Assembly: GCF_000526335.1 (NCBI RefSeq)
Contig: NZ_JAFW01000001.1
Location: 1,116,001 to 1,180,000, forward strand
Source of the DNA: Arthrobacter sp. 31Y
Lineage (GTDB): Bacteria; Actinomycetota; Actinomycetes; Actinomycetales; Micrococcaceae
Direction: 5' to 3'
Length of the DNA: 64,000 nt
Part shown: positions 1 through 64,000 of the stretch, in pieces
Numbering within the stretch: the first letter of the stretch is position 1
Layout: the number at the start of each line of letters is the position of its first letter
Translations under genes and position numbers: made by a program
The notes under the pieces: generated by a model
The model's database searches: none
What the model was told of the DNA's origin: nothing
What the model saw: only the letters and a program-made list of their open reading frames with translations

Positions 1-435
1 GCTGCGATGCTGATCCTCATCGGGGCCCTGGCCGTGCTGGACGTGGAGCAAAACGCCCCCGACGCCAAAATCCTCAATTTCGGGGACGCCGCCTGGTGGG
101 CCATCACCACCATCACCACAGTGGGGTACGGAGACCTCTACCCCGTGACTCCCATCGGCAGGATAGTGGCTGCCGCCCTGATGATGAGCGGAATCGCGGT
201 CCTGGGTATTGTCACGGCCTCCATTGCCTCATGGCTCCTGCAGCGAATTGAGGAGAATGCCGAGGGCGTGGCCGCAGCAGCGGAAGTCAAGGCCGCAGCT
301 GCCGAGGAACCGGTCCGCGCCGAGATGGCGGACCTCGTATCGGAAATCGCAGCCCTTCGGAGGGAGATCGCGGAACTCCGGCAAGCCACGGAGACCGGGC
401 AGGGCACGCACATTAGGCAGGAGCGCGAGGTCTAG
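1..435 (+). CDS. Ion channel family protein, probable K+ channel (5' end outside window)
   Basis: The reading frame is open to the first base, so the gene begins upstream; the first internal ATG is at 7. The visible part has a pore helix followed by the potassium selectivity filter TTVGYGD (encoded near 109-135), then a last membrane helix (MMSGIAVLGIVTASIASWLL). The charged tail (EIAALRREIAELRQ) is likely a short coiled coil, possibly for tetramer assembly. This is the usual P-loop/TM2 end of a voltage-gated-like K+ channel of the inner membrane. The start and the voltage-sensor segments cannot be seen. Identification as a K+ channel is firm from the filter; gating type is unknown. Confidence 0.85.
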   Translation, partial: AAMLILIGALAVLDVEQNAPDAKILNFGDAAWWAITTITTVGYGDLYPVTPIGRIVAAALMMSGIAVLGIVTASIASWLLQRIEENAEGVAAAAEVKAAAAEEPVRAEMADLVSEIAALRREIAELRQATETGQGTHIRQEREV

Positions 436-623
436 TCCCGGCGTCGGGGTCTATTCCGTGCCGCCACCACCAACTTTGAGCACTCGGGTGCTGCGACGCG
501 CCGAGGTTTGCGGCGCGCCGCAGGGTTGATGCCATCAATGTGGGTGGTAGCCGCACACCCTCCCTGCGCGACCTCCTTGGGCGACACGGAATCAGGAAGC
601 CAAGACTAATTGTGGGCACACGA

Positions 624-658
624 AAAAATCCCCGGAACCAATGGTTCCGGGGATTTTC
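624..658 (-). terminator. Rho-independent terminator after tRNA-Tyr
   Basis: The stem ATCCCCGGAACC pairs with GGTTCCGGGGAT around a very short loop. Read on the minus strand it is followed by a run of six T. It lies just downstream of the minus-strand tRNA-Tyr gene. A shorter T run on the other side could give weak termination of plus-strand transcripts from the channel gene. Confidence 0.8.
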
Positions 659-664
659 CTTGGG

Positions 665-746
665 TGGCAGATGAGGGATTCGAACCCCCGTAGGCGTTGC
701 CAGCTGATTTACAGTCAGCCCCCTTTGGCCGCTCGGGTAATCTGCC
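665..746 (-). tRNA. tRNA-Tyr (anticodon GTA)
   Basis: The minus strand folds as a class II tRNA. The acceptor GGCAGAT pairs with ATCTGCC, the anticodon stem-loop reads CTGACTGTAAATCAG with anticodon GTA, a long variable arm follows, and the T-loop contains GGTTCGAATCC. The discriminator base is A. The next bases on the minus strand are CCCA, so an exact CCA end is not clearly encoded. A long variable arm with GTA is typical of bacterial tRNA-Tyr. It is followed by a strong terminator. Confidence 0.93.
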
Positions 747-874
747 GAACTTCAAAAGAAGATCACTTCCGGAGACCGTTTCTTTTAGATCCGGTAACCG
801 AAGGCAGAGACAACCTTACAGAACTTTTTGCGAAGAATCTAATCGGCGCCGGACGCCGGGGATTTATCGGGATT

Positions 875-1141
875 TCAGGCTTCTCCGAGGATCCTGCCAG
901 CCAGTTTGGCCTCAAACTTTTCGGCTTGCTCGGCAGTGATCTGGTTGAGCTGCACAGCGCGCAGCAAGTCCGCGTGGACTCCGTCCATTCGGGAAGCAGC
1001 GTCGGGAACCGGACTGAGGACGATCGATGCCGCGACAGCTGCGGCAGCTACGGCACTTGCTGCGGCAACTGCGGCCGTACCAATGGAACCTGCTGCTGCG
1101 GACGCGGTTTTGCTGATGGACTGGACGGCCTTGCTGCTCAT
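875..1141 (-). CDS. Small alanine-rich hypothetical protein
   Basis: An 88-residue protein. I chose the ATG at 1141 because GGAGG lies just upstream of it on the minus strand; a longer frame to 1186 has no such site. The N-terminal half is an Ala/Val/Ser-rich hydrophobic stretch (about residues 12-45) that could be a membrane segment or signal-like helix. The C-terminal part (VQLNQITAEQAEKFEAKL) is a charged helix. I do not recognise a family. It lies just upstream of tRNA-Tyr on the same strand. An overlapping plus-strand frame exists but lacks a convincing ribosome site. Confidence 0.5.
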   Translation of the reverse strand: MSSKAVQSISKTASAAAGSIGTAAVAAASAVAAAAVAASIVLSPVPDAASRMDGVHADLLRAVQLNQITAEQAEKFEAKLAGRILGEA

Positions 1142-1324
1142 GCTGATCCTCCGTGGATGCGTTCTTCCAACTGGTACAACTCTCAACGGGCAGCCTCAGT
1201 TCCAACCCTGCATGCGCTGTGAGCGAACTGTGAAAGAACTCCCCGGCCCCAACCCACGCCTTCCGTACTAGGCTGGATGCCAGACCAACCCCGCCCTCAC
1301 AGGGCCCCCAACCTAAGGAGAGTC

Positions 1325-1816
1325 ATGGCAGGCGAATCCACATTCGACGTCGTAAGCAAAGTAGACAAGCAAGAGGTTGCCAACGCGCTCAACCAGTCCC
1401 AGAAGGAAATCGCCCAGCGGTACGACTTCAAGGGCGTCGGTGCTGAGATCGACTTCAGCGGCGAAAAGATCCTCATGAAGGCAAACTCCGAGGACCGCAT
1501 CCTGGCTGTTCTGGACGTCTTCCAGTCCAAGCTCATCAAGCGCGGCATCTCCTTGAAGTCCTTGGACCAAGGCGAACCCTACCCGTCCGGCAAGGAATTC
1601 CGCCTGGAGTGCACCATCAAGGAGGGCATTGCCCAGGACATCGCCAAGAAGATCAACAAGATCATCCGCGATGAAGCCCCCAAGTCGGTCAAGTCCCAGA
1701 TCCAGGGCGACGAGCTCCGCGTCACCTCCAAGTCGCGCGATGACCTGCAGGAGACCATGAACATCCTGAAGAAGTTCGACGAGGCCGATCTCCAGTTCGT
1801 GAACTTCCGCAGCTAG
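1325..1816 (+). CDS. yajQ: YajQ family nucleotide-binding protein
   Basis: A 163-residue cytoplasmic protein of the YajQ/UPF0234 family. Members have two ferredoxin-like folds and several bind cyclic di-GMP; in some bacteria they act as regulators or bind RNA. Recognisable family stretches are STFDVVSKVD at the N-terminus, QRYDFKGVGAEID in the first half, and a C-terminal DDLQETMNILKKFD followed by LQFVNFRS. The length is typical. The ATG at 1325 is preceded by AAGGAG; an in-frame extension to 1277 has no support. The gene stands alone and is followed by a strong terminator. Function in this organism is inferred from family only. Confidence 0.93.
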   Translation: MAGESTFDVVSKVDKQEVANALNQSQKEIAQRYDFKGVGAEIDFSGEKILMKANSEDRILAVLDVFQSKLIKRGISLKSLDQGEPYPSGKEFRLECTIKEGIAQDIAKKINKIIRDEAPKSVKSQIQGDELRVTSKSRDDLQETMNILKKFDEADLQFVNFRS

Positions 1817-1852
1817 CACCCCGCAAAAAACGCGGAGGCAATCAACGGCCTC

Positions 1853-1897
1853 AAAGCCGGGACGCACGCCCATCAGGGCACTGCATCCCGGCTTTTT
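1853..1897 (+). terminator. Rho-independent terminator after yajQ
   Basis: The stem AAAGCCGGGA pairs with TCCCGGCTTT and is followed by a T run on the plus strand. It is placed about 35 bases after the yajQ stop codon. Confidence 0.8.
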
Positions 1898-1954
1898 GCT
1901 GCCCTCAACTACATCGATTGTCGTAATGAGCGAGCGCATTAGCACATGATTAGT

Positions 1955-2003
1955 TTGCGTAATAGTCAAGTCACAGTATCCTTCTTCCTTAGGTGAGCCT
2001 AAG
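1955..2003 (+). promoter_or_regulatory. efeUOB promoter with DtxR/IdeR-type iron box
   Basis: A perfect inverted repeat CTTAGGTGAGCCTAAG lies at 1988-2003. It closely matches the DtxR/IdeR operator consensus (TTAGGTTAGGCTAACC core). A plausible sigma-70 promoter precedes it, TTGCGT at 1955 and TATCCT at 1977 with a 16-base spacer. The box therefore sits just downstream of the -10, where iron-loaded repressor would block initiation. The box is seen directly; the promoter hexamers are weaker guesses. Confidence 0.75.
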
Positions 2004-2031
2004 TATGGCTCCCCTTAGCGAAAGAAAGTCC

Positions 2032-2886
2032 ATGACCGCCAATTTCCTGATCGGCCTGCGCGAAGGCCTTGAGGCCTCACTCATCGTGGTCCTCCTGATG
2101 GCTTACCTCATCAAGACCGGCCGGCGGCACTTGATCCCCCGAATCTGGATGGGCGTGGGCCTCGCAATCGCCATTTCGCTTGGTTTCGGCGCCATGCTGA
2201 CTTTCGGCCCCCGCGGTCTTACGTTCGAGGCTCAGGAGGCGATCGGCGGAGGCTTGTCCATTGTGGCCGTCGCTCTGGTGACCTGGATGGTGTTCTGGAT
2301 GGCCCGCACCGCTCGCAGCCTCGGTGGCGAACTCCGCTCGCAGGTGGACAAAGCAGCCGACGGCGCCGCCTGGGGCCTTGTGGTGGTTGCTGCACTGGCC
2401 GTGGGCAGGGAAGGTCTGGAAACCGCGCTGTTTATCTGGGCAGCAGCCCAGGCCACCGGCGAAACCACGTTGCCCTTGCTCGGCGCACTGCTGGGGCTCA
2501 TCACCGCTGCCGCCCTTGGTTATTTGCTTCACCGGGGTGTCCTCAAGGTGAACCTGGGCCGCTTCTTCACCTGGACCGGGGTAGGACTGATTATTATTGC
2601 CGGCGGCGTTCTGGCTTACGGCATCCATGATCTGCAGGAAGCCGGAATCCTGCCGGGCCTGAACAACCTGGCCTTCGACGTCTCAGCCGCCATCCCGCCG
2701 TCGTCCTGGTACGGCAACTTGCTCAAGGGCACCCTGAACTTCTCCCCCGCCACCACCTGGCTCGAGGCGGCCGCTTGGCTGCTCTACGTAGTGCCGGTGT
2801 TGATCTTGTACATCCGGGCTAACCGCTCGTCGCCTCCCAAGGCTTCCAGCACAGCCTCAGTCTCTGCTGTCGCAACACAGGCCTAA
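2032..2886 (+). CDS. efeU: EfeU, FTR1-type iron permease
   Basis: A 284-residue polytopic membrane protein, the permease of the EfeUOB (YwbLMN-type) iron uptake system. Two REGLE iron-binding motifs mark the FTR1 family: LREGLEAS near residues 9-16 and GREGLETAL near 125-133. There are about seven hydrophobic helices. I chose the ATG at 2032, because the iron box at 1988-2003 overlaps or abuts the GTG at 1993 and the ATG at 2005, and because family members start close to the first REGLE helix. It is the first gene of efeU-efeO-efeB. Iron repression through the upstream IdeR-type box is likely. Confidence 0.93.
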
Positions 2887-2948
2887 GGCCACCACCGTCT
2901 TTCCGGGTAAATCCCGTCACGCCACGCCCTTCAACATAAGGACCCACC

Positions 2949-4121
2949 ATGCTCGGATCCCCCAAACTTCGCAGGACCCTGGCCGTCATCGGCGCGGCCG
3001 CAGCCGTTCCTTTAGTACTTGCCGGCTGCACTGACAACACCAAGACCACGGGTGCCGCAGACGGCCCCATCCAGGTCAGCAGCACCGCCAACGAATGCAA
3101 GGTGTCCACGGGCACCGCGCCCAGCGGCAACCTTACTTTCGCCGTGAAGAACGAAGGCACGGAAGTCACCGAGTTCTACCTTCTGGCCGAAGACGGTCTG
3201 CGGATCCTGGGAGAAGTGGAGAACATCGGGCCCGGCATCACCCGCAACCTGGTGGTCACCGCTCCGGCCGGCAAGTACAACACGGCCTGCAAGCCGGGCA
3301 TGCAGGGCGAAGGCATCCGCGCGTCCTTTGAGGTCACCGAATCCGGTAACAAGCCCAGCGTCGACGCCGACTTCCAGAAGCTCCTGGACACGGGATCCCA
3401 GCAGTACGTGGCCTACGTCAAGGACCAGACCGAGCAGCTCATTGTGGGCACCAAAGCCTTCGCCGATGCGTTCGCCGCCGGTGATGCCGCCAAGGCCCGT
3501 GAGCTCTACGCTTCCACCCGCATGCACTGGGAGCGGATCGAACCTGTAGCTGAGTCCTTCGGCGACCTGGACCCCAAGCTGGATGCCCGCGAGGCGGACC
3601 TTGAACCCGGACAGGAATGGACCGGCTGGCACCGTGCGGAGAAGGACCTCTTCCCGCCTGCGGAATACACGGCCATGACGCCGGCCGAGCGCACCGCCAT
3701 CTCCACACAGCTGGTTGCAGACACCGAAGACCTCGTCACCCGCACCCGCACGGTTGAACTCACTCCGGACAAGCTCGGCAACGGCGCCAAGGAACTCCTG
3801 GACGAAGTTGCCACCGGCAAGGTCACAGGCGAAGAGGAAATCTGGTCCCACACGGACCTGTGGGATTTCCAAGCAAACGTGGACGGTGCACGCATCGCTT
3901 TTGAGAACCTGAAGCCGGCGCTTGAGCAGAAGGACCCCGAGCTCGCCAAGTCCTTGGACGAGAAGTTCACGGCGCTCCAAACCGAGCTCAAGAAGCATGC
4001 CAAGGGCGACGGCTTCGTGTTCTACAACGAGCTGACCCAGGACCAGGTCCAGCAGCTTGCTGCCTTGGTCGATTCGCTGGGTGAGCCCCTCTCCAAGCTC
4101 ACCGCAGCCGTGGTGCTGTGA
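2949..4121 (+). CDS. efeO: EfeO, iron uptake lipoprotein with cupredoxin and M75 domains
   Basis: A 390-residue exported protein. The N-terminus is a lipoprotein signal peptide ending in the lipobox LAGC (Cys at about 26). A cupredoxin-like region follows (about 35-135, with LTFAVKNEGTEVTEFYLL). The rest is a helical peptidase-M75 domain carrying the HxxE motif (HWERIE near 193), the proposed metal site. EfeO is thought to bind iron outside the membrane and pass it to EfeU. It follows efeU after 62 bases and overlaps efeB by four bases (GTGA), so the three are co-translated. Family assignment is firm. Confidence 0.94.
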   Translation: MLGSPKLRRTLAVIGAAAAVPLVLAGCTDNTKTTGAADGPIQVSSTANECKVSTGTAPSGNLTFAVKNEGTEVTEFYLLAEDGLRILGEVENIGPGITRNLVVTAPAGKYNTACKPGMQGEGIRASFEVTESGNKPSVDADFQKLLDTGSQQYVAYVKDQTEQLIVGTKAFADAFAAGDAAKARELYASTRMHWERIEPVAESFGDLDPKLDAREADLEPGQEWTGWHRAEKDLFPPAEYTAMTPAERTAISTQLVADTEDLVTRTRTVELTPDKLGNGAKELLDEVATGKVTGEEEIWSHTDLWDFQANVDGARIAFENLKPALEQKDPELAKSLDEKFTALQTELKKHAKGDGFVFYNELTQDQVQQLAALVDSLGEPLSKLTAAVVL

Positions 4122-5545
4122 GCGGCTGCCCCTTCGGGCACACCGACGAGCCCGTCGACAAAGACCCTGACCTTAGCCGGCAGGACACTACGGGTGAGTC
4201 TGCCGCCGTCGTAACTTCCCGGGAAGCGGCCGACGGCGGTACAGCAGCTGCCGCTGAAAGCCGCCGCACGGGCGTCTCCCGACGCGGCCTGCTCTCGCTC
4301 GCGGGAGTGGGCGGCGCGGGTGCGGTTGCCGGTCTGGCTGCCGGGTTCCTGGGACATGACGCGTTGTCTGCCGCCGCTGCATCCCCCGCGGACACCAGCA
4401 CCGGCGAAGCCGTGGTTCCATTCTTTGGCGACCATCAGGCCGGTATCACTACTCCGGCCCAGGATCGCCTGCACATGGCCGCTTTTGATGTCACCACCGG
4501 AGACCGCAAGGAACTCATCAAGCTCCTCAAGGACTGGACTGCCGCGGCCGAATCCATGACAACCGGCCTCCCCACTGGCACGACGGGCGCCGTAGACGGG
4601 CCGTACGATGCCCCGCCTGAAGACACCGGCGAAGCGTTGGATTTGGCGGCTGCGAAGTTAACGCTGACCTTCGGTTTTGGCGCGGGGCTGTTGGAGAAGG
4701 ACGGGAAGGCGCGCTTTGGTCTGGAGGGCCGCCGCCCGGAGGCCTTGATCGATCTTCCGCATTTCCCAGGGGATGATCTTCAGCCGGGCCGCACGGGTGG
4801 GGACATCGTCATCCAGGCCTGCGCTGATGATCCCCAAGTGGCAGTCCACGCTATTCGGAACCTTGCACGGATCGGCTTCGGCAAGGTCCGGGTCCGGTGG
4901 TCGCAGTTGGGCTTTGGACGCACGTCCTCTACGTCCAGGGCCCAGGTGACACCCCGGAATCTGTTCGGATTCAAGGACGGCACCAACAACCTCAAGGTCG
5001 AGGACAACGCCCTGCTTGATGAGCACGTCTGGGTAGGCGCCGGCTCCGCGGGCGAACAATGGATGAACGGCGGCAGCTACCTGGTGGCCCGCAGGATTCA
5101 GATGCACATTGAAATCTGGGATCGGACCTCCCTGCGCGAACAGGAGGGATTGATTGGCCGCACCAAGGGAGTTGGTGCTCCGTTGTCCGGCGGGGACGAG
5201 TTCAGCACCCCCGATTTCGCCATGACGGGCCGCAACGGCGATCCCCTGATTCCCATGGACTCACACATGCGTTTGGCCCACCCGGACCAGAACAACGGCG
5301 TGAGGATGCTGCGCCGTGGCTACAACTTCACGGATGGCTCGGACGGGCTGGGACACCTCGACGCCGGGCTGTTCTTCATTGCGTTCGTCAAGGATCCCCG
5401 AACCCACTACGTTCCCATGCAGCTGGCATTGGCCAAGAGCGACACCCTGTCCGTGGAGTACTTGAAGCACACCGGCTCGGGGCTCTTTGCGGTGCCTCCG
5501 GGCGTCCAGGCGGGCGGTTTCATCGGCGAGGGCTTGTTCGCCTAG
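4118..5545 (+). CDS. efeB: EfeB, Tat-exported Dyp-type heme peroxidase/deferrochelatase
   Basis: A 475-residue protein starting with GTG inside the efeO stop (GTGA overlap). An unusually polar N-terminal tail of about 50 residues precedes a twin-arginine signal (SRRGLLSLAG, Arg near 55-56) and a hydrophobic h-region. The mature part is a dye-decolorising peroxidase with the diagnostic GFKDGTNN motif (Asp near 287) and a C-terminal FIAFVKDP segment. In EfeUOB systems EfeB is a periplasmic peroxidase credited with oxidising iron or taking iron from heme; the physiological role is debated. The early Cys (SGCPFGH) is part of the cytoplasmic-facing tail, not a lipobox. Confidence 0.94.
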   Translation: MSGCPFGHTDEPVDKDPDLSRQDTTGESAAVVTSREAADGGTAAAAESRRTGVSRRGLLSLAGVGGAGAVAGLAAGFLGHDALSAAAASPADTSTGEAVVPFFGDHQAGITTPAQDRLHMAAFDVTTGDRKELIKLLKDWTAAAESMTTGLPTGTTGAVDGPYDAPPEDTGEALDLAAAKLTLTFGFGAGLLEKDGKARFGLEGRRPEALIDLPHFPGDDLQPGRTGGDIVIQACADDPQVAVHAIRNLARIGFGKVRVRWSQLGFGRTSSTSRAQVTPRNLFGFKDGTNNLKVEDNALLDEHVWVGAGSAGEQWMNGGSYLVARRIQMHIEIWDRTSLREQEGLIGRTKGVGAPLSGGDEFSTPDFAMTGRNGDPLIPMDSHMRLAHPDQNNGVRMLRRGYNFTDGSDGLGHLDAGLFFIAFVKDPRTHYVPMQLALAKSDTLSVEYLKHTGSGLFAVPPGVQAGGFIGEGLFA

Positions 5546-5569
5546 GCCTGGGCAGCGCAATGACGTTGA

Positions 5570-5613
5570 GAACCCGCTTTTCCGTTGTTGGTCAACCACG
5601 GAAAAGCGGGTTC
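5570..5613. repeat. Palindromic hairpin between convergent genes (family C, copy 1)
   Basis: Arms GAACCCGCTTTTCCGT and ACGGAAAAGCGGGTTC are perfect complements; a further four pairs lie near the loop. It lies between the ends of efeB (plus) and htpX (minus), so it could terminate both. A related sequence sharing its centre and right arm is at 39429-39470. Confidence 0.75.
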
Positions 5614-5630
5614 ACGACGTGTTTGGCTCT

Positions 5631-6500
5631 CTAGGAGAGTGGCCGCCCGGCCATCCGTTCCAGCCGGCTGATCCGTTCCTTCATGGGCGGGTGTGTGGAG
5701 AACATACGCCGCATGCCGCCGCCGCGGAACGGGTTGGCGATCATCAGGTGTGAGGCATTGACCAACCGCTGGTCCTGCGGGAGCGGCAACTGGCTGACCC
5801 CGGATTCGATCTTGCGCAGGGCTGAGGCGAGCGCCAGGGGGTCGCCGGTGAGCTCGGCACCGTCTTCATCGGCGTCGTACTCGCGGGTTCGGGAGATGGC
5901 CATCTGAATCAGTGAAGCCGCGAACGGCGCAAGCAAGGCCATGGCGATGGTGGCCAGCGGGTTGGCGTTGCGCCGGTCGCCGCTGCCGAAGATCAGCAGC
6001 ATCTGCCCCACGGAGGTGATGACACCGGCCACGGCAGCTGCAACGGACGACGTCAGGATGTCGCGGTTGTATACGTGCATCAGCTCATGACCCAGGACGC
6101 CCCTGAGTTCGCGGGCGTCCAGCAAGTGAAGGATGCCCTCGGTACAGCACACGGCAGCGTTCTTTGGATTGCGTCCTGTGGCGAAGGCGTTGGGTGTCAT
6201 GGTGGGCGAAAGGTAAATCCGCGGCATGGGTTTGTTGGCACGCACGGACAGCTCTCGAACTATCTGATACAGCTGCGGCGCCTGCGCCTCGGTGACGGGG
6301 TAGGCAGCCATGGAACGGATGGCGATCTTGTCGCTGTTCCAGTAGCCATATGCAGTGGTCCCAACACCGATCAACGCCATGATCCAGATGGGCGTGGTGC
6401 TGCGCGTCCCGGCCGCGATGATGGCGCCCAAACCCAACAACACCGCCCACAGCACACCGAAGAGCGCCGCGGTCTTGAGTCCATTGTTGTGTTTATGCAC
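5631..6500 (-). CDS. htpX: HtpX, membrane zinc metalloprotease
   Basis: A 289-residue M48 family protease of the inner membrane. Two N-terminal membrane helices (about 12-30 and 37-55) precede the catalytic domain, which has the zinc motif HELMH at 138-142. Two further hydrophobic segments follow (SSVAAAVAGVITSVGQMLLIF and ATIAMALLAPFAASLIQMAI), then EYDADEDGAEL, which carries the third zinc ligand. HtpX degrades damaged membrane proteins, working alongside FtsH. Length and topology match the family. The gene is transcribed toward efeB with a hairpin between them. Confidence 0.95.
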   Translation of the reverse strand: MHKHNNGLKTAALFGVLWAVLLGLGAIIAAGTRSTTPIWIMALIGVGTTAYGYWNSDKIAIRSMAAYPVTEAQAPQLYQIVRELSVRANKPMPRIYLSPTMTPNAFATGRNPKNAAVCCTEGILHLLDARELRGVLGHELMHVYNRDILTSSVAAAVAGVITSVGQMLLIFGSGDRRNANPLATIAMALLAPFAASLIQMAISRTREYDADEDGAELTGDPLALASALRKIESGVSQLPLPQDQRLVNASHLMIANPFRGGGMRRMFSTHPPMKERISRLERMAGRPLS

Positions 6501-6608
6501 GGTTGTTCTCGTCGCTTTCCTCGTCTTTGGCAGGGTTCTGTACGGATTAACGCCGACGCCGGCCGTCGTGTTCCGTTGCCAGCCTACGTCGGCGGGTGCC
6601 CGGCAGGG

Positions 6609-7880
6609 TCAGGGCACAGGGTGTTTGGCGTCGTAGGCGACGAATCCGGGCTGCATTCGTGAAGCCACCCATGCCAGGAGAATGCAAAGAAGTCCGCCAA
6701 GGAACAACACTCCGCCTTCACTGAGGAACTGGGTGACACCGCCGGCCAGCATGTCCCCCACCCGGGGTCCTCCGGCCACCACCACAATGAACACACCCTG
6801 GAGCCGGCCCCGCATGTGGTCCGGAGTGGCTGACTGGAGGATGGTGGTGCGGAAGACGGCGCTGATGGAGTCCGAGATCCCGGCGAGGGCACAGCACAGA
6901 GCAGCCGGGATCAGCCAGGCAGTGACGCCATCGCGGCCGGAATCCCTGGCGAGCAGCACCACCAGACCGAAGCCGGCAATGGAGGCACCCCAACCAATCA
7001 CCGACCACACCACGGCGCTGCCCTGCTTGCGGACCCTCCCCAGGGGCCCGGAAAACAGCCCGGCCAGGAAAGCACCCACGGCTGTGGAAGCGAGCAGCAC
7101 ACCCACGGTTGTTTCGCCGCCACCGATCATCACAGCCCCGATGGCTGGCATCAAAGCCCGGGGTTGGGCGCAGATCATGGCGATGAGGTCAATGATGAAG
7201 GTCATGCGAACGTTGGGCCGTGTCCCCAGGAACCGAAAGCCCTCCACCACGGAGCGCAGCCCTGGCCGCACGGCATCCTTGGACGGCGGCAGGGGCGGGA
7301 GTTTGAAGAGCCCCCACAGTGCGAAGGTAAAGCTGATGACATCAATGGTGTACGTCCAGCCGAATCCGATGGTGGCCACAAGGACGCCTGCCAGGAGCGG
7401 CCCGGCGGTCATGGACAGGCCAAACGTCAGCATGCTCAGGGCGTTGGCTGCGGGAAGCAGATCCTTGCGGACCAGCAGCGGAATGATGGCACTGCGGGCC
7501 GGGCCGTTGATGCCCTGGGCGCCGCTTTGAACGGCTACCAGCGCGTAGAGAAGCCAGATATTGCCGATTTCCAGCCACGCTTGCAAGGCCAATGCGGCCG
7601 TGGTGACCCACAGCACCAGCGAGGCGACGAGTGCAACCTTTCGGCGATCGTAGGCGTCCGAAACGGAGCCCCCGTAGAGCCCGGCAATGACCAGTGGCAC
7701 CAGAGCAAAGATGCCCAGGAGGCCCACGTAGAAGCTCTCCTGCGTGAGCCGATAGACCTCCAGGCTGACAGCCACCAAGGTCAGCTGGGTTCCGATGGCA
7801 GCCACGGAGGCCCCTAGCCAGAGCCGCCTAAAAGCGGGGCTCTCCTTTAACGGGGTGATATCTGCCAGTAGTTTCGCCAC
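6609..7880 (-). CDS. MFS transporter, EntS-like exporter type
   Basis: A 423-residue major facilitator protein with about 12 membrane helices. The loop after helix 2 carries GGSVSDAYDRRKVAL, the MFS motif A region. The opening ESPAFRRLWLGASVAAIGTQLTLVAV and the later ATPDHMRGRLQGVF segment are typical of the group containing enterobactin exporter EntS and related drug-efflux proteins. The substrate cannot be told from sequence. The iron genes 1-5 kb away make a siderophore link conceivable, but no siderophore synthesis genes are present. It diverges from the gene at 7971. Confidence 0.85.
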   Translation of the reverse strand: MAKLLADITPLKESPAFRRLWLGASVAAIGTQLTLVAVSLEVYRLTQESFYVGLLGIFALVPLVIAGLYGGSVSDAYDRRKVALVASLVLWVTTAALALQAWLEIGNIWLLYALVAVQSGAQGINGPARSAIIPLLVRKDLLPAANALSMLTFGLSMTAGPLLAGVLVATIGFGWTYTIDVISFTFALWGLFKLPPLPPSKDAVRPGLRSVVEGFRFLGTRPNVRMTFIIDLIAMICAQPRALMPAIGAVMIGGGETTVGVLLASTAVGAFLAGLFSGPLGRVRKQGSAVVWSVIGWGASIAGFGLVVLLARDSGRDGVTAWLIPAALCCALAGISDSISAVFRTTILQSATPDHMRGRLQGVFIVVVAGGPRVGDMLAGGVTQFLSEGGVLFLGGLLCILLAWVASRMQPGFVAYDAKHPVP

Positions 7881-7970
7881 CGTCCTACCTTAACGAGCAT
7901 TGCGGCAACCTCCCGCAACTATCCCTGGCTGCGGGAACGCTTGGTAGGCTCACCCCGGGAAGGAGTTGAC

Positions 7971-8768
7971 ATGCGCATGGAGCGTCGCTTGCTGTACCGT
8001 TCGGGGTTTTGGGAAATAGCCCGGCCACGCCATCCCCTCACGGCCGGGCACATCCTGATCCGGCTGTCCGATCCCTCCACCGAGTTCGCGCAGGCCTCAG
8101 CGTCCGACTGGCTCTTCTGCCACAACCTTGTTCGCGCCGCGCTCCATGACGTACTCGGGGCAACCCGCTTCGCGGTGATGTTCGCCCACCGTTGGCACCC
8201 GCTGGGCTCCGCCATCGGCGAGCCCGTGGCTGAGTCTTCAACTCCCACGTTCCACCTGTTCGGCCGCTGGGACGGAGAAACCACGACGCCGGGGGCTCAG
8301 CTTTCGTTGCCGGCCCACCGTCGCCTCGGGGAGCCTGATCACCCCCTGGAAGCTACCGATGCCGCAGTCCGTGAGGCGCTGCGACGGAGCCGATCCGAGT
8401 CTGCCGTGAGTTCCGGACCTCAGGCGGGTGACGCCGTCGTGCCCGTTTCTGACTTAGGTCCGCCCTTGTCTCACTCAGTTTCGCTGGCTCGGGCGGTGCA
8501 AACAGGACCCCGACATACCGTCATTGAAGCTGTCCGGTCTGTGGCGTCCGTTCGCGAGATCCTGCCGGCGGAACTGCTGGCAATGGGGGCTGTCCTGGCT
8601 GAGCTTCCCTTGGGTGGGGGCCTTAGTGGATTCAGTTGCCTGGCCTTGGAATCGGAGACAGCAGGTACTCCCCTGCGGGTGCACGCGCTGGGCCGGTCCG
8701 CCGCTGAAGAGGTCAATCCTCTGGAGGATCTGCTCCGTTCACCGGAAGTTAGCCTTGCCTTATTGTGA
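7971..8768 (+). CDS. Hypothetical protein
   Basis: A 265-residue protein. The ATG at 7971 has AAGGAG six bases upstream; a frame extension to 7941 does not. I do not recognise a family with confidence. The first 110 residues (RHPLTAGHILIRLSDPS, then FMFAHRWHPLG-like and STPTFHLFGRWDGE elements) have the order of strands seen in HIT-like nucleotide-binding proteins, but the HxHxH catalytic triad is absent. The C-terminal half is variable and Ser/Ala/Leu rich. No signal peptide or membrane helix is apparent. It ends 30 bases before the Fur-family gene and may share its transcript. Confidence 0.6.
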   Translation: MRMERRLLYRSGFWEIARPRHPLTAGHILIRLSDPSTEFAQASASDWLFCHNLVRAALHDVLGATRFAVMFAHRWHPLGSAIGEPVAESSTPTFHLFGRWDGETTTPGAQLSLPAHRRLGEPDHPLEATDAAVREALRRSRSESAVSSGPQAGDAVVPVSDLGPPLSHSVSLARAVQTGPRHTVIEAVRSVASVREILPAELLAMGAVLAELPLGGGLSGFSCLALESETAGTPLRVHALGRSAAEEVNPLEDLLRSPEVSLALL

Positions 8769-8783
8769 ACTCCTCAAAATAAG
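8759..8783 (+). promoter_or_regulatory. Possible Fur/PerR-type operator before the regulator-catalase pair
   Basis: An AT-rich stretch with inverted ends CTTATT and AATAAG (13-base spacer) lies 16 bases before the Fur-family start codon. It overlaps the stop codon of the preceding gene. AT-rich sites upstream of furA-type genes are known autoregulatory operators, but this one matches no strict consensus. Confidence 0.35.
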
Positions 8784-8798
8784 TGTTTCAATGAATGC

Positions 8799-9275
8799 AT
8801 GACAGATCACACAGCCGAGCAAGCAGAATGGGCAGCCGCCCTGCATGCCCACGGCCGGCGTGTGACCAAGCAGCGGCTGGCAGTACTCGCCGCAGTCCAG
8901 CACCATCCGCATTCCCCGGCAGAAGGCATTCTTGCCGCTGCCCGCACAGAGCTTCCTGAACTGACGGCGCAGTCCGTTTACGTAGTGCTCAGCGACCTCA
9001 CGGACCTGCAGATGCTGCGCCGCTTTGAACCTCCGCACTCCCCGGCTCTTTACGAAACCCGGGTGGGCGACAACCACCATCACGCCGTATGCATCAGCTG
9101 CGGCAAGGTGGAGGACGTGGATTGCGCCGTGGGCCACGCACCGTGCCTCACCCCGCACTGGGATGAAAATTCCAAGCCCATGACCATCCAGATTGCAGAT
9201 GTCCTGTACCAGGGCGTGTGCCAGGATTGCCAGTCCAAACAACAGCTTCCCGTAACTTCCGTAACTCAGAAATAA
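8799..9275 (+). CDS. Fur family transcriptional regulator, FurA/CatR-like
   Basis: A 158-residue metal-dependent regulator. The N-terminal winged helix includes [27 protein letters not shown] and a recognition helix near [21 protein letters not shown]. The C-terminal dimer/metal domain has the histidine-rich [17 protein letters not shown] and a CQDC pair for structural zinc. It ends 14 bases before a catalase gene, a common arrangement (FurA/CatR-catalase) in which the regulator senses peroxide and represses itself and the catalase. The peroxide role is inferred from this context. There is no clear ribosome site before ATG 8799, so translation may be leaderless. Confidence 0.88.
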
Positions 9276-9289
9276 GAAAAAGGAGAACA

Positions 9290-10771
9290 ATGACTGCCAT
9301 TTCAACAACTCAGTCAGGTGCCCCCGTTACGTCCGACGCGCACTCAAAGTCCGTCGGCGCTGACGGTGCCATCATCCTCACGGACCACTACCTGGTGGAA
9401 AAGCTTGCGCAGTTCAACCGCGAGCGGGTCCCGGAGCGTGTAGTGCACGCCAAGGGTGGCGGCGCTTTCGGTACGTTCAAGACCACCTCGGACGTTTCGG
9501 CCTACACCAAGGCTGCTTTCCTGCAGCCGGGTACCGAGACGGACATGCTGATCCGTTTCTCCTCCGTTGCAGGCGAGAACGGCTCTCCCGACACCTGGCG
9601 CGACCCCCGCGGTTTCGCTGTGAAGTTCTACACCTCCGAGGGCAACTACGACCTCGTTGGCAACAACACCCCCGTCTTCTTCATCCGCGACGGCATCAAG
9701 TTCCCGGACTTCATCCACTCCCAGAAGCGCCTCCCGGGCACCCACCTGCGTGACGCTGACATGCAGTGGGACTTCTGGACCCTCTCCCCCGAGTCCGCCC
9801 ACCAAGTCACCTGGCTCATGGGCGACCGCGGCCTCCCGGCTTCCTGGCGTGAAATGCAGGGCTACGGCTCGCACACCTACCAGTGGATCAACGCCGCCGG
9901 CGAGCGTTTCTGGGTCAAGTACCACTTCAAGTCCAACCAGGGCGTCAAGACCATCACCGGTGACCAGGCTGAGCAGCTTGCCGGCTCGGACGCGGACTTC
10001 TACATCCGCGATCTCCAGGAGAACATTGCCGACGGCAACTTCCCCTCCTGGGAACTGCACGTCCAGGTCATGCCCTACGAGGATGCCAAGACGTACCGCT
10101 TCAACCCGTTCGACCTCACCAAGGTCTGGCCGCACTCTGACTACCCGCTGATCCACGTGGGAACCATGGAGCTGAACAAGAACCCGGAGAACTACTTCGC
10201 GCAGATCGAGCAGGCCACCTTCGCGCCGTCGAACTTCGTACCGGGCATTGCCGCTTCCCCGGACAAGATGCTGCAGGCCCGCATCTTCTCCTACGCAGAT
10301 GCACACCGTTACCGCGTAGGCACCAACCACGCACAGATCCCGGTGAACCAGCCCAAGAACCAGGTGAACAACTACAGCCAGGATGGCCAGGGTCGTTTCC
10401 TGTTCAACTCCCCCTCCACCCCGGTGTACGCACCGAACTCGGTAGGTGGCCCGGCTGCTGTTGAGCCCACATCGCCGGCCGGTGGCTGGGAGAACGACGG
10501 CGAGCTCACCCTCTCCGCCCACACCCTGCACGCTGAGGACGACGACTTCGGCCAGGCCGGTACCCTGTACCGCGAGGTCTACGACGATGCCGCAAAGGCC
10601 CGTCTCCTGGACACCATCACCGGTGCCGTTGGCGGCGTGAAGCACGCCGACATCAAGGAACGTGCCATCCAATACTGGACCAACGTTGACTCCGAGCTCG
10701 GCGCCAAGCTCCGCGCCAACCTCGGTGCAGGCCAGACCGAGTCCGACGCCGAAGCAGCCAACAAGCTCTAA
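9290..10771 (+). CDS. katA: Monofunctional heme catalase
   Basis: A 493-residue clade-3-size catalase that splits hydrogen peroxide in the cytoplasm. Visible landmarks are the distal His in [12 protein letters not shown] (near 50), the distal Asn in [13 protein letters not shown] (near 124), and the proximal heme-ligand Tyr in [15 protein letters not shown] (near 333). Length is normal. The ATG at 9290 follows AAAAGGAGA; an in-frame extension into the upstream gene is not credible. It is co-transcribed with the Fur-family gene 14 bases upstream and is followed by a strong terminator. Codon use is highly biased (mostly C-ending), in keeping with strong expression. Confidence 0.97.
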
Positions 10772-10796
10772 GCGTCTTTGCTCTACGGCTTTCCAG

Positions 10797-10844
10797 GAAC
10801 ACCCCGTTGCGGATCTTCTTCGCGGCGGGGTGTTCTTTTGTTTT
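10797..10844 (+). terminator. Rho-independent terminator after catalase
   Basis: Stem GAACACCCCG pairs with CGGGGTGTTC and is followed by TTTTGTTTT on the plus strand, 25 bases after the catalase stop codon. Confidence 0.9.
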
Positions 10845-10901
10845 CCACATAGCTCATCCCTGCTATGGCTGGGCCGGTATTGCCGTACCTAGGATCCTTC
10901 T

Positions 10902-11537
10902 ATGAGCACATTCGAAGGCATCCCAACCGCCGCATTCCGTTTCTACGCCGAGCTTGAAGAGAACAACAACCGTGAGTGGTGGCTGGAGCATAAAGCCACG
11001 TACGACGCCGAGGTGAAGGAATCGCTGGTAGGCCTCCTTGCGGAGTTGGAGCCGCAGTTCGGGCCGGCAAAGATCTTTCGGCCCAACAGGGACGTCAGAT
11101 TCTCCCAGGACAAGTCGCCGTACAAGACAGCGCAAGGCGCCTTCGCTGCCGGGCAGGAGGGTGTTGGCTTCTATCTCCAGATCAGTGCGGACGGCCTACT
11201 GATCGGCGGCGGATACCACTCACATACGCCAGCCCAACTGGCACGTTTCCGGGCTGCCGTAGATGCTCCGGACAGTGGATTGGAGCTCCAGGGAATTGTT
11301 GATGCGGTAGCGGCGGCAGGCTTTGCCGTCGAGGGTGAAAAGCTTAAGACCGTTCCGCGGGGCTTCGACAAAGACCATCCACGCGCGGAGCTGCTCAAGC
11401 ACAAGTCCCTGTCAGCGAGCGTTGAGGTGGGTCAGCCGGAGTGGCTTTCCACCCCGGCAGCCAAGGACCATATCGCCGCCCGCTGGGAGGCGCTGAGGCC
11501 GCTGGTGGAGTGGGTCGGCGAGCATGCGGCGCCGTAA
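10902..11537 (+). CDS. DUF2461 (TIGR02453) family protein
   Basis: A 211-residue protein of the DUF2461 family. Its usual opening is present (FYAELEENNNREWWLEHKATY), as is the conserved core PNRDVRFSQDKSPYKT and a glycine-rich strand (GFYLQISADGLLIGGG). The C-terminal region FDKDHPRAELLKHKSL is also family-typical. Members are widespread, cytoplasmic and without assigned function. Length is normal. It stands alone after the catalase terminator and meets the amino-acid permease gene tail to tail. Confidence 0.85.
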   Translation: MSTFEGIPTAAFRFYAELEENNNREWWLEHKATYDAEVKESLVGLLAELEPQFGPAKIFRPNRDVRFSQDKSPYKTAQGAFAAGQEGVGFYLQISADGLLIGGGYHSHTPAQLARFRAAVDAPDSGLELQGIVDAVAAAGFAVEGEKLKTVPRGFDKDHPRAELLKHKSLSASVEVGQPEWLSTPAAKDHIAARWEALRPLVEWVGEHAAP

Positions 11538-11587
11538 GCGCATCTCCGTAGACCGGCCACGGGGCCACTCCTTCCGGGGTACACGCG

Positions 11588-11623
11588 AAAGCGCCCGGAA
11601 ACCTATGGCTCCCGGGCGCCTTT
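11588..11623. terminator. Bidirectional hairpin terminator
   Basis: Stem GCGCCCGG pairs with CCGGGCGC, flanked by AAA and TTT. It lies between the convergent DUF2461 and permease genes, so it could serve both strands. Confidence 0.6.
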
Positions 11624-11667
11624 CACAGCAGCATCAAACTGCCTTCTTACAGCGTGCTCACTAAGGC

Positions 11668-13221
11668 CTAGGCCTTGGTGTAGGAGTCTTCGTCCTCATC
11701 GCCTTTGGAGCGGACCGTTGTTGCACCGCCGTCAACGGAGGCCTTGGCCGCGGCGAACTTCTCGTTCAGCCGTGAGTGGCGCTGGCCGTAGGCGAAGTAG
11801 ATGCCCATGCCAATGACCAGCCAGATTGCGAAGAAGATCCAGGTTTCAACGGCAAGGTTGGTCATGAGGTAGAAGCAGAGCACTGCGGAGACCCAGGGCA
11901 GGACCTTGCCAAACGGGACGCGGAAGGCAGGCTTCAGGTCCGGACGCTTCTTCCGCAGCACCAGGATGCCCAAGCTCACCATTACGAACGCAGAGAGCGT
12001 TCCGATGTTGATCATTTCCTCGAGCAAGTCCACCTTGGTTACACCTGCCACTACGGCCACCGCTGCCCCGCAGATGATCTGCAGACGGGCCGGCGTGGAG
12101 CGCTTTTCGCTGGTCTTGGACAGTGAGCGTGGCAGGAGTCCGTCGCGGCTCATGGCCAGGACCACACGGGACAGGCCCATGAGCAGCACCATGATCACGG
12201 TGGTCAGGCCCACCAGGGAGCCGAACGCGATGACCTTGGCAGCGTCCGTATTGCCCACGGCCTCGAAGGCTGTTGTCAGCGTGGGGTTCTTCACCTCGGC
12301 CAATTGCGTGTAAGAGACCATGCCGGTCAGTGCGAGGGAGACCAGGATGTAGAGCAGCGTCACCACTGCCAAGCCACCGAAGATACCGCGGGGAAGGGTC
12401 TTCTGCGGGTTCTTGACCTCTTCGGCGGATGTCGCCACCACGTCAAAGCCGATGAAGGCGAAGAACACCAGTGCTGCACCGGCAAAGACACCGAGAGTTC
12501 CGTACTGCGCAGGAGCAGCACCGGTGAGGAAGCCGAAGAAGGACTGCTTCATGACGTCCGCGGCACCGGAATCGGTGGGTTCGGAGGCAGGAATGAAGGG
12601 GGTGTAGTTGGAGAACTTCACGTAGCTGAAGCCAACCACGATCACGAAGAGCACTACGGCGATTTTGATCAGGGTGAAGACGTTGCCGACGCGGGCGGAC
12701 AACTTTGTCCCCAGCACCAGCAGTACGGTGAAGATCGCGACAATGAGGAAAGCGCCCCAGTAGAGATCGATGCCGAAGACGCTGACTGACGGCGGCATGT
12801 CCACGCCCATCAAGCCAAAGACCGTACTGAGGTAGATGCCCCAGTACTTGGCGATCACGGCTGCGGCGGTGAAGAGTTCAAGGATGAGGTTCCAGCCGAT
12901 GATCCAGGCCAGGACTTCGCCCATGGTGGCGTACGTAAAGACGTAGGCGGAGCCTGCAACGGGAATCGCGGTGGCGAATTCGGCGTAGCACATGATGGCC
13001 AAAGCACACGTGACAGCGGCGATGGCAAAGGAGATGGTGACGGCGGGGCCGGCAAAGTTTGCAGCAGCCTTGGCTCCAACGGAGAAGATCCCGGCGCCGA
13101 CAGCAACGGCGACGCCCATGATCATCAAGTCCCAGGTACTGAGGCTGCGCTTCAGCTTTCGCCCGGGCTCGTCGGCATCGGCGATGGACTGCTCAATGGA
13201 TTTGGTCCTGAAAATGTTCAT
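11668..13221 (-). CDS. APC family amino-acid permease, cationic amino-acid transporter type
   Basis: A 517-residue inner-membrane permease with 12 or more hydrophobic helices. The opening helix (LMIMGVAVAVGAGIFSVGA) is the conserved unwound TM1 of the APC superfamily, and GFDVVATSAEEVKNPQKTLPRGI is the loop after TM6 typical of the CAT/YfnA group. The C-terminal tail is charged (KGDEDEDSYTKA). The exact substrate cannot be assigned. No amino-acid catabolic gene lies directly beside it. The ATG at 13221 has no strong ribosome site, but the N-terminal sequence is family-like. Confidence 0.88.
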   Translation of the reverse strand: MNIFRTKSIEQSIADADEPGRKLKRSLSTWDLMIMGVAVAVGAGIFSVGAKAAANFAGPAVTISFAIAAVTCALAIMCYAEFATAIPVAGSAYVFTYATMGEVLAWIIGWNLILELFTAAAVIAKYWGIYLSTVFGLMGVDMPPSVSVFGIDLYWGAFLIVAIFTVLLVLGTKLSARVGNVFTLIKIAVVLFVIVVGFSYVKFSNYTPFIPASEPTDSGAADVMKQSFFGFLTGAAPAQYGTLGVFAGAALVFFAFIGFDVVATSAEEVKNPQKTLPRGIFGGLAVVTLLYILVSLALTGMVSYTQLAEVKNPTLTTAFEAVGNTDAAKVIAFGSLVGLTTVIMVLLMGLSRVVLAMSRDGLLPRSLSKTSEKRSTPARLQIICGAAVAVVAGVTKVDLLEEMINIGTLSAFVMVSLGILVLRKKRPDLKPAFRVPFGKVLPWVSAVLCFYLMTNLAVETWIFFAIWLVIGMGIYFAYGQRHSRLNEKFAAAKASVDGGATTVRSKGDEDEDSYTKA

Positions 13222-13341
13222 AAAAATGCCACATTCTGGATGGGAGTGGTATAGGACTCATCAAGAATAGTGTCCGACCAATGGACGGCCATATTTATCC
13301 CAGATAGTGAGACGGTTCCTTAGACCTTGTGACCCGTGTGA

Positions 13342-13378
13342 CTGGTGTGACGGAAGCGCGTTGCCCCCGTCACACCAG
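13342..13378. terminator. Hairpin downstream of the DUF779 gene
   Basis: Perfect 12-base arms CTGGTGTGACGG and CCGTCACACCAG lie 10 bases beyond the DUF779 stop. There is no T run, so it may terminate weakly or protect the 3' end of the ald-adh-DUF779 transcript. Confidence 0.5.
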
Positions 13379-13388
13379 CCAAGTACCC

Positions 13389-13805
13389 CTAAAGGCTTGG
13401 CACGTCCCAGTCCATGAGGGTGGAACGGATCAGGAATCGCTTGCCCTCAGGTGACTCCACAGAGAATCCGCTACCGTGCCCGGGCACCACGTCAACCGTC
13501 AGGTGGGTGTGGGACCAATAGTTGAACTGTTCCTTGGACATCCAAAACTCGAGCGGCTGCGGCTCCCCTCCTGATCCAATATCGAACCTGCCAAGCAGGA
13601 CATCGGAGTCGCCGGTCAGGAACTCCCCCGCCGGGTAGCACATGGGTGCGGAGCCGTCGCAGCAGCCGCCCGACTGATGGAACATGAGCGGCCCGTGCTG
13701 ATCCCAAAGCTTGCGGAGCAGTTCCACGGACACCGCGGTGAGCGCCACCCGGGAGAAATCTTCCCCGGGCAGCGTCACCACGGCCTCCAAGCTGATGTTG
13801 TTCAT
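13389..13805 (-). CDS. DUF779 family protein of the alcohol/aldehyde operon
   Basis: A 138-residue cytoplasmic protein of the DUF779 family. It has the cysteine-rich QSGGCCDGSAPMCYP segment near residue 45 and a C-terminal SPEGKRFLIRS. DUF779 genes commonly accompany acetaldehyde dehydrogenases and alcohol dehydrogenases; the biochemical role is not known to me, though the clustered cysteines suggest metal binding. Its start codon overlaps the adh stop by one base (TGATG), so it is translationally coupled as the last gene of ald-adh-DUF779. Confidence 0.9.
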   Translation of the reverse strand: MNNISLEAVVTLPGEDFSRVALTAVSVELLRKLWDQHGPLMFHQSGGCCDGSAPMCYPAGEFLTGDSDVLLGRFDIGSGGEPQPLEFWMSKEQFNYWSHTHLTVDVVPGHGSGFSVESPEGKRFLIRSTLMDWDVPSL

Positions 13806-14824
13806 CAGAACTTCAGCACCACACGGCCGTCGATCTTGGCGTGCTTCATCTCGTCAAAGACCGCGTTGACTTCGGAGAGTTCCCTGGTCGAAACCGTCGG
13901 CTTGATCTTGCCCTGGGCATAGAACTCCAGTGCTTCTTCAAGGTCCTGGCGCGTGCCCACAATGGAGCCCCTGACGGTCAGTCCCTTGAGGACGATCTCG
14001 AAGATCGGCGCAGGGAAGTCTCCCGGAGGCAAACCGTTGAAGACGATCGTTCCACCGCGCCGTGCCATGCCGATCGCCTGGCCAAACGCCGAGGGGTGCA
14101 CCGCCGTGACAAGGACACCGTGGCAGCCACCGGTTTCGCGCTGGATAACTTCCGCGGGATCTTCATGGAGTGCGTTCACCGTCAGTTCGGCACCGTGCTC
14201 ACGTGCCAGAGCCAGCTTGTCATCGGCAATGTCCACCGCTGCCACCCGGAGCCCCATAGCCACCGCGTACTGCACGGCGATATGGCCCAAGCCACCGATG
14301 CCGGAGATGGTCACCCACTGTCCCGGCCTGGCCTCGGTCATCTTCAAACCCTTGTAGACCGTGACGCCTGCGCACAGCACCGGAGCAACCTCCACCGGAT
14401 CCGAACCTTCGGGAATCCGCGCAGCAAAACGTGTATCCACCAGCATGTACTCGCCGAACGAGCCGTCCACACTGTAGCCGCCGTTCTCCTGCGACTCGCA
14501 CAGGGTTTCCCACCCGGTCCGGCAGTACTGGCAATCGCCGCAGGCAGACCAGAGCCAGGCGTTGCCCACCAACTGGCCGATGGCAACATCCGTGACACCT
14601 TCGCCCAGGGCCACTACTTCTCCCACACCTTCATGACCCGGGATAAAGGGCGGCGTCGGCTTGACCGGCCAGTCACCCTCGGCGGCGTGCAGGTCGGTAT
14701 GACATACCCCCGACGTGATGAGGCGGACCAGCGCCTGGCCGGGACCCGGCGTCGGCCTTTCTACTTCCTTGATTTCAAGGTCGGTTCCGAATTCCGTGAC
14801 TACTGCTGCTTGCATGGTGGTCAT
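13805..14824 (-). CDS. adhP: Zinc-dependent alcohol dehydrogenase, AdhP-like
   Basis: A 339-residue medium-chain dehydrogenase that interconverts primary alcohols and aldehydes with NAD. Catalytic zinc ligands are visible as Cys41 (GVCHTDLH) and the GHEGVGEV segment at 63-70. The structural zinc site is Cys95, Cys98, Cys101 and Cys109. The cofactor fold has GIGGLGHIAVQYA. I chose ATG 14824, preceded by AAAGGAG, rather than an upstream frame start at 14902 that would run into a palindromic repeat. It lies downstream of ald; together they would oxidise an alcohol to its acid. Confidence 0.95.
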   Translation of the reverse strand: MTTMQAAVVTEFGTDLEIKEVERPTPGPGQALVRLITSGVCHTDLHAAEGDWPVKPTPPFIPGHEGVGEVVALGEGVTDVAIGQLVGNAWLWSACGDCQYCRTGWETLCESQENGGYSVDGSFGEYMLVDTRFAARIPEGSDPVEVAPVLCAGVTVYKGLKMTEARPGQWVTISGIGGLGHIAVQYAVAMGLRVAAVDIADDKLALAREHGAELTVNALHEDPAEVIQRETGGCHGVLVTAVHPSAFGQAIGMARRGGTIVFNGLPPGDFPAPIFEIVLKGLTVRGSIVGTRQDLEEALEFYAQGKIKPTVSTRELSEVNAVFDEMKHAKIDGRVVLKF

Positions 14825-14856
14825 TGACGATCTCCTTTGATCTGTACGAATGATGG

Positions 14857-14919
14857 GAGTTTTTGTACAGCTGATGCCCCTAAGACCGCTCCATAAGGGC
14901 ATCTGCTGTACAAAAACTC
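14857..14919. repeat. Long intergenic palindrome (family A, copy 1)
   Basis: A 63-base nearly perfect palindrome. The outer arms read GAGTTTTTGTACAGC and its complement; a nested GATGCCC/GGGCATC pair and CCTAAG/ATAAGG lie inside. It begins directly after the ald stop codon and lies between ald and adh. Close relatives sit at 17980-18041 and 48957-49019. A hairpin here could reduce read-through from ald into adh. Confidence 0.8.
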
Positions 14920-16443
14920 TTAGAAGAAGCCGAGCTTGTTCTCGTTGTAGCTGACCAGGAGGTTCTTGGTCTGCTGGTAGTGGTCCAGCATCATGGCGTG
15001 GTTCTCACGGCCAATACCTGAGGACTTGTAGCCACCAAAGGCGGCACCTGCCGGGTAGGCGTGGTAGTTGTTGACCCACACGCGGCCGGCCTGGATTTCC
15101 CGGCCAGCGCGGTAAGCAACGTTCCCATTGCGCGACCACACACCGGCACCCAAACCGTAAAGGGTGTCGTTGGCGATGCCGATAGCGTCGTTGTAGTCGC
15201 TGAACTTGGTCACGGACACCACCGGGCCGAAAATCTCCTCCTGGAAAATACGCATCCGGTTGTGGCCTTCGAAAATGGTGGGCTGGACATAGTAGCCACC
15301 TGCCAGGTCACCGGACAGTTCTGCCCGGGCCCCGCCCGTGAGGACCTTGGCGCCCTCCTGCTTTCCGATGTCGATGTAGGACAGGATCTTCTCCAGCTGG
15401 TCATTCGAGGCCTGGGCGCCAACCTGGGTATCGGTGTCCAGCGGGTTGCCCTGGATGATCTTGTTGGTCCTGGCCACCACGTCCGTCATGAAGGAGTCGT
15501 AAATACCTTCCTGAACCAGCGCACGGGACGGGCAGGTGCAGACTTCGCCTTGGTTGAAGGCAAAGAGTGTGAAGCCTTCCTGGGCTTTGTCATAGAAGGC
15601 GTCGTTCTGGGCGGCGACGTCATCGAAGAAGATGTTGGGGCTCTTGCCGCCAAGTTCCAGGGTGACGGGAATGAGGTTGTTGGAGGCGTACTGGCTGATG
15701 AGGCGCCCCGTGGTGGTTTCACCCGTGAAGGCGATCTTGCGGATCCGGGAACTTGAAGCGAGCGGCTTTCCGGCCTCCACTCCGAAGCCGTTGACCACGT
15801 TGATCACACCAGCCGGGAGAAGATCACCGATGAGTTCCATGAGAACCAGGATGGAGGTGGGTGTCTGCTCTGCAGGCTTGAGCACCACGGCGTTGCCGGC
15901 GGCGAGCGCCGGTGCCAACTTCCAGACGGCCATGAGGATGGGGAAGTTCCACGGGATGATCTGGCCAACAACGCCCAGCGGTTCCTTGAAGTGGTAAGCG
16001 GTAGTGTCCTCATCCAGCTGGGAGAGGTGGCCTTCCTGTGCACGGACGGCGGAGGCGAAGTAGCGGAAGTGATCGGCTGCCAACGGGATGTCGGCATTGA
16101 GGGTTTCGCGGATGGGCTTGCCGTTGTCCCACGTTTCCGCCACCGCCAGGAGCTCCACATTCTCGTCAATACGGTCCGCGATCTTGTTCAAAATAGCTGC
16201 GCGTTCCGTGGCGGACGTCTTGCCCCACGAGGGTGCAATTTTGTGCGCGGCGTCCAACGCCAGCTCGATGTCCTCGGAGGTGCCACGGGCAACTTCGCAG
16301 AAGGCTTTGCCTGTGACGGGGGTGATGTTCTCGAAGTAGCCGCCCTTGACCGGGGCAACCCATTCGCCGCCGATCCAATTCTCGTAACGGTCCTTGAACG
16401 TGACCTTCGAACCCTCGGCACCCGGCTGTGCATAAACAGTCAT
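14920..16443 (-). CDS. Aldehyde dehydrogenase, acetaldehyde dehydrogenase ExaC/AldB type
   Basis: A 507-residue NAD-dependent aldehyde dehydrogenase. The general-base Glu is in [10 protein letters not shown] and the catalytic Cys in [13 protein letters not shown]. The C-terminal end ([14 protein letters not shown]) matches acetaldehyde dehydrogenases that cluster with DUF779 and AdhP. It oxidises an aldehyde, probably acetaldehyde, to the acid. It is first in the ald-adh-DUF779 operon. A 21-base inverted repeat 64 bases upstream is a candidate operator for the GAF-domain regulator encoded behind it. Confidence 0.95.
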
Positions 16444-16506
16444 TGCTAGCTCCTTTGCTGCGAATCACGGTGGCTGTCGCCATTGATTCGAGCCTAGGAG
16501 CCAGGG

Positions 16507-16527
16507 GGTTGCAGCTACGTTGCAACC
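16507..16527 (-). promoter_or_regulatory. Inverted-repeat operator candidate upstream of ald
   Basis: Perfect inverted repeat GGTTGCA-N7-TGCAACC in the gap between the regulator gene and ald. Its placement 64-84 bases before the ald start codon suits an activator site. The likely binder is the neighbouring GAF-domain regulator; this is inference from position. Confidence 0.55.
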
Positions 16528-16553
16528 TTGTGATTCAGCTCACTCGCTATGGT

Positions 16554-17897
16554 TCACAACGTTAGTTCGGTTTCGATCCGCTCAAGGTCAGCCACCACGG
16601 CTGCCCGCTTGGGTGACCGCGGCGGCAGAAGCTTCAGCGCGGCAAGGCGGAGGTCGACGTCGTACTTCGCCTCGGGCAGCTCAGCGTACTTGAGCAGCGA
16701 ATCGACACTGCCGTCGCTGAGCAGCGCCTCGCGCAGCAGGTGCGAAACCCGGTCACGCAACTGCACGACGCCGGGGGCCTCCGAGCGTGGCAAAAGCCCG
16801 CCTTTGTAGATTTCCAAGGCGATGCGATGGGCGCCGCGCTGAAGGCAACTCAGGACCTGGCCGGAGTCCGGCAATAGCTCCACGGGCAAACGATATGGAC
16901 GGGACTCCGGGACCGCGCCCGGGCTGAGTTCGTGGATGACTTTCCGGAGCCGTACCATTTCTGCGCGAAGGGTCACGGCAGAGCCGTCCCCGGGGTACAG
17001 CTGAGTGCAGAGGTCTTCAGCACTGAGTCCGCTGGGGTGACTGCTGAGGATGGCCAGGATTTCGCTGTGCCGGGCAGAGAGGGAAACCGTCCGGCCGTCG
17101 ATGCTGAGCAAGGCCTGGTCGCGGCCCAACAACTGCAGGCTGTTCCGGTACAGGACGTGACCGGAGGCTGCTGCCGCGCTCCGGCGTCGAGGTTTGTCCT
17201 TGACGGCGGCGGCGAGCGTCAGGCGTTCAATGCGCAGCTGGGCCTGGGCGGCAGCAACGGTTGCCTCCACCAAGGAAAGGGTGTGTGCGGCGACAGCGGT
17301 TTCCGTGCCCGTGATATCCACGACGCCCAATACTGCGCCGGAATCGGGATCATGGAAGGGAACAGCCGTACAACTCCACGGGTGCACGGAGCGCTTGAAA
17401 TGCTCCGCGCCCGAGATCTGGATGCTTCGGTCAAGGGCGAGCGCCGTGCCAGGTGCGCTGGTGCCCACCGAGGCTTCAGACCAGTCAGCGCCGGCCACGA
17501 ACATCATGCCCTCAGCGCGGCGCTGCATCACCGGATCGCCATCAACCCACAGGAGCCGGCCGACGTCGTCACCCACAGCCACCAACAGGCCACTGTCATG
17601 GCTCGGTTGAACCAGGAGCTTCTTGATGACAGGCATGATCGTGGCCAAGGGATGCTGCCGGCGATACTCCTCCAACTCATCGCGGTCCATGGCAAGAGGC
17701 GCTTCGGCAACGTCAGGGTTGGCTTGCAAGCTCGCCGAACGCTGCCAGGACTCACGGACCAATCGGCGCAACCCAACGATGTCCTCAGGCACCCCAAGAA
17801 GCAAAGAATCCAAGCGCTCGTGGCCAACCAGGGCACGCTTCTGCAACAGCTCCGCGGCATCGCTGCCAGGAACGGGCGGATGGACTGGATTCCTCAT
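16554..17897 (-). CDS. GAF-domain transcriptional regulator of the aldehyde operon
   Basis: A 447-residue regulator. The N-terminal part (RESWQRSASLQANPD, then a region around DGDPVMQRRAEGM and SVGTSAPGTAL) is the GAF sensor of AcoR-type activators. There is no sigma-54 ATPase domain. Instead, residues from about 265 on (LSIDGRTVSLSARHSEILAI) look like a winged-helix DNA-binding region followed by a helical tail. Such proteins often sit beside acetaldehyde dehydrogenase genes in actinobacteria. Its 3' end is 110 bases upstream of ald on the same strand. Regulation of ald-adh is inferred. Confidence 0.8.
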   Translation of the reverse strand: MRNPVHPPVPGSDAAELLQKRALVGHERLDSLLLGVPEDIVGLRRLVRESWQRSASLQANPDVAEAPLAMDRDELEEYRRQHPLATIMPVIKKLLVQPSHDSGLLVAVGDDVGRLLWVDGDPVMQRRAEGMMFVAGADWSEASVGTSAPGTALALDRSIQISGAEHFKRSVHPWSCTAVPFHDPDSGAVLGVVDITGTETAVAAHTLSLVEATVAAAQAQLRIERLTLAAAVKDKPRRRSAAAASGHVLYRNSLQLLGRDQALLSIDGRTVSLSARHSEILAILSSHPSGLSAEDLCTQLYPGDGSAVTLRAEMVRLRKVIHELSPGAVPESRPYRLPVELLPDSGQVLSCLQRGAHRIALEIYKGGLLPRSEAPGVVQLRDRVSHLLREALLSDGSVDSLLKYAELPEAKYDVDLRLAALKLLPPRSPKRAAVVADLERIETELTL

Positions 17898-17979
17898 CGA
17901 ACTCCCTGATAGTCCGCAACAACAGTGCGCTGCACGTGTGGTGGGCGGGACAGTACCGTGAAGTCTAGTTCGGGAAACG

Positions 17980-18041
17980 GAGTTTTTGTACAGCTGACGC
18001 CCCTAAAACGGCCGCATAAGGGCATGAGCTGTACAAAAAAT
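17980..18041. repeat. Long intergenic palindrome (family A, copy 2)
   Basis: About 62 bases, with outer arms of the same GTTTTTGTACAGCT type as copy 1 and an inner GCCCCTAA/ATAAGGGC pair; a few mismatches. It starts eight bases beyond the fprA1 stop codon and lies before the regulator gene. Likely terminator or repeat element. Confidence 0.75.
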
Positions 18042-18048
18042 CCCTTTG

Positions 18049-19497
18049 TCAGCCGCGGGAGATCCGGATCATTTCCTCGCGCGGAACAACCTTGATGCGC
18101 TCGCGGACCACACCATCACTTTCACCGTCTGTACCTTCGCCGGAAGTCCACGCGGCACCCAAGGCGGCTTCGTGGGCATCGAGCCTGTTCCAGCCCTCCC
18201 ACGTGGTGTATTCAATGCCGCGTTCCTCAAGGAGGTCAATGATCGCCTGCGGATCCGGGTTCTCCGCCGGAGGAAGGTTGAGCCTGTCCTCCAGGAGGAA
18301 ACCGATGGTCTCCAGGGCATCGCCCTTGGTGTGGCCGATCAGTCCCACCGGTCCGCGCTTGATCCAGCCCGTGGCGTAGATTCCCGGCACGGGCTCGCCG
18401 TCGGCATCCAGGACGCGGCCGCCGTCGTTCGGTATGACGCCGCGGCGGACGTCATACTCCAACTCTTCCAGCGGCGAACCGTGGTAGCCGATGGCCCGAT
18501 AAACCGATTGGACCGGGTACGCGATGAACTCTCCAGTGCCCTTGACGTTGCCCGTCCCGTCCAACTGCATGCGCTCGAACTTGATGCCGGAAACCTTGCC
18601 GGGCGCCTCGGGTGAGTCAAGGATCTCCACAGGGCTGTGCAGGAAGTGCAAGTGCAGGCGGCGCGAGGAAGGCTGTTCCGACTCGGCGTGCTCCTCCACC
18701 AGCCAGTTGGTCATGGTGTTGACCATGGTCTTGATCTGGTTGTTGGTCTTGATGGCCTCGTCCGAGGCTTCATCGAACTCGAAGTCCTCCGGGTACAGGA
18801 CAATGTCCACGTCCTTGCAGTGGGACAGCTCGCGCAACTCCAACGGAGTGAACTTCACCTGGGCCGGGCCACGGCGGCCGAAGACGTGGACGTCTGTGAC
18901 CGGTGACTTCTTGAGCCCGGCATAGACGTTGTCCGGGATCTCCGTGACCAGGAGTTCCTCAGGGTGCTTGACCAGCATCCGGGCCACATCCAGGGCTACG
19001 TTGCCGTTGCCGATCACGGCGATTTCCTTGGCATCAAGTGGCCAGTCGCGGGGAACGTCCGGGTGTCCGTCGTACCAGGACACGAAGTCAGCGCCCCCAA
19101 AGGAGCCCTCCAGTTCGACGCCCGGAATGTTCAGGTCTGCGTCCTTGATGGCACCGGTGGAGAAGATCACGGCGTCGTAGAACGCGCGGAAATCATGGAG
19201 CGTGAGATCGCGGCCGTAGGTCACGTTGCCGAGGAATCGGATATCGCCGCGGTCCAAAACCTTGTGCAGGGCATTGACGATTCCCTTGATGCGCGGGTGA
19301 TCCGGGGCCACTCCGTAGCGGATCAGGCCGTACGGCGCCGGATATGCCTCGAAGAGATCAATGCTGACCTCCACATGCCCGTCCTTGACCTCGTTGGATT
19401 TGGTCAGGATGTCCGCGGCGTACACGCCTGCGGGTCCCGCGCCGACGATCGCGACACGAAGCGGACGATTGGGGGTTGTTGCGGCTGAGTTGGACAC
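18049..19497 (-). CDS. fprA: NADPH-ferredoxin/adrenodoxin-type reductase FprA, copy 1
   Basis: A 482-residue FAD enzyme passing electrons between NADPH and ferredoxin, of the mitochondrial adrenodoxin-reductase type. The FAD fold has VAIVGAGPAGVYAADIL, the NADP fold has IAVIGNGNVALDVARML, and the C-terminus carries GIYATGWIKRGPVGLIGH. I chose GTG 19497, preceded by GGAAGGG, which gives an N-terminus matching the paralog at 40924; a longer ATG start at 19530 is possible. The two copies are closely similar over their whole length. It has no operon partner here. An electron-donor role for oxygenases or other redox enzymes is likely. Confidence 0.93.
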   Translation of the reverse strand: MSNSAATTPNRPLRVAIVGAGPAGVYAADILTKSNEVKDGHVEVSIDLFEAYPAPYGLIRYGVAPDHPRIKGIVNALHKVLDRGDIRFLGNVTYGRDLTLHDFRAFYDAVIFSTGAIKDADLNIPGVELEGSFGGADFVSWYDGHPDVPRDWPLDAKEIAVIGNGNVALDVARMLVKHPEELLVTEIPDNVYAGLKKSPVTDVHVFGRRGPAQVKFTPLELRELSHCKDVDIVLYPEDFEFDEASDEAIKTNNQIKTMVNTMTNWLVEEHAESEQPSSRRLHLHFLHSPVEILDSPEAPGKVSGIKFERMQLDGTGNVKGTGEFIAYPVQSVYRAIGYHGSPLEELEYDVRRGVIPNDGGRVLDADGEPVPGIYATGWIKRGPVGLIGHTKGDALETIGFLLEDRLNLPPAENPDPQAIIDLLEERGIEYTTWEGWNRLDAHEAALGAAWTSGEGTDGESDGVVRERIKVVPREEMIRISRG

Positions 19498-19653
19498 CGT
19501 TAGCCCTTCCGAAGCAGTGAGCCACGCCATTGTTGGGGCGCGCAGAATCCAATTCTAGAGGCCCGCCCAACACCGGGCCGCTTATATGGCAGGAGTCACA
19601 GAAATTGATAAAGATTGCGGAATATTGCGGGGCTAGGTGGTGTTGGCGACAAT

Positions 19654-20676
19654 GTGTCGACTCCGGATCAGCTAGCTGCCAACCAACCCTCTTCAAACCA
19701 ACCCACGACGACGGCGGGCGGAGGCGCGGGCAAAGGTACCGGTAAACCTGTGAGGAGCGAGTCGACGGCGGGAATCCTGTTTGGAATCGGCGCTTACGGC
19801 CTGTGGGGGCTGCTTCCGCTCTACTTCTTCGTCCTGATGCCCGCCAGTGCAATCGAAATCGTGGCCAACCGGATCGTCTGGTCCCTGCTCTTCTGCGCAC
19901 TACTCATCACCATCACCCGGGCTTGGCGGGTTTTCGGCGCTGCAGTAAAGGACCGCTCAGTTTTTGGCCCCCTTGCCCTGGCTGCTGTGCTGATTGCCAT
20001 CAACTGGCTCACGTATACCTTCGGCGTCACTACCGGCCATGCCGTTGAAACCTCCTTGGGCTACTTCATCAACCCGCTGGTCTCGGTCCTCCTCGGCGTT
20101 TTCGTCCTCAAGGAGAAGCTGCGTCCCCTGCAGTGGGCAGCAGTGGGGATTGGCTTCGTTGCGGTGGGCGTCCTGACGTTCTCTTACGGTCAGCTCCCTT
20201 GGATTGCCCTGATCCTCGCGTTCAGCTTTGGCCTCTACGGCTTCGTGAAGAAGCGGGTTGGCCCCAAGGTTGACGCCCTCACAAGCCTCAGCGTTGAGAC
20301 TGTTGTCTTGGCTCCCTTTGCCGCCATCACCATGGTGGTCCTTGGGGTAACCGGCGCGGAGACGCTCACCACGCTGGGTGCGGGCCACTTCTGGCTGCTG
20401 GTGGCCTCCGGTGTCATCACGGCTGTCCCACTGCTCTTCTTCGGCGCCTCTGCCCGTCGCCTCCCCATGACCACCATCGGCCTGCTGCAATACTTCGCCC
20501 CGGTCCTTCAGTTCATCGTGGCGCTGACAGTATTCAACGAAACCATGACCACTGCCCGCTGGATCGGCTTCTGCGTGGTGTGGCTTGCCCTGGTGTTGCT
20601 CACCATCGACATGCTTCGCACCACCAGGAAGAACTCGGTGTTGAAGAAGAAGGCCCGCCTGGCCGCTGCCCAGTAA
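19654..20676 (+). CDS. rarD: EamA/DMT family transporter RarD
   Basis: A 340-residue membrane protein with about ten helices. GILFGIGAYGLWGLLPLYFF followed by ANRIVWSL is diagnostic of the RarD branch, and the later HFWLLVASGVITAVPLLFFGASA is also typical. The chloramphenicol-sensitivity label is historical; substrate is unknown. The N-terminus before the first helix is a low-complexity Gly/Ser/Thr/Asn stretch and the start is uncertain: GTG 19654 is my choice, with TTG 19615 and GTG 19750 as alternatives, none with a strong ribosome site. Confidence 0.88.
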   Translation: MSTPDQLAANQPSSNQPTTTAGGGAGKGTGKPVRSESTAGILFGIGAYGLWGLLPLYFFVLMPASAIEIVANRIVWSLLFCALLITITRAWRVFGAAVKDRSVFGPLALAAVLIAINWLTYTFGVTTGHAVETSLGYFINPLVSVLLGVFVLKEKLRPLQWAAVGIGFVAVGVLTFSYGQLPWIALILAFSFGLYGFVKKRVGPKVDALTSLSVETVVLAPFAAITMVVLGVTGAETLTTLGAGHFWLLVASGVITAVPLLFFGASARRLPMTTIGLLQYFAPVLQFIVALTVFNETMTTARWIGFCVVWLALVLLTIDMLRTTRKNSVLKKKARLAAAQ

Positions 20677-20680
20677 TACT

Positions 20681-20745
20681 GCAACGCGGGGTCACTTATG
20701 GCCCTTTTGAGGGGGAATAAGGGGCCATAAGTGACCCCGCGTTGC
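20681..20745. repeat. Long intergenic palindrome (family B, copy 1)
   Basis: A 65-base element with 24-base perfect arms starting GCAACGCGGGGTCACTTATG. It fills the gap between the convergent rarD and GH29 genes, ending one base before the GH29 stop codon. A second copy with nearly the same arms and a different centre is at 40857-40921. Confidence 0.85.
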
Positions 20746-20746
20746 T

Positions 20747-22114
20747 TTAGTCCAGCACGTCCGGGTTGGGTTCCTTTTCGGACGCAGGACTGACCAAGGC
20801 AGCAGTGTTCAACGCGAAAACCAGCGGCCCGGTGCTCAAGGCAGCCCCCAACTCCACCTCGAAAAAGGAGTCGGCCAGCTTCTTGAACGGATGCCCACCG
20901 GAGGCGGAGCCCAGCAACCGGAGCCCCAAAAGTTCCAGGCCCGCGGGCAAGTGCAAGCGGATCCGCCCGGATGCCGGCGCCCGGGTGACCACCGCGTACA
21001 CCTCGCCGGTGCCAGACCGGGTGAAATACCCCCACCCCGGGTAGTCCCAGCCCTCGGCGAAACCGCACCCGTAGATCGCTTCCCCGTTCACTGCGAGCCA
21101 CTCCCCCACGCTGCGGGCAATCTCCACCTCGGCCGGGGCCATGGACCCGTCACCCCTGGGCCCGAAGTTCAACAGGAAGTTGCCGCCCAGAGATGTGCAG
21201 TGGGCGATCATGTCCACCACATCCCAGGGATGCTTCAGCGTTGAGAGGGCCCACTGTCCTTGGTGGTAGCCCCAGCTCGCCTGCGGGATGGTCATGCATG
21301 CTTCCCAATCCCGCTCAGCCACACTGGTATTCCACGGCTCGGGCAGCCTGCGCTCGTAACCGCTTTCGTAATCCCCCATGAGCGAGCCGTTGGAATCAAC
21401 GTGCCGGGCTCCGAAGTCGTCCGCGCGCAGGCGGCTGTTGACCACCACGCCCGGAATCCGGTCCTTCAGCATCCGCTCAACTTCCCAGGTCCACCAGCCG
21501 TTGGCCTTCACGGATTCGTCCCACGTGCCATCGAACCAGAAGCCCTTGACGCTCGGATACCGTTCCGCCAATTCCTCCAACTGCTTCTTCGCGAAGTCCA
21601 GGTAGCGCGCAAAAGCCGCATGGTCGCCGTCGTTCTCCAGCGTGAAGCGCCAGTCCGGGTGCCGCCAGTCGAGCACGGAGTAGTAGAAGTTGACGTCAAT
21701 TCCCCGGGCCTCGTACGCCTCGATGAGCTCCGCCAGGACATCGCGACCCGATGGCGTGTTGCCCATGTGGAAGTCCGTGTAGGCGCTGGGCCAGAGGCAG
21801 AAGCCATCGTGATGCTTGGTGGTGATGGTCATGTAGCGGGCGCCCAAGGCCACGGCCGTGTCCGCCCACTGCCCGGCGTCGAAATCCGCCAAAGTGAAGT
21901 CGTTAGCCAGCGCTTCCCATCGCTGCTGCGGAATCTTGGCCATCCGTGGCAGGAACTCGGCCGCGAAGTTCACGTCCTTGCCTTCCCAGCGGCCTGCCGG
22001 GAGGGAGTAGAGACCCCAGTGGATGAACTGCCCCACCCGATGTCCGCGGAAACGCTGCATGGCGGCGTCCTGGCGCGGTTCCACCCGGGAAGCCCCGTAC
22101 TTGAGCTCGATCAC
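20747..22114 (-). CDS. Glycoside hydrolase family 29-like alpha-L-fucosidase
   Basis: A 455-residue enzyme without a signal peptide, so probably cytoplasmic. GH29 landmarks are FIHWGLYSLPAGRW, the MTITTKHHDGFCLWPS segment (substrate-binding His pair), and the putative nucleophile Asp in KGFWFDGTWDE. The NFLLNFGPRGDGSM segment near the end of the barrel is also family-typical. It would remove alpha-L-fucose, or a related deoxy sugar, from imported oligosaccharides. It starts with GTG overlapping the DUF2264 stop (GTGA) and is the last gene of the transporter arm of the carbohydrate locus. Confidence 0.87.
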   Translation of the reverse strand: MIELKYGASRVEPRQDAAMQRFRGHRVGQFIHWGLYSLPAGRWEGKDVNFAAEFLPRMAKIPQQRWEALANDFTLADFDAGQWADTAVALGARYMTITTKHHDGFCLWPSAYTDFHMGNTPSGRDVLAELIEAYEARGIDVNFYYSVLDWRHPDWRFTLENDGDHAAFARYLDFAKKQLEELAERYPSVKGFWFDGTWDESVKANGWWTWEVERMLKDRIPGVVVNSRLRADDFGARHVDSNGSLMGDYESGYERRLPEPWNTSVAERDWEACMTIPQASWGYHQGQWALSTLKHPWDVVDMIAHCTSLGGNFLLNFGPRGDGSMAPAEVEIARSVGEWLAVNGEAIYGCGFAEGWDYPGWGYFTRSGTGEVYAVVTRAPASGRIRLHLPAGLELLGLRLLGSASGGHPFKKLADSFFEVELGAALSTGPLVFALNTAALVSPASEKEPNPDVLD

Positions 22115-24096
22115 TTGCCCACCTGCCCGTCCCACGGAACGAATGTGCGCAGGTCAAAAGCCTGCGAAGCGCCGCTTGCCCACGTGACGGATACTTCCGT
22201 ACCGGAAACCACGACGGCGGCAGCCGCCTTGAGCGTCCCCGGCGCCGGAGCCTCACCCCGGGTCAGTGTGTGGAGTGCGACGTGGACCGTCTCCTCCGCA
22301 TCGCGCTGCGCCTTCTCGGAACTGCGCCGTGCGGAGAGATGCGGCACGGCTGAGTGCTCGCCCATGGCATTGGCCCCGGCGTAGCGGGTGGTGCCCGGAT
22401 CCTCCCAACCGTGCAGGGCCGTGACTGCCGCGAATACTTCGCCATTTCTGACCCATGCGGACTCCGCTGTGAGCCCCTCGTCCACAGGGCGGGTGCCGGC
22501 CACGGCATGTCCGCCCTCCCGCACGGAATACTCCACCGGTCCCCGGACCAAGTGGCAGCGAAGCTCGTAGATCCCGTCGACCACGGAAACAGTAGTGACT
22601 GCCGAACCCGGCAAGGTCTTCCCATACAACTGCGGAACGTGCACGGACCCGCTGACGGGACCGTCCGTGCGGGTGGCGCGGAGGGCACACCGGCGGCTCG
22701 CCACGCCGTCGGACCCCAACAGCGCAAGGTGCCCGTCCACATTGTCCTCCCAGGCAGGCCCCGTACCCGGCGCAGTGTGGGTTGAATAGGAGAATTTGGC
22801 ATAGTGCGGATCGTCAGGGTCCGTACCGCCACCCACGGGCAGACCACAATGGTCGCTGCCGTGGTTGGTCAGACGAACCAAACCGCCGTCAGTGCTAAGA
22901 GTCCAGCCGGCATCGGGCAGTGGACGCACCACAGCCGGACCATCGGTGGGCTGGGCCTCTTCAGCGTCCTGCCAGACCCTGTGCTCGGGTGGTAAGGCCA
23001 AGCCAAGGAATCCAATGCCTGCCAGATACGGCGAACCAAAGCCGCTGTACGCCTGGCAGGATCCCAAGTGCTCGTCGTACCAGCCCAGGTTCGGCGGTCC
23101 ATCAACGCCAACGCCCTTCGCGGTGAAGTTCGCCAGCACCCCGGACGCGAGCCGCCGCGTGGCACCTGGCGTCAGCGGACTCACCCCCGAGATCTCAGCA
23201 CACCACAGCGCAGCGAGGACAGCAGTGCGGTACGCCAAGGAACGCCCAACATGCAGCACTGCGCCATCACTGGCGAACATCAGGCTCTGCGTGCCCACGA
23301 ACTCACGCAAGCGTTCCAGGTGACGGCGGCCTTCAGGGGTGTCCTCCCGGCCTGTCATCTGGTACCAAGCCCACAAATAGGGGTGGATGGCCCACGCGTT
23401 GTAGTAATCGATGGCATGCTCCGGCCCGTCCGTGTACCAGCCGTCACCCAGATACCAGGACTCCACCCGGGCCACGTTCCGCGCACCGGTACAGCCCGAC
23501 ACGTCCTCGCCCACCGAACGCAGGAAACCCTCCGCCATTGCGGGGAAGAGCTGCCAGTTGTTGCCCCACACCTCCAGCCGGGCATGGTGACGCAGCCAGT
23601 CGGCAACCTGCTTCTTCTCCGCCACAGTCAACGGCTCCCACAGCCACTCGCGCCCCATGAAAAGGGAGAAGGCGATGTTGGCGGCCTCCACAATCGAGTT
23701 GGTCACCCCCAACAAAGGAGATTTGCAGGTGACCCCCAACGGCCAACGCTCCGCACCTTCAGGATCCGTGCCGGCAAGTAACGCCTCCCGGTACCACGCC
23801 GCCAACCCCAGCCGATCCCGGCCACGGGCACCGGCGATCCGCGGCGCAGCCATCAACAGACTCCGGCCAATGGTCTCCATGCCCTCCCTGCGCTCGCCGT
23901 CCCGGGTCACCGGACCGGGCAGGCGAGGACTGGCTTTGAGGGGACTGGAATGGGCGCGGATGTGTTCCAGCCAATGGTCGGCAGTGGCTTCCCAATGGCT
24001 GCGCGTCCAACCTGTGAAGGAGGACAGGACGGGGTCGGGGGTGGGCAGCCAAGGGAGACCCGGCTGGCTGGTCACGTTGGGCAGGGACTGAGTCAC
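22111..24096 (-). CDS. DUF2264 domain protein, probable glycan-acting enzyme
   Basis: A 661-residue protein of the DUF2264 family (SHWEATADHWLEHIR, LFMGREWLWEPL, NWQLFPAMAEGFL, YLGDGWYTDGP, HAIDYYNAWAIHPYLW). Such proteins have a helical toroid followed by a beta-rich C-terminal domain. From memory, some members act as beta-glucuronidases (GH154); that link should be checked. No signal peptide is seen. I chose GTG 24096; the long in-frame extension to 24432 is antisense-type coding of the neighbouring gene. Its stop overlaps the GH29 start, so the two are coupled. It is probably involved in breaking down oligosaccharides brought in by the adjacent ABC transporter. Confidence 0.8.
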   Translation of the reverse strand: MTQSLPNVTSQPGLPWLPTPDPVLSSFTGWTRSHWEATADHWLEHIRAHSSPLKASPRLPGPVTRDGERREGMETIGRSLLMAAPRIAGARGRDRLGLAAWYREALLAGTDPEGAERWPLGVTCKSPLLGVTNSIVEAANIAFSLFMGREWLWEPLTVAEKKQVADWLRHHARLEVWGNNWQLFPAMAEGFLRSVGEDVSGCTGARNVARVESWYLGDGWYTDGPEHAIDYYNAWAIHPYLWAWYQMTGREDTPEGRRHLERLREFVGTQSLMFASDGAVLHVGRSLAYRTAVLAALWCAEISGVSPLTPGATRRLASGVLANFTAKGVGVDGPPNLGWYDEHLGSCQAYSGFGSPYLAGIGFLGLALPPEHRVWQDAEEAQPTDGPAVVRPLPDAGWTLSTDGGLVRLTNHGSDHCGLPVGGGTDPDDPHYAKFSYSTHTAPGTGPAWEDNVDGHLALLGSDGVASRRCALRATRTDGPVSGSVHVPQLYGKTLPGSAVTTVSVVDGIYELRCHLVRGPVEYSVREGGHAVAGTRPVDEGLTAESAWVRNGEVFAAVTALHGWEDPGTTRYAGANAMGEHSAVPHLSARRSSEKAQRDAEETVHVALHTLTRGEAPAPGTLKAAAAVVVSGTEVSVTWASGASQAFDLRTFVPWDGQVGK

Positions 24097-24128
24097 GGTG
24101 TTCGGATCCTTGAAGAGTGGAGGGTGAG

Positions 24129-25778
24129 CTATTTGGCCAGTGCCGATTCGTATTCGCCGCGGATGGTGTCGCCGCCGTTCTTCTTCCAGTCCGCCACGGC
24201 GCTCTTGAGTGCGTCCATGGTTCCACGGCCGGCGATGACTGCCGTAGCGGCGTCGGAGACTGGCTGACCCAGTTTGGCGCCCTTGCTGGCATTCGTGGGG
24301 CTGAAGAGCGTGCCGCACGGATCCTCGACGCCCAGAGGAATGAGCTTGGAATACGCGTTGTGCATGACGTCCACAATGTCCTTGTTGCTGGGGTCGTACA
24401 CCACTTGCTGCGGTGCGGCGAGGTACTTCCACGGCACGGCGTTATCCAACAAGGCCCGCTCGGTAACCACCGGATTGCCGTTGGAATCCAGGGTGTAGTC
24501 GGCTCCTTCTGCCCCGTAGTTGAGCAGCAAGTACTCTTCGCTGCCGAACGGTGCCGCCAGGAAGTTGGCAACCGCCAGGACTTCTTTGAGCTTGGCTTCG
24601 TCCGCCTTCTTCAGCATCACGGTGGCGAACGTGATGTTGTCCAGCCACGTCTGTGCTTTGCCGCCGTCGTGGCCCACGGGGATGAACGGCACGGCTTTGT
24701 TGGCCTTGTTGGCGGCGGGGATGCTGCGGCCGTAGCCGGTGGGTCCGATGTACGCGGGGAGTCCGTCGTAGATCATGGCCACCTTGCCGGAGATGAAGGA
24801 GTTCACCATCTGCGACTTGGTCCAGCCCTCGGAACCCGGCACGTACAGGCCGTCCTTGTAGAGCTTGGCGGCAAATTCGATCGCGGCCATGTATTCGTCG
24901 GTCTCGAAGGCCCTGGTGAGTTTGCCGCCGTCGTTCTTCCAGACGTTCGGCGTCCGGAACATGTGGTGCAGCATGGTGAGCCCAAATTTGGTGCTGCCCA
25001 ACGCCCACTGGTTCTTTGAGGGGTTGGTGAGCTCCTTGGCCACCCGGTAGAAATCGTCCTTGTCCTTGATGTCCTCCGTGGACTTGATGCCCACGTTCTC
25101 CAACAGGGTCTGGTTCACAAAGCCTGAGCCGCCGGTGAGGTTTCGCGGGATGGGCAACGAGTAGAGCTTGCCGGCCTGGACGGTCTGCTTCCAGAACACC
25201 TCCGGGATGGCCGCCAGATTGGGATAGTCCTTGACTTTGTCCCCGCCCAGCAACGGCGTGAGGTCGGCACACTTGGCTTGGAGGAACTCCACGATGTTGG
25301 GCACCGCGGCGCCGTCGTTGAGCATGAGGTCCGGCAGCTCGCCACCGGCAATGATCGTGTTGAACTTGGTGGCGTAGTCATCCGAAGAGACCGACGTGAT
25401 CTCCACCTGCCCGCCCAGGCGTGCCTCGATGGCCTGCCACGCCGGGTTATCCGCCCGGGCGTTGGGAGCGGTTCCGAACAGGTTGGTGATGGCCGTGACC
25501 TTGCCGCCCTTGAGCGGTGCGCTCTCCACACTTCGGAACGGCGCGGGGTACTTGTAGAAAGCGGACGGTACGCCCTCGGCCGTGCCGGGGATGTCCGCTG
25601 CGGCCGCCTTCAGGGGCATGTGGGTTGGCAGCAATGCTTCGCTGGCGTTCGAGGCAACGCTGGTGGTGCGCTGCCCGCAACCGGCCATGGCTCCGCCGCT
25701 GAAGAGCGCGAGCGCGCCGATGCCTGCAACTGAGAGGAAGTTCCGGCGGCTGGGGCCGGCCGAGGGTACTGCGTTCAT
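24129..25778 (-). CDS. ABC transporter sugar-binding lipoprotein, LplA/YtcQ type
   Basis: A 549-residue extracellular solute-binding protein. The N-terminus has a twin-arginine-like SRRNFLSVAG, a hydrophobic stretch, and a lipobox ending AGC (Cys near 34), so it is likely a lipid-anchored Tat substrate. The mature part (ITNLFGTAPNARADNPAW, IAGGELPDLM) is of the large CUT1 binding-protein type that handles oligosaccharides from polyuronides and related glycans. It is third in permease-permease-binding protein-DUF2264-GH29. No ATPase gene accompanies it; a shared MsmK-type ATPase elsewhere is expected. Confidence 0.92.
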   Translation of the reverse strand: MNAVPSAGPSRRNFLSVAGIGALALFSGGAMAGCGQRTTSVASNASEALLPTHMPLKAAAADIPGTAEGVPSAFYKYPAPFRSVESAPLKGGKVTAITNLFGTAPNARADNPAWQAIEARLGGQVEITSVSSDDYATKFNTIIAGGELPDLMLNDGAAVPNIVEFLQAKCADLTPLLGGDKVKDYPNLAAIPEVFWKQTVQAGKLYSLPIPRNLTGGSGFVNQTLLENVGIKSTEDIKDKDDFYRVAKELTNPSKNQWALGSTKFGLTMLHHMFRTPNVWKNDGGKLTRAFETDEYMAAIEFAAKLYKDGLYVPGSEGWTKSQMVNSFISGKVAMIYDGLPAYIGPTGYGRSIPAANKANKAVPFIPVGHDGGKAQTWLDNITFATVMLKKADEAKLKEVLAVANFLAAPFGSEEYLLLNYGAEGADYTLDSNGNPVVTERALLDNAVPWKYLAAPQQVVYDPSNKDIVDVMHNAYSKLIPLGVEDPCGTLFSPTNASKGAKLGQPVSDAATAVIAGRGTMDALKSAVADWKKNGGDTIRGEYESALAK

Positions 25779-25809
25779 GGGGCTTCCCTTTCAAGAGTGG
25801 AGATTTTGA

Positions 25810-26784
25810 CTAGCCTTTGATGGCGCCGGTGAGGACGCCCTTGGTGAAGTACCGCTGGAGGAACGGGAACACGATCACAATGGGGATGAGCGAAATTACG
25901 ACGACGGCCATCTGGATCGCTTGCGACGGCACCGCGATCTCGGCTACTGCGGAATCGCCCATGGGCTGGCCGAGGAGTACGTACTGGCGCAGGATCATGG
26001 ACAGCGGCCATTTGTCGTCGTTCAGGTAGAGCATGGCGTTGAAGAACGCGTTCCAGTAACCCACCGCGTAGAAGAGTCCGACGACGGCCAGCACACCGCG
26101 TGAGAGTGGCAGCACCATCTGGACCAGGATCCGGAAGTCGCCTGCGCCGTCGATCTTCGCGGCTTCGAACAGTTCCTGCGGGAGGTTCATGAAGAAGGAC
26201 CGGACCACCACCAGGTTGAACGCGCTCATCAAGGTGGGCAGGACCAGCGCCGCGTAGCTGTCCAGCAGTCCGAGCTCCTTGACCATCAGGAAGCTGGGGA
26301 TAATCCCCGGGCTGAAGAGCATGGTGAACAGCGCGGTCATCAGGAAGAAGCGCCCGCCTACCAGGTCCCTGCGGGTGAGGCCGTACGCCATGGCTACGGT
26401 GACCACCAGGGACAGGGCGGTGCCCACAGTGGTGATGACCAGGGACCGGATCAGCGCATCAGTGACCACGCCGCCGGCAAAGATGGTTTGGTACGCGGCG
26501 AACGTTGGTTCCTTGGGGAACAGCACCAGGCCGTTGTTGTTGGCGATCTCGCTCTGGCTGGAGAGGCTCGTGGCCAGGACGGCCAGCAAGGGGTACAGCG
26601 CCAGGAAGCAGATGATCACCAAGGCAATGGCCTTGGAAACCTGCACGGCTGGCTTGGGTTTTTCCATCCAGACCGGCCTTGTGTCCTTGGGCTTCGGGCC
26701 GTTCTTCGGGCGGTTCTTCGGGCCGTTCTTGGGGCCCTTCTTTGGGCGGTCCGCGGCCACCAGCGTGCTACTTGGATTTGCCAT
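25810..26784 (-). CDS. CUT1 ABC permease, LplC/YtcP type
   Basis: A 324-residue membrane permease with six helices and the EAA loop EAAKIDGAGDFRILVQMVLP. It partners the permease at 26768 to carry the glycan fragments held by the neighbouring binding protein. ATG 26784 is preceded by GGAAGG and overlaps the upstream permease gene by 17 bases. The N-terminal 35 residues before the first helix are an odd low-complexity run of short repeats (GPKN/RPKN), encoded by about 50 bases of tandem repeats near 26695-26750. Confidence 0.92.
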   Translation of the reverse strand: MANPSSTLVAADRPKKGPKNGPKNRPKNGPKPKDTRPVWMEKPKPAVQVSKAIALVIICFLALYPLLAVLATSLSSQSEIANNNGLVLFPKEPTFAAYQTIFAGGVVTDALIRSLVITTVGTALSLVVTVAMAYGLTRRDLVGGRFFLMTALFTMLFSPGIIPSFLMVKELGLLDSYAALVLPTLMSAFNLVVVRSFFMNLPQELFEAAKIDGAGDFRILVQMVLPLSRGVLAVVGLFYAVGYWNAFFNAMLYLNDDKWPLSMILRQYVLLGQPMGDSAVAEIAVPSQAIQMAVVVISLIPIVIVFPFLQRYFTKGVLTGAIKG

Positions 26785-27811
26785 TGGAATAGACACCTTC
26801 CTGTCCAAAGAAATGCGCGAGCTTGTTGGCGCCCAGTACCAGGAACAGTCCAACGATTCCCTTGACGAGCCCGACGGCGGCTGCGGGGCCCCATTGGCCG
26901 TCCTGGATGCCGTGGAAGTAGACGTAGGTGTCCAGCACTTCGCCTGCACCGGGTCCCACGTTGTCGCGTTGCAGGACGATCTGCTCGAATCCGACGGACA
27001 GGATGCTGCCCAGGTTCAGGATGAGGAGCAGGACGATCACCGGCATGATCCCGGGGAGCGTGATGTGCCAAAGCCGATGCCGGGCATTTGCGCCATCCAC
27101 TGCCGCAGCCTCGTAGAGTTCCTGGTCCACGTTCATGAGGGCGGCCAGGAAGATGATGGTTCCCCAGCCGGCGTCCTTCCAGATGGACTGGATGGTGACC
27201 AGGAACGGGAAGAACTCCGGAGTTGTCATGGCATCGAAGCGCGGCAGGCCCAGGTTTTCCAGGAGGTGGGGAACCGCTCCTGTGGCACCGAGGACCTCGG
27301 AGAAGACCGCCACGATGATGACCCACCCGATGAAGTGCGGTAGGTACACAACGCTCTGCACGAACTTCCGGATCTTATTGGACACGATGCTGTTGAGCAG
27401 CAGGGCCAGGCAGATGGGAACCGGGAAGAAGAGGGCCAACTGAAGGCCCGTGATCACCAGGGTGTTGCGGAGTGCTTCCCAGAAAGCGCCGTCCTGGAAC
27501 ATGGCGGCGAAATTATCCAAGCCCACCCAGACGCTGTCCATGAAGCCCAGGTACGGCTTGTAGTCGAGGAACGCGATGATGTTGCCGGCAAGCGGTACGT
27601 AGTGGAACACCACGAAGTACAAGAAGCCGGGGGCGATCAGCAGCAACATCACTTTGTCGCGTCGGATTCTTGCCATGAGGCTCTTCTTGCGGGATTGCCC
27701 TGCGGCGGAGGCCACCGGTGGGCGACCCCGACGGCGACCTTCCGCCACCGTTGCCGGCCCGCCGACGTCGGGCGTCGCCTGCGGCGTGAGTGTCTGGCTG
27801 TTGCTGCTCAT
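26768..27811 (-). CDS. CUT1 ABC permease, LplB/YteP type
   Basis: A 347-residue membrane permease. After a polar, Arg-rich N-terminal tail of about 50 residues come six helices, with the EAA loop YEAAAVDGANARHRLWHITLP. The family-typical FHYVPLAGNIIAFLDYKPYLG follows the first helix. ATG 27811 follows AGAGGAA. It is the first gene of the leftward arm of the carbohydrate locus, and its promoter region contains a LacI-type operator at 27884-27901. Confidence 0.92.
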   Translation of the reverse strand: MSSNSQTLTPQATPDVGGPATVAEGRRRGRPPVASAAGQSRKKSLMARIRRDKVMLLLIAPGFLYFVVFHYVPLAGNIIAFLDYKPYLGFMDSVWVGLDNFAAMFQDGAFWEALRNTLVITGLQLALFFPVPICLALLLNSIVSNKIRKFVQSVVYLPHFIGWVIIVAVFSEVLGATGAVPHLLENLGLPRFDAMTTPEFFPFLVTIQSIWKDAGWGTIIFLAALMNVDQELYEAAAVDGANARHRLWHITLPGIMPVIVLLLILNLGSILSVGFEQIVLQRDNVGPGAGEVLDTYVYFHGIQDGQWGPAAAVGLVKGIVGLFLVLGANKLAHFFGQEGVYSNGKSK

Positions 27812-27883
27812 GTATTTCCTCTGTCTGCGCCGCGGGGGCGGATGTGGAGTGGCCCGGCGCCTGGGAGCGCTCAATGGCTAGAA

Positions 27884-27901
27884 ATAGTAAGCGTTTACTA
27901 T
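27884..27901. promoter_or_regulatory. LacI-type operator 1, transporter side
   Basis: Inverted repeat ATAGTAAGCGTTTACTAT, the form typical of LacI/GalR operators with a central CG. It lies 73 bases upstream of the leftward permease start. It resembles operator 2 at 28016, so one regulator, probably the LacI protein at 29091, could bind both. Confidence 0.8.
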
Positions 27902-28015
27902 GGAGAAGAAGCTACCCAGTCGCAAGGTGTGATGTCAATAACATGCACAAAACCATACAAACGTTGATTCCGTGGGATTGACAGGATTTCACATGGCCGC
28001 CTAGGGTGACTGGAA

Positions 28016-28033
28016 ATAGCAAGCGCTTTCTAT
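28016..28033. promoter_or_regulatory. LacI-type operator 2, dehydrogenase side
   Basis: ATAGCAAGCGCTTTCTAT, with the AAGCGCTT core of many LacI-family operators. It lies 33 bases before the GTG of the hydroxyacid dehydrogenase gene, where a bound repressor would block the rightward promoter. The spacing to operator 1 is about 130 bases, which would permit looping. Confidence 0.8.
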
Positions 28034-28065
28034 AGATTTCTAGTGACGAACCGGACGGAACCGCA

Positions 28066-29091
28066 GTGACCACCAACCTCCAGCAAGCCGGCACCATCAA
28101 GGCTGCGTTCGTGATGGGCCGCAACAACCTGCGCACCCTGTTCAGCGCCGAGGACCTCGCGCGTCTCCGCGGAATGGTTTCCCTCCTGGACGCAGAGCCA
28201 GTTGCTGACTTCTCAGTCCCCGGGTCCTTGGAGAAGCTCGCCGAGGCGCAGCTGCTCATCACGGGGTGGGGCGCTCCAACCATCGATGCTTTCGTGTTGG
28301 ACCGCCTGCCGGAGCTGCGCTGCATCGTTCACGCTGCAGGTACCGTCAAGACCTTCCTGTCCCCCGAGGTCTATGCCCGCGGGATCGAGGTGTCCTCTTC
28401 GGCTGCAGCCAACGCCGTGCCAGTAGCCGAATTCACCTTCGCCGCAATCGTCATGGGCCTTAAACGGGCTCGGCGGTTCAGCGAACAATTGCGCACCACA
28501 GGCGCATCCCGTGACGCCTCCGGCTTCCCCAACATTGGAACCAATGGAGTGACCATCGGGCTTGTGGGCGCGTCACGTGTGGGCCGCCTGGTGATTGGAC
28601 TGCTCAAGAACCTCGATGCCAGGGTGCTGGTCTACGATCCCTATCTCACCGCCGTCGAGGCTTCGGCGCTGGGAGTGGAAGCCGTAGGGCTGAACCAGCT
28701 GTGTGCGTTGTCCGACGTCGTCAGCGTCCACGCTCCGGACATCGCAGAGACAAAAGGCATCATCGGCGCGCAGCAACTTGCCCTCATGCGGGACGGAACC
28801 CTGGTCATCAATACGGCCCGCGGCGCCCTCATCGATGCCGCGGCGCTGACGGCCGAACTCGTCTCCGGACGGCTCGACGCGTATCTTGACGTCACAGACC
28901 CCGAGCCCCTCCCCGCCGGTTCGGTACTGCACACGCTGCCCAATGTTGTGCTGACGCCCCATATTGCGGGGGCGATGGGCAACGAAATCCACCGTCTGGG
29001 CAGCCACGCTGTGATGGAAGTCCGCCGATTGAGTGAGGGCTTGCCCTTGGCTTATCCGGTATTGGCCGCGGATCTTGCGAGAATCGCTTAG
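28066..29091 (+). CDS. D-isomer-specific 2-hydroxyacid dehydrogenase family protein
   Basis: A 341-residue NAD(P)-dependent dehydrogenase. The Rossmann fold has the fingerprint IGLVGASRVGRLVIGLL, in which Ala-Ser replace the usual GxGxxG middle. Conserved catalytic elements are INTARGALID (Arg), DVTDPEPLP (Glu) and LTPHIAGAMG (His). It would reduce or oxidise a sugar-derived 2-hydroxyacid or act on a similar product. It starts with GTG, has no strong ribosome site, and overlaps the lacI gene by one base. Operator 2 lies just upstream. Confidence 0.88.
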   Translation: MTTNLQQAGTIKAAFVMGRNNLRTLFSAEDLARLRGMVSLLDAEPVADFSVPGSLEKLAEAQLLITGWGAPTIDAFVLDRLPELRCIVHAAGTVKTFLSPEVYARGIEVSSSAAANAVPVAEFTFAAIVMGLKRARRFSEQLRTTGASRDASGFPNIGTNGVTIGLVGASRVGRLVIGLLKNLDARVLVYDPYLTAVEASALGVEAVGLNQLCALSDVVSVHAPDIAETKGIIGAQQLALMRDGTLVINTARGALIDAAALTAELVSGRLDAYLDVTDPEPLPAGSVLHTLPNVVLTPHIAGAMGNEIHRLGSHAVMEVRRLSEGLPLAYPVLAADLARIA

Positions 29092-30185
29092 TGACTGAGA
29101 AAAGCTCCCCCACAGAACCGATCCATGCCCGCGGCGGCAGTGGCGCCACCATTGCCGACGTCGCGCAGGCGGCAGGCGTGTCAGTGGCCACCGTTTCCAG
29201 GGCCCTTAGTGGCAACTACCCGGTGGCTAAAGCCACCCGGGAACGCATCTTCCGGTCGGTGACCGACCTCGGGTATGTGGCCAACGCGCATGCCCGTGCC
29301 CTCGCCGGGGCAACAACGCGGACCGTGGGCATCATCATCAACGACGTCGCCGATCCCTTTTTCGCTTACATCGCCCGCGGGGTTGAACGGCAGGCGAGCG
29401 CAGAAGGACGAATGTGCCTCATCACCGCCACGCACGGGGACAAGGAACGGGAGCTTGCGCTGGTGGACCTCATGCGCGAGCAACGCACCGATGCCGTAAT
29501 CCTGGTGGGCGGCGCTTCGGATGACCCCCGGTACAGGAAGCAAATGGCCGACCGCGCACGTGCGCTCGATGCGGCCGGCTCCTCGCTGGTCCTGTGCGGC
29601 AGGCCGTCCCTGGGGCCGGGAGTGCCCACCAAGATGGTCACGTACGACAATGAAGGTGGCGCCTTCGCGATCACGGACTACCTCATCTCCCAGGGGCACC
29701 GAAGGATCCTCTATGTCGGAGGGCCACGCGATTTCTCGACGACGGCGTCCCGGCTGGCCGGTTTCTACCGCGCCTTGGATGCACGCGGGATTGAGCGGGA
29801 TCCGGCGCTGGTCCATGAAGGCGCCTTTGGCCGCGGTTTTGGGTACAGCCGCATGCGGGAACTGTTGGACCAGGACGTGGACTTCACCGCTGTCTTCGGC
29901 GCCAACGACCTCGTGGCGGCGGGCATCCTGGAAGCGCTCGAGGAGCGCGGCATCCGCGTTCCACAGGACGTCTCGGTAGTTGGTTACGACGACGTTCCGG
30001 TGGCCAGCGAACTACGCCCCCGCCTCACCACGGTTCGGGTTCCGCTGGAAGAACTGGGGCGCGAGGCTGTGCGTCTGGCACTGTCCCAGTCACCGCACGA
30101 CGCCGGCGCCTCCTCTGACAACACCCTCACCGTTGGTACACACATCGTCATCCGGGACTCGGTTTCACCGCCCAGCAAACCCTGA
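29091..30185 (+). CDS. LacI family transcriptional regulator
   Basis: A 364-residue repressor. The helix-turn-helix is TIADVAQAAGVSVATVSRALSG near residues 20-41, followed by the hinge and a periplasmic-binding-like sugar domain (RTVGIIINDVADPFFAYIARG to VVGYDDVPVASELRPRLTTVR). GTG 29091 shares a base with the stop of the preceding dehydrogenase, so the two are coupled. The operators at 27884 and 28016 are its probable targets, which would put both arms of the locus under one sugar signal. Confidence 0.93.
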   Translation: MTEKSSPTEPIHARGGSGATIADVAQAAGVSVATVSRALSGNYPVAKATRERIFRSVTDLGYVANAHARALAGATTRTVGIIINDVADPFFAYIARGVERQASAEGRMCLITATHGDKERELALVDLMREQRTDAVILVGGASDDPRYRKQMADRARALDAAGSSLVLCGRPSLGPGVPTKMVTYDNEGGAFAITDYLISQGHRRILYVGGPRDFSTTASRLAGFYRALDARGIERDPALVHEGAFGRGFGYSRMRELLDQDVDFTAVFGANDLVAAGILEALEERGIRVPQDVSVVGYDDVPVASELRPRLTTVRVPLEELGREAVRLALSQSPHDAGASSDNTLTVGTHIVIRDSVSPPSKP

Positions 30186-30276
30186 GCAGTTTTGTTCATT
30201 TCTGTTGAGGTGCCCGGGAACCGGACATAAAGTTGCGGAAACTTTCACCGCAATGTCCACCCCATCACGCCTGGAA

Positions 30277-30302
30277 CAGTTTTGAACGGAGCAGTTTTGA
30301 AC
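30277..30302 (+). repeat. Short tandem direct repeat before the lyase start
   Basis: CAGTTTTGAAC occurs at 30277-30287 and 30292-30302, a 15-base period; a partial copy, CAGTTTTG, is at 30187. The duplication makes two competing TTG codons (30282 and 30297) upstream of the ATG at 30318, which leaves the lyase start open. Confidence 0.6.
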
Positions 30303-30317
30303 ATCAACGGACCCACA

Positions 30318-32738
30318 ATGAGCCGCAGGACCCTTTTCCAAGCGGGAGGTGCGGCAGCCCTCGCCGGCGCACTCCTCTCCCAGACGGGCACCGCTTTAGC
30401 CGCTTCCGATGCCGGACTGCAGGAGCTCATTGATCGACGCCGGTTGGTCCTCACCGGAGGCCGTAGCGCCGCAGACATCCCCGAGCTCGCCTCGCAGCTT
30501 GAAGGCATGGGCGAGACCACCAGGAAATGGTGGACGTCCTTGGACAAAGCCCCGGCGCGCACTTCGCTGTGGAGTGATATCCCCTTGACGGGCATCGGAC
30601 AGTCCGCTGCTGCTACCGGCAACATGGGGCTGCACTTCAACCGTCTGTACGACATGGCACTGGGGTATGCAGTCCCCGGCAATCCGTACGCTGGAAATCC
30701 GGACCTGGCCGCCGACATTGTTGCGGGCCTTCAGCTCCTCAATGACACGGCATACAAACCGTCCATCAAGGCAGCGGGCAACTGGTGGTTCTGGGAGATC
30801 GGCGTCCCCCGGAAGACCGTGGACATCCTCACCCTCCTGCATGCTGAAGTTCCCCAGGCCCTGCGGACATCCCTGTTGGCGGCCGTCCGCTGGTTCGCCC
30901 CTAACCCGAATTGGCGCGGGCGTGCCACATCCCTGGCAGAGACCGGCGCCAACCGCGTGGACAAGTCACTGGCCTGCTGCATGCGGGGCATCCTGGACAA
31001 CAATCCCAGCGAGATCGCACTGGGCCGCGATGCCCTGAGCGATACTGTCCGCGGTGGTACCAACAGTGTCTTCACCTACGTCACCAGCGGCGACGGCTTC
31101 TACGCCGACGGGTCCTATGTGCAGCACTCCTACCTCCCCTACGCAGGAACCTACGGCGTGGTGGCCCTGGCCGGCATCGCCGAGATCATCGCGATGCTGG
31201 GTGGAAGCACCTGGGCAGTGAACGACCCCAAGCGTTCCGTCCTCCTCGACGCCGTGGAGGACACCTATGCGCCGTTCGTCTGGGACGGCCGGATCATGGA
31301 CACTATCCGGGGACGTGCCGTGTCCCGCCAGCGGGAACCCGACTATGTCAGCGGCTTCGGACTGATTTCCGCTGTCCTGCTGCTGGCGCCGGGCTGCGAG
31401 GAGCCGTACCGTTCCCGTTTCCTGGCGTTGGCCAAGGGCTGGCTGGAACGCTGCGCCGATCAGAAATTGGTGGGCCATCCAACGCAGAGCCTGGCCAAAT
31501 CCTTGCTCTCATTGGGCGTCCTTTCCGATTCCGCCGTCGTTGCTGTCCCGGCACCGGTCTACAGCCGTATGTTCTCCGACCAGGACCGGCTGGTCCACCA
31601 CCGACCCCAGTGGGGGTGCACGGTCAACCTGTCCTCCAAGAGGATCGGCCGCTACGAGTGGGGCAACAGCGAGAACAACCTCGGCTGGTACCAGGGCGAT
31701 GGCATGACGTTCCTTTACACCCGTCAGGATCCGTCCCAGTTCAGCGCCGACTTCTGGCCGACCGTTGACCCCTATGCCCTTCCCGGAACCACCGTCAATG
31801 ACCAAGTGCGGGCGAGCGGCGCTGGTGGGGCGGGCACAGGCATCCCCCGTGCTTTCCAGGCGTTCGCCGGCGGACTCACCGTGGACGGCCGCTGGGGCGT
31901 GATCGGCATGGACCACCTGAACCACAACAAGACACTGTCCGGCCGGAAGTCATGGTTCTTCCTGGACGATGCTGTGGTCTCCCTCGGCGCGGGAATTACC
32001 GGGACGGGCGGCGCCGCAGTGCAAACGACGGTGGAGAACAGATCCTTCGCTGTGGGTTCGGTGCCCGCTGTTCGCACCGATTCCCGGAATCGCCGATTTG
32101 AGCCCGGTGATGCACCGGTCGTCGTGAAGCGGTCCGTGCACCTTGAAGGGCACGGGGGCTACGTATTCCTCGACTCGCCCGGCGTTTCCGGAACTCCCGA
32201 AGTCGCTGTTGTCCGCCGCACAGGGAGTTGGTTCGACGTGAACTCGGGGGCCGACACCGGCGGCACCACGGATCCTGTCACGCGGGACTATGTGACCATT
32301 ACGCACCGCCACGGAGTGGATCCCCTGGCTTCGGGTTACGCGTACATGATGCTGCCTGCCGCAGCTGCTTCAGATACGTTCTCCCAGTCCGCCCACCCGG
32401 ACGTGAAGGTCCTTGCCAACTCAGCGGATGTCCAGATGGTGGAGGTGGGCAAGGACCAGCTGGTCTTGGCCAACTTCTTCGCCGCAGCATCTTCCGGCGG
32501 CTACGCAGCGTCCGGGCCGTGCACCCTGGCCGTGCACCAGGCCGGGGATACGCTGGCCGTTTCCGTGGCGGACCCGTCACGGACCCAGCCTTCGGTAAAA
32601 ATCACGCTTCCCGGCTCAACGTGGCGCACCGTGGTTCAGGCCGATCCCGGCGCAGTCCTGGTCAGTTCCGATCCGCTGGTGATCGAGGTCCAGCTCGACG
32701 GACATGGCCACCAGAAGAACCTGACGCTGGGCACCTAG
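30318..32738 (+). CDS. Polysaccharide lyase family 8 (hyaluronate/chondroitin/xanthan lyase type)
   Basis: An 806-residue secreted lyase. The N-terminus is a Tat signal (MSRRTLFQAGGAAALAGALL, cleavage near TALAA). PL8 catalytic residues are in place: Asn155 in GNWWFWEIG, His270 and Tyr279 in DGSYVQHSYLPYAGTYG, and the Arg pair in RGRAVSRQ. The alpha toroid is followed by the usual beta domains. It cleaves uronic-acid polysaccharides by beta-elimination; whether hyaluronan, chondroitin or xanthan cannot be told. ATG 30318 is my choice, with TTG 30297 (GGAG upstream) as a real alternative. It would supply oligosaccharides to the divergent ABC importer. Confidence 0.93.
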   Translation: MSRRTLFQAGGAAALAGALLSQTGTALAASDAGLQELIDRRRLVLTGGRSAADIPELASQLEGMGETTRKWWTSLDKAPARTSLWSDIPLTGIGQSAAATGNMGLHFNRLYDMALGYAVPGNPYAGNPDLAADIVAGLQLLNDTAYKPSIKAAGNWWFWEIGVPRKTVDILTLLHAEVPQALRTSLLAAVRWFAPNPNWRGRATSLAETGANRVDKSLACCMRGILDNNPSEIALGRDALSDTVRGGTNSVFTYVTSGDGFYADGSYVQHSYLPYAGTYGVVALAGIAEIIAMLGGSTWAVNDPKRSVLLDAVEDTYAPFVWDGRIMDTIRGRAVSRQREPDYVSGFGLISAVLLLAPGCEEPYRSRFLALAKGWLERCADQKLVGHPTQSLAKSLLSLGVLSDSAVVAVPAPVYSRMFSDQDRLVHHRPQWGCTVNLSSKRIGRYEWGNSENNLGWYQGDGMTFLYTRQDPSQFSADFWPTVDPYALPGTTVNDQVRASGAGGAGTGIPRAFQAFAGGLTVDGRWGVIGMDHLNHNKTLSGRKSWFFLDDAVVSLGAGITGTGGAAVQTTVENRSFAVGSVPAVRTDSRNRRFEPGDAPVVVKRSVHLEGHGGYVFLDSPGVSGTPEVAVVRRTGSWFDVNSGADTGGTTDPVTRDYVTITHRHGVDPLASGYAYMMLPAAAASDTFSQSAHPDVKVLANSADVQMVEVGKDQLVLANFFAAASSGGYAASGPCTLAVHQAGDTLAVSVADPSRTQPSVKITLPGSTWRTVVQADPGAVLVSSDPLVIEVQLDGHGHQKNLTLGT

Positions 32739-32813
32739 GCGGGTTCCGGCGTCGTGCGTTCCGTGAATTCTTGCGCCGGGAACGCGGGAGCGGTGCGAGA
32801 ACGCCGGGCAAGA

Positions 32814-32848
32814 CCGGCGAACTCGACGCAGTCCGGCGAACTCGACGC
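32814..32848. repeat. Pair of 16-base direct repeats
   Basis: CCGGCGAACTCGACGC occurs at 32814-32829 and again at 32833-32848, three bases apart, in the gap after the lyase gene. No protein-coding role is evident. Confidence 0.6.
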
Positions 32849-32875
32849 TCCCCCGCGAGCTCAGCGCACTTAAAA

Positions 32876-32915
32876 CAAGGAGGGCCGGGTTCACGAATGA
32901 ACCCGGCCCTCCTTG
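32876..32915. terminator. Strong bidirectional hairpin between lyase gene and gabT
   Basis: Eighteen-base perfect arms (CAAGGAGGGCCGGGTTCA and complement) with a four-base loop lie between the convergent lyase and gabT genes. T-rich sequence is limited on both sides. Confidence 0.75.
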
Positions 32916-32934
32916 GTGTTTGAAGCGAAGAGAC

Positions 32935-34290
32935 TTACGCGTGAGCCTTGATGGCAGCAGCGAGGACCTCGAGGCCGTCGATCAGCAGTTCGTCGCTGAT
33001 GACCAGCGGCGGGAGCAAGCGGATGACGTTGCCGTAGGTGCCACAGGTCAGAATGATGACGCCTTCCTTGAGGCAAGCGGCTGCAACGGCCTTGGTGAGC
33101 TCGGCGTTCGGTTCCTTGGAGCCGGACTGGACCAGCTCGATGGCCAGCATGGCGCCGCGGCCACGGATGTCGCCAACAACGGAAACTTCGTCAGCCAGTT
33201 CGCGGAGCTTGCCCAGGGCGAGCTCTTCGATGTGGCGGGCGCGGCCGTTGAGGTCGTGCTGTTCCATGGTGTCGATGGCTGCCAGTGCTGCTGCACAAGC
33301 AACCGGGTTGCCACCGTAGGTGCCGCCGAGGCCACCCGGGTGAACAGCGTCGAGGAGATCGGCGCGGCCGGTGATAGCGGACAGCGGGAGACCGCCGGCG
33401 ATGCCCTTGGCCATGGTGATGATGTCCGGGACAACACCTTCGTGGTCAACGGCGAACCATTCGCCCGTGCGGCAGAAGCCGGACTGGACCTCGTCAGCGA
33501 TGAAGACGATGCCCTTTTCCTTGGCCCATGCGGACAGTGCCGGGAGGAAGCCTTCGGCCGGAACGATGAAGCCGCCCTCGCCCTGGATGGGTTCGATGAT
33601 GATCGCAGCAACCTGGTCGCCGCCGATCTGCTTCTCGATCATGGTGATGGCGCGCTTGGCGGCCTCGGCACCGGTGATCTCCGGGTTCTCTTCACGGAAC
33701 GGGTAGCTCATGGGCATGCGGTAGACCTCGGGCGCGAACGGGCCGAAGTTGGTCTTGTACGGCATGGCCTTGGCGGTCAGTGCCATGGTCAGGTTGGTGC
33801 GGCCGTGGTAAGCGTGGTCGAAAGCTACGACGGCGTCGCGGCCGGTGGCCAGGCGTGCAACCTTGACGGCGTTCTCCACGGCTTCAGCGCCTGAGTTGAA
33901 CAGCACGGTGCGCTTGGCGTGGTCACCCGGGGTGAGGCGGTTGAGCTGCTCGGCAACTGCAACGTAGCCCTCGTACGGGGTCACCATGAAGCAGGTGTGC
34001 GTGAAGTGTGCGGCAGCTTCCTGGACAGCAGCGACGACGGCGGGGTCGGACGCGCCGACGCTGGTCACGGCGATGCCGGAACCGAGGTCGATGAAGGAGT
34101 TGCCGTCGACGTCGCGGACGATGCCGCCGTCGGCGTCTTCAACGTAGACGGGGACGCCCGAGGCGACGCCTGCAGCAACGACGGCGGCGCGGCGCTCAGC
34201 CAATGCCTGCGACTTGGGGCCGGGGAAGGCGCCGTTGATGTTGCGCTTCTGCTCGATGCGGTACGAGAGTTCGTTCGCGGTGGTGGTCAT
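32935..34290 (-). CDS. gabT: 4-aminobutyrate aminotransferase
   Basis: A 451-residue class III PLP aminotransferase converting GABA and 2-oxoglutarate to succinate semialdehyde and glutamate. Landmarks are the FNSGAEAVENAVKVAR cofactor-phosphate region, IADEVQSGFCRTG with the Asp that contacts PLP, and the Schiff-base Lys in IITMAKGIAGG. Length is normal. It is transcribed leftward after the aldehyde dehydrogenase gene (58-base gap), so the two probably form an operon controlled by the divergent PucR regulator. Confidence 0.95.
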   Translation of the reverse strand: MTTTANELSYRIEQKRNINGAFPGPKSQALAERRAAVVAAGVASGVPVYVEDADGGIVRDVDGNSFIDLGSGIAVTSVGASDPAVVAAVQEAAAHFTHTCFMVTPYEGYVAVAEQLNRLTPGDHAKRTVLFNSGAEAVENAVKVARLATGRDAVVAFDHAYHGRTNLTMALTAKAMPYKTNFGPFAPEVYRMPMSYPFREENPEITGAEAAKRAITMIEKQIGGDQVAAIIIEPIQGEGGFIVPAEGFLPALSAWAKEKGIVFIADEVQSGFCRTGEWFAVDHEGVVPDIITMAKGIAGGLPLSAITGRADLLDAVHPGGLGGTYGGNPVACAAALAAIDTMEQHDLNGRARHIEELALGKLRELADEVSVVGDIRGRGAMLAIELVQSGSKEPNAELTKAVAAACLKEGVIILTCGTYGNVIRLLPPLVISDELLIDGLEVLAAAIKAHA

Positions 34291-34348
34291 GAGGTGGTTG
34301 CCTTTCTGGGAAATTCGTACGGTTACGCGACGGCGCTATGCGTCTGAG

Positions 34349-35779
34349 TTATGCATCGAGTGCACTCATGACGTGCTTGATGCGCGTGTAGTCCTCGACG
34401 CCGTACATGGAGAGGTCCTTGCCGTAGCCGGACTGCTTGAAGCCGCCGTGGGGCATCTCTGCCGTCAGGAGGATGTGGGTGTTGATCCAGACCGCACCGA
34501 AGTCAAGGTCGCGGCTCATGCGCATGGCCGTGCCGTGGTCGGTGGTCCAGACGCTGGAAGCCAGGGCGTATTCGACGTCGTTGGCGAGTTCGAGCGCTTC
34601 TTCTTCGGTGCTGAACTTCTGCACCGTGATAACCGGCCCGAAGGTTTCCTTCTGCACGATGTCATCAGTCTGCTTGGCGCCGGAGATGATGGTGGGCTCG
34701 AAGAAGAAGCCCTTCTCCCCTGCGCGGTGGCCACCGGTTTCGATCTTGCAGTTCTCCGGCAGGCTTTCCACTACGGAGGTCACGGCGTTGAAGTGGTTCA
34801 CGTTGTTGAGCGGGCCGAAGTAGTTGTCTTCGTCGTTCTGCGAACCGGTGTGGAGGGTCTTGGTGTGCTCCACCATTGCTGCCACAACGTCGTCGTGGAC
34901 GGAGTCTTCCACCAACACGCGCGTGATGGCCGTGCAGTCCTGGCCGGCGTTGAAGAAGGCGAACTCGGCGATGGCCGCTGCGCTCTTCTTGACGTCGGCA
35001 TCCTTGAAGACGATTGCCGGAGCCTTGCCGCCAAGTTCAAGGTGGGCACGCTTGAGTCCCTTGGCTGCACCGCTGGCGACGGCGATGCCGGCGCGCACGG
35101 AACCGGTGATGGACACCAGGCCGGGAACCTTGTGGTCAACCATCATGGCGCCGGTCTCGCCGGTGCCGAGAACAACGTTGAGGACACCGGCCGGGAAGAT
35201 CTCGCCGGCGAGGCGTGCCAGGACCAGGGTGGACTCGGGGGTGGTGTCCGAGGGCTTCAGGACAATCGTGTTGCCTGCGGCCAGGGCCGGGCCGATCTTC
35301 CAGATGGCCATGAGGAACGGGTAGTTCCACGGAGCAACCTGGGCTACGACGCCGATCGGTTCGCGGCGCACGTAGGAAGTGTGCCCCTCGAAGTACTCGC
35401 CCGCGGACTTGCCTTCCATGATGCGTGCTGCGCCGGCGAAGAAGCGGAGCTGGTCGGCGCCTGCTGCAACTTCCTCGGAAGCAATCAGGGAGCGGACCTG
35501 GCCGGTGTTGCGGTGCTGGGCTTCGACGAGTTCGTCGCTGTTGGCCTCTACGGCGTCGGCGAGCTTGAGGAGCATGAGCTGGCGCTGGCCCGGGGTGGCT
35601 TTCTTCCAGGACTTAAAGGCCTGGTTGGCCGCGGTCATGGCAGCGTCCACGTCGGCCTGCACCGAAATGGGCGACTTGGCAACGATTTCCCCGGTGGCGG
35701 GGTTCACGATGTCCAAAAGACCCGTACCTGCCGGCGTAACGAATTCGCCGTTGATGAAGTTCTGCAAGGTTTGAACCAC
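34349..35779 (-). CDS. Aminobutyraldehyde/succinate-semialdehyde dehydrogenase
   Basis: A 476-residue NAD(P) aldehyde dehydrogenase. The general-base Glu is in HLELGGKAPAI and the catalytic Cys in FFNAGQDCTAITR; that FFNAGQDC form is usual for gamma-aminobutyraldehyde dehydrogenases (PatD/YdcW). Next to gabT it could feed GABA from putrescine or oxidise the semialdehyde made by GabT. GTG 35779 follows GAGGG; the long frame to 36343 is antisense to the PucR gene and was ignored. Which aldehyde is preferred cannot be decided here. Confidence 0.92.
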   Translation of the reverse strand: MVQTLQNFINGEFVTPAGTGLLDIVNPATGEIVAKSPISVQADVDAAMTAANQAFKSWKKATPGQRQLMLLKLADAVEANSDELVEAQHRNTGQVRSLIASEEVAAGADQLRFFAGAARIMEGKSAGEYFEGHTSYVRREPIGVVAQVAPWNYPFLMAIWKIGPALAAGNTIVLKPSDTTPESTLVLARLAGEIFPAGVLNVVLGTGETGAMMVDHKVPGLVSITGSVRAGIAVASGAAKGLKRAHLELGGKAPAIVFKDADVKKSAAAIAEFAFFNAGQDCTAITRVLVEDSVHDDVVAAMVEHTKTLHTGSQNDEDNYFGPLNNVNHFNAVTSVVESLPENCKIETGGHRAGEKGFFFEPTIISGAKQTDDIVQKETFGPVITVQKFSTEEEALELANDVEYALASSVWTTDHGTAMRMSRDLDFGAVWINTHILLTAEMPHGGFKQSGYGKDLSMYGVEDYTRIKHVMSALDA

Positions 35780-35923
35780 GGTGTGCAACCCTCTTTCGGA
35801 GTCTGGGCATGGGTTTAGCTGATCAGAGCCTATGCCAGGGAGGTGGCCCAAGGAATAGCCAGCTGCACACACAAGTACTATCCGCTTAGTGCGCTTGACC
35901 AGTGCCGGGTTACGCTTAAAAGC

Positions 35924-37366
35924 ATGGCCATGTCCCTCGCTTCGCTCGTCGCTGTCCCCTCCCTGAAACTCCGCCAAGCCGGCCTTGCCGAAACAACGTG
36001 GAACCAGGACATCAGCTGGGTTGCCGTGACGGAACTGGAAGATCCGCAACGCTTCCTCAGCGGCGGAGAATTGGTCCTGACCACCGGGCTCCGCCTCAAG
36101 AGCGCTGCGGACCAGCGGCGTTTCGTCCGCCAGGCCCAGCGCGCCGGCGCAGTGGGGATCGGCTTCGGCATCGGCCTCACCCACGAGTCCGTTCCTGAAG
36201 CGCTCATCGCCGAAGCCAACCGCTGGGGCTTGCCGCTGGTGGAAGTGCCTTATGCGATCCCCTTCATCGCGATCGGCAAACTCGTGGCCGAGTCCCACTC
36301 CGCGGACCACTACTCCAATTTGGAGCGCCTCCTCGCCGGGCACCAGATCCTGGCGCGCTCACTCCTCACCGGCGGCGGCTTGAACGAGCTCCTCAAGCAA
36401 CTTGGCAGCATGCTCCGGACCGACGTGGTGCTCACCCAGTTCAGCGCACAGCTCTACAACAGCGTGGCGGGAAAACCGGCCCCGACGGCGGATGGCTGGG
36501 CTTCGTACCCGATTCCCACCGGCCGCAGGGACGCCTGCACGCTGTGGTTGCGGCAGCCTTTTGTGGACTCCGGGATTGTCAGTTACGCGCAGAACCTCAT
36601 CAGCGTGGAGCTCAACAACATGGTCAAGCAGCGGCAGTCCCAGCGGGCCATGGCAGGGCAGGTACTTGACGATGTCATTCACGGCACCCTGGATACCATT
36701 GAGGCAGCCCGCCGCCTGGCCGGCGTTGGCATCAACAGCACCCGTAAAAACGTGGTGCTCGTTGCAGAATCCACGGCCCACCACAAACAACTGATCAGCA
36801 TTTCGCTGCCCCAGGCGCTGGAAGCCGGCGTCAGCGCCGTCGTCGGGAAGGACCTGGTCACCGTCATCAGTGACGACGGCAGCTCGGCAACCGCTTTGGC
36901 CAAGAGCCTGAGCGATCACTTGCAGGAAGCCGGCATCCACGCCGTGATAGGCATCGGCGGCGCCTATACGAAACCGAACGGCCTGCGGTGGAGCTACTTT
37001 GAAGCGCGCGACGCCGTGGCACACGGCTTGCCGGTCAACGAGCCCGAGCGGCTGAGCCTGACCTCGTTGTTGCTCGCCAGCGAGGACGTCCCTCTGGCGG
37101 ACATGGCCAGCGAATCCCTCACCCCGCTGCGGAAGTTCGACGCCGCCCACGGTGCCGAACTGGTGGCCACACTGGAAAGCTACCTGAACCACAATGGCTC
37201 GGTGGCCGCCGTGGCCGAAGCGTTGACATTGCACCGCAATACGGTCAGGTACCGTCTGGCTCAGATCACCGAGCTGACGGGGTATGACCCCTCACAAACG
37301 CAGGACCGTGTGCAGCTTTGGTTGGCTTTGGCTGTCCAGCGTCTTGGTTCCCGCAACCCGCGCTAA
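35924..37366 (+). CDS. PucR family transcriptional regulator of the GABA genes
   Basis: A 480-residue regulator. The N-terminal PucR domain (SLKLRQAGLAETTWNQDISWVAVTELEDPQRFL) is followed by a GGDEF-like middle and a C-terminal helix-turn-helix (HNGSVAAVAEALTLHRNTVRYRLAQITELTG). It is transcribed away from the aldehyde dehydrogenase-gabT operon across 144 bases, the arrangement of GabR-like PucR activators of GABA use. ATG 35924 (or 35930) begins the domain; the upstream extension to 35843 is not needed. The inducer is unknown, perhaps GABA or succinate semialdehyde. Confidence 0.9.
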   Translation: MAMSLASLVAVPSLKLRQAGLAETTWNQDISWVAVTELEDPQRFLSGGELVLTTGLRLKSAADQRRFVRQAQRAGAVGIGFGIGLTHESVPEALIAEANRWGLPLVEVPYAIPFIAIGKLVAESHSADHYSNLERLLAGHQILARSLLTGGGLNELLKQLGSMLRTDVVLTQFSAQLYNSVAGKPAPTADGWASYPIPTGRRDACTLWLRQPFVDSGIVSYAQNLISVELNNMVKQRQSQRAMAGQVLDDVIHGTLDTIEAARRLAGVGINSTRKNVVLVAESTAHHKQLISISLPQALEAGVSAVVGKDLVTVISDDGSSATALAKSLSDHLQEAGIHAVIGIGGAYTKPNGLRWSYFEARDAVAHGLPVNEPERLSLTSLLLASEDVPLADMASESLTPLRKFDAAHGAELVATLESYLNHNGSVAAVAEALTLHRNTVRYRLAQITELTGYDPSQTQDRVQLWLALAVQRLGSRNPR

Positions 37367-37415
37367 CGCCCTTTCGCGAACCAGCGCGGAGAGGTTCACC
37401 ACAAAACTCTAGACA

Positions 37416-37434
37416 TTAGACGTCAAACGTCTAA
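37416..37434 (+). promoter_or_regulatory. GntR/FadR-type operator before the CynX-like gene
   Basis: Perfect inverted repeat TTAGACGT-CAA-ACGTCTAA, ten bases before the ATG at 37444. Its size and symmetry suit a GntR dimer, and a GntR gene is the second gene of this transcript, pointing to autoregulation. Confidence 0.7.
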
Positions 37435-37443
37435 CCTTTAGAT

Positions 37444-38730
37444 ATGGCCGCGACGACTCCTCTTACCCCCAGCACTGGAAACATCCCTACTGTGAGCAAC
37501 GCCCAGACTGCCCCCGCGGTCCGGGCGAACCCTGCGGTCCCCAAGACGCGCGTCGTCGCCGTCATCGGCATTATTGCCGTGGTGCTCATCGGCCTGAATC
37601 TGCGCGCGGGCATCACCAGCGCCGCCGCCCTGTTCCATGAGCTGCAGCAGGTCCTCGGTTACGGCGCTTTGGTAGCGTCCATCCTGCCGTCCATCCCGCT
37701 GCTGTGCTTCGCTGTTGCTGGCATGGGAACGTCCTGGCTGACCCGCCGAGTGGGGGTTGAGAAGGCCATCGCCATCGCTTTGGCACTGCTGGCCGGCGGT
37801 TTGCTGGTACGTGGCGTGCCCGTGACGGGCGCCCTCCTTGGAGGCACAGTCCTGGCCATGTCCGGCCTTGCCGTCTGCAACGTGGCCATGCCGTCCTTCA
37901 TCCGTGAGCACTACTCCGAGCGCACCTCCATGATGACCGGCCTCTACACGTTCACCATGTCCGGCGGCGCCACCTTCGCAGCAGTCGTCAGCGTTCCGTT
38001 GGCGCAGGAACTCGGCTCGCCCTCCATGGGTCTGGCCGCCTGGGGCCTGCTGGGTGTCGCAGCCCTCCTCGGCTTCCTGCCGATTGTTCTGCACACACAC
38101 CGGAACGCCACGAAGACGGATCGCCCGCGGGTCTCCATGTGGCCCTTGCTGCGCACCCGCTTGGGCATCCTGATCACCGCGATCTTCACCTTCCAGGCTT
38201 TCCTGGCCTATGCCGTGATGAGCTGGTTCGCCTACATCCTGACCTCCCAGGGCCTCAGCGCCTCCGAAAGCGGCCTGCAGTTCGGCGTGATGCAGCTGGT
38301 CTCCGTTGCCGCCGGCATGATCCTGCTGGCCTTCGGTTCCCGGCCCGGTATGCTGCGACCCGCGCTCTATCTCGCCAGCAGCTCCACCCTGGTGGCCATC
38401 GCCGCCATGGTCTGGCTGCCGACGTCGTTGGCGGTTGTACCGGCTGTGCTCTTCGGATTCGGTTTGGGCATCTTCCCGCTGGTTTTGGTGATCATCAGCC
38501 GCAGTGGACGCTCGACGGCGGAAACCACCGCACTCTCCACCATCGCCCAATCGCTGGGATACTTGATTGCGGCAATTGGTCCCTTTGGCATGGGCCTGCT
38601 CCACAGCGCCACCGGCGGTTGGGTGCTGCCGTTGAGCCTGCTGTCCATCGTGGCCGTGGCCCTCATGGTTACCTGCCACCTGTTGACGAGCAAGCGCACT
38701 GCCACCAAGACCGGACCGAGGACAGCATGA
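37444..38730 (+). CDS. MFS transporter, CynX/NimT family
   Basis: A 428-residue membrane protein with about 12 helices. After a polar tail of some 35 residues, VVLIGLNLRAGITSAAALFHEL is the characteristic first helix and loop of the CynX/NimT (cyanate/nitroimidazole) group. SGLAVCNVAMPSFIREHYSERTSMMTGLYT is also group-typical. Substrate is unknown. No good ribosome site precedes ATG 37444; with the operator only ten bases away the mRNA may be leaderless. It overlaps the GntR gene by four bases (ATGA). Confidence 0.88.
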   Translation: MAATTPLTPSTGNIPTVSNAQTAPAVRANPAVPKTRVVAVIGIIAVVLIGLNLRAGITSAAALFHELQQVLGYGALVASILPSIPLLCFAVAGMGTSWLTRRVGVEKAIAIALALLAGGLLVRGVPVTGALLGGTVLAMSGLAVCNVAMPSFIREHYSERTSMMTGLYTFTMSGGATFAAVVSVPLAQELGSPSMGLAAWGLLGVAALLGFLPIVLHTHRNATKTDRPRVSMWPLLRTRLGILITAIFTFQAFLAYAVMSWFAYILTSQGLSASESGLQFGVMQLVSVAAGMILLAFGSRPGMLRPALYLASSSTLVAIAAMVWLPTSLAVVPAVLFGFGLGIFPLVLVIISRSGRSTAETTALSTIAQSLGYLIAAIGPFGMGLLHSATGGWVLPLSLLSIVAVALMVTCHLLTSKRTATKTGPRTA

Positions 38731-39407
38731 CCCTGACCCCTTCGCATCGCCCGGCCCTTGCCGAGGAGATCACCGCCAAGCTGCGGGACATGATCAAGTC
38801 CGGCGAGTGGCCGCTTCACGAGCGGATTCCTGCCGAGCCCGAGCTCATGTCCACCCTAGGTGTTTCGCGGGGAACCCTGCGCGAGGCCATCAAGGCGCTG
38901 GCACACTCGGGCATGTTGGAGGTCCGCCGGGGAGATGGCACGTATGTGCGGGCCAACAGTGAAATGTCCGGTGCGGCCCAGCGGATGTACCTGGAGCACA
39001 CACAGGAACACATTGTGGAGGTCCGACTCGGCTTGGATACCCAGGCTGCCCGGTTGGCAACGAAGCACGCCACCACAGAGGATTTGGCCGAAATGCGCCG
39101 CCTCCTGGCGCTCCGCCACGATGCCTGGCAGGCCGAGGACTACCCCACGTGGGCCAGCGCTGACTGGGAATTCCACGAGCGCGTTGCCTTGGCCTCAGGT
39201 AATCCCCTGCTGCACCAGCTGTACGTTTCGTTCGGCGGAGTGTTCCATAACGATCTCCTTCGGCAGCAACGCAAAGGCGGTTTCAACGGCATCCCCCGCG
39301 AAGGCCACGATGAACTTGTTGATGCTTTGGAAGCACACGATCCCGATGCCGCTGTCCGCAGTGTCTACCGGAACCTTGATTACTGCTCGGATCAGGCGCC
39401 GCGGTAA
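38727..39407 (+). CDS. GntR family regulator, FadR subfamily
   Basis: A 226-residue repressor. The winged helix-turn-helix spans about residues 9-75 (ALAEEITAKLRDMIKSGEW, AEPELMSTLGVSRGTLREAIK, VRRGDGTYV), and the all-helical FCD domain follows with metal-binding-type residues (DWEFHERVALASGN, GHDELVDALEAHD). It is coupled to the CynX-like transporter by an ATGA overlap and probably represses it through the operator at 37416-37434. The effector, likely an organic acid, is unknown. Confidence 0.92.
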   Translation: MTLTPSHRPALAEEITAKLRDMIKSGEWPLHERIPAEPELMSTLGVSRGTLREAIKALAHSGMLEVRRGDGTYVRANSEMSGAAQRMYLEHTQEHIVEVRLGLDTQAARLATKHATTEDLAEMRRLLALRHDAWQAEDYPTWASADWEFHERVALASGNPLLHQLYVSFGGVFHNDLLRQQRKGGFNGIPREGHDELVDALEAHDPDAAVRSVYRNLDYCSDQAPR

Positions 39408-39428
39408 CTCATCGCTTGTCGTGGCGGG

Positions 39429-39470
39429 CCCGCATATCCGTTGTTGCCCAACCACGGGAAAGCGGGTTCG
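39429..39470. repeat. Imperfect hairpin between convergent genes (family C, copy 2)
   Basis: Shares TCCGTTGTTG and AAAGCGGGTTCGC-type segments with the perfect hairpin at 5570-5613, but its left arm has diverged, leaving CCCGC/GCGGG as the main stem. It sits between the GntR gene and the MBL-rhodanese gene, close to both stop codons. Confidence 0.6.
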
Positions 39471-39477
39471 CAACGTC

Positions 39478-40842
39478 TTATAGCATCGTCTCGATCCCGG
39501 CCCCCGCTGCGTCCTTGAATCTGGCGTTGATCAGCAGCACTTCGCGTCCGGCCCGGTCCAGCAGACTGGCCGCGACACTCGCCCTGTATCCCGTGGCACA
39601 GTGCACCCACATCCTTGCGTCCGGCAAGTCCGCGATCTTGCCGGGAAGCTCGTAGACGGGGATGTTGAGGGCGCCCGTGATGTGCGATGCCTCGAACTCC
39701 TCCGGGCGACGAACATCCAACACCACGTCCTCCGGCCTCCTGTCCCTCAGCAAGAAGCTCCAGTCCCCGTGCGGGTAGCTAGCCTGCGGAGACTCCGGTG
39801 CCAACTCACCAGGCTGAGGCCCGACGGCGGCATCCGGACTGTCGATGCCGATTCTCGCCAGGTCGCGGATCGCCTTTTCCACCTCCTCCATGGGCCCCAA
39901 TAGCGTGAGTGATTGATTCCAGGGGATCACCCAGCCCAGGTAGCTCGTGAAGTTTTCGCCCTTCCCGTATTCGAAGCTCACGCTGCCCTTGAGGTGGCTG
40001 TCCGCGAAAGCCACCCGATGCCGGAGGTCCACCACCCACTCCCCTGACTCCAGACGCCGGGTCAGCTCTTGAGCATCCACCGAGTCCTGGACTGCCAGGT
40101 CTGCAGGGCCCACCCCGGCCGCATTGAGCGGACTCATGTGGGCGTAGTAGGCGGGATAAGCGGTGATGTTCCCCAACAGCTCTGAAACGAAGTGGTTCTC
40201 GTCGGGATCCGTCAGGGCATGGTTGGACTCGGACTGCTCACCAATGGTGGACGATTCCTGGTGGCTTGCGGGGCCGATCGAACAAAAGGATCCAAAGCCG
40301 TGGGTCGGGTAGAGCGCAGCTTCCGGAGGCGCCGAGCCCACCAGGCGCCGGACCGAGGAGTACTGGTCGTGGGCCAACGCAGCGGTGTCGTGAGGTGAGA
40401 CGAGGTCCGTCCGGCCCACCGAACCGTAGAGCAAGCTGCCGCCCGAAAACACGGCCTCAGGGCCGCCGTCGTGCGTGTCATCCCGCACCACATACGAAAG
40501 GTGCGTGTGCGTGTGGCCCGGCGTGGCCACCACGGTGACCACAAGGCGGCCGACGCGAAGAACTTGGCCGTCGGAAACGGGGACGCGGGTGAAAGAGACC
40601 TCATCGGAGGCGTTCACCCAATACTCAGCGCCATGCTTCTCGGTCAGCACCAAGCCGCCCGTGACGTAGTCGTTGTGCAGATGAGTTTCGGCCACATGGG
40701 TGATCCGGACGCCAGCCTCCAGAGCCGCAGCTTCCACCCGGTCGATGTCCCGCTGAGGGTCGATCACCAAGGCCACGGAGTGGTCGTGCACCAGGTAACT
40801 GCGATCGCCCAGCTGCGGAGTTTCGATGATCACGACGTCCAT
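39478..40842 (-). CDS. MBL-fold hydrolase fused to rhodanese domains (persulfide dioxygenase-like)
   Basis: A 454-residue cytoplasmic fusion. Residues about 1-240 are a metallo-beta-lactamase fold with ETHLHNDYVTGG and TPGHTHTHLSYV metal motifs; the HNDY form is usual in the persulfide dioxygenase-rhodanese group. Two rhodanese-like domains follow. The first (VVDLRHRVAFADSHL) lacks an active Cys; the second has it in WVHCATGYRAS near residue 420. Such proteins oxidise glutathione- or low-molecular-thiol persulfides and move sulfane sulfur. ATG 40842 is preferred to GTG 40848. The sulfide-detoxification role is inferred from family. Confidence 0.88.
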   Translation of the reverse strand: MDVVIIETPQLGDRSYLVHDHSVALVIDPQRDIDRVEAAALEAGVRITHVAETHLHNDYVTGGLVLTEKHGAEYWVNASDEVSFTRVPVSDGQVLRVGRLVVTVVATPGHTHTHLSYVVRDDTHDGGPEAVFSGGSLLYGSVGRTDLVSPHDTAALAHDQYSSVRRLVGSAPPEAALYPTHGFGSFCSIGPASHQESSTIGEQSESNHALTDPDENHFVSELLGNITAYPAYYAHMSPLNAAGVGPADLAVQDSVDAQELTRRLESGEWVVDLRHRVAFADSHLKGSVSFEYGKGENFTSYLGWVIPWNQSLTLLGPMEEVEKAIRDLARIGIDSPDAAVGPQPGELAPESPQASYPHGDWSFLLRDRRPEDVVLDVRRPEEFEASHITGALNIPVYELPGKIADLPDARMWVHCATGYRASVAASLLDRAGREVLLINARFKDAAGAGIETML

Positions 40843-40856
40843 GACCACAGACTAAA

Positions 40857-40921
40857 GCAACGCGGGGTCACTTATGCACCCTCCGGGCGGCCGGAAAGGT
40901 GCGTAAGTGACCCCGCGTTGC
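40857..40921. repeat. Long intergenic palindrome (family B, copy 2)
   Basis: A 65-base element with 24-base arms differing at one position and starting GCAACGCGGGGTCACTTATG, like copy 1 at 20681. The centre (about 17 bases) is unrelated to that of copy 1. It begins upstream of the MBL-rhodanese gene and ends two bases before the fprA2 stop codon. Confidence 0.85.
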
Positions 40922-40923
40922 TG

Positions 40924-42390
40924 CTAGACCTGTGCGGTTACACCGTCGCGGGAGATGTTGACCATGTCCTCGCGGGGAACAACCTTGATGCGCTCACGCT
41001 TGACCTCAACACCGTGGGAGGTGCCGGCCTCGGTTGCGGCAGCACCGAGTGCGAGTTCGTGGGCGTCCAGCGCCAGCCAACCTTCCCAGCTGGTGAACTT
41101 CACGCCACGGGCGTCCAGGAGATCTACCACGGCGTCGGCCGCAGGAACCTCGGCAAGCGGCAGGTTCGCACGGTCTTCCAGGAGGTACGTGACGGTTTCC
41201 AAAGCGTCGCCCTTGGTGTGGCCGATGAGGCCAACAGGCCCACGCTTGATCCAGCCGGTGGCGTAGAGGCCGGGAACGTGCTGGCCGTCGGCGTCAAGGA
41301 CGCGGCCGCCGTCGTTGGTGACGACGCCCTTCTTGTGGTCGAACTCAACGTCTGGCAGGGCCGAACCGAAGTAACCGATGGCGCGGTACACGGCCTGGAC
41401 CGGGTAGTCGATGAACTCGCCGGTGCCGCGGGCGTTGCCCGTGCCGTCCAGTTCGGTGCGCTCGAACTTGATGCCTGCAACCTTGCCGGGTGTCTCCGCG
41501 GAGTCAACGATCTCCACCGGGCTGTGCAGGAAGTGCAGGTGCAGGCGGCGTGAAGCCTTGAGCTCGGAAAGGTCCTCGGGCTGCTCGGCGATCCAGTTGG
41601 TGAGGGTGCCAACCATGGTCTTGATCTGGTTGTTCGTCTGAACCTGGCGATCAGACTCTTCGTCGAATTCGAAGTCCTCGGCGTAGAGGATGATGTCAAC
41701 GTCCTTGGAGTGCGAGAGTTCGCGGAGCTCCAGCGGGGTGAACTTCACCTGTGCCGGGCCACGGCGGCCGAAGACGTGCACGTCCGTGACGGGTGAGGCC
41801 TTCAGGCCGGCGTACACGTTGTCCGGGATCTCGGTGACCAGCAGGTCATCGGCGTGCTTGGACAGGACGCGGGCCACGTCCAAGGCCACGTTGCCGTTGC
41901 CGAGGACGGCGATCTCGGTGGCTTCCAGCGGCCATTCACGGGAAACGTCCGGGTGGCCGTCGAACCAGGAAACGAAGTCGGCGCCGCCGAAGGAACCCTC
42001 AAGCTCGATGCCCGGGATGTTCAGGTCCGCATCCTTGATGGCGCCGGTGGCGAAAATGATGGCGTCGTAGTGCTTGCGGAGGTCCTCGATGGAGATGTCC
42101 GTGCCGTAGTCCACGTTGCCGAAGAAGCGAATATCGCCGCGGTCCAGCACCTTGTGAAGGGCGTTGACGATGCCCTTGATGCGGGGGTGGTCCGGTGCCA
42201 CACCGTAGCGGATGAGGCCATACGGTGCCGGGTAGCGGTCAAAGAGGTCGATGCTGACGGTGAGTTCGCCGCTCTTGACGGCCTCGCTCTTGGTCAGGAT
42301 GTCCGCTGCGTACACGCCGGCCGGGCCGGAGCCGATGACGGCGACGCGAAGCGGACGGTCCGCAGAACCTACGGGGGTGCTAATTGACAC
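40924..42390 (-). CDS. fprA: NADPH-ferredoxin reductase FprA, copy 2
   Basis: A 488-residue adrenodoxin-reductase-type flavoenzyme, closely similar along its length to the protein encoded at 18049-19497. FAD motif VAVIGSGPAGVYAADIL, NADP motif IAVLGNGNVALDVARVL and the C-terminal GLYATGWIKRGPVGLIGH are intact. It lies 20 bases downstream of cysG on the same strand, so the pair is likely an operon. FprA may supply electrons, via ferredoxin, to the siroheme sulfite reductase encoded 14 kb away; that link is inference. Confidence 0.94.
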   Translation of the reverse strand: MSISTPVGSADRPLRVAVIGSGPAGVYAADILTKSEAVKSGELTVSIDLFDRYPAPYGLIRYGVAPDHPRIKGIVNALHKVLDRGDIRFFGNVDYGTDISIEDLRKHYDAIIFATGAIKDADLNIPGIELEGSFGGADFVSWFDGHPDVSREWPLEATEIAVLGNGNVALDVARVLSKHADDLLVTEIPDNVYAGLKASPVTDVHVFGRRGPAQVKFTPLELRELSHSKDVDIILYAEDFEFDEESDRQVQTNNQIKTMVGTLTNWIAEQPEDLSELKASRRLHLHFLHSPVEIVDSAETPGKVAGIKFERTELDGTGNARGTGEFIDYPVQAVYRAIGYFGSALPDVEFDHKKGVVTNDGGRVLDADGQHVPGLYATGWIKRGPVGLIGHTKGDALETVTYLLEDRANLPLAEVPAADAVVDLLDARGVKFTSWEGWLALDAHELALGAAATEAGTSHGVEVKRERIKVVPREDMVNISRDGVTAQV

Positions 42391-42410
42391 GGCTGTGTTC
42401 CTTCTTCTTC

Positions 42411-43688
42411 TCAGTTACTGCGGACGCGGGGACGATTAGGGGTAATAGTGCTGTAATCAGCGGTCTTGAAGTGCTGCGGTGCAAAGGGGCTGACGCGGAC
42501 CACATCCCCGATCACGATGACCGCCGGGTTGGCCACGCCGACGGCTTCCGCCTGGTCCGCGATGGTACCCAGAGTGCCGATGGTGACGCGCTGATCCGGC
42601 AAATACCCGTTCTCTACGATACCTACTGGCGTGTCCAAAGGCAGACCCGAGCCTGCCAGCGCAGCCGCGGAATCGCGCAATTGCGCTACTCCCATGAGCA
42701 ACACCACAGTATGGTCGGGGCGCGCGGGGACCTCGGACAGCTCTTCATGGCCGGTCACTACACTGAAGCCCTTGGCCAGGCCGCGGTGTGTCACGGGAAT
42801 ACCGGCAGCGGCCGGAACCGAGATTGCCGATGTCACTCCCGACACCACTTCAACCTCGACGCCGTTCTGCCGGCAGAATTCTGCTTCCTCGCCTCCGCGA
42901 CCCAGGACATAGGGGTCGCCGCCTTTGAGGCGGACCACGCGGTTGCCCTTCAGGGCTTCGTCCACCAGGATGCGGTTGATCTCCAGCTGCGGCACCGGGT
43001 GGTGGCCGGGCGTCTTGCCGACTTCGATCACGCGGACGTCCGGGGCAAGTTCCTTGAGCAGCTCACGGGGGCCGAGGCGGTCTGCAACCACGACGTCGGC
43101 CTGGCCCAGCAGGCGCCGGCCGCGGACGGTGATGAGTCCCGAGTCGCCCGGACCGCCACCCACGAGTGCCACGGAACCCGCCGGCGTGTTGCCGTCCACG
43201 TCCGGCTTGCGGTGCCTGCGGAGCGGAAGATCGCCTGTTTCCAGTGCTGTGGCAACAGCGTTGCGGAGGGCCATGGCACGGCGAGGGTCTCCCCCGGCGT
43301 TGATGGCAATTTTGACGTCGTCCACTACTGCCACGGCGGGTGTCCAGGCGGCCGATGCTTCGTGGTCCGAGGCGTTGACGCACCAGATGCGCTGCGCTTC
43401 GGCGTCGGCTGCCACCTGGGTGTCCACAGCGGCTGTGCCGGTGGCGGTCTGAACGAACCAGACACCGTCGAGGTCTGAGGTGCGGTACTCGCGCTGCTCC
43501 CAGGTGAGGAGGCCGGACGAGGCCTGGCCGCGAAGTGATTCGGTGGCAAGCGGAGCGACCACGGTGACTTTCGCACCGGCGTCGAGCAGCCCTTTGGCGC
43601 GGCGTTGCGCGACGGGTCCGCCGCCCACAACCAGCACCGGGCGGCCGAGCAGCCGCAGCGCGGTGGGGTAAATGTCCTGTATTGCCAT
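42411..43688 (-). CDS. cysG: Siroheme synthase CysG (dehydrogenase/ferrochelatase plus uroporphyrinogen-III methyltransferase)
   Basis: A 425-residue fusion. The N-terminal domain (about 1-165) binds NAD at VLVVGGGPVAQRRAKGLL and matches precorrin-2 dehydrogenase. The C-terminal SUMT domain has VALVGGGPGDSGLITVRG, RLKGGDPYVLGRGGEE and PVTHRGLAKGFSVVTGH. It makes siroheme for sulfite reductase. A separate sirohydrochlorin chelatase (62759-63460) may perform the iron step. ATG 43688 is chosen because the further in-frame start at 43766 adds only non-family sequence. Probable operon with fprA2. Confidence 0.93.
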   Translation of the reverse strand: MAIQDIYPTALRLLGRPVLVVGGGPVAQRRAKGLLDAGAKVTVVAPLATESLRGQASSGLLTWEQREYRTSDLDGVWFVQTATGTAAVDTQVAADAEAQRIWCVNASDHEASAAWTPAVAVVDDVKIAINAGGDPRRAMALRNAVATALETGDLPLRRHRKPDVDGNTPAGSVALVGGGPGDSGLITVRGRRLLGQADVVVADRLGPRELLKELAPDVRVIEVGKTPGHHPVPQLEINRILVDEALKGNRVVRLKGGDPYVLGRGGEEAEFCRQNGVEVEVVSGVTSAISVPAAAGIPVTHRGLAKGFSVVTGHEELSEVPARPDHTVVLLMGVAQLRDSAAALAGSGLPLDTPVGIVENGYLPDQRVTIGTLGTIADQAEAVGVANPAVIVIGDVVRVSPFAPQHFKTADYSTITPNRPRVRSN

Positions 43689-43811
43689 GAAAAAACTGTA
43701 GGGCGGCCCCGTAACATGCATCAAAGGCACGGAAACACCCGGTAACGCTGGGTAATCCAACGTCACAAACGCTGGCGGCTATTGCCAGGGTTTGGCCTTA
43801 TTTTGCGCGGA

Positions 43812-44615
43812 TCAATGCGGGGAAACCCGGTCCTTGAGCGTCAGGTAGTGGGCCCGCTGTTCCTTCCCCAAATGCTCAATCGCGTAACGAAGCGCCGTCC
43901 GCGGCATGGTGGCGGCGTGTTCGTCCAGGAAAGCCAGAAGCCGTTCGCGGCTGCTGCGACCGGCGTCACGGACCCAGCCACCCACGGCCTTGTGGATGAG
44001 GTCCTCGTCGTCGTTCAGCAGGATCTCCGCAATGGCAAAGGTGTCATCCAATTGGCCCTCACGGATGAACGCGGACGTCGCCACGATGGCCGTCCGGCGC
44101 TCCCACATGTTCTCCGAGTGGGCCAGCTGGTAGAGCGGGTCCCGTGGTTTATCCATGAGCCAACCACCAACCACATTCCCCGCACCGAGGTCCACCAGGT
44201 CCCAGTTGTTGATGCAGTCATGCCTGCGCAGATACAGCTCGTAAAGCTCCCGACGCCGCTCTTCCGTGGTCTTCTTTTTCTGTGTTTGCAAGGCCATGAT
44301 CTTCACTGCCCCGGCCCGCGCCTCATGGATCTCTTCATCCAGCAGCTTCTCGATCTCCTCCAAAGGCATGGCCGCGAACTCCTTGCCCAGCGTGAAAACC
44401 TCGCCCATACGGACGCCCATGAAGAAATCGCCCTCGGCATAGTCACCCTTGCCCGATTTGAAGTACCGCTGGTACTTGGCCTGCTCAACGTCCGACTGCC
44501 GTGTTCGGAGCCGCGCAAGAAATTCGACGGCGGTGGGCTGGGTTCCCGGCGTCAGTGCGGCAGGCTTTGCGACCGTGGGTGTCGTAGGTGCTTTCTTTCC
44601 GGCCTTGGGGGTCAT
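43812..44615 (-). CDS. AlkD-like DNA alkylation repair protein
   Basis: A 267-residue protein of the AlkD/ALK HEAT-repeat DNA glycosylase family. Family segments are KYFKSGKGDYAEGD-like (QRYFKSGKGDYAEGDFFMGVRM), INNWDLVDLGAGNVVGGWL and LLNDDEDLIHKAVGGWVRDAGR, the last two carrying the Trp and Asp residues used for lesion handling. The first 30 residues are a Lys/Pro/Thr-rich tail. It would remove alkylated purines from DNA. It follows glutaminase by 15 bases on the same strand. Confidence 0.9.
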   Translation of the reverse strand: MTPKAGKKAPTTPTVAKPAALTPGTQPTAVEFLARLRTRQSDVEQAKYQRYFKSGKGDYAEGDFFMGVRMGEVFTLGKEFAAMPLEEIEKLLDEEIHEARAGAVKIMALQTQKKKTTEERRRELYELYLRRHDCINNWDLVDLGAGNVVGGWLMDKPRDPLYQLAHSENMWERRTAIVATSAFIREGQLDDTFAIAEILLNDDEDLIHKAVGGWVRDAGRSSRERLLAFLDEHAATMPRTALRYAIEHLGKEQRAHYLTLKDRVSPH

Positions 44616-44630
44616 GTCTCCATCATGCGC

Positions 44631-45542
44631 CTAAAAGACCGACCAGCCAGTACGCGTGGTGAATTCGTCCAGCGCAGCCACGCCGGCCACCGAGTTTCCG
44701 GACCTACCCAAGCCAGGGCTCCACACGCTGATGGAGCACTTGTTGGGAACCACCGCCACGATCCCGCCGCCCACGCCGCTCTTGCCGGGAAGTCCCACCC
44801 TGTAGGCAAATTCGCCCGCGGCGTCATACGTTCCACAGGTAAGCATCACGGCGTTGATCCTCTTGGTCTGCGCTGGAGACAGCAACAGATTTCCTGCGGC
44901 TCCCAGCCCGTTGGACGCGAGGAACCGGGTTGCGAGCGCCAGGTCTTCACAGGTCATGGCCAAGGCACATTGCTTCGCATACGAGTCCAGGACCTCATCC
45001 ACGGGGTTCTCCAAGTTGCCACAGCTCGCCAGGAAGTGGGCCAACGACGCGTTGCGGTGCCCCTTGCCCAATTCGGAGGACGCCACGCGTTGATCCGTGT
45101 CGACGCCGGCGTTGCCGGTCTCTTGGCGCATCAGGTCCCGGACGGCGTGGGCAGCGTTGCCCGTCAAGCTGAGGAGCCTGTCCGTCACCACGATTGCACC
45201 GGCGTTGATGAAGGGGTTCCGGGGAATGCCCTCCTCGCTCTCCAACTGGACCAGCGAGTTGAAGGGGTTTCCCGACGGTTCCCGGAACACGCGCTTCCAG
45301 ATGCGGTCGCCATCGGAAGCCAGCACCAGGGCGAGGGCGAAGACTTTGGAAATGCTTTGAATGGAGAACTCCACGTGAGCGTCCCCGGCCGAGAAGACTT
45401 CGCCGTCCCGCGTGACCACAGAGATCCCGAACTGCTGCGGGTCCACTGCCCCGAGTTGCGGGATGTAGTCGGCCACTTTTCCTTGACCGACGTGCGGTTG
45501 AACTGCTCCCACGATGTCATCGAGGAGGTTCTGAATGTCCAT
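44631..45542 (-). CDS. glsA: Glutaminase A
   Basis: A 303-residue serine-dependent beta-lactamase-fold glutaminase that hydrolyses glutamine to glutamate and ammonia. The SxxK motif is FSIQSISKVF (Ser63, Lys66). Other family segments are EPSGNPFNSLVQLE, NPFINAGAIV and the C-terminal GVGGGIVAVVPNKCSISVWSPGL. Length is typical. It is transcribed with the AlkD-like gene. No regulatory site was seen in the 94 bases before it. Confidence 0.95.
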   Translation of the reverse strand: MDIQNLLDDIVGAVQPHVGQGKVADYIPQLGAVDPQQFGISVVTRDGEVFSAGDAHVEFSIQSISKVFALALVLASDGDRIWKRVFREPSGNPFNSLVQLESEEGIPRNPFINAGAIVVTDRLLSLTGNAAHAVRDLMRQETGNAGVDTDQRVASSELGKGHRNASLAHFLASCGNLENPVDEVLDSYAKQCALAMTCEDLALATRFLASNGLGAAGNLLLSPAQTKRINAVMLTCGTYDAAGEFAYRVGLPGKSGVGGGIVAVVPNKCSISVWSPGLGRSGNSVAGVAALDEFTTRTGWSVF

Positions 45543-45636
45543 AGGGCAACCTTTGCTTTCTGTGTAGTCCCCTCGTCATTGAAGGGACTGACACGTGCTC
45601 CTGTGTTGTTGGCGCAGCAATGCACAGCCAGCAACA

Positions 45637-46689
45637 CTACCGGTCGTACGCCCCGTGGTTTGCGCTCCAGCCAATAGCTGGAGCCACGTGCTTTGCTACG
45701 TTCCCCAGGAGCTTGGCGTTGTACTCCACGCCCAGTTGGTTGGGCACCGTGAGCAGGACGGTGTCCGCTGCTTGGACCGCAGCGTCCTTGGCAAGTTCCT
45801 CTGCTAACTGATCCGGTTCCCCGATGTAGCTCTTACCGAAACGGGACAACGCGCCGTCGAGGACGCCCACCTGGTCCTGGCTGTCTGCCTGGGCGCGGAG
45901 GCCGAAGTAGTGGTTGTCTACCTCGTCCACAATCGGGATCACGCTGCGGCTGACGGAGATCCTCGGCTCAAAGTCGTGCCCGGCTGCAGCCCACGCTTCG
46001 CGGAACATGTGGATCTGTTCGGCCTGCAGCTCATCGAACGGCACGCCCGTGTCCTCGGTGAGGAGTGTGGAGCTCATAAGGTTCATGCCTTGTTCCGCTG
46101 CCCACACGGCGGTTTTCCGGGTGCCCGCTCCCCACCAGATTCTTTGCGGGAGGCCGGGTGACTGAGGCTGGATGGGCAGCAGACCCGTCGCGCCACCCGC
46201 GTAGTGAGGATCTGCCTCGGCCACGCCATGCCCGGCGATGGCTTTCCGGAACAGTGCGGTGTGACGGCGTGCCATGTCGCCGCCGTCCTCGCCGTCTGCA
46301 GGGACGTAGCCGAAGTTTGCGGCACCGTTCCGTGCTGGCTCGGGTGAACCACGGCTCACACCGAGCTGCAGCCTGCCATCACTGATGAGGTCCGTGGCAG
46401 CGGCTTCCTCGGCCATGTAAAGGGGGTTCTCGTAGCGCATGTCGATCACGCCTGTACCCATTTCGATCCGGCTGGTCCTCGCTGCGATCGCGCTCAGTAG
46501 AGGGAAGGGAGAGGCCTGCTGCCGGGCGAAGTGATGGACCCGAAAGTAGGCGCCGTCTATGCCCAGTTCCTCCGCCGCAACAGCAAGTTCAATCCCCTGT
46601 TTCAGGGCCTCGCCGGCCGTGGGAACCAGCGATCCTGGTACGCGGGCCCAGTGGCCGAAGGACAGGAAGCCGATCCGTTTCTTGTGCAT
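45637..46689 (-). CDS. LLM class flavin-dependent oxidoreductase
   Basis: A 350-residue bacterial luciferase-like (alpha/beta barrel, FMN or F420) oxidoreductase. Family segments are GIDGAYFRVHHFARQQASPFPLLSAIAARTSRIEMGTGV and GRLQLGVSRGSPEP. The HHFARQQ form separates it from SsuD-type alkanesulfonate monooxygenases, so I do not call it a desulfonation enzyme despite the sulfonate transporter nearby. Substrate is unknown. ATG 46689 starts the barrel; upstream codons to 46743 are possible but lack a ribosome site. It diverges from the copper-type operon. Confidence 0.85.
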   Translation of the reverse strand: MHKKRIGFLSFGHWARVPGSLVPTAGEALKQGIELAVAAEELGIDGAYFRVHHFARQQASPFPLLSAIAARTSRIEMGTGVIDMRYENPLYMAEEAAATDLISDGRLQLGVSRGSPEPARNGAANFGYVPADGEDGGDMARRHTALFRKAIAGHGVAEADPHYAGGATGLLPIQPQSPGLPQRIWWGAGTRKTAVWAAEQGMNLMSSTLLTEDTGVPFDELQAEQIHMFREAWAAAGHDFEPRISVSRSVIPIVDEVDNHYFGLRAQADSQDQVGVLDGALSRFGKSYIGEPDQLAEELAKDAAVQAADTVLLTVPNQLGVEYNAKLLGNVAKHVAPAIGWSANHGAYDR

Positions 46690-46751
46690 GTTGAGAACAA
46701 CCCCGCGAGAGGTACGGGAATTCCACATTCGCGGTTTCCTCATTGGATTCC

Positions 46752-46768
46752 ATACCCTCCAGGGGTAT
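46752..46768 (+). promoter_or_regulatory. CsoR-type copper operator
   Basis: Inverted repeat ATACCCTCCAGGGGTAT closely matches the ATACCC-N-GGGTAT copper-repressor sites of CsoR-regulated genes (for example copZA of Bacillus). A related half-site TACCCCCAGCGTAT follows, ending in a possible -10 TATAGT at 46794-46799. It lies 50 bases before the start of the DUF6153 gene. Confidence 0.75.
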
Positions 46769-46818
46769 TGTGTAAGTAAATGTACCCCCAGCGTATAGTC
46801 AGCGGAAGGAGGCCCAAA

Positions 46819-47262
46819 GTGAGCAAGTCAGCATTTCCACTGCCCCTTCGTAGGGCTTCCCTGTTTCTGCTGGTGTTGGGCGTCATTGCTGGAATTTTCG
46901 GCATGCACGTAGTGATGGGTTCCCATACCGCCCATTCGGCTCCCGCTACTCAGGCGTCAACGCTGCACAGTGATCATCACGGGCATTCAACAGCCGGATC
47001 CCAGGCCGCCAGCACGCTCCACCACCCGCTGGCCTCCAGCATCGACGCAGAGTCCTGCTCTACGGGTAGCTGCTCATGTGCACAATCAACCGCTGAACAC
47101 TGCATCCCGTCATTGAAGACAGGTTCCCTGATCGCTCCGCTTCCGGGCAGCGGAGTTGGGGGCTTGGCTGATGGTCTGTGGGCCACAGTTGAAGCACCGC
47201 GAACGTGGAACTATGCCCCGCCCAGGCCTTCCCTGAGTCAACTTTCGATCAGTAGAACGTAA
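46819..47262 (+). CDS. DUF6153-like small exported His/Cys protein
   Basis: A 147-residue protein. GTG 46819 is preceded by a strong AAGGAGG; the frame start at 46780 overlaps promoter sequence. A single N-terminal membrane helix (ASLFLLVLGVIAGIFGMHVVM) follows an Arg-rich n-region, placing the rest outside. That part is rich in His (SDHHGHS) and has a CSTGSCSC cluster and another Cys, a composition suited to metal binding. It resembles the actinobacterial DUF6153 family. The upstream CsoR-type box and the DUF305 gene downstream suggest a copper-tolerance role; this is inference. Confidence 0.7.
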   Translation: MSKSAFPLPLRRASLFLLVLGVIAGIFGMHVVMGSHTAHSAPATQASTLHSDHHGHSTAGSQAASTLHHPLASSIDAESCSTGSCSCAQSTAEHCIPSLKTGSLIAPLPGSGVGGLADGLWATVEAPRTWNYAPPRPSLSQLSISRT

Positions 47263-47405
47263 GCATTTTTCCTTGGCGGCCCCAAGTTTTGCCGCCTATG
47301 CAGCGCCTCGCCTCCCTCCACTCGGGCTCTCGAGGCCAACATCATGCTTATCACCAGGATGGCTCGCGCCCCGGGCCGCCCCACTATCGAAAGACCACAA
47401 CCCTG

Positions 47406-48017
47406 ATGAACAAAACCCAGCTCACCCTTAGCGCCGCCGCTTTTGCGGGGCTCCTTGCCGTGGCCGGCTGTGCCTCTCCCGCAAACCCTGGCTCCATGCC
47501 GGGAATGGACCACGGAAACTCCAGCACCAGCGCGCCCACCAACATCACTTCTGCAGAGCACAACGCTGCTGACGTCATGTTCGCCCAGATGATGATTCCC
47601 CATCACGCCCAAGCCGTGGAGATGTCCGACGCCATGCTCGCCAAGGCTGACATCCCCACCGCGGTGACCCAGTTAGCCGTAAAGATCAAAGCAGCTCAGG
47701 CACCTGAAATCGAGAAGATGACGGGCTGGCTCAAGAGTTGGAACATGCCAGTGATGGGGTCCTCCGGGCACAGCGGTCACGGCATGGACGGCATGCTGAC
47801 TGACGCCGATCTCAAGAAACTCAGCGAAGCCAAGGGCACCGAAGCTGCCAAGCTCTTCCTGACCCAGATGATCGCGCATCACGAAGGCGCGGTCACCATG
47901 GCAAAGACTGAGATCACCCAGGGCAGTAACCCCGAAGCCGTCCAACTCAGCAAGGACATCGTCACTTCCCAGGAAGCGGAGATTCAGGAAATGCGGGATC
48001 TCCTGGCCACCCTCTAG
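47406..48017 (+). CDS. DUF305 lipoprotein, probable copper-handling
   Basis: A 203-residue exported lipoprotein with signal peptide and lipobox AVAGC (Cys near 21). It has the two DUF305 repeats, FAQMMIPHHAQAVEM and LTQMIAHHEGAVTM, whose paired His and Met residues are candidate copper ligands. The linkers are Met/His/Gly-rich (SMPGMDHG, SGHSGHGMDGM). It lies 143 bases after the DUF6153 gene and is probably on the same copper-controlled transcript. DUF305 proteins often occur in copper-resistance clusters. Confidence 0.9.
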   Translation: MNKTQLTLSAAAFAGLLAVAGCASPANPGSMPGMDHGNSSTSAPTNITSAEHNAADVMFAQMMIPHHAQAVEMSDAMLAKADIPTAVTQLAVKIKAAQAPEIEKMTGWLKSWNMPVMGSSGHSGHGMDGMLTDADLKKLSEAKGTEAAKLFLTQMIAHHEGAVTMAKTEITQGSNPEAVQLSKDIVTSQEAEIQEMRDLLATL

Positions 48018-48035
48018 CACTCGGGTTCAGAACAG

Positions 48036-48076
48036 CGAACGCACGACGGCGGCAGGTCGCCGTCGTCGTGCGTTCG
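48036..48076 (+). terminator. Hairpin after the DUF305 gene
   Basis: Arms CGAACGCACGACG and CGTCGTGCGTTCG are perfect complements with a 15-base loop, 19 bases after the DUF305 stop. There is no long T run. Confidence 0.6.
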
Positions 48077-48096
48077 TTCAGCTTTCCCCAGCGCAC

Positions 48097-48159
48097 CGCG
48101 CCCGTTTCCGCCAATCGCGCCCATAACCACTGGTGCGAACGGGGCGAAAGGGAGCGAAC
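48097..48159. repeat. Intergenic repeat R, copy 1 (left of the RibD-like gene)
   Basis: About 62 bases containing CGCGCCCGTTTCCGCCAA and TAACCACTGG. The same order of segments recurs at 48832-48893 on the other side of the RibD-like gene in the same orientation, with scattered substitutions. Confidence 0.65.
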
Positions 48160-48221
48160 CAGGCGCCGAAAGGGTGCCTCCGGCGGCAATGGGTGCATGA
48201 GGCAGAGTGCGTGCTCAGCCC

Positions 48222-48779
48222 TCAGTCAATGCGTCGATAGTGCATGGATACCACGCCGTTGCTGAGCGGCTTAGCCGAGACCAGCTCGAGGCGCCGGGTG
48301 GCGGGCAGCCCGCCCTGGTACAGGGTGGGACCGTGGCCAGCGATCATGGGGTGGACGAGGAATTTGTACTCGTCGATCAGATCCAGTCGGTCCAGTTCCG
48401 TGGCTAATTTTCCGCTGCCTACCAGCACACCGTCGGGGGTCCGGTCCTTGAGATCCTGCACCGCCGTGCGCAGATCGCCAACAAGGTGGTGGCTATTGGT
48501 CCAGGGGAAGTCGGTGCGCGTGGAAGATACTACGTACTTGGGCATTGTTTCCAGCGTCAGCGCCCACTCCCGCAACGCGGTCGGTGCGTCCACTTCGCCG
48601 CTTGCCACCAAGGGCCAGTAGCTCTCCATCATTTCGTAGGTGGTACGGCCCCAGAGCATTGCCCCGCTCTGCTCCAAGAGGTGGGTGAAGAGGGCGTGAG
48701 TCTCGTCGTCGGCGATGCCCTCCTGGTGGTCGACGCAACCATCAAGAGTGACGTTGATGCTGAACGTTAGAAGGCCCAT
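48222..48779 (-). CDS. Dihydrofolate reductase-fold (RibD C-terminal-like) protein
   Basis: A 185-residue protein of the RibD_C/dihydrofolate reductase-like family common in actinobacteria. Family segments are MGLLTFSINVTLDGCVDH at the N-terminus, GAMLWGRTTYEMMESYW for cofactor contact, VLVGSGKLATELDRLDLIDEYKFLVHPMIAGHG, and a C-terminal beta strand. Such proteins are presumed NADPH reductases; few have known substrates. It is alone, and is flanked on both sides by a 60-base direct repeat. Confidence 0.88.
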   Translation of the reverse strand: MGLLTFSINVTLDGCVDHQEGIADDETHALFTHLLEQSGAMLWGRTTYEMMESYWPLVASGEVDAPTALREWALTLETMPKYVVSSTRTDFPWTNSHHLVGDLRTAVQDLKDRTPDGVLVGSGKLATELDRLDLIDEYKFLVHPMIAGHGPTLYQGGLPATRRLELVSAKPLSNGVVSMHYRRID

Positions 48780-48831
48780 CCGACGATTCTAGGTGCGCGC
48801 GGAGAGCGGAGAAAGGGGCGCCAGAAGCTGC

Positions 48832-48893
48832 CGCGCCCCTTTCCCGCCAAACGCACCCGTAACCACTGGAGCGGATGGCGCAAAAGGGTGCGA
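48832..48893. repeat. Intergenic repeat R, copy 2 (right of the RibD-like gene)
   Basis: Counterpart of 48097-48159, with CGCGCCCCTTTCCCGCCAA and TAACCACTGG. Its first 12 bases also form the right arm of a small hairpin, GAAAGGGGCG/CGCCCCTTTC, at 48811-48843. Confidence 0.65.
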
Positions 48894-48956
48894 CCCCGAC
48901 GCCGATGGGGTGCACACGGCGCGAACGGGCGCGAACCCGCGAGGAAAGGCCGGCCG

Positions 48957-49019
48957 GAGTTTGTGTACACATAATGCCCCTAAGAAGCGCTCTTAAGGGC
49001 ATTATGTGTACACAAACTC
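48957..49019. repeat. Long intergenic palindrome (family A, copy 3)
   Basis: A 63-base palindrome with 23-base perfect arms starting GAGTTTGTGTACAC and an inner CTAAG/CTTAAG pair around AAGCGC. The core ATGCCCCTAAG...AAGGGCAT is shared with copies at 14857 and 17980. It starts seven bases beyond the ssuC-like stop codon. Confidence 0.85.
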
Positions 49020-49026
49020 CAAAAGA

Positions 49027-49971
49027 TTAGCGGCTGCTGCCCGCCAGCAAACCCCGACGCTGCAGCAAACGCTTCTCGATGGGCCCGAACACCAGGAGCT
49101 CGATTAGGATGCCCACGAACAGGATCAGCAGGATCGCGGACATCACGATTGTCATGTCGGAGAGCAAGCGGCCCTGATCCAGCAACGAGCCCAACCCGAA
49201 ACCGATGGTGCCGCCCACCGCGATGATTTCCGCGGCCATGAGTGAACGCCAGGAGAAGGCCCAGCCCTGCTTCAACCCGCCGATGTAGCCCGGGAGTGCG
49301 GCGGGCAGGACAATCTGGAGTGCCATCTGGAGACGGTTTGCACCAAGGACAGTGCCCACACTGCGGTACTGCGGCGGGATCTGGTCCACACCGGAGATGA
49401 GTCCGTTGATGATGGACGGGATGGCACCCATGAACACCACAAAGTAGACGGTGGCGTCAGTCAGGCCGAACCAGATGATCGCGGCAGGAACCCACGCCAC
49501 GGAAGGGAGCACCTGCAACCCGGAAATGAGCGGCCCGAACGCACGGCGAAGGGGCGCTACCTGGGCCAGGATCAAGCCCACAGGCGTAGCGATAACCACG
49601 GAAATCAGGAAGCCGATCACACCACGCTGCAGCGATGTCCACACTGCTTCCTGGACTTTGCCTTCGCCCCACATGGTGACGAACTGGGTGAGAACGTCCA
49701 ACGGTCCGGGAACGAGGTCACGGCGCTTGAACTCGAGCGAAACATAGAACTGCCACGCGAGGATCAGGACCACCAAGGCGGCAACAGGCAGCAGTACCCG
49801 CTTCCATTCGATGCCGGCTTTCCGTCCGCTGTCCGACTGGAGGTTGTCCAGGCCGGCTTCAAGGTCCCGGAGTTCCGAGGCATTGCCCTTCAGTGACGGG
49901 GAGGTGATGTGCTCTTTGGATTCTGTCACGGGAAGGGTCCGCTCTTCGGTGGTGATGGGGTTACTTGGCAT
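49027..49971 (-). CDS. ssuC: ABC transporter permease, sulfonate/taurine type
   Basis: A 314-residue permease of the SsuC/TauC/NrtB group. A polar N-terminal tail of about 55 residues precedes six helices; the EAA-type loop is SVGTVLGANRLQMALQIVLPAALPGYIGGLK. It would carry an aliphatic sulfonate or similar anion. It overlaps the ATPase gene by 11 bases and is the last gene of binding protein-ATPase-permease. Proximity to mmuM and the cys operon supports a sulfur source as substrate, but nitrate-type anions cannot be excluded by sequence. Confidence 0.88.
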   Translation of the reverse strand: MPSNPITTEERTLPVTESKEHITSPSLKGNASELRDLEAGLDNLQSDSGRKAGIEWKRVLLPVAALVVLILAWQFYVSLEFKRRDLVPGPLDVLTQFVTMWGEGKVQEAVWTSLQRGVIGFLISVVIATPVGLILAQVAPLRRAFGPLISGLQVLPSVAWVPAAIIWFGLTDATVYFVVFMGAIPSIINGLISGVDQIPPQYRSVGTVLGANRLQMALQIVLPAALPGYIGGLKQGWAFSWRSLMAAEIIAVGGTIGFGLGSLLDQGRLLSDMTIVMSAILLILFVGILIELLVFGPIEKRLLQRRGLLAGSSR

Positions 49972-50692
49972 GGCGGCGGATCTCCTCGCGAAGACGGCGT
50001 GTAATAACTCCGGTCAGCTCCCCAGCGCGACCAGCATCGGTACGGTGTTCCTCGGTGACGTCCCATTCGGCCACCACACGGCCCGGGCGCGAGGACAAAA
50101 GGAGCACGCGCTGGCCGAGTCGAACGGCTTCGCGCACATTGTGGGTGACGAACACGATGGTCCGGCCCGTTTCCTTCCAGATCCGCTCAAGTTCGTCGTG
50201 CAGGAGGTCTCGGGTGATCGCATCAAGGGCAGCAAAGGGCTCATCCATCAGCAACAGCTGGCGATCCTGCGCCAAGGAACGGGCCAACGCAACGCGCTGC
50301 CTCATGCCGCCGGACAGTTCGTGGGGACGCTTATCCCCTGCGCCGCCCAAGTGCACCAGGTCCAGCAACTCGCTGGCGCGTTCACGCCGGCTCGCCTTGG
50401 TGCTGGTCTTATCCGCCAGTTGAAGTGCGAGCTCGATGTTGCCGCGCGCGGTCAGCCACGGGAACAGAGATGCGTCCTGGAACATGAAGGCAGCGCCGTC
50501 GCTGGGTACTTCAAGAGCACCCGACGTCGGCGGTTCCAGTCCCGCCATGATGTTCAGCAGGGTGGACTTACCGCAACCGGACGCACCGAGGAGAGCGACG
50601 AACTCGCCTTGCGCGATGGTGGCGTTGACGTCGTCCAGCACCGGGGCGCCGTCGCCGAAGCGTTTGCCCAGGTTCTCGAGTACGACTGGCAT
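49961..50692 (-). CDS. ssuB: ABC transporter ATPase, sulfonate/taurine type
   Basis: A 243-residue ATPase. Walker A is LLGASGCGKSTLL, the Q-loop is FMFQDASLFPW, the signature is ELSGGMRQRVALARSL, Walker B is LLLMDEPFAALDA, and the switch His is in FVTHNVREAV. The close match of the Q-loop and FPWLT segment to SsuB/TauB places it with the anion importers. It partners the permease at 49027 and the binding protein at 50789. Confidence 0.9.
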   Translation of the reverse strand: MPVVLENLGKRFGDGAPVLDDVNATIAQGEFVALLGASGCGKSTLLNIMAGLEPPTSGALEVPSDGAAFMFQDASLFPWLTARGNIELALQLADKTSTKASRRERASELLDLVHLGGAGDKRPHELSGGMRQRVALARSLAQDRQLLLMDEPFAALDAITRDLLHDELERIWKETGRTIVFVTHNVREAVRLGQRVLLLSSRPGRVVAEWDVTEEHRTDAGRAGELTGVITRRLREEIRRHAK

Positions 50693-50788
50693 GGTCCCGT
50701 CCTTCGTGTTGATTGGTAGAGCTGATATGGCTAAAGGCCGGTCCGCTCCCCGAGCAACATGAGGGGAAGCGGACCAGCCTGTTACTGC

Positions 50789-51940
50789 TTAGTCCTGGCC
50801 AAGTCCTGCAGCCGAGGTTTTCTTGCCTTCAACCTCGTTCAAGGTTCGGAGATCGAAGATGCCGTTGATGTCGGCCTGCTTGGTGGTTCCGGCTTTCACA
50901 CCGTCATCCAGGAGCTTGTTGTACGTTCCAGCCAGCGGATCGGTGGTGAACTTGATGTTCTGGAGTGCCCGCTCAATCACGTTCGCGGGAAGCGGCCTAC
51001 CGGCGGTGTCCTTGAGGACAGCGTTGATGGTGGTCGCCTTCTCCTCAGCAGAAGCCGAGTTGAGCCAGTTCACGGATTCCACGTGACCCTTCAGGAGAGC
51101 CTTCACGGTCTCAGGGTGTTCGGCAGCGAACTTCTTGTTCACGATCAGGATGGTGGTGGTGAAGTCACCGTTTTCCCACAGGTCCTTCTCATCAACCAGG
51201 ACCTTCGCTCCGGCTTCGAGCACCAGGCGGGAAGCCCACGGCTCAGGCAACCACGCGCCGTCGAGCTTTCCGTCTTGGAAGAGCTTCAGCGACTGGGCGT
51301 TTTCGGTCGGGTTGATATTGACGTCGCCGCTGCCATCGGTGTTGGTCTTGAAGCCTTGCTCGCCCAGCCAGGCACGGAGGGCCACGTCCTGGGTACCGCC
51401 GAGCTGCGGGGAACTGAGGATCTTGCCCTTGAGGTCAGCTGCGGAGTTGATCTCCGGCTTGACCACCAGCTGCGCACCGCCGGAAGCTGCACCGGCGATG
51501 ATGCTGATGGACTCGCCGTTGCTCTTGACGTAGGAGTTGATGGCCGGGTTCGGGCCGATGTACGTGGCGTCGATGGCGCCGGCGTTCAGGGCTTCGATCG
51601 CGGCGGGGCCGGCGTTGAAGACCTGGGTGCTGAGCTTGGTCTCGCCAAGTTCCTTGGCGATCAGGCCCTTGCTTGTGCCTACCAGCGCCGGGCCGTGGGT
51701 CACGTTGCTGAAGTAGCCGAGCTTGAGCTCAGCTGCAGGCGTCGTGGCCGGCGCCGGTGCAGCTTGGTTGTTCTGCGAAACAGCGGAAGCAACCGCGGCG
51801 CCCGCACCGATCAGCAGCACCAGGCCGACGGCCAGGCCGATTTCCAAGGTGCGGCGGCGCTTGGGCTTTGATGCGGTCTCACCGGCGACGATGCGGGTGG
51901 TACCGGAATCAGGTTTCTGTGACTCGGGAGTGTTCGACAT
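50789..51940 (-). CDS. ssuA: ABC substrate-binding protein, aliphatic sulfonate type
   Basis: A 383-residue binding protein. LGYFSNVTHGPALVGTSKGL and AIEALNAGAIDATYIGPNPAINSYVKS are typical of SsuA/NrtA/TauA-like proteins. The N-terminus is unusual: about 28 polar residues, then KPKRRR and one hydrophobic helix (GLAVGLVLLIGAGAAVASAV), with no lipobox Cys. It may therefore be anchored by an uncleaved helix rather than by lipid. It is first in the operon. No SsuD-type monooxygenase is present in the window. Confidence 0.88.
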   Translation of the reverse strand: MSNTPESQKPDSGTTRIVAGETASKPKRRRTLEIGLAVGLVLLIGAGAAVASAVSQNNQAAPAPATTPAAELKLGYFSNVTHGPALVGTSKGLIAKELGETKLSTQVFNAGPAAIEALNAGAIDATYIGPNPAINSYVKSNGESISIIAGAASGGAQLVVKPEINSAADLKGKILSSPQLGGTQDVALRAWLGEQGFKTNTDGSGDVNINPTENAQSLKLFQDGKLDGAWLPEPWASRLVLEAGAKVLVDEKDLWENGDFTTTILIVNKKFAAEHPETVKALLKGHVESVNWLNSASAEEKATTINAVLKDTAGRPLPANVIERALQNIKFTTDPLAGTYNKLLDDGVKAGTTKQADINGIFDLRTLNEVEGKKTSAAGLGQD

Positions 51941-52095
51941 GAGGGTGGGTCCTTAGAAGATGTGGGATGCGAAGGGGGCGAAGATCAGGCCCCGTGACAT
52001 CGCCCGTTGAGGGCAAGCAAGGACCATTCCGGAGAGGTCATGCCTTCACAGTAGGGACTGTCATATTTCGGCTTCAATCCAGTAGAAATCAAGGT

Positions 52096-53049
52096 TCACG
52101 CAGGTTCACGTGGCGTCATATTCGCTGCCAGGCCTTCTATGTCGCGCGGAGTTGTGCGGCAGCAGCCACCTATGAGATGGGCGCCCCGGTCAAGCCAAAA
52201 AGCTGCGTTGCCCGCCAAAGTTCCGTTACCTTGAACGCCCTCCGCAGGACCCCACGTCTTGGTCACAGCGTCGTAGGTCTCCCCCGAATTCGGGTACGCC
52301 ACCAGCGGTTTGGTCGAGGATCTCTGCAGGGTGCCTAGCGCTTCGGTGACCAGTTCCAGCGGCACACAATTAACGCCGACGGCGGCCACCCGCGGTTCCG
52401 TGCTGAGCAGCGCAGCAACGTCCGCAATCGGCTTTCCGTCACTGATGTGGCCACTGTCCCGCAGCGTGAACGTAAACCAGGATTCGACGTCGAACTCCGC
52501 CACGAGCGCCAACAGCGCCTCTGCTTCGGCGTACGACGGCAGGGTCTCGCACGCCAGGAAATCCACGCCGGCCTCCACCAGCGCGGCTATGCGTGGCCGG
52601 TGGAAGTCCTGGAATTCTGCGGCGGAAAGCGTGTAATCGCCGCGGTATTCAGAGCCATCGGCGAGGTAGGCGCCGTACGGGCCAACGGATCCGGCCACCA
52701 ATAAAGGCCCACTCCCTGAACCTTCCGCCAATGCTTCCCGGCGGGCTTCGTCCGCCAACCGGACGCTCAAAGCCACCAACTCCAACGACTCTTCAACGGA
52801 CAACCCGCGCCTGGCGAAACCCTGCGGCGTCGCCTGGTAGCTGGCCGTGATGGCTACGGAGGCACCGGCGTCGAAATAATCCCGGTGAACCTGCTTGATC
52901 AGATGCGGCTGTTCCAGCAGCACCTTAGCGGACCACAAAGCGTCTTCCAGATCGCAGCCGTGGGCCTCCAGTTCGGTGGCCAAAGCACCGTCCAGGACCA
53001 GGTCATGGCCGGCGTCGAGGAGTGTGCTGAGCGAGGTGTTCTGTGGCAT
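52096..53049 (-). CDS. mmuM: Homocysteine S-methyltransferase
   Basis: A 317-residue zinc enzyme that transfers a methyl group from S-methylmethionine (or S-adenosylmethionine) to homocysteine, giving methionine. Zinc ligands are the Cys in VGVNCVPLE (near 219) and the Cys pair in GGCCRTTP near the C-terminus. LLDGALATELEAHGCDL-type N-terminus and SYQATPQGFARRGLS are family-typical. ATG 53049 has GGAAGG upstream. It follows cysN on the same strand; a long hairpin with a T-rich tail sits directly before its ribosome site. Confidence 0.93.
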   Translation of the reverse strand: MPQNTSLSTLLDAGHDLVLDGALATELEAHGCDLEDALWSAKVLLEQPHLIKQVHRDYFDAGASVAITASYQATPQGFARRGLSVEESLELVALSVRLADEARREALAEGSGSGPLLVAGSVGPYGAYLADGSEYRGDYTLSAAEFQDFHRPRIAALVEAGVDFLACETLPSYAEAEALLALVAEFDVESWFTFTLRDSGHISDGKPIADVAALLSTEPRVAAVGVNCVPLELVTEALGTLQRSSTKPLVAYPNSGETYDAVTKTWGPAEGVQGNGTLAGNAAFWLDRGAHLIGGCCRTTPRDIEGLAANMTPREPA

Positions 53050-53067
53050 GGGTCCTTCCCAAAAAAG

Positions 53068-53132
53068 AAAACCGCAGCTTGTTCGAAAATCCCGCCGTAC
53101 AACGTGAGGAGTCGCGAACAAGCTGCGGTTTT
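53068..53132 (-). terminator. Long hairpin between cysN and mmuM
   Basis: Eighteen-base perfect arms (AAAACCGCAGCTTGTTCG and complement) around a loop of about 29 bases. On the minus strand it is followed by a T-rich tract and, within a few bases, the mmuM ribosome site. It lies 16 bases after the cysN stop. It most simply terminates the sir-cysHDN transcript, but its position would also allow attenuation of mmuM. Confidence 0.75.
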
Positions 53133-53148
53133 GTGACTACGTGTGACC

Positions 53149-54552
53149 CTAGATGACGTAACGTTCGTCTTCGTGGTCGCCCGGGTGGTCCTTCACCAGA
53201 CCGGCAGCAAGGGTGTTGCCGTCGATGGGGTCGATCACCAGGAAAGCGCCGGTGCGGCGGTGGTGCAGGTAGTTCTCCAGCGGCAACGGAGCGGACAGGC
53301 GCAACTGCGCGTGGCCAATGTCGTTGAGCTCCAGGTTGGACGCCGGCTCCACGTTGAACGTGGCCAGATCCAGCTTGCCGGTGACGTTGCGGACCAGTGC
53401 CTGGACCGTGCGCGTACCGTGCTTGACCAGGACCTTCTGGCCTTCGCGGAGCGGCTTTGGTGAAAGCCAAGCCAGCGACGCATACAGGTCAGCAGTGCTT
53501 TCGCGGACCGTTCCGGCTGCGGCGATGGTGTCACCACGGGCGATGTCGATCTCGTCGGCCAAACGGACAGCCACCGACTGCGGAGCTGCGGCCTCGTCCA
53601 GCGATTGGCCGGCGAAATCAATACCGATCACCGTAGTGGTGCGCGGCTCGTGGCCCGGGCTGATAACGGAAACTTCGTCGCCAACCTTCACCGAGCCCTC
53701 AGTGATCTGGCCTGCGTAGGCGCGGTAATCGCGGTACGCCTCCACATCGAGCCCGCCAGCCACAGCGTCGGGAGCCAAGGCGCCCTGCGGACGAATCACC
53801 AGCTGGACCGGGAAGCGGAAGCTCTCCAGTTCGGCCTCGAGCTCGTCAGCAGCCGGGAGGGTCTCGAGGACCTCCAACAGTGCGGGACCGGTGTACCAAG
53901 GGGTGCGCTCGGAGCGGTCCACCACATTGTCGCCGTCAAGCGCCGAAACGGGAACCACCAGCAGATCTGCAACGCCGTCGGACCCAAGGCCAAGCTCGCG
54001 GGCAACCTTCTGAACGTCAGTCTCGATGTCGCGGAAAACCTGCTCGCTGAAGTCCACCAGGTCAATCTTGTTCACAGCCACAATCACGTGGGCAACGCGA
54101 AGCAACTGCAGCACCGAAAGGTGACGGCGGGTCTGCTCCAGGACACCCTTGCGGGCGTCAATGAGTACGACGACGGCATCCGCAGTGGAAGCGCCGGTCA
54201 CCGTGTTCTTGGTGTACTGAACGTGGCCGGGGCAGTCCGCCAGGATGAAGCTGCGCCGGTCGGTAGCAAAGTAGCGGTAGGCGACATCGATGGTGATGCC
54301 CTGTTCACGCTCGGCACGCAGTCCGTCGGTCAGCAGGGCGAGGTCGATCCCGCCCTTTTCGCCACCGAAGCCGCGGTCCGCAGAGGTGCGGGCAACGGCG
54401 TCGAGCGTGTCAGCAAGAATCGCCTTGGAATCGTGAAGGAGGCGGCCCACCAGGGTGGACTTGCCGTCGTCCACCGAGCCGGCAGTGGCGAAACGGAACA
54501 GAGTTGTGGGCAGAGCTGTTTCCAGCCCGGCAGCCAATGTTTCGGTGCTCAT
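53149..54552 (-). CDS. cysN: Sulfate adenylyltransferase GTPase subunit CysN
   Basis: A 467-residue EF-Tu-like GTPase that drives ATP sulfurylase (CysD) to make APS. G1 is ATAGSVDDGKSTLVGRLL, G3 is LADCPGHVQY, and G4 is VAVNKIDLVD. There is no C-terminal APS kinase (CysC) domain, in agreement with an APS reductase rather than a PAPS reductase in this operon. Two C-terminal beta-barrel domains are present. Its start directly follows the cysD stop with no gap, so translation is coupled. Last gene of sir-cysH-cysD-cysN. Confidence 0.96.
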   Translation of the reverse strand: MSTETLAAGLETALPTTLFRFATAGSVDDGKSTLVGRLLHDSKAILADTLDAVARTSADRGFGGEKGGIDLALLTDGLRAEREQGITIDVAYRYFATDRRSFILADCPGHVQYTKNTVTGASTADAVVVLIDARKGVLEQTRRHLSVLQLLRVAHVIVAVNKIDLVDFSEQVFRDIETDVQKVARELGLGSDGVADLLVVPVSALDGDNVVDRSERTPWYTGPALLEVLETLPAADELEAELESFRFPVQLVIRPQGALAPDAVAGGLDVEAYRDYRAYAGQITEGSVKVGDEVSVISPGHEPRTTTVIGIDFAGQSLDEAAAPQSVAVRLADEIDIARGDTIAAAGTVRESTADLYASLAWLSPKPLREGQKVLVKHGTRTVQALVRNVTGKLDLATFNVEPASNLELNDIGHAQLRLSAPLPLENYLHHRRTGAFLVIDPIDGNTLAAGLVKDHPGDHEDERYVI

Positions 54553-55512
54553 TTAGAAGTAGCCGTCCTTCTTGCGGTCTTCCATGGCTGCCTCGGAGAT
54601 GCGGTCATCTGCTCGGGTGGCGCCACGTTCGGTCAGGGTGGAGGCAGCGACTTCAACAACGACGTCGGCCACGGTGCGGGCATCGGACTCGACGGCACCT
54701 GTGCAGGACATGTCGCCGACCGTGCGGTAGCGCACAAGCTTGGTGATGACTTCCTCGGTGGGCAGCGGCTGGGAAACTTCGCCCACAGCGCGCCACATGC
54801 CGTCGCGAGCGAAGACTTCGCGCTCGTGGGCGTAGTAGAGGCCCGGGAGCTCAATGTTCTCGCGTTCGATGTAGCGCCAGATGTCCAGCTCGGTCCAGTT
54901 GCTGATGGGGAACGCACGGACGTGCTGTCCCACCGTGTGGCGGCCGTTGTACAGGTTCCACAGTTCAGGGCGCTGGTTGCGCGGATCCCACTGGCCGAAT
55001 TCGTCGCGGAGGCTCAGGATGCGTTCCTTGGCGCGGGCCTTGTCCTCGTCACGGCGGCCGCCGCCGAATACGGCGTCGAACTTGTTCTTCTGGATCGCAT
55101 CAAGCAACGGAACAGTCTGCAGCGGGTTGCGGGTGCCATCGGCGCGCTCAGCCAGTTCGCCGCTGTCAATGAACTCCTGCACCGAGCCCACAACCAGCTT
55201 TAGGCCCAGGCGCTCAACGGTGCGGTCGCGGAAGTCGATGACCTCAGGGAAGTTGTGGCCCGTGTCTACGTGCAAAACGGGGAAAGGAACCTTGCCCGGC
55301 CAGAACGCCTTGGTGGCCAAGTGCAGCATGACCACGGAATCCTTGCCGCCGGAGAAGAGCAGCGCAGGCTTCTCGAACTCGGCCACAACCTCGCGGATGA
55401 TGTGGATTGCTTCGGACTCGAGGGTGTCCAGTGAGCTGAGGCGCTCGACTGAAGGGGCGTCGACTGCCGCTGCAACTTCCACCGTGGACTCCTCTGTTGT
55501 GTACGTGCTCAT
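54553..55512 (-). CDS. cysD: Sulfate adenylyltransferase subunit CysD
   Basis: A 319-residue PP-loop ATP sulfurylase subunit. The PP-loop is LLFSGGKDSVVMLHLA; other family stretches are HVDTGHNFPEVIDFRD, FDAVFGGGRRDEDKARAKER and SNWTELDIWRYIERENIELP. It adenylates sulfate with CysN. ATG 55512 overlaps the cysH stop (ATGA); an in-frame start at 55527 is less likely. The first 25 residues are a variable Thr/Val/Ala-rich tail. Confidence 0.96.
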   Translation of the reverse strand: MSTYTTEESTVEVAAAVDAPSVERLSSLDTLESEAIHIIREVVAEFEKPALLFSGGKDSVVMLHLATKAFWPGKVPFPVLHVDTGHNFPEVIDFRDRTVERLGLKLVVGSVQEFIDSGELAERADGTRNPLQTVPLLDAIQKNKFDAVFGGGRRDEDKARAKERILSLRDEFGQWDPRNQRPELWNLYNGRHTVGQHVRAFPISNWTELDIWRYIERENIELPGLYYAHEREVFARDGMWRAVGEVSQPLPTEEVITKLVRYRTVGDMSCTGAVESDARTVADVVVEVAASTLTERGATRADDRISEAAMEDRKKDGYF

Positions 55513-56261
55513 GTGTGTAGTCCGCATTCTGTCTTGTCGGATCCTGCCCAGCGGCCGGCGCGGGGGTCTTCGCCCGGGGCCACTTTGCGGGTGCAGGGCT
55601 GGCAGCCGATGGACGGGTAGCCCTGGCTCAGGAGGGGGTTGACGGGAAGGATGTTGTCCTCGGAGTACTCGATCAGCTGATCGAAGGTCCAGTCCACCAT
55701 CGGGTTTACCTTGACCAGGCCAAAGCCCTCATCCCAGGTGACCACGGGCGTGTTAGTGCGGGTGGGGCCCTCATCGCGTCGGACACCGGTGAACCACACC
55801 TCGTAGCCGGCCAGCGAACGGCGCAGCGGCTGCACCTTTCGCAGCGCGCAGCACTGTGCGGGGTCGCGGGCGAACAGGTCCTTGCCCAGGAGGCGGTCCT
55901 GCTGTTCCACGGTGTTTTCCGGAAGGACGTCCACAACGTTGACGCGGAGATTCGCTGCGACTTCGTCGCGCGTCTCGTACGTTTCCTTGAAGTGGTAGCC
56001 GGTTTCCAGGAACAACACGTCGACGCCGGGAAGCTGGTCCGCCACCAAGGCCGGCAGGACGGCGTCGGCCATGGAGCAGGCCACCGTCACCGTGGGCAGC
56101 TCGAAGTTGCGGGCCACCCAGGCGATGATGTCCCGGGCGGGGGCGTTCCAGCCGAGCTCAGCGGCACCTTGTTCAGCCAGTGCTTTGAGCTCTTCATGGG
56201 AGCGCAGCGCCGGACGCGCTGCCGCGCTGGCGAGGTTGGTAATGGTGACGGGATCTGTCAT
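55509..56261 (-). CDS. cysH: Adenylylsulfate (APS) reductase, iron-sulfur CysH type
   Basis: A 250-residue assimilatory reductase that turns APS into sulfite. The two cysteine pairs of the APS-specific [4Fe-4S] form are present, ARDPAQCCALRKVQPL and GCQPCTRKV, and the catalytic Cys is in the C-terminal TECGLH. Because these pairs are absent from PAPS-only enzymes, APS is the likely substrate. ATG 56261 overlaps the sir stop (ATGA), and the stop overlaps cysD in the same way, so sir-cysH-cysD form one tightly coupled unit. Confidence 0.96.
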   Translation of the reverse strand: MTDPVTITNLASAAARPALRSHEELKALAEQGAAELGWNAPARDIIAWVARNFELPTVTVACSMADAVLPALVADQLPGVDVLFLETGYHFKETYETRDEVAANLRVNVVDVLPENTVEQQDRLLGKDLFARDPAQCCALRKVQPLRRSLAGYEVWFTGVRRDEGPTRTNTPVVTWDEGFGLVKVNPMVDWTFDQLIEYSEDNILPVNPLLSQGYPSIGCQPCTRKVAPGEDPRAGRWAGSDKTECGLHT

Positions 56262-57994
56262 TGGAGATCTCCTTCATCAGCCGAGTGTGCCCACTCTGCG
56301 AAGGTCTGGCCCTCGGCGCCTACGGCGACGAACTTACGGACCACACGCTCCACATAATCGGGCAGGTCTTCCACCGTGACCTTGAGGCCGCGGACGGTAC
56401 GTCCCAAACCGGCTTCCTCGCGCTCGTTGTTGGCCAGCCCGCCACCGAGGTGGACCTGGAAACCCGGGGTGGGGTCGCCGTCGGGCGTTGGCAGCATCAT
56501 GCCCTTCAGGCCGATATCGGCCGTCTGGATACGTGCGCAGGAGTTCGGGCAGCCGTTGATGTGGAGGGACAGTGCCGACGGCAGCTGCTTGGATTCCACG
56601 AGGTCGGCCAAGCGGCGCTCCAGCTCAGCGATGGCCGTAGCTGCCGTGACCTTGGTTTCGACGATGGCCAGCTTGCAGAACTCGATGCCTGTGCAGGCGA
56701 TGGTGCCGCGGCGGAACACGGACGGACGAGCCGATAGGCCCAAGGTGTCCAGTTCGGCGATGAGCGGCTCAACCTGCTCCTTGTCCACATCCAGGATGAC
56801 GAGCTTCTGGTGAGGAGTAGTGCGCAGGCGGTAGCTGCCGTGCTTCTCCAAAGTGTCCGCCAGCGTAACAAGTGCCTCGCCGGACGTGCGCCCAACAGTG
56901 GGGGTCACACCGATGAAGAACTTGCCGTCCTTCTGCTCGTGCACGCCGATGTGGTCGCCGGGAGCCGTGGGCTTGGGAGCGGCTGGGCCGTCCGGAAGCT
57001 TGAAGCCGAGGTACTCGTCCTCCAGGATCTGGCGGAACTTGGCCGGTCCCCAGTCGTTCATGAGGAACTTCAGGCGGGCCTTGGTGCGCATGCGGCGGTA
57101 GCCGTAGTCGCGGAAGATGCTGGTGACGCCCAGCCATACTTCAGCGGCGACATCAGCGGAGACGAACACCCCAAGGCGTTCGGCCAGGCGGGGGTTGGTG
57201 GACAGTCCGCCGCCAACCCAGAGGTCGTAGCCGGCACCGAGTTCGGGGTGGACCACGCCAACCAGGGCGAAGTCGTTGATCTCGTGCACCACGTCCTGGG
57301 ACGGGTGGCCCGTGATGGCGGTCTTGTATTTGCGCGGCAGGTTGGCCAGCTCGGGGTCACCGATGAAACGCTCGGCGAGCTCGTGGATCAGCGGCGTGGG
57401 ATCGATGATCTCGTCCTTGGCGATGCCCGCAACCGGGGAGCCGAGGATAACGCGGGGAACGTCGCCGCAAGCTTCAGTGGTGGACAGTCCGATGCCTTCA
57501 AGCCGGCGCCAGATTTCCGGCACATCCTCAACGCGGATCCAGTGCAACTGAATGTTCTGACGGTCCGTGAGGTCGGCCGAGCCGCGGGCGAAGTCCACGG
57601 AAATCTGGCCGATGACGCGCAGCTGTTCGGTGGTCAGCGCACCGCCGTCGATGCGGACGCGCAGCATGAAGTACTTGTCTTCGAGCTCGTGCGGTTCAAG
57701 CGTTGCGGTCTTGCCGCCGTCGATCCCGGGCTTGCGCTGGGTATAGAGGCCCCACCAACGGAAACGGCCGTGAAGGTCGGTACCGTCGATCGAGTCGAAG
57801 CCTTCTTTGGAGTAGACAGACTCAATCCGCTCACGGACGTTCAGTCCGCTGTCTTCCTGCTTCCAGGTTTCGTTGGCATTGAGGGGCGCGGTGCCGTCAA
57901 CCTTCCACTGGCCGTGGGGCTTGGCGGCAGGGCGGGTGCGTGCCGGACGCTTGGCGGTGTCAGCCGACGCACCGGCTACAGCTGTATCTGTCAT
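56258..57994 (-). CDS. sir: Siroheme sulfite (nitrite/sulfite) reductase
   Basis: A 578-residue ferredoxin-dependent reductase of the actinobacterial SirA type, converting sulfite to sulfide by a six-electron step. The siroheme-[4Fe-4S] ligands are visible as TIACTGIEFCKLA and NGCPNSCARIQ. Substrate-side Arg/Lys segments such as DLTDRQNIQLHWIR and NLPRKYKTAITG are conserved. The ATG at 57994 begins a polar tail; an in-frame TTG at 58030 adds 12 residues without family support. First gene of sir-cysHDN. A short reading frame with two Cys codons overlaps the start. Confidence 0.95.
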   Translation of the reverse strand: MTDTAVAGASADTAKRPARTRPAAKPHGQWKVDGTAPLNANETWKQEDSGLNVRERIESVYSKEGFDSIDGTDLHGRFRWWGLYTQRKPGIDGGKTATLEPHELEDKYFMLRVRIDGGALTTEQLRVIGQISVDFARGSADLTDRQNIQLHWIRVEDVPEIWRRLEGIGLSTTEACGDVPRVILGSPVAGIAKDEIIDPTPLIHELAERFIGDPELANLPRKYKTAITGHPSQDVVHEINDFALVGVVHPELGAGYDLWVGGGLSTNPRLAERLGVFVSADVAAEVWLGVTSIFRDYGYRRMRTKARLKFLMNDWGPAKFRQILEDEYLGFKLPDGPAAPKPTAPGDHIGVHEQKDGKFFIGVTPTVGRTSGEALVTLADTLEKHGSYRLRTTPHQKLVILDVDKEQVEPLIAELDTLGLSARPSVFRRGTIACTGIEFCKLAIVETKVTAATAIAELERRLADLVESKQLPSALSLHINGCPNSCARIQTADIGLKGMMLPTPDGDPTPGFQVHLGGGLANNEREEAGLGRTVRGLKVTVEDLPDYVERVVRKFVAVGAEGQTFAEWAHSADEGDLQ

Positions 57995-58247
57995 ACATCG
58001 ACTGTAGGTCTGGCCAGTTTTCGCCAGCAAAGGTCCGGAAACGCGAAGTCACCTAGGGAAACATTTCGTCACGAAGGCTTCATCGGCCTTGTTGCAGCGG
58101 GCTTCTTATGCAGGTTCATATTGTGGCTTTGTGGCCCCTTTCGTGACGCTCCTCTGTGGGATTGAACGTGTGACAAGACGGATTCGTCCAATCGTTGTAG
58201 CGTCGTTGAGGTATCGGCCGAGTCCGAGGACGCTATTTGGGGGAACG

Positions 58248-58628
58248 ATGACGCTCAACTGGAATATTGACACCGCAGGCACTCACGCCGTGCTGACCAC
58301 GGCGGCTTCTAATATCGACGCGCAGAACGAAGCGGCTAAGGCAGTGGGAACCGCCATTTCCGATGTTGGGGCCGTGCTCGGCACCGGTCTTGTAGCTCAG
58401 GCGCTCAATGAATTCGTAGAGCACTCACTGGCACTCAAGGTCAAGTTCATTGCCGGCAGGTCCGCAGCAATCGTCCAAGGAACCAACGACGCCCTCATGG
58501 CGTACGTTCAGGCAGACGGCGTCATGGCGCAGCAGGCCCAGGCCTCGGCCATCGCGGCCGGCAACAGCGCGTCCGACGGCGGCGCCATGCCACTGCGGGC
58601 AGGTCACCGCCCGGCGGAGCTTGGCTAA
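58248..58628 (+). CDS. Small helical WXG100/DUF6507-like partner protein
   Basis: A 126-residue, mostly helical protein (NWNIDTAGTHAVLTTAASNIDAQ, then VGAVLGTGLVAQALNEFVEHSLALKVKFIAGRSAAIVQG). Length and helical pattern are those of type VII secretion small partners, but no WXG motif is present; it most resembles the actinobacterial DUF6507 group. It has no signal peptide. ATG 58248 has GGGGGA upstream. It ends nine bases before the toxin gene, so the two are surely co-transcribed. A chaperone or co-secretion role is inferred. Confidence 0.65.
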   Translation: MTLNWNIDTAGTHAVLTTAASNIDAQNEAAKAVGTAISDVGAVLGTGLVAQALNEFVEHSLALKVKFIAGRSAAIVQGTNDALMAYVQADGVMAQQAQASAIAAGNSASDGGAMPLRAGHRPAELG

Positions 58629-58637
58629 AGGGACACC

Positions 58638-60821
58638 ATGACTACCTTCAACGAGATTTGTGTAGCACCAGGGGGTGGGGTCCCGGGCCTCGACCTCACA
58701 GCGTTGCCGGTGATACCCAACCCGGAAGCTTTGGACGCACATGCTGCTGCCCTTTCAACTGCCGGGGCGAAGTATGAGGCGTCAGTTCAGGTCACAGCCT
58801 CGGGATGGAACGCCTTGGCCGGGACATTCGATACACCCGAGAAGCCACAGCTTCTGTCGGCCTTTTCCCCAGTTACCACCATGGCGGATGATCTCAATAG
58901 CGGCGTTTCAATGGTCGCTTCTGCCCTGTCGGTTTTCGCTGCCGCTTGCCGCGACATCAAAACGAGAAGCGACGCCCTGAGGAGCGATTCCGGAAACCTC
59001 AGTTCACGCATTGAGCTCAAGGGCGACGAGTGGGCCACCGCTCCTGAGCTCGTTAGTGAGCAGAACCGGCTGCTCGCTGAACTTAACAACATCAAAGCCC
59101 GGTTCATGGAAGCCGAGCAGGACTGTGCCAATAAGATCGCTGCCCAGTACGGCGGAACACATTATGTGAACATCAACGATTCGCAGGCGAAGCCGGATGG
59201 ATCCAACGTTCATGCTGTTGATGCCGGGACTTTGGATGCATTGGGCGCACAAGGTGATCTCCCCTGGGGCGCACCCGTGGATCGGGCCAGACTTCGGGGC
59301 TTGATGGGTGCTGGGCAGGGCCTGTTGGACTCGGGGTGGGAGTTGGTGGGCGGCGCCTACTCATTGACTCCGTTGTCGCTGGCGTGGAAACCCGAGATTA
59401 AGGAATTGGGCCTCACCACCCAAAATTTCGGTGACGCCTGGAGTGGTGTGGGCAGCATGCTCTGGAACGTGGGCATGTTTGTAGCCCCTGGCATCTGGCT
59501 GGACCGGGCAATCACAGGGAAGCAGGAGGAACAGGACGCTGCGGCTAAGCAGTTGGGAAAGGTTCTTCCGGACTTATTCCAGGCGGACGCATGGTCAAAG
59601 GGCGAATGGGAATATGCCCTGACCCGCAACTCAGCGGATGTTGGCGCCTTCGTTGTCTCCTTCGGTACGGCTGGCGTCCTGAAAGCCGGATCCCTCGCTG
59701 AACGACTGGGTCTGCGTCTCGCCAGTGCGGGTAACCTGGCAAGTCTGCCCGGCACACTGCCAGGCCTTGCCAAACTCGGAGAACTCCGGTCAGTCACGGT
59801 AGCCAAGATCACTGACGTGATGACTACGGTCAAGGTTGTCACCTGGGAGAGCCTGATCAAACCACCGTTGCAGGGATCCGCGAACCTCCTTAATCACCTC
59901 GACGACGGTGCTGGCGCAGTCCGTGTAGCGGATGGCATCTCCGGGGTGGGCCGTGGTCCTTTGGGCGGTCTGGCAGAGGAGGTTCTTCACGGCATCGACC
60001 GCCTGGACCAGGCCGCCTACCGTCCCCCGGCGATGGGCACCCTCGGCAGAGCCGCGGAGCATCACGAAGTCATCGCCCAACTCAAACCTTCGCCGCTCCA
60101 CGATGCCTCGAACCCTGCAGTGCAGCAAGTGGTTCGTGTCCCCGATTCCATGGTTCCCGGACCCAGGACACCCTGGACCAAAGTCACCGAAGGCTTCGCA
60201 CCCAACACCGAATACCGGGTGCCCGGCCGCGGTACCTTCATTACGGATGCGAACGGGACCATCAAAGAAGCTGTCATCACCAAGGTCAAGGACAAACTGA
60301 ACCCTGACCTGAACAACCCGCTGCCGGACATGACGTACAAGGTGGAGGGCGTCAAAGGTGACGTGACGTTCAAGACCAATGGAGACGGACATACGGAACA
60401 CGTCAAGGTGGAGGGGCTCGAACTCGGGGACGGCCAAAGGTCCCCATACATCCAAGGACAGGTCGGCAGGGAATCAATGGCCGAGATAGGCGACTGGGAT
60501 CCCGACGTCGTTCCACCCGACTACGACGGCGGCCACCTCATCGCGCGACTCTTCGACGGAATCGGCGAACGCATCAACACCGTTGGCATGCTAAAGGAAC
60601 TGAACCGAAGCTCCGTTAACCGGAAGAACTTCTACAGGATAGAGATGCAGCTCCGCGACAAGTTGCTCGAAGTACCGCCGCCTAGGATTAATTTGCAGAT
60701 TGACGTCCTGCGACGACCTTCCATGAAAACACCCGAGAAGTTCATCGTCCAAGCGTGGGCCGACGGCCAAGGTTTCGTAGATGTGACCTTCAAAAACATC
60801 GTAGAAAGAGGAACGCAATGA
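58638..60821 (+). CDS. Polymorphic toxin with C-terminal DNA/RNA non-specific endonuclease domain
   Basis: A 727-residue toxin. Residues about 1-175 are helical (SGWNALAGTF, ALRSDSGNLSSRIELKGDEW, LLAELNNIKARFMEAEQDC), like LXG/WXG-type secretion domains. The middle (about 255-345) is Gly/Ala-rich and partly hydrophobic. A pre-toxin linker, NTEYRVPGRGTFITDANG, starts near 523. The C-terminal nuclease has DGGHLIARLF at 630-639 (His633 the likely catalytic base) and LNRSSVNRKNFYRIE at 655-669, as in the endonuclease-NS-2 family of YeeF-type toxins. It overlaps the first immunity gene by four bases (ATGA). No secretion machinery genes are in view. Confidence 0.85.
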   Translation: MTTFNEICVAPGGGVPGLDLTALPVIPNPEALDAHAAALSTAGAKYEASVQVTASGWNALAGTFDTPEKPQLLSAFSPVTTMADDLNSGVSMVASALSVFAAACRDIKTRSDALRSDSGNLSSRIELKGDEWATAPELVSEQNRLLAELNNIKARFMEAEQDCANKIAAQYGGTHYVNINDSQAKPDGSNVHAVDAGTLDALGAQGDLPWGAPVDRARLRGLMGAGQGLLDSGWELVGGAYSLTPLSLAWKPEIKELGLTTQNFGDAWSGVGSMLWNVGMFVAPGIWLDRAITGKQEEQDAAAKQLGKVLPDLFQADAWSKGEWEYALTRNSADVGAFVVSFGTAGVLKAGSLAERLGLRLASAGNLASLPGTLPGLAKLGELRSVTVAKITDVMTTVKVVTWESLIKPPLQGSANLLNHLDDGAGAVRVADGISGVGRGPLGGLAEEVLHGIDRLDQAAYRPPAMGTLGRAAEHHEVIAQLKPSPLHDASNPAVQQVVRVPDSMVPGPRTPWTKVTEGFAPNTEYRVPGRGTFITDANGTIKEAVITKVKDKLNPDLNNPLPDMTYKVEGVKGDVTFKTNGDGHTEHVKVEGLELGDGQRSPYIQGQVGRESMAEIGDWDPDVVPPDYDGGHLIARLFDGIGERINTVGMLKELNRSSVNRKNFYRIEMQLRDKLLEVPPPRINLQIDVLRRPSMKTPEKFIVQAWADGQGFVDVTFKNIVERGTQ

Positions 60822-61294
60822 CGACTCAAGAATCGGCCAAAGACCCATTTGAGCAGGCGCGTGAGTACGAGCAAATCATCGCCGAGGCGGTGTGGTCCAT
60901 CCGTCCAACGGATGTGTCTTGGGATTCACTGGTGTATGTCCATAATCAAATAGGTGGGCTGGGCAGCTCCATCACCAAGATCTTCCATCAGGGAGCCGTG
61001 ATCGATCGTAGGAGCATCGTCAAAGAAGTCGCATTCACAGTCGACGATCTTCGAGAAGCAATGTACAAGCCTGGCAAGGGCTCTTGGCTTTCCATGACCC
61101 TGACCGTCACGCCAGCCGGAAATGGCTGGGAAGCCAGTTACAACTACACCGACAAACCGGTCTGGGAACTCGGCGATCCGGTCAATGACACCTACGCCCA
61201 GGAGCTGTACCTATTCCCCCGGGACGAGGAACACATCCCCGACTGGTTTAAAGAAGAAATGCGGGGTTCCACCTGGACCCCGGGCTCCGACTAG
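60818..61294 (+). CDS. YezG/DUF600-like immunity protein 1
   Basis: A 158-residue acidic cytoplasmic protein. ATG 60818 overlaps the toxin stop codon, so toxin and immunity protein are made together. The shared C-terminal block is SMTLTVTPAGNGWEASYNYTDKPVWELGDP, then AQELYLFPRDEEHIPDWFKEEM. This order matches the YezG/DUF600 immunity family that protects against YeeF-type nucleases. It is the most divergent of the four tandem copies in its N-terminal half. Pairing with the toxin is inferred from adjacency and family. Confidence 0.8.
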   Translation: MTTQESAKDPFEQAREYEQIIAEAVWSIRPTDVSWDSLVYVHNQIGGLGSSITKIFHQGAVIDRRSIVKEVAFTVDDLREAMYKPGKGSWLSMTLTVTPAGNGWEASYNYTDKPVWELGDPVNDTYAQELYLFPRDEEHIPDWFKEEMRGSTWTPGSD

Positions 61295-61305
61295 GACTTC
61301 CAAGA

Positions 61306-61782
61306 ATGACGCAAGGAACCACCTCCAAGGACACTTTCGAATCGACTCGAGAACTAGAGAGAACCATTGCGGAAGGACTTTGGACGGCACGGCCCCAGGA
61401 TTTAGCGTGGGACAGCTTTGCTTATGTATATATGGAGACCGGCGGTACGGGCGGCGCCATCGCAAAGCTCTACCGGGACGGCCTGGAGTTGGAACGCGCC
61501 CGTCCGCGAAAGGATGTACTCGTATCAGCTATGAAACTGCGGGAAGTTACCTACCAGTCTGGCAAGGGCGCGTGGCTGTCGATGACGCTGACAATCACCC
61601 CCACTGGCGACGGCTGGGAGACCAGCTACAACTACACCGACAAACCGGTCTGGGAACTCGGAGATCCAGGACCCAGTGCATACGTCCAAGAGCTGTACCT
61701 CTTCCCCCGGGACGAAGACCACATCCCCGACTGGTTCAAAGAAGAAATGAAGGGCGCCACCTGGACCCCGAATTCCGACTAG
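61306..61782 (+). CDS. YezG/DUF600-like immunity protein 2
   Basis: A 158-residue paralog of the preceding gene, starting exactly 488 bases after it. It opens MTQGTTSKDTFESTRELERTIAEGLW, has a variable middle (ETGGTGGAIAKLYRDGLELERARPRK), and ends with the near-invariant KPVWELGDP and ELYLFPRDEDHIPDWFKEEM. The 11-base gap before it recurs before the next copies, so the duplicated unit includes that spacer. There is no strong ribosome site; it may depend on re-initiation from the previous gene. Confidence 0.78.
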   Translation: MTQGTTSKDTFESTRELERTIAEGLWTARPQDLAWDSFAYVYMETGGTGGAIAKLYRDGLELERARPRKDVLVSAMKLREVTYQSGKGAWLSMTLTITPTGDGWETSYNYTDKPVWELGDPGPSAYVQELYLFPRDEDHIPDWFKEEMKGATWTPNSD

Positions 61783-61815
61783 GGCTTGCCAGAATGATGC
61801 AAGGAACCACCTCAC

Positions 61816-62262
61816 ATGACACTTTCGAAACAACTCGAGAGAACCATTGCGGAAGCGCTTTGGGCTGCGCGGCCAAACGACATCGAGTGGGACACCTTCG
61901 CATACGTCCGCTCAGAAGTAGGCGGAACAGCAAGTGCCATTGCTAAGGCCTACTTGGATGGCACCGAGATGAAGCGCAAGCACATCGACAAGAGCGTTGT
62001 CGTAGCGGCGCGGACGCTACGGGAGTTGATGTACAAGCCAGGCAAAGGCACCTGGTTTTCTATGACTCTGGGCATCACGCCAGCCGGCGATGGCTGGGAA
62101 GCCAGTTTCAACTACACGGAGAAGCCAGTCTGGGAGCTTGGTGATCCCGTCAACGACACTTTTGCCCAGGAGCTGTACCTCTTCCCCCGCGACGAGGAAC
62201 ACATCCCCGACTGGTTCAAGGAAGCATTGAAAGGCGCAACCTGGACCCCGGGCTCCGACTAG
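61816..62262 (+). CDS. YezG/DUF600-like immunity protein 3, N-terminus altered by frameshift
   Basis: A 148-residue paralog. The start expected by alignment is ATG 61794, but relative to copies 2 and 4 eight bases are missing just after ACTTTCGAAACAACTC (near 61830-61840). The ancestral start is therefore out of frame with the body. An ATG created in the other frame at 61816 restores translation (MTLSKQLERTIAEALW), costing about ten residues. The body is intact and conserved (KPVWELGDP, ELYLFPRDEEHIPDWFKEAL). It may be a shortened working gene or an early pseudogene. Confidence 0.72.
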   Translation: MTLSKQLERTIAEALWAARPNDIEWDTFAYVRSEVGGTASAIAKAYLDGTEMKRKHIDKSVVVAARTLRELMYKPGKGTWFSMTLGITPAGDGWEASFNYTEKPVWELGDPVNDTFAQELYLFPRDEEHIPDWFKEALKGATWTPGSD

Positions 62263-62272
62263 GGCTTCCAGA

Positions 62273-62749
62273 ATGACGCAAGGAACCACGTCACGGGACA
62301 CTTTCGAAACAACTCTAAAACTCGAGAGAACCATTGCGGACGGACTTTGGGCCGTTCGGCCCCAAGACATCCAATGGGATGAGTTTGCATATGTTCGCTC
62401 CGAAATCGGAAGCAGGGCAGGCTCCATCGCAAGGGCCTACGTAGCCGGCGCCGAGGTGAAACGCATCCACGTTGACAATAACGTTCTCATAGCAGCCCGG
62501 ACGCTTAGGGACGTGATGTACCGTCCCAATCGGGGCACATGGTTCTCCATGACCCTCAAAGTCACTCCCAAAGGAGACAGCTGGGAAGCCGACTACAACT
62601 ACACAGAAAAGCCCGTCTGGGAACTCGGCGAACCGGTCACCGACACGTACGCCCAAGAGCTATACCTCTTCCCCCGCGACGAGGAACACATCCCCGACTG
62701 GTTCAAAGAAGAAATGAAGGGCGCTACCTGGACCCCGGAGGATGCCTAA
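62273..62749 (+). CDS. YezG/DUF600-like immunity protein 4
   Basis: A 158-residue paralog, opening MTQGTTSRDTFETTLKLERTIADGLW and ending KPVWELGEP, ELYLFPRDEEHIPDWFKEEM. Its middle (SRAGSIARAYVAGAEVKRIHVDNN) is distinct from the others. It ends nine bases before the stop of the convergent sirB gene, with no terminator between them. Four diverged copies behind one toxin suggest that the extra copies may answer to toxin variants of other strains; that is inference. Confidence 0.78.
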   Translation: MTQGTTSRDTFETTLKLERTIADGLWAVRPQDIQWDEFAYVRSEIGSRAGSIARAYVAGAEVKRIHVDNNVLIAARTLRDVMYRPNRGTWFSMTLKVTPKGDSWEADYNYTEKPVWELGEPVTDTYAQELYLFPRDEEHIPDWFKEEMKGATWTPEDA

Positions 62750-62758
62750 CCGCTGTGG

Positions 62759-63460
62759 TCAGCGGCTAGCCAACACTGCGTCGTACCGTTCCAGCGCGAT
62801 CTCCGCCAACACAGGAGACGGCAGCAGCGGTGCAGCCACAATGTCCGCGCCTGCTTTGGCCAACTGGTCGTGGAAATAGCCAGTTGCCAGCAGGTAGGAG
62901 GCAATGAAAACCCTGCCTGTCCCACCGTCTTCGGCGAGTTCGGAACGCAAGGAGGCGACGCCGTCGGGCACTGTTGGTTGGGCACTGGCGCCATAGGCGA
63001 CCCGCACTTTGTTGGGCAGCAGCTCACCGAGGAGTCGGCCCTGCTCTTCAGAGTCAACCGAGCCGTCCGGAAGGGACGATCCCGCGGCGGCCAGCAGCAC
63101 GCCGTCGTTCTCCTGCAGCCCGGCCGCACGCAGGTGGGTGGCCAACAACTCGGCCAGCCGCGGGTCCGGGCCCAACGGCCTGGCGGCCACTACTTCGGGC
63201 CGGGGCTTGATGGCTTTTGGAACGTCCACTTTGATGTGGAAGCCGGTAGAGAGCAAAAGCGGTACGACGACGGCGGGAGTCCCCTCAGGCAGGCCCTCCA
63301 CCACACCGCCCAGCTCGGGTTCCTGGACGTCCACGTAGGCCTCAACTACGCGCAACCCGGGGCGGAGTGCTTCGATTTCGGCCATGACCTGGCGAATGGC
63401 TGCCTGACCTTCGGCGTTCCGGGTTCCGTGGGCGCAAGCGATCAAAACGGGGCTGTTCAT
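62759..63460 (-). CDS. sirB: Sirohydrochlorin chelatase (CbiX/SirB family)
   Basis: A 233-residue class II chelatase with two tandem CbiX-like halves. ACAHGTRNAEG carries the first metal His, and PLLLSTGFHIKVDVP the second. The C-terminal half repeats the fold (VLLAAAGSSLPDG, FIASYLLATGYFHDQL). It inserts iron into sirohydrochlorin for siroheme, thus serving the sulfite reductase encoded at 56258-57994. ATG 63460 begins the family domain; codons to 63523 are not supported. The toxin island separates it from the cys operon. Confidence 0.9.
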   Translation of the reverse strand: MNSPVLIACAHGTRNAEGQAAIRQVMAEIEALRPGLRVVEAYVDVQEPELGGVVEGLPEGTPAVVVPLLLSTGFHIKVDVPKAIKPRPEVVAARPLGPDPRLAELLATHLRAAGLQENDGVLLAAAGSSLPDGSVDSEEQGRLLGELLPNKVRVAYGASAQPTVPDGVASLRSELAEDGGTGRVFIASYLLATGYFHDQLAKAGADIVAAPLLPSPVLAEIALERYDAVLASR

Positions 63461-63523
63461 GGGAGCTAGCGTAACGTTGAGCCAGCACCTGTTGTTAAGC
63501 GCGTTAAGAAAGAACCCGTCCAC

Positions 63524-64000
63524 TTGATTTCCTTTGACATTGTTCTTCTTTGGCTTGACCTCATCGGCGTGTTCTTTTTTGCTGTGTCAGGGTCGTTGTT
63601 GGCGGCCCGGAAGCAGTTCGACTTCGTGGGTTCCATACTGCTCGCCTCCATTGCGGCGCTGGGCGGTGGCGTAATCCGTGACATCGTGATCAACGCCGGT
63701 CCCCCTATCGCTTTCACCAACCCCGCGTACCTGGCCCCGCCGTTGTTGGCTGCGCTGCTGGTTTACTACTTGTTCTCCTCAGTGCAGCGCTTCACCTCTC
63801 TGCTGACCCTGTTCGACGCTGGCGGGCTGGCCTTGTTCTGCATCACAGGCACGCTGAAGGCAATCGGCGCGGGCATGAATCCGGTGGCTGCGATCCTGCT
63901 GGGGGTCACCACAGCCGTGGGCGGAGGACTGCTCCGCGACATCACCGCGAACGAAATCCCTACCTTGTTCAACAACCGCGATATCTATGCCCTGCCGGCC
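63524..64000 (+). CDS. TRIC/UPF0126 family cation channel-like membrane protein (3' end outside window)
   Basis: The frame runs open to the last base, giving 159 visible residues. The sequence LLWLDLIGVFFFAVSGSLLAARKQFDFVG starts the family, followed by ALGGGVIRDIVIN and later AVGGGLLRDITANEIP, the two glycine-rich GGGxxRD motifs of the UPF0126/TRIC fold (seven helices, pseudo-twofold). Prokaryotic members form trimeric cation channels. TTG 63524 is the best start I can see, without a strong ribosome site; it is about 60 bases from the divergent sirB start. Confidence 0.85.
   Translation, partial: MISFDIVLLWLDLIGVFFFAVSGSLLAARKQFDFVGSILLASIAALGGGVIRDIVINAGPPIAFTNPAYLAPPLLAALLVYYLFSSVQRFTSLLTLFDAGGLALFCITGTLKAIGAGMNPVAAILLGVTTAVGGGLLRDITANEIPTLFNNRDIYALPA

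What the first reader, a model, noticed from the sequence alone, without database searches (positions are those of the whole stretch)
58248..62749. Compact toxin-immunity island: small helical partner, LXG-like nuclease toxin, four immunity paralogs
Seen in sequence: a 126-residue helical protein, a 727-residue protein ending in a DGGHLIA nuclease motif, and four tandem related genes, all co-directional with 9-11 base gaps or ATGA overlaps (33 bases before the shortened third copy). Known: YeeF-YezG in Bacillus pairs an LXG toxin of the non-specific endonuclease type with a DUF600 immunity protein. Inference: this is an actinobacterial counterpart in which the small partner lacks WXG and the immunity gene has been amplified. 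No ESX or other secretion genes are in the window, so the export route is open.
Basis: partly seen in the sequence, partly recalled or inferred. Interest (0 to 1): 0.8.

Follow-up and report, generated by a model that had tools for sequence, protein, structure and literature searches.

The report
Actinobacterial EsaD/EsaG-like toxin and immunity array
A soil actinobacterium carries a compact gene island for a predicted DNA/RNA-cutting toxin, a small export partner and four related protective genes; it closely parallels a weapon known from Staphylococcus and Bacillus, but here it appears tied to the mycobacterial kind of protein export machine.

The parts
57995..62758 (.). Island: segment between cysI and sirB that is absent from fetched non-carriers
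   Evidence: 6 of 6 strong carriers have it between cysI and sirB; 8 of 8 fetched non-carriers have cysI and sirB 135-153 bases apart
58248..58628 (+). S: DUF6507 small partner, 126 aa
   Evidence: PF20117 E 3.2e-18; co-occurs with EccC
58503..58517 (+). YVQAD in S (residues 86-90), YxxxD-type export motif
   Evidence: column is YxxxD in 10 of 12 and YxxxN in 2 of 12 DUF6507 members; motif definition from PMC5311947
58638..60821 (+). T: polymorphic toxin, 727 aa
58638..59627 (+). T residues 1-330, N-terminal (presumed delivery) region related to other T7SS-linked toxins of the genome
   Evidence: 27.8% over 370 columns to the TNT-toxin N-terminus (E 1e-27) and 27% over 256 to the L017 toxin (E 2e-19), database of 18 loci; model confidence low here
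60240..60800 (+). T residues 535-721, EsaD-like nuclease domain
60525..60545 (+). DGGHLIA, with the putative catalytic His633
   Evidence: G631, G632, H633 invariant in the 10 toxins of A2; EsaD catalytic H528 per PMC9616950
60818..61294 (+). I1: EsaG/YezG-like immunity protein, frame overlaps the end of T (ATGA)
   Evidence: weak PF04634 E 0.016, below cut-off; fold of paralogue I4
60920..61132 (+). Approximate middle cassette of I1, found in another genome (G075) inside different ends
   Evidence: 94-100% nucleotide identity to the G075 copy there, against 45% and 69% in the two blocks before it
61306..61782 (+). I2: immunity paralogue
   Evidence: alignment A1; 94% nucleotide identity to a G136 copy, dN/dS 0.37
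61794..61846 (+). Out-of-frame relic of the I3 N-terminal start region (approximate)
61816..62262 (+). I3: immunity paralogue with shortened N-terminus
62273..62749 (+). I4: immunity paralogue; AlphaFold model pLDDT 90.8

Best explanation
The island is an antibacterial polymorphic-toxin system of the EsaD/EsaG (YeeF/YezG) kind, adapted to an actinobacterial ESX (T7SSa) secretion machine. S (DUF6507) pairs with the N-terminal part of T and supplies the YxxxD export motif, and the pair is exported by an EccC/EccD machine encoded 2.26 Mb away. In a competitor, the C-terminal nuclease of T cuts nucleic acid. In the producer, one immunity protein (most likely I1, whose frame overlaps T) binds the nuclease and blocks it, probably by prising the fold apart as EsaG does to EsaD. 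I2-I4 are a repertoire against other alleles of the toxin, generated by duplication and by shuffling of the variable middle between other ends. Shown by computation: the nuclease and immunity folds, the triad in other actinomycetes, co-occurrence of DUF6507 with EccC, mosaic immunity genes, presence/absence at one site. Inferred: secretion, S-T pairing, toxicity, the inhibition mode, which immunity protein is cognate, and the repertoire role.
Against: None of the window's own immunity proteins passes PF04634 (best 15.8 under 21.7), and a profile of 41 finds no PDB sequence at E<=10. Foldseek TM-scores for I4 are only 0.40-0.51 with rmsd near 10. The T N-terminus is modelled poorly (pLDDT about 25-51), so its fold is not established. 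In this genome eccC is in two overlapping frames near a run of six C, while 8 of 9 EccC genomes have one frame: export may be off in this strain, or this is an assembly error. In MYb23 the S start is frameshifted. Co-variation of toxin tip and first immunity protein is not shown: over 8 loci r is 0.68, but 0.22 (p 0.17) without the MYb23 locus, and the toxin N-terminus correlates about as well (0.57 and 0.21). 4 of 13 DUF6507 genomes lack EccC over the cut-off. No binding, toxicity or secretion data exist.
Confidence: 0.78

Rival explanations
1. The four immunity genes are plain dosage amplification against the strain's own toxin, not a repertoire against other alleles.
For: All four sit in one tandem array, and the three spacers between them are alike; the second half of the gene is conserved; co-variation of tip and first immunity protein is not demonstrated.
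Against: The four differ from each other by 27-37% in nucleotides, more than expected of recent copies kept for dosage; number and content of immunity genes differ between strains at the same site; the middle of I1 is found in G075 inside I4-like ends; G075 keeps two immunity genes although no toxin is left at the locus.
Confidence: 0.2
2. The island is decaying in this strain: the toxin is no longer exported and the immunity genes only protect against neighbours.
For: eccC is in two frames here; of six carriers, the two without EccC over the cut-off (G075, G172) have a missing or broken toxin frame while immunity genes remain; I3 has lost its original start.
Against: T is full length, with dN/dS of 0.11 (codons 1-555 against G136) and 0.13 (whole gene against MYb23); a run of six C is a common place for an assembly error (general knowledge); G109, G136 and G083 keep T in one frame and eccC in one frame.
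Confidence: 0.25
3. T acts inside the cell or as a scavenging secreted nuclease, and S-T-I is an ordinary toxin-antitoxin locus without T7SS.
For: No EccC-type gene lies in the window; 4 of 13 DUF6507 genomes lack EccC over the cut-off.
Against: An N-terminal part of about 360 residues related to other large toxins that sit with ESX-type small genes, DUF6507 linkage to eccC and the YxxxD column would have no evident role in such a locus; the closest solved structure is a T7SS effector.
Confidence: 0.07

Closest known systems
EsaD/EsaG of Staphylococcus aureus (T7SSb)
   Different: Here EccC/EccD of the T7SSa type; one DUF6507 gene upstream, where S. aureus has EsxB, EsxC, EsxD and the chaperone EsaE (PMC10653861, abstract and discussion read); no LXG match in T; island at a site away from the secretion locus
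YeeF/YezG of Bacillus subtilis
   Same: Toxin with a nuclease C-terminus and a conserved His (PMC7033585, one passage read) and a DUF600-type immunity protein
   Different: YeeF is an LXG toxin (as the finding states; PF04740 not found in T); a single immunity gene there is recalled, not checked
PE/PPE pairs of mycobacterial ESX systems
   Different: No PE or PPE family match; EspG was not sought; the model there is about pLDDT 30-51, and BAR-domain and designed helical bundles score as well or better
TNT-domain toxin beside the ESX locus of the same genome (L013)
   Same: DUF6507 gene directly upstream, related N-terminus (27.8%, E 1e-27)
   Different: C-terminus is TNT (PF14021), and it lies beside a WXG100-like gene, an ESAT6_3 gene and the ESX core

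Membership tests
EsaD/YeeF-type nuclease toxin (PF13930) | PF13930 over curated cut-off | tested here: met
   39 bits over 27
EsaD/YeeF-type nuclease toxin (PF13930) | Conserved His in DGGH and EsaD-like fold | tested here: met
EsaD/YeeF-type nuclease toxin (PF13930) | Nuclease activity and toxicity | not testable with these tools
   bench work needed
DUF600 / YezG-like immunity (PF04634) | PF04634 over curated cut-off | tested here: not met
   I1 15.8 under 21.7; I2, I3, I4 no match at E<=1; 10 of 41 members of A1 match at E<=0.1, best 0.01
DUF600 / YezG-like immunity (PF04634) | DUF600 fold | tested here: met
DUF600 / YezG-like immunity (PF04634) | Homology through intermediates that pass the cut-off | tested here: met
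   L022 26.0 and L025 31.1 over 21.7; both about 29% identical to I1 or I2, E 2e-19 and 1e-17 in a database of 18 loci
DUF600 / YezG-like immunity (PF04634) | Binds and inhibits the neighbouring nuclease | not testable with these tools
LXG toxins (PF04740) | LXG domain at the N-terminus | tested here: not met
   no match for T at E<=1; EsaD itself is a divergent LXG protein (PMC10653861), so a distant tie is not excluded
DUF6507 (PF20117) | PF20117 over curated cut-off | tested here: met
   66.8 bits over 25
WXG100 (PF06013) | PF06013 match for S | tested here: not met
   no match at E<=1
ESX (T7SSa) substrate | YxxxD/E motif in one partner | tested here: met
   YVQAD at S 86-90; 10 of 12 members YxxxD, 2 of 12 YxxxN
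ESX (T7SSa) substrate | ESX machine in the genome | tested here: met
   EccD, EccCa, EccCb over cut-offs, but eccC is in two frames in this genome; EccB, EccE and MycP were not sought
ESX (T7SSa) substrate | EccC-dependent secretion | not testable with these tools
   bench work needed

The most novel reading that the evidence does not exclude
An antibacterial ESX (T7SSa) effector class in non-mycobacterial actinobacteria, in which DUF6507 is the PE-like, YxxxD-bearing partner of a PPE-like toxin N-terminus, with interchangeable tips (EsaD-type nuclease, TNT, others) and immunity arrays that diversify by cassette shuffling. This would give a function to DUF6507 and show that the EsaD/EsaG arms race runs on both T7SSa and T7SSb.
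Probability: 0.5. Interest if true: 0.68.

Novelty: new variant of a known kind. Interest (0 to 1): 0.52.

Why it matters
In the papers listed, antibacterial T7SS toxins are mostly from Bacillota (T7SSb). A soil actinobacterium with an ESX-linked EsaD/EsaG-type pair would let one ask whether the mycobacterial kind of machine also delivers antibacterial toxins. DUF6507, a domain of unknown function with no paper in the library searched, gains a testable role. The arrays offer natural pairs of immunity genes that share a middle but differ in the ends, so specificity can be mapped without design.

Tried and rejected
LXG label: rejected for want of a PF04740 match. Co-variation of toxin tip and first immunity protein as proof of pairing: inconclusive; it used 8 loci (StoSoilB22 with its broken toxin, and G075 without one, were left out); for four of them the pair was linked only by equal contig length, and it is not known that the immunity gene is the first after the toxin. 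Taking I2 instead of I1 as the own partner gave a higher correlation (0.42 against 0.22; 7 loci), so the test does not favour I1. Residue-level mapping of variability on EsaG contacts: not done, no coordinates at hand. PPE-like fold of the T N-terminus: kept only as a lead, because of low confidence and many generic helical-bundle hits. An apparent second toxin tip in G109 is a tandem copy of its own tip and immunity gene, not a foreign tip. The promoter and terminator scan gave no more than chance. A profile search of A1 in PDB sequences gave nothing at E<=10. The literature searches (0 papers; 17 of 17 listed; 20 of 47 listed; 25 of 4,289 listed, unrelated subjects) showed no title on an actinobacterial EsaG/YezG locus, so absence from print is weakly tested. 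An LXG-labelled T7SS toxin of Amycolatopsis is already in print (PMC12691689, passages read).

Full report
Observation. The six frames, their lengths and spacings are exactly as described. S is DUF6507 (E 3.2e-18) and T carries PF13930 at residues 625-706 (E 1.1e-9, over cut-off). Nine comparisons with relatives gave dN/dS of 0.11-0.37. The third immunity copy is short because its original start region is out of frame and an internal ATG is used.

Export. None of the genome's seven FtsK/SpoIIIE matches is in the window, but the genome has EccD, EccCa and EccCb over NCBIfam cut-offs at 3.437-3.444 Mb, next to a WXG100-like gene (below cut-off), an ESAT6_3 gene (over cut-off), a DUF6507 gene and a TNT toxin. 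The genome has four DUF6507 places. The T N-terminus matches those of the TNT toxin (27.8% over 370 columns, E 1e-27) and of a second toxin at 3.695 Mb (27% over 256, E 2e-19) (E-values for 18 loci). In 198 genus genomes, 13 have DUF6507 and 9 have EccC over the cut-off; all 9 are among the 13 (Fisher 6.7e-13; kinship not corrected for). In 8 of the 9 a DUF6507 gene lies 3.6-3.9 kb from eccC on the opposite strand; in the ninth (G083) they are on different contigs. Of the four DUF6507 genomes without it (G075, G145, G170, G172), G170 has a short EccC frame (367 bits, 569 aa) 3.6 kb from its DUF6507 gene. Twelve DUF6507 members from fetched loci (five of them used as seeds, several closely related) all have Y at one column, followed by xxxD in 10 and xxxN in 2; YxxxD/E is the general ESX secretion motif, found in one partner of a heterodimer (PMC5311947, abstract and introduction text seen). 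Against this: in the window's genome eccC is in two frames (738 and 658 aa) that overlap near a run of six C.

Island and neighbours. Thirteen of 198 genus genomes match A1, six strongly. In those six (this genome, G075, G083, G172, G109, G136) the island lies between cysI and sirB. In eight close relatives without it, cysI and sirB are 135-153 bases apart. Contents vary: S-T-I x4 here; a shortened S fused to an immunity end, no toxin at the locus, and two immunity genes in G075; a broken toxin frame in G172 and a frameshifted S start in G083; a tandem copy of tip and immunity gene in G109. This T and the G136 T are 88.9% identical in nucleotides over codons 1-555 but 63.7% over the tip. The two carriers lacking EccC over the cut-off (G075, G172) are the two whose toxin is missing or broken; G109, G083 and G136 have T in one frame and EccC in one frame; this genome has T in one frame and a split eccC. 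Six genomes are too few for a test.

Mosaic immunity genes. Over 11 full immunity genes from the six loci (partial and fused copies and the second G109 copy left out), mean pairwise nucleotide identity is 57-66% in the first five blocks and 74-83% in the last four. I1 and the first full copy of G075 are 94-100% identical over about codons 35-106, but 45% and 69% in the two blocks before and 81-89% after; the same G075 copy matches I4 at 95% in the first block and at 96, 98 and 87% in the last three, but 46-69% between. A maximum-chi-square scan printed 34 of 55 pairs at p<=0.015 (200 shuffles each, no correction for many pairs; six of the 34 repeat others because the MYb23 copy equals I1). A shared change near codon 84-94 could be constraint, but an I1-like middle inside I4-like ends is best explained by recombination. 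This is the pattern reported for esaG: 12 copies in RN6390, three homology blocks, one copy annotated as a pseudogene (PMC9484751: abstract, results section 13 and discussion read). In EsaG, elements of the first half (around residues 56-80) contact the C-terminal fragment of EsaD (PMC9616950: passages, some from the abstract, and section 8 read), which fits a specificity role for the middle; that mapping is inference.

Mechanism. EsaG splits the EsaD nuclease into two fragments and disorders its metal finger (PMC9616950). With related folds here, the same mode is the default expectation, not a result. In S. aureus three small partners bind the EsaD N-terminal region for export (PMC10653861, abstract and discussion read); S is the natural candidate here.

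Verdict. It is a new, T7SSa-linked variant of a known toxin-immunity kind. Interest is moderate because the toxin, the immunity fold and the amplified array each have a described counterpart; what is new is their joint setting and a role for DUF6507.

Noticed in passing
L013 (G000:C1:3428000-3447999), about 13601-13794: eccC of the ESX locus is in two overlapping frames near a run of six C, while 8 of 9 EccC genomes have one frame; pseudogene, slippage or assembly error.
   Followed up: partly
L013 5345-8480: TNT-domain toxin (PF14021 E 3e-11) with DUF6507, ESAT6_3 and a WXG100-like gene upstream, next to the ESX core.
   Followed up: partly
L017 7297-10722: Second copy of the WXG100-like, ESAT6_3 and DUF6507 trio with a 794-aa toxin carrying a weak PF13930 match (E 0.0019, below cut-off) and further small genes downstream.
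   Followed up: partly
L013 385-708, 1128-1667 and 1873-2244: Distant relatives of the immunity proteins lie downstream of the TNT toxin (tblastn E 8e-7 to 4e-5).
   Followed up: no
L047 (G161:C7) 3236-13448: A 566-aa toxin-like protein with a DGGH nuclease tip, and an array of five relatives of the immunity proteins interleaved with repeated copies of other small gene families of about 144, 176 and 184 aa, about 5 kb from an EccC-like gene below the cut-off.
   Followed up: partly
L042 7392-7982 (P0040): In a P. aurescens genome S is fused to the end of an immunity gene: a deletion scar where the toxin lies in other carriers.
   Followed up: yes
L015 10806-15260: A 1484-aa FHA-FtsK protein (EssC/EccC-like, below cut-offs); many of the listed genus genomes have a like-scoring match of about 1490 aa. 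Role not examined.
   Followed up: no
L016 8419-10784: DUF6507 gene followed by a 657-aa protein with an Abhydrolase_8 domain (PF06259 E 4e-23): another DUF6507-paired large protein.
   Followed up: partly
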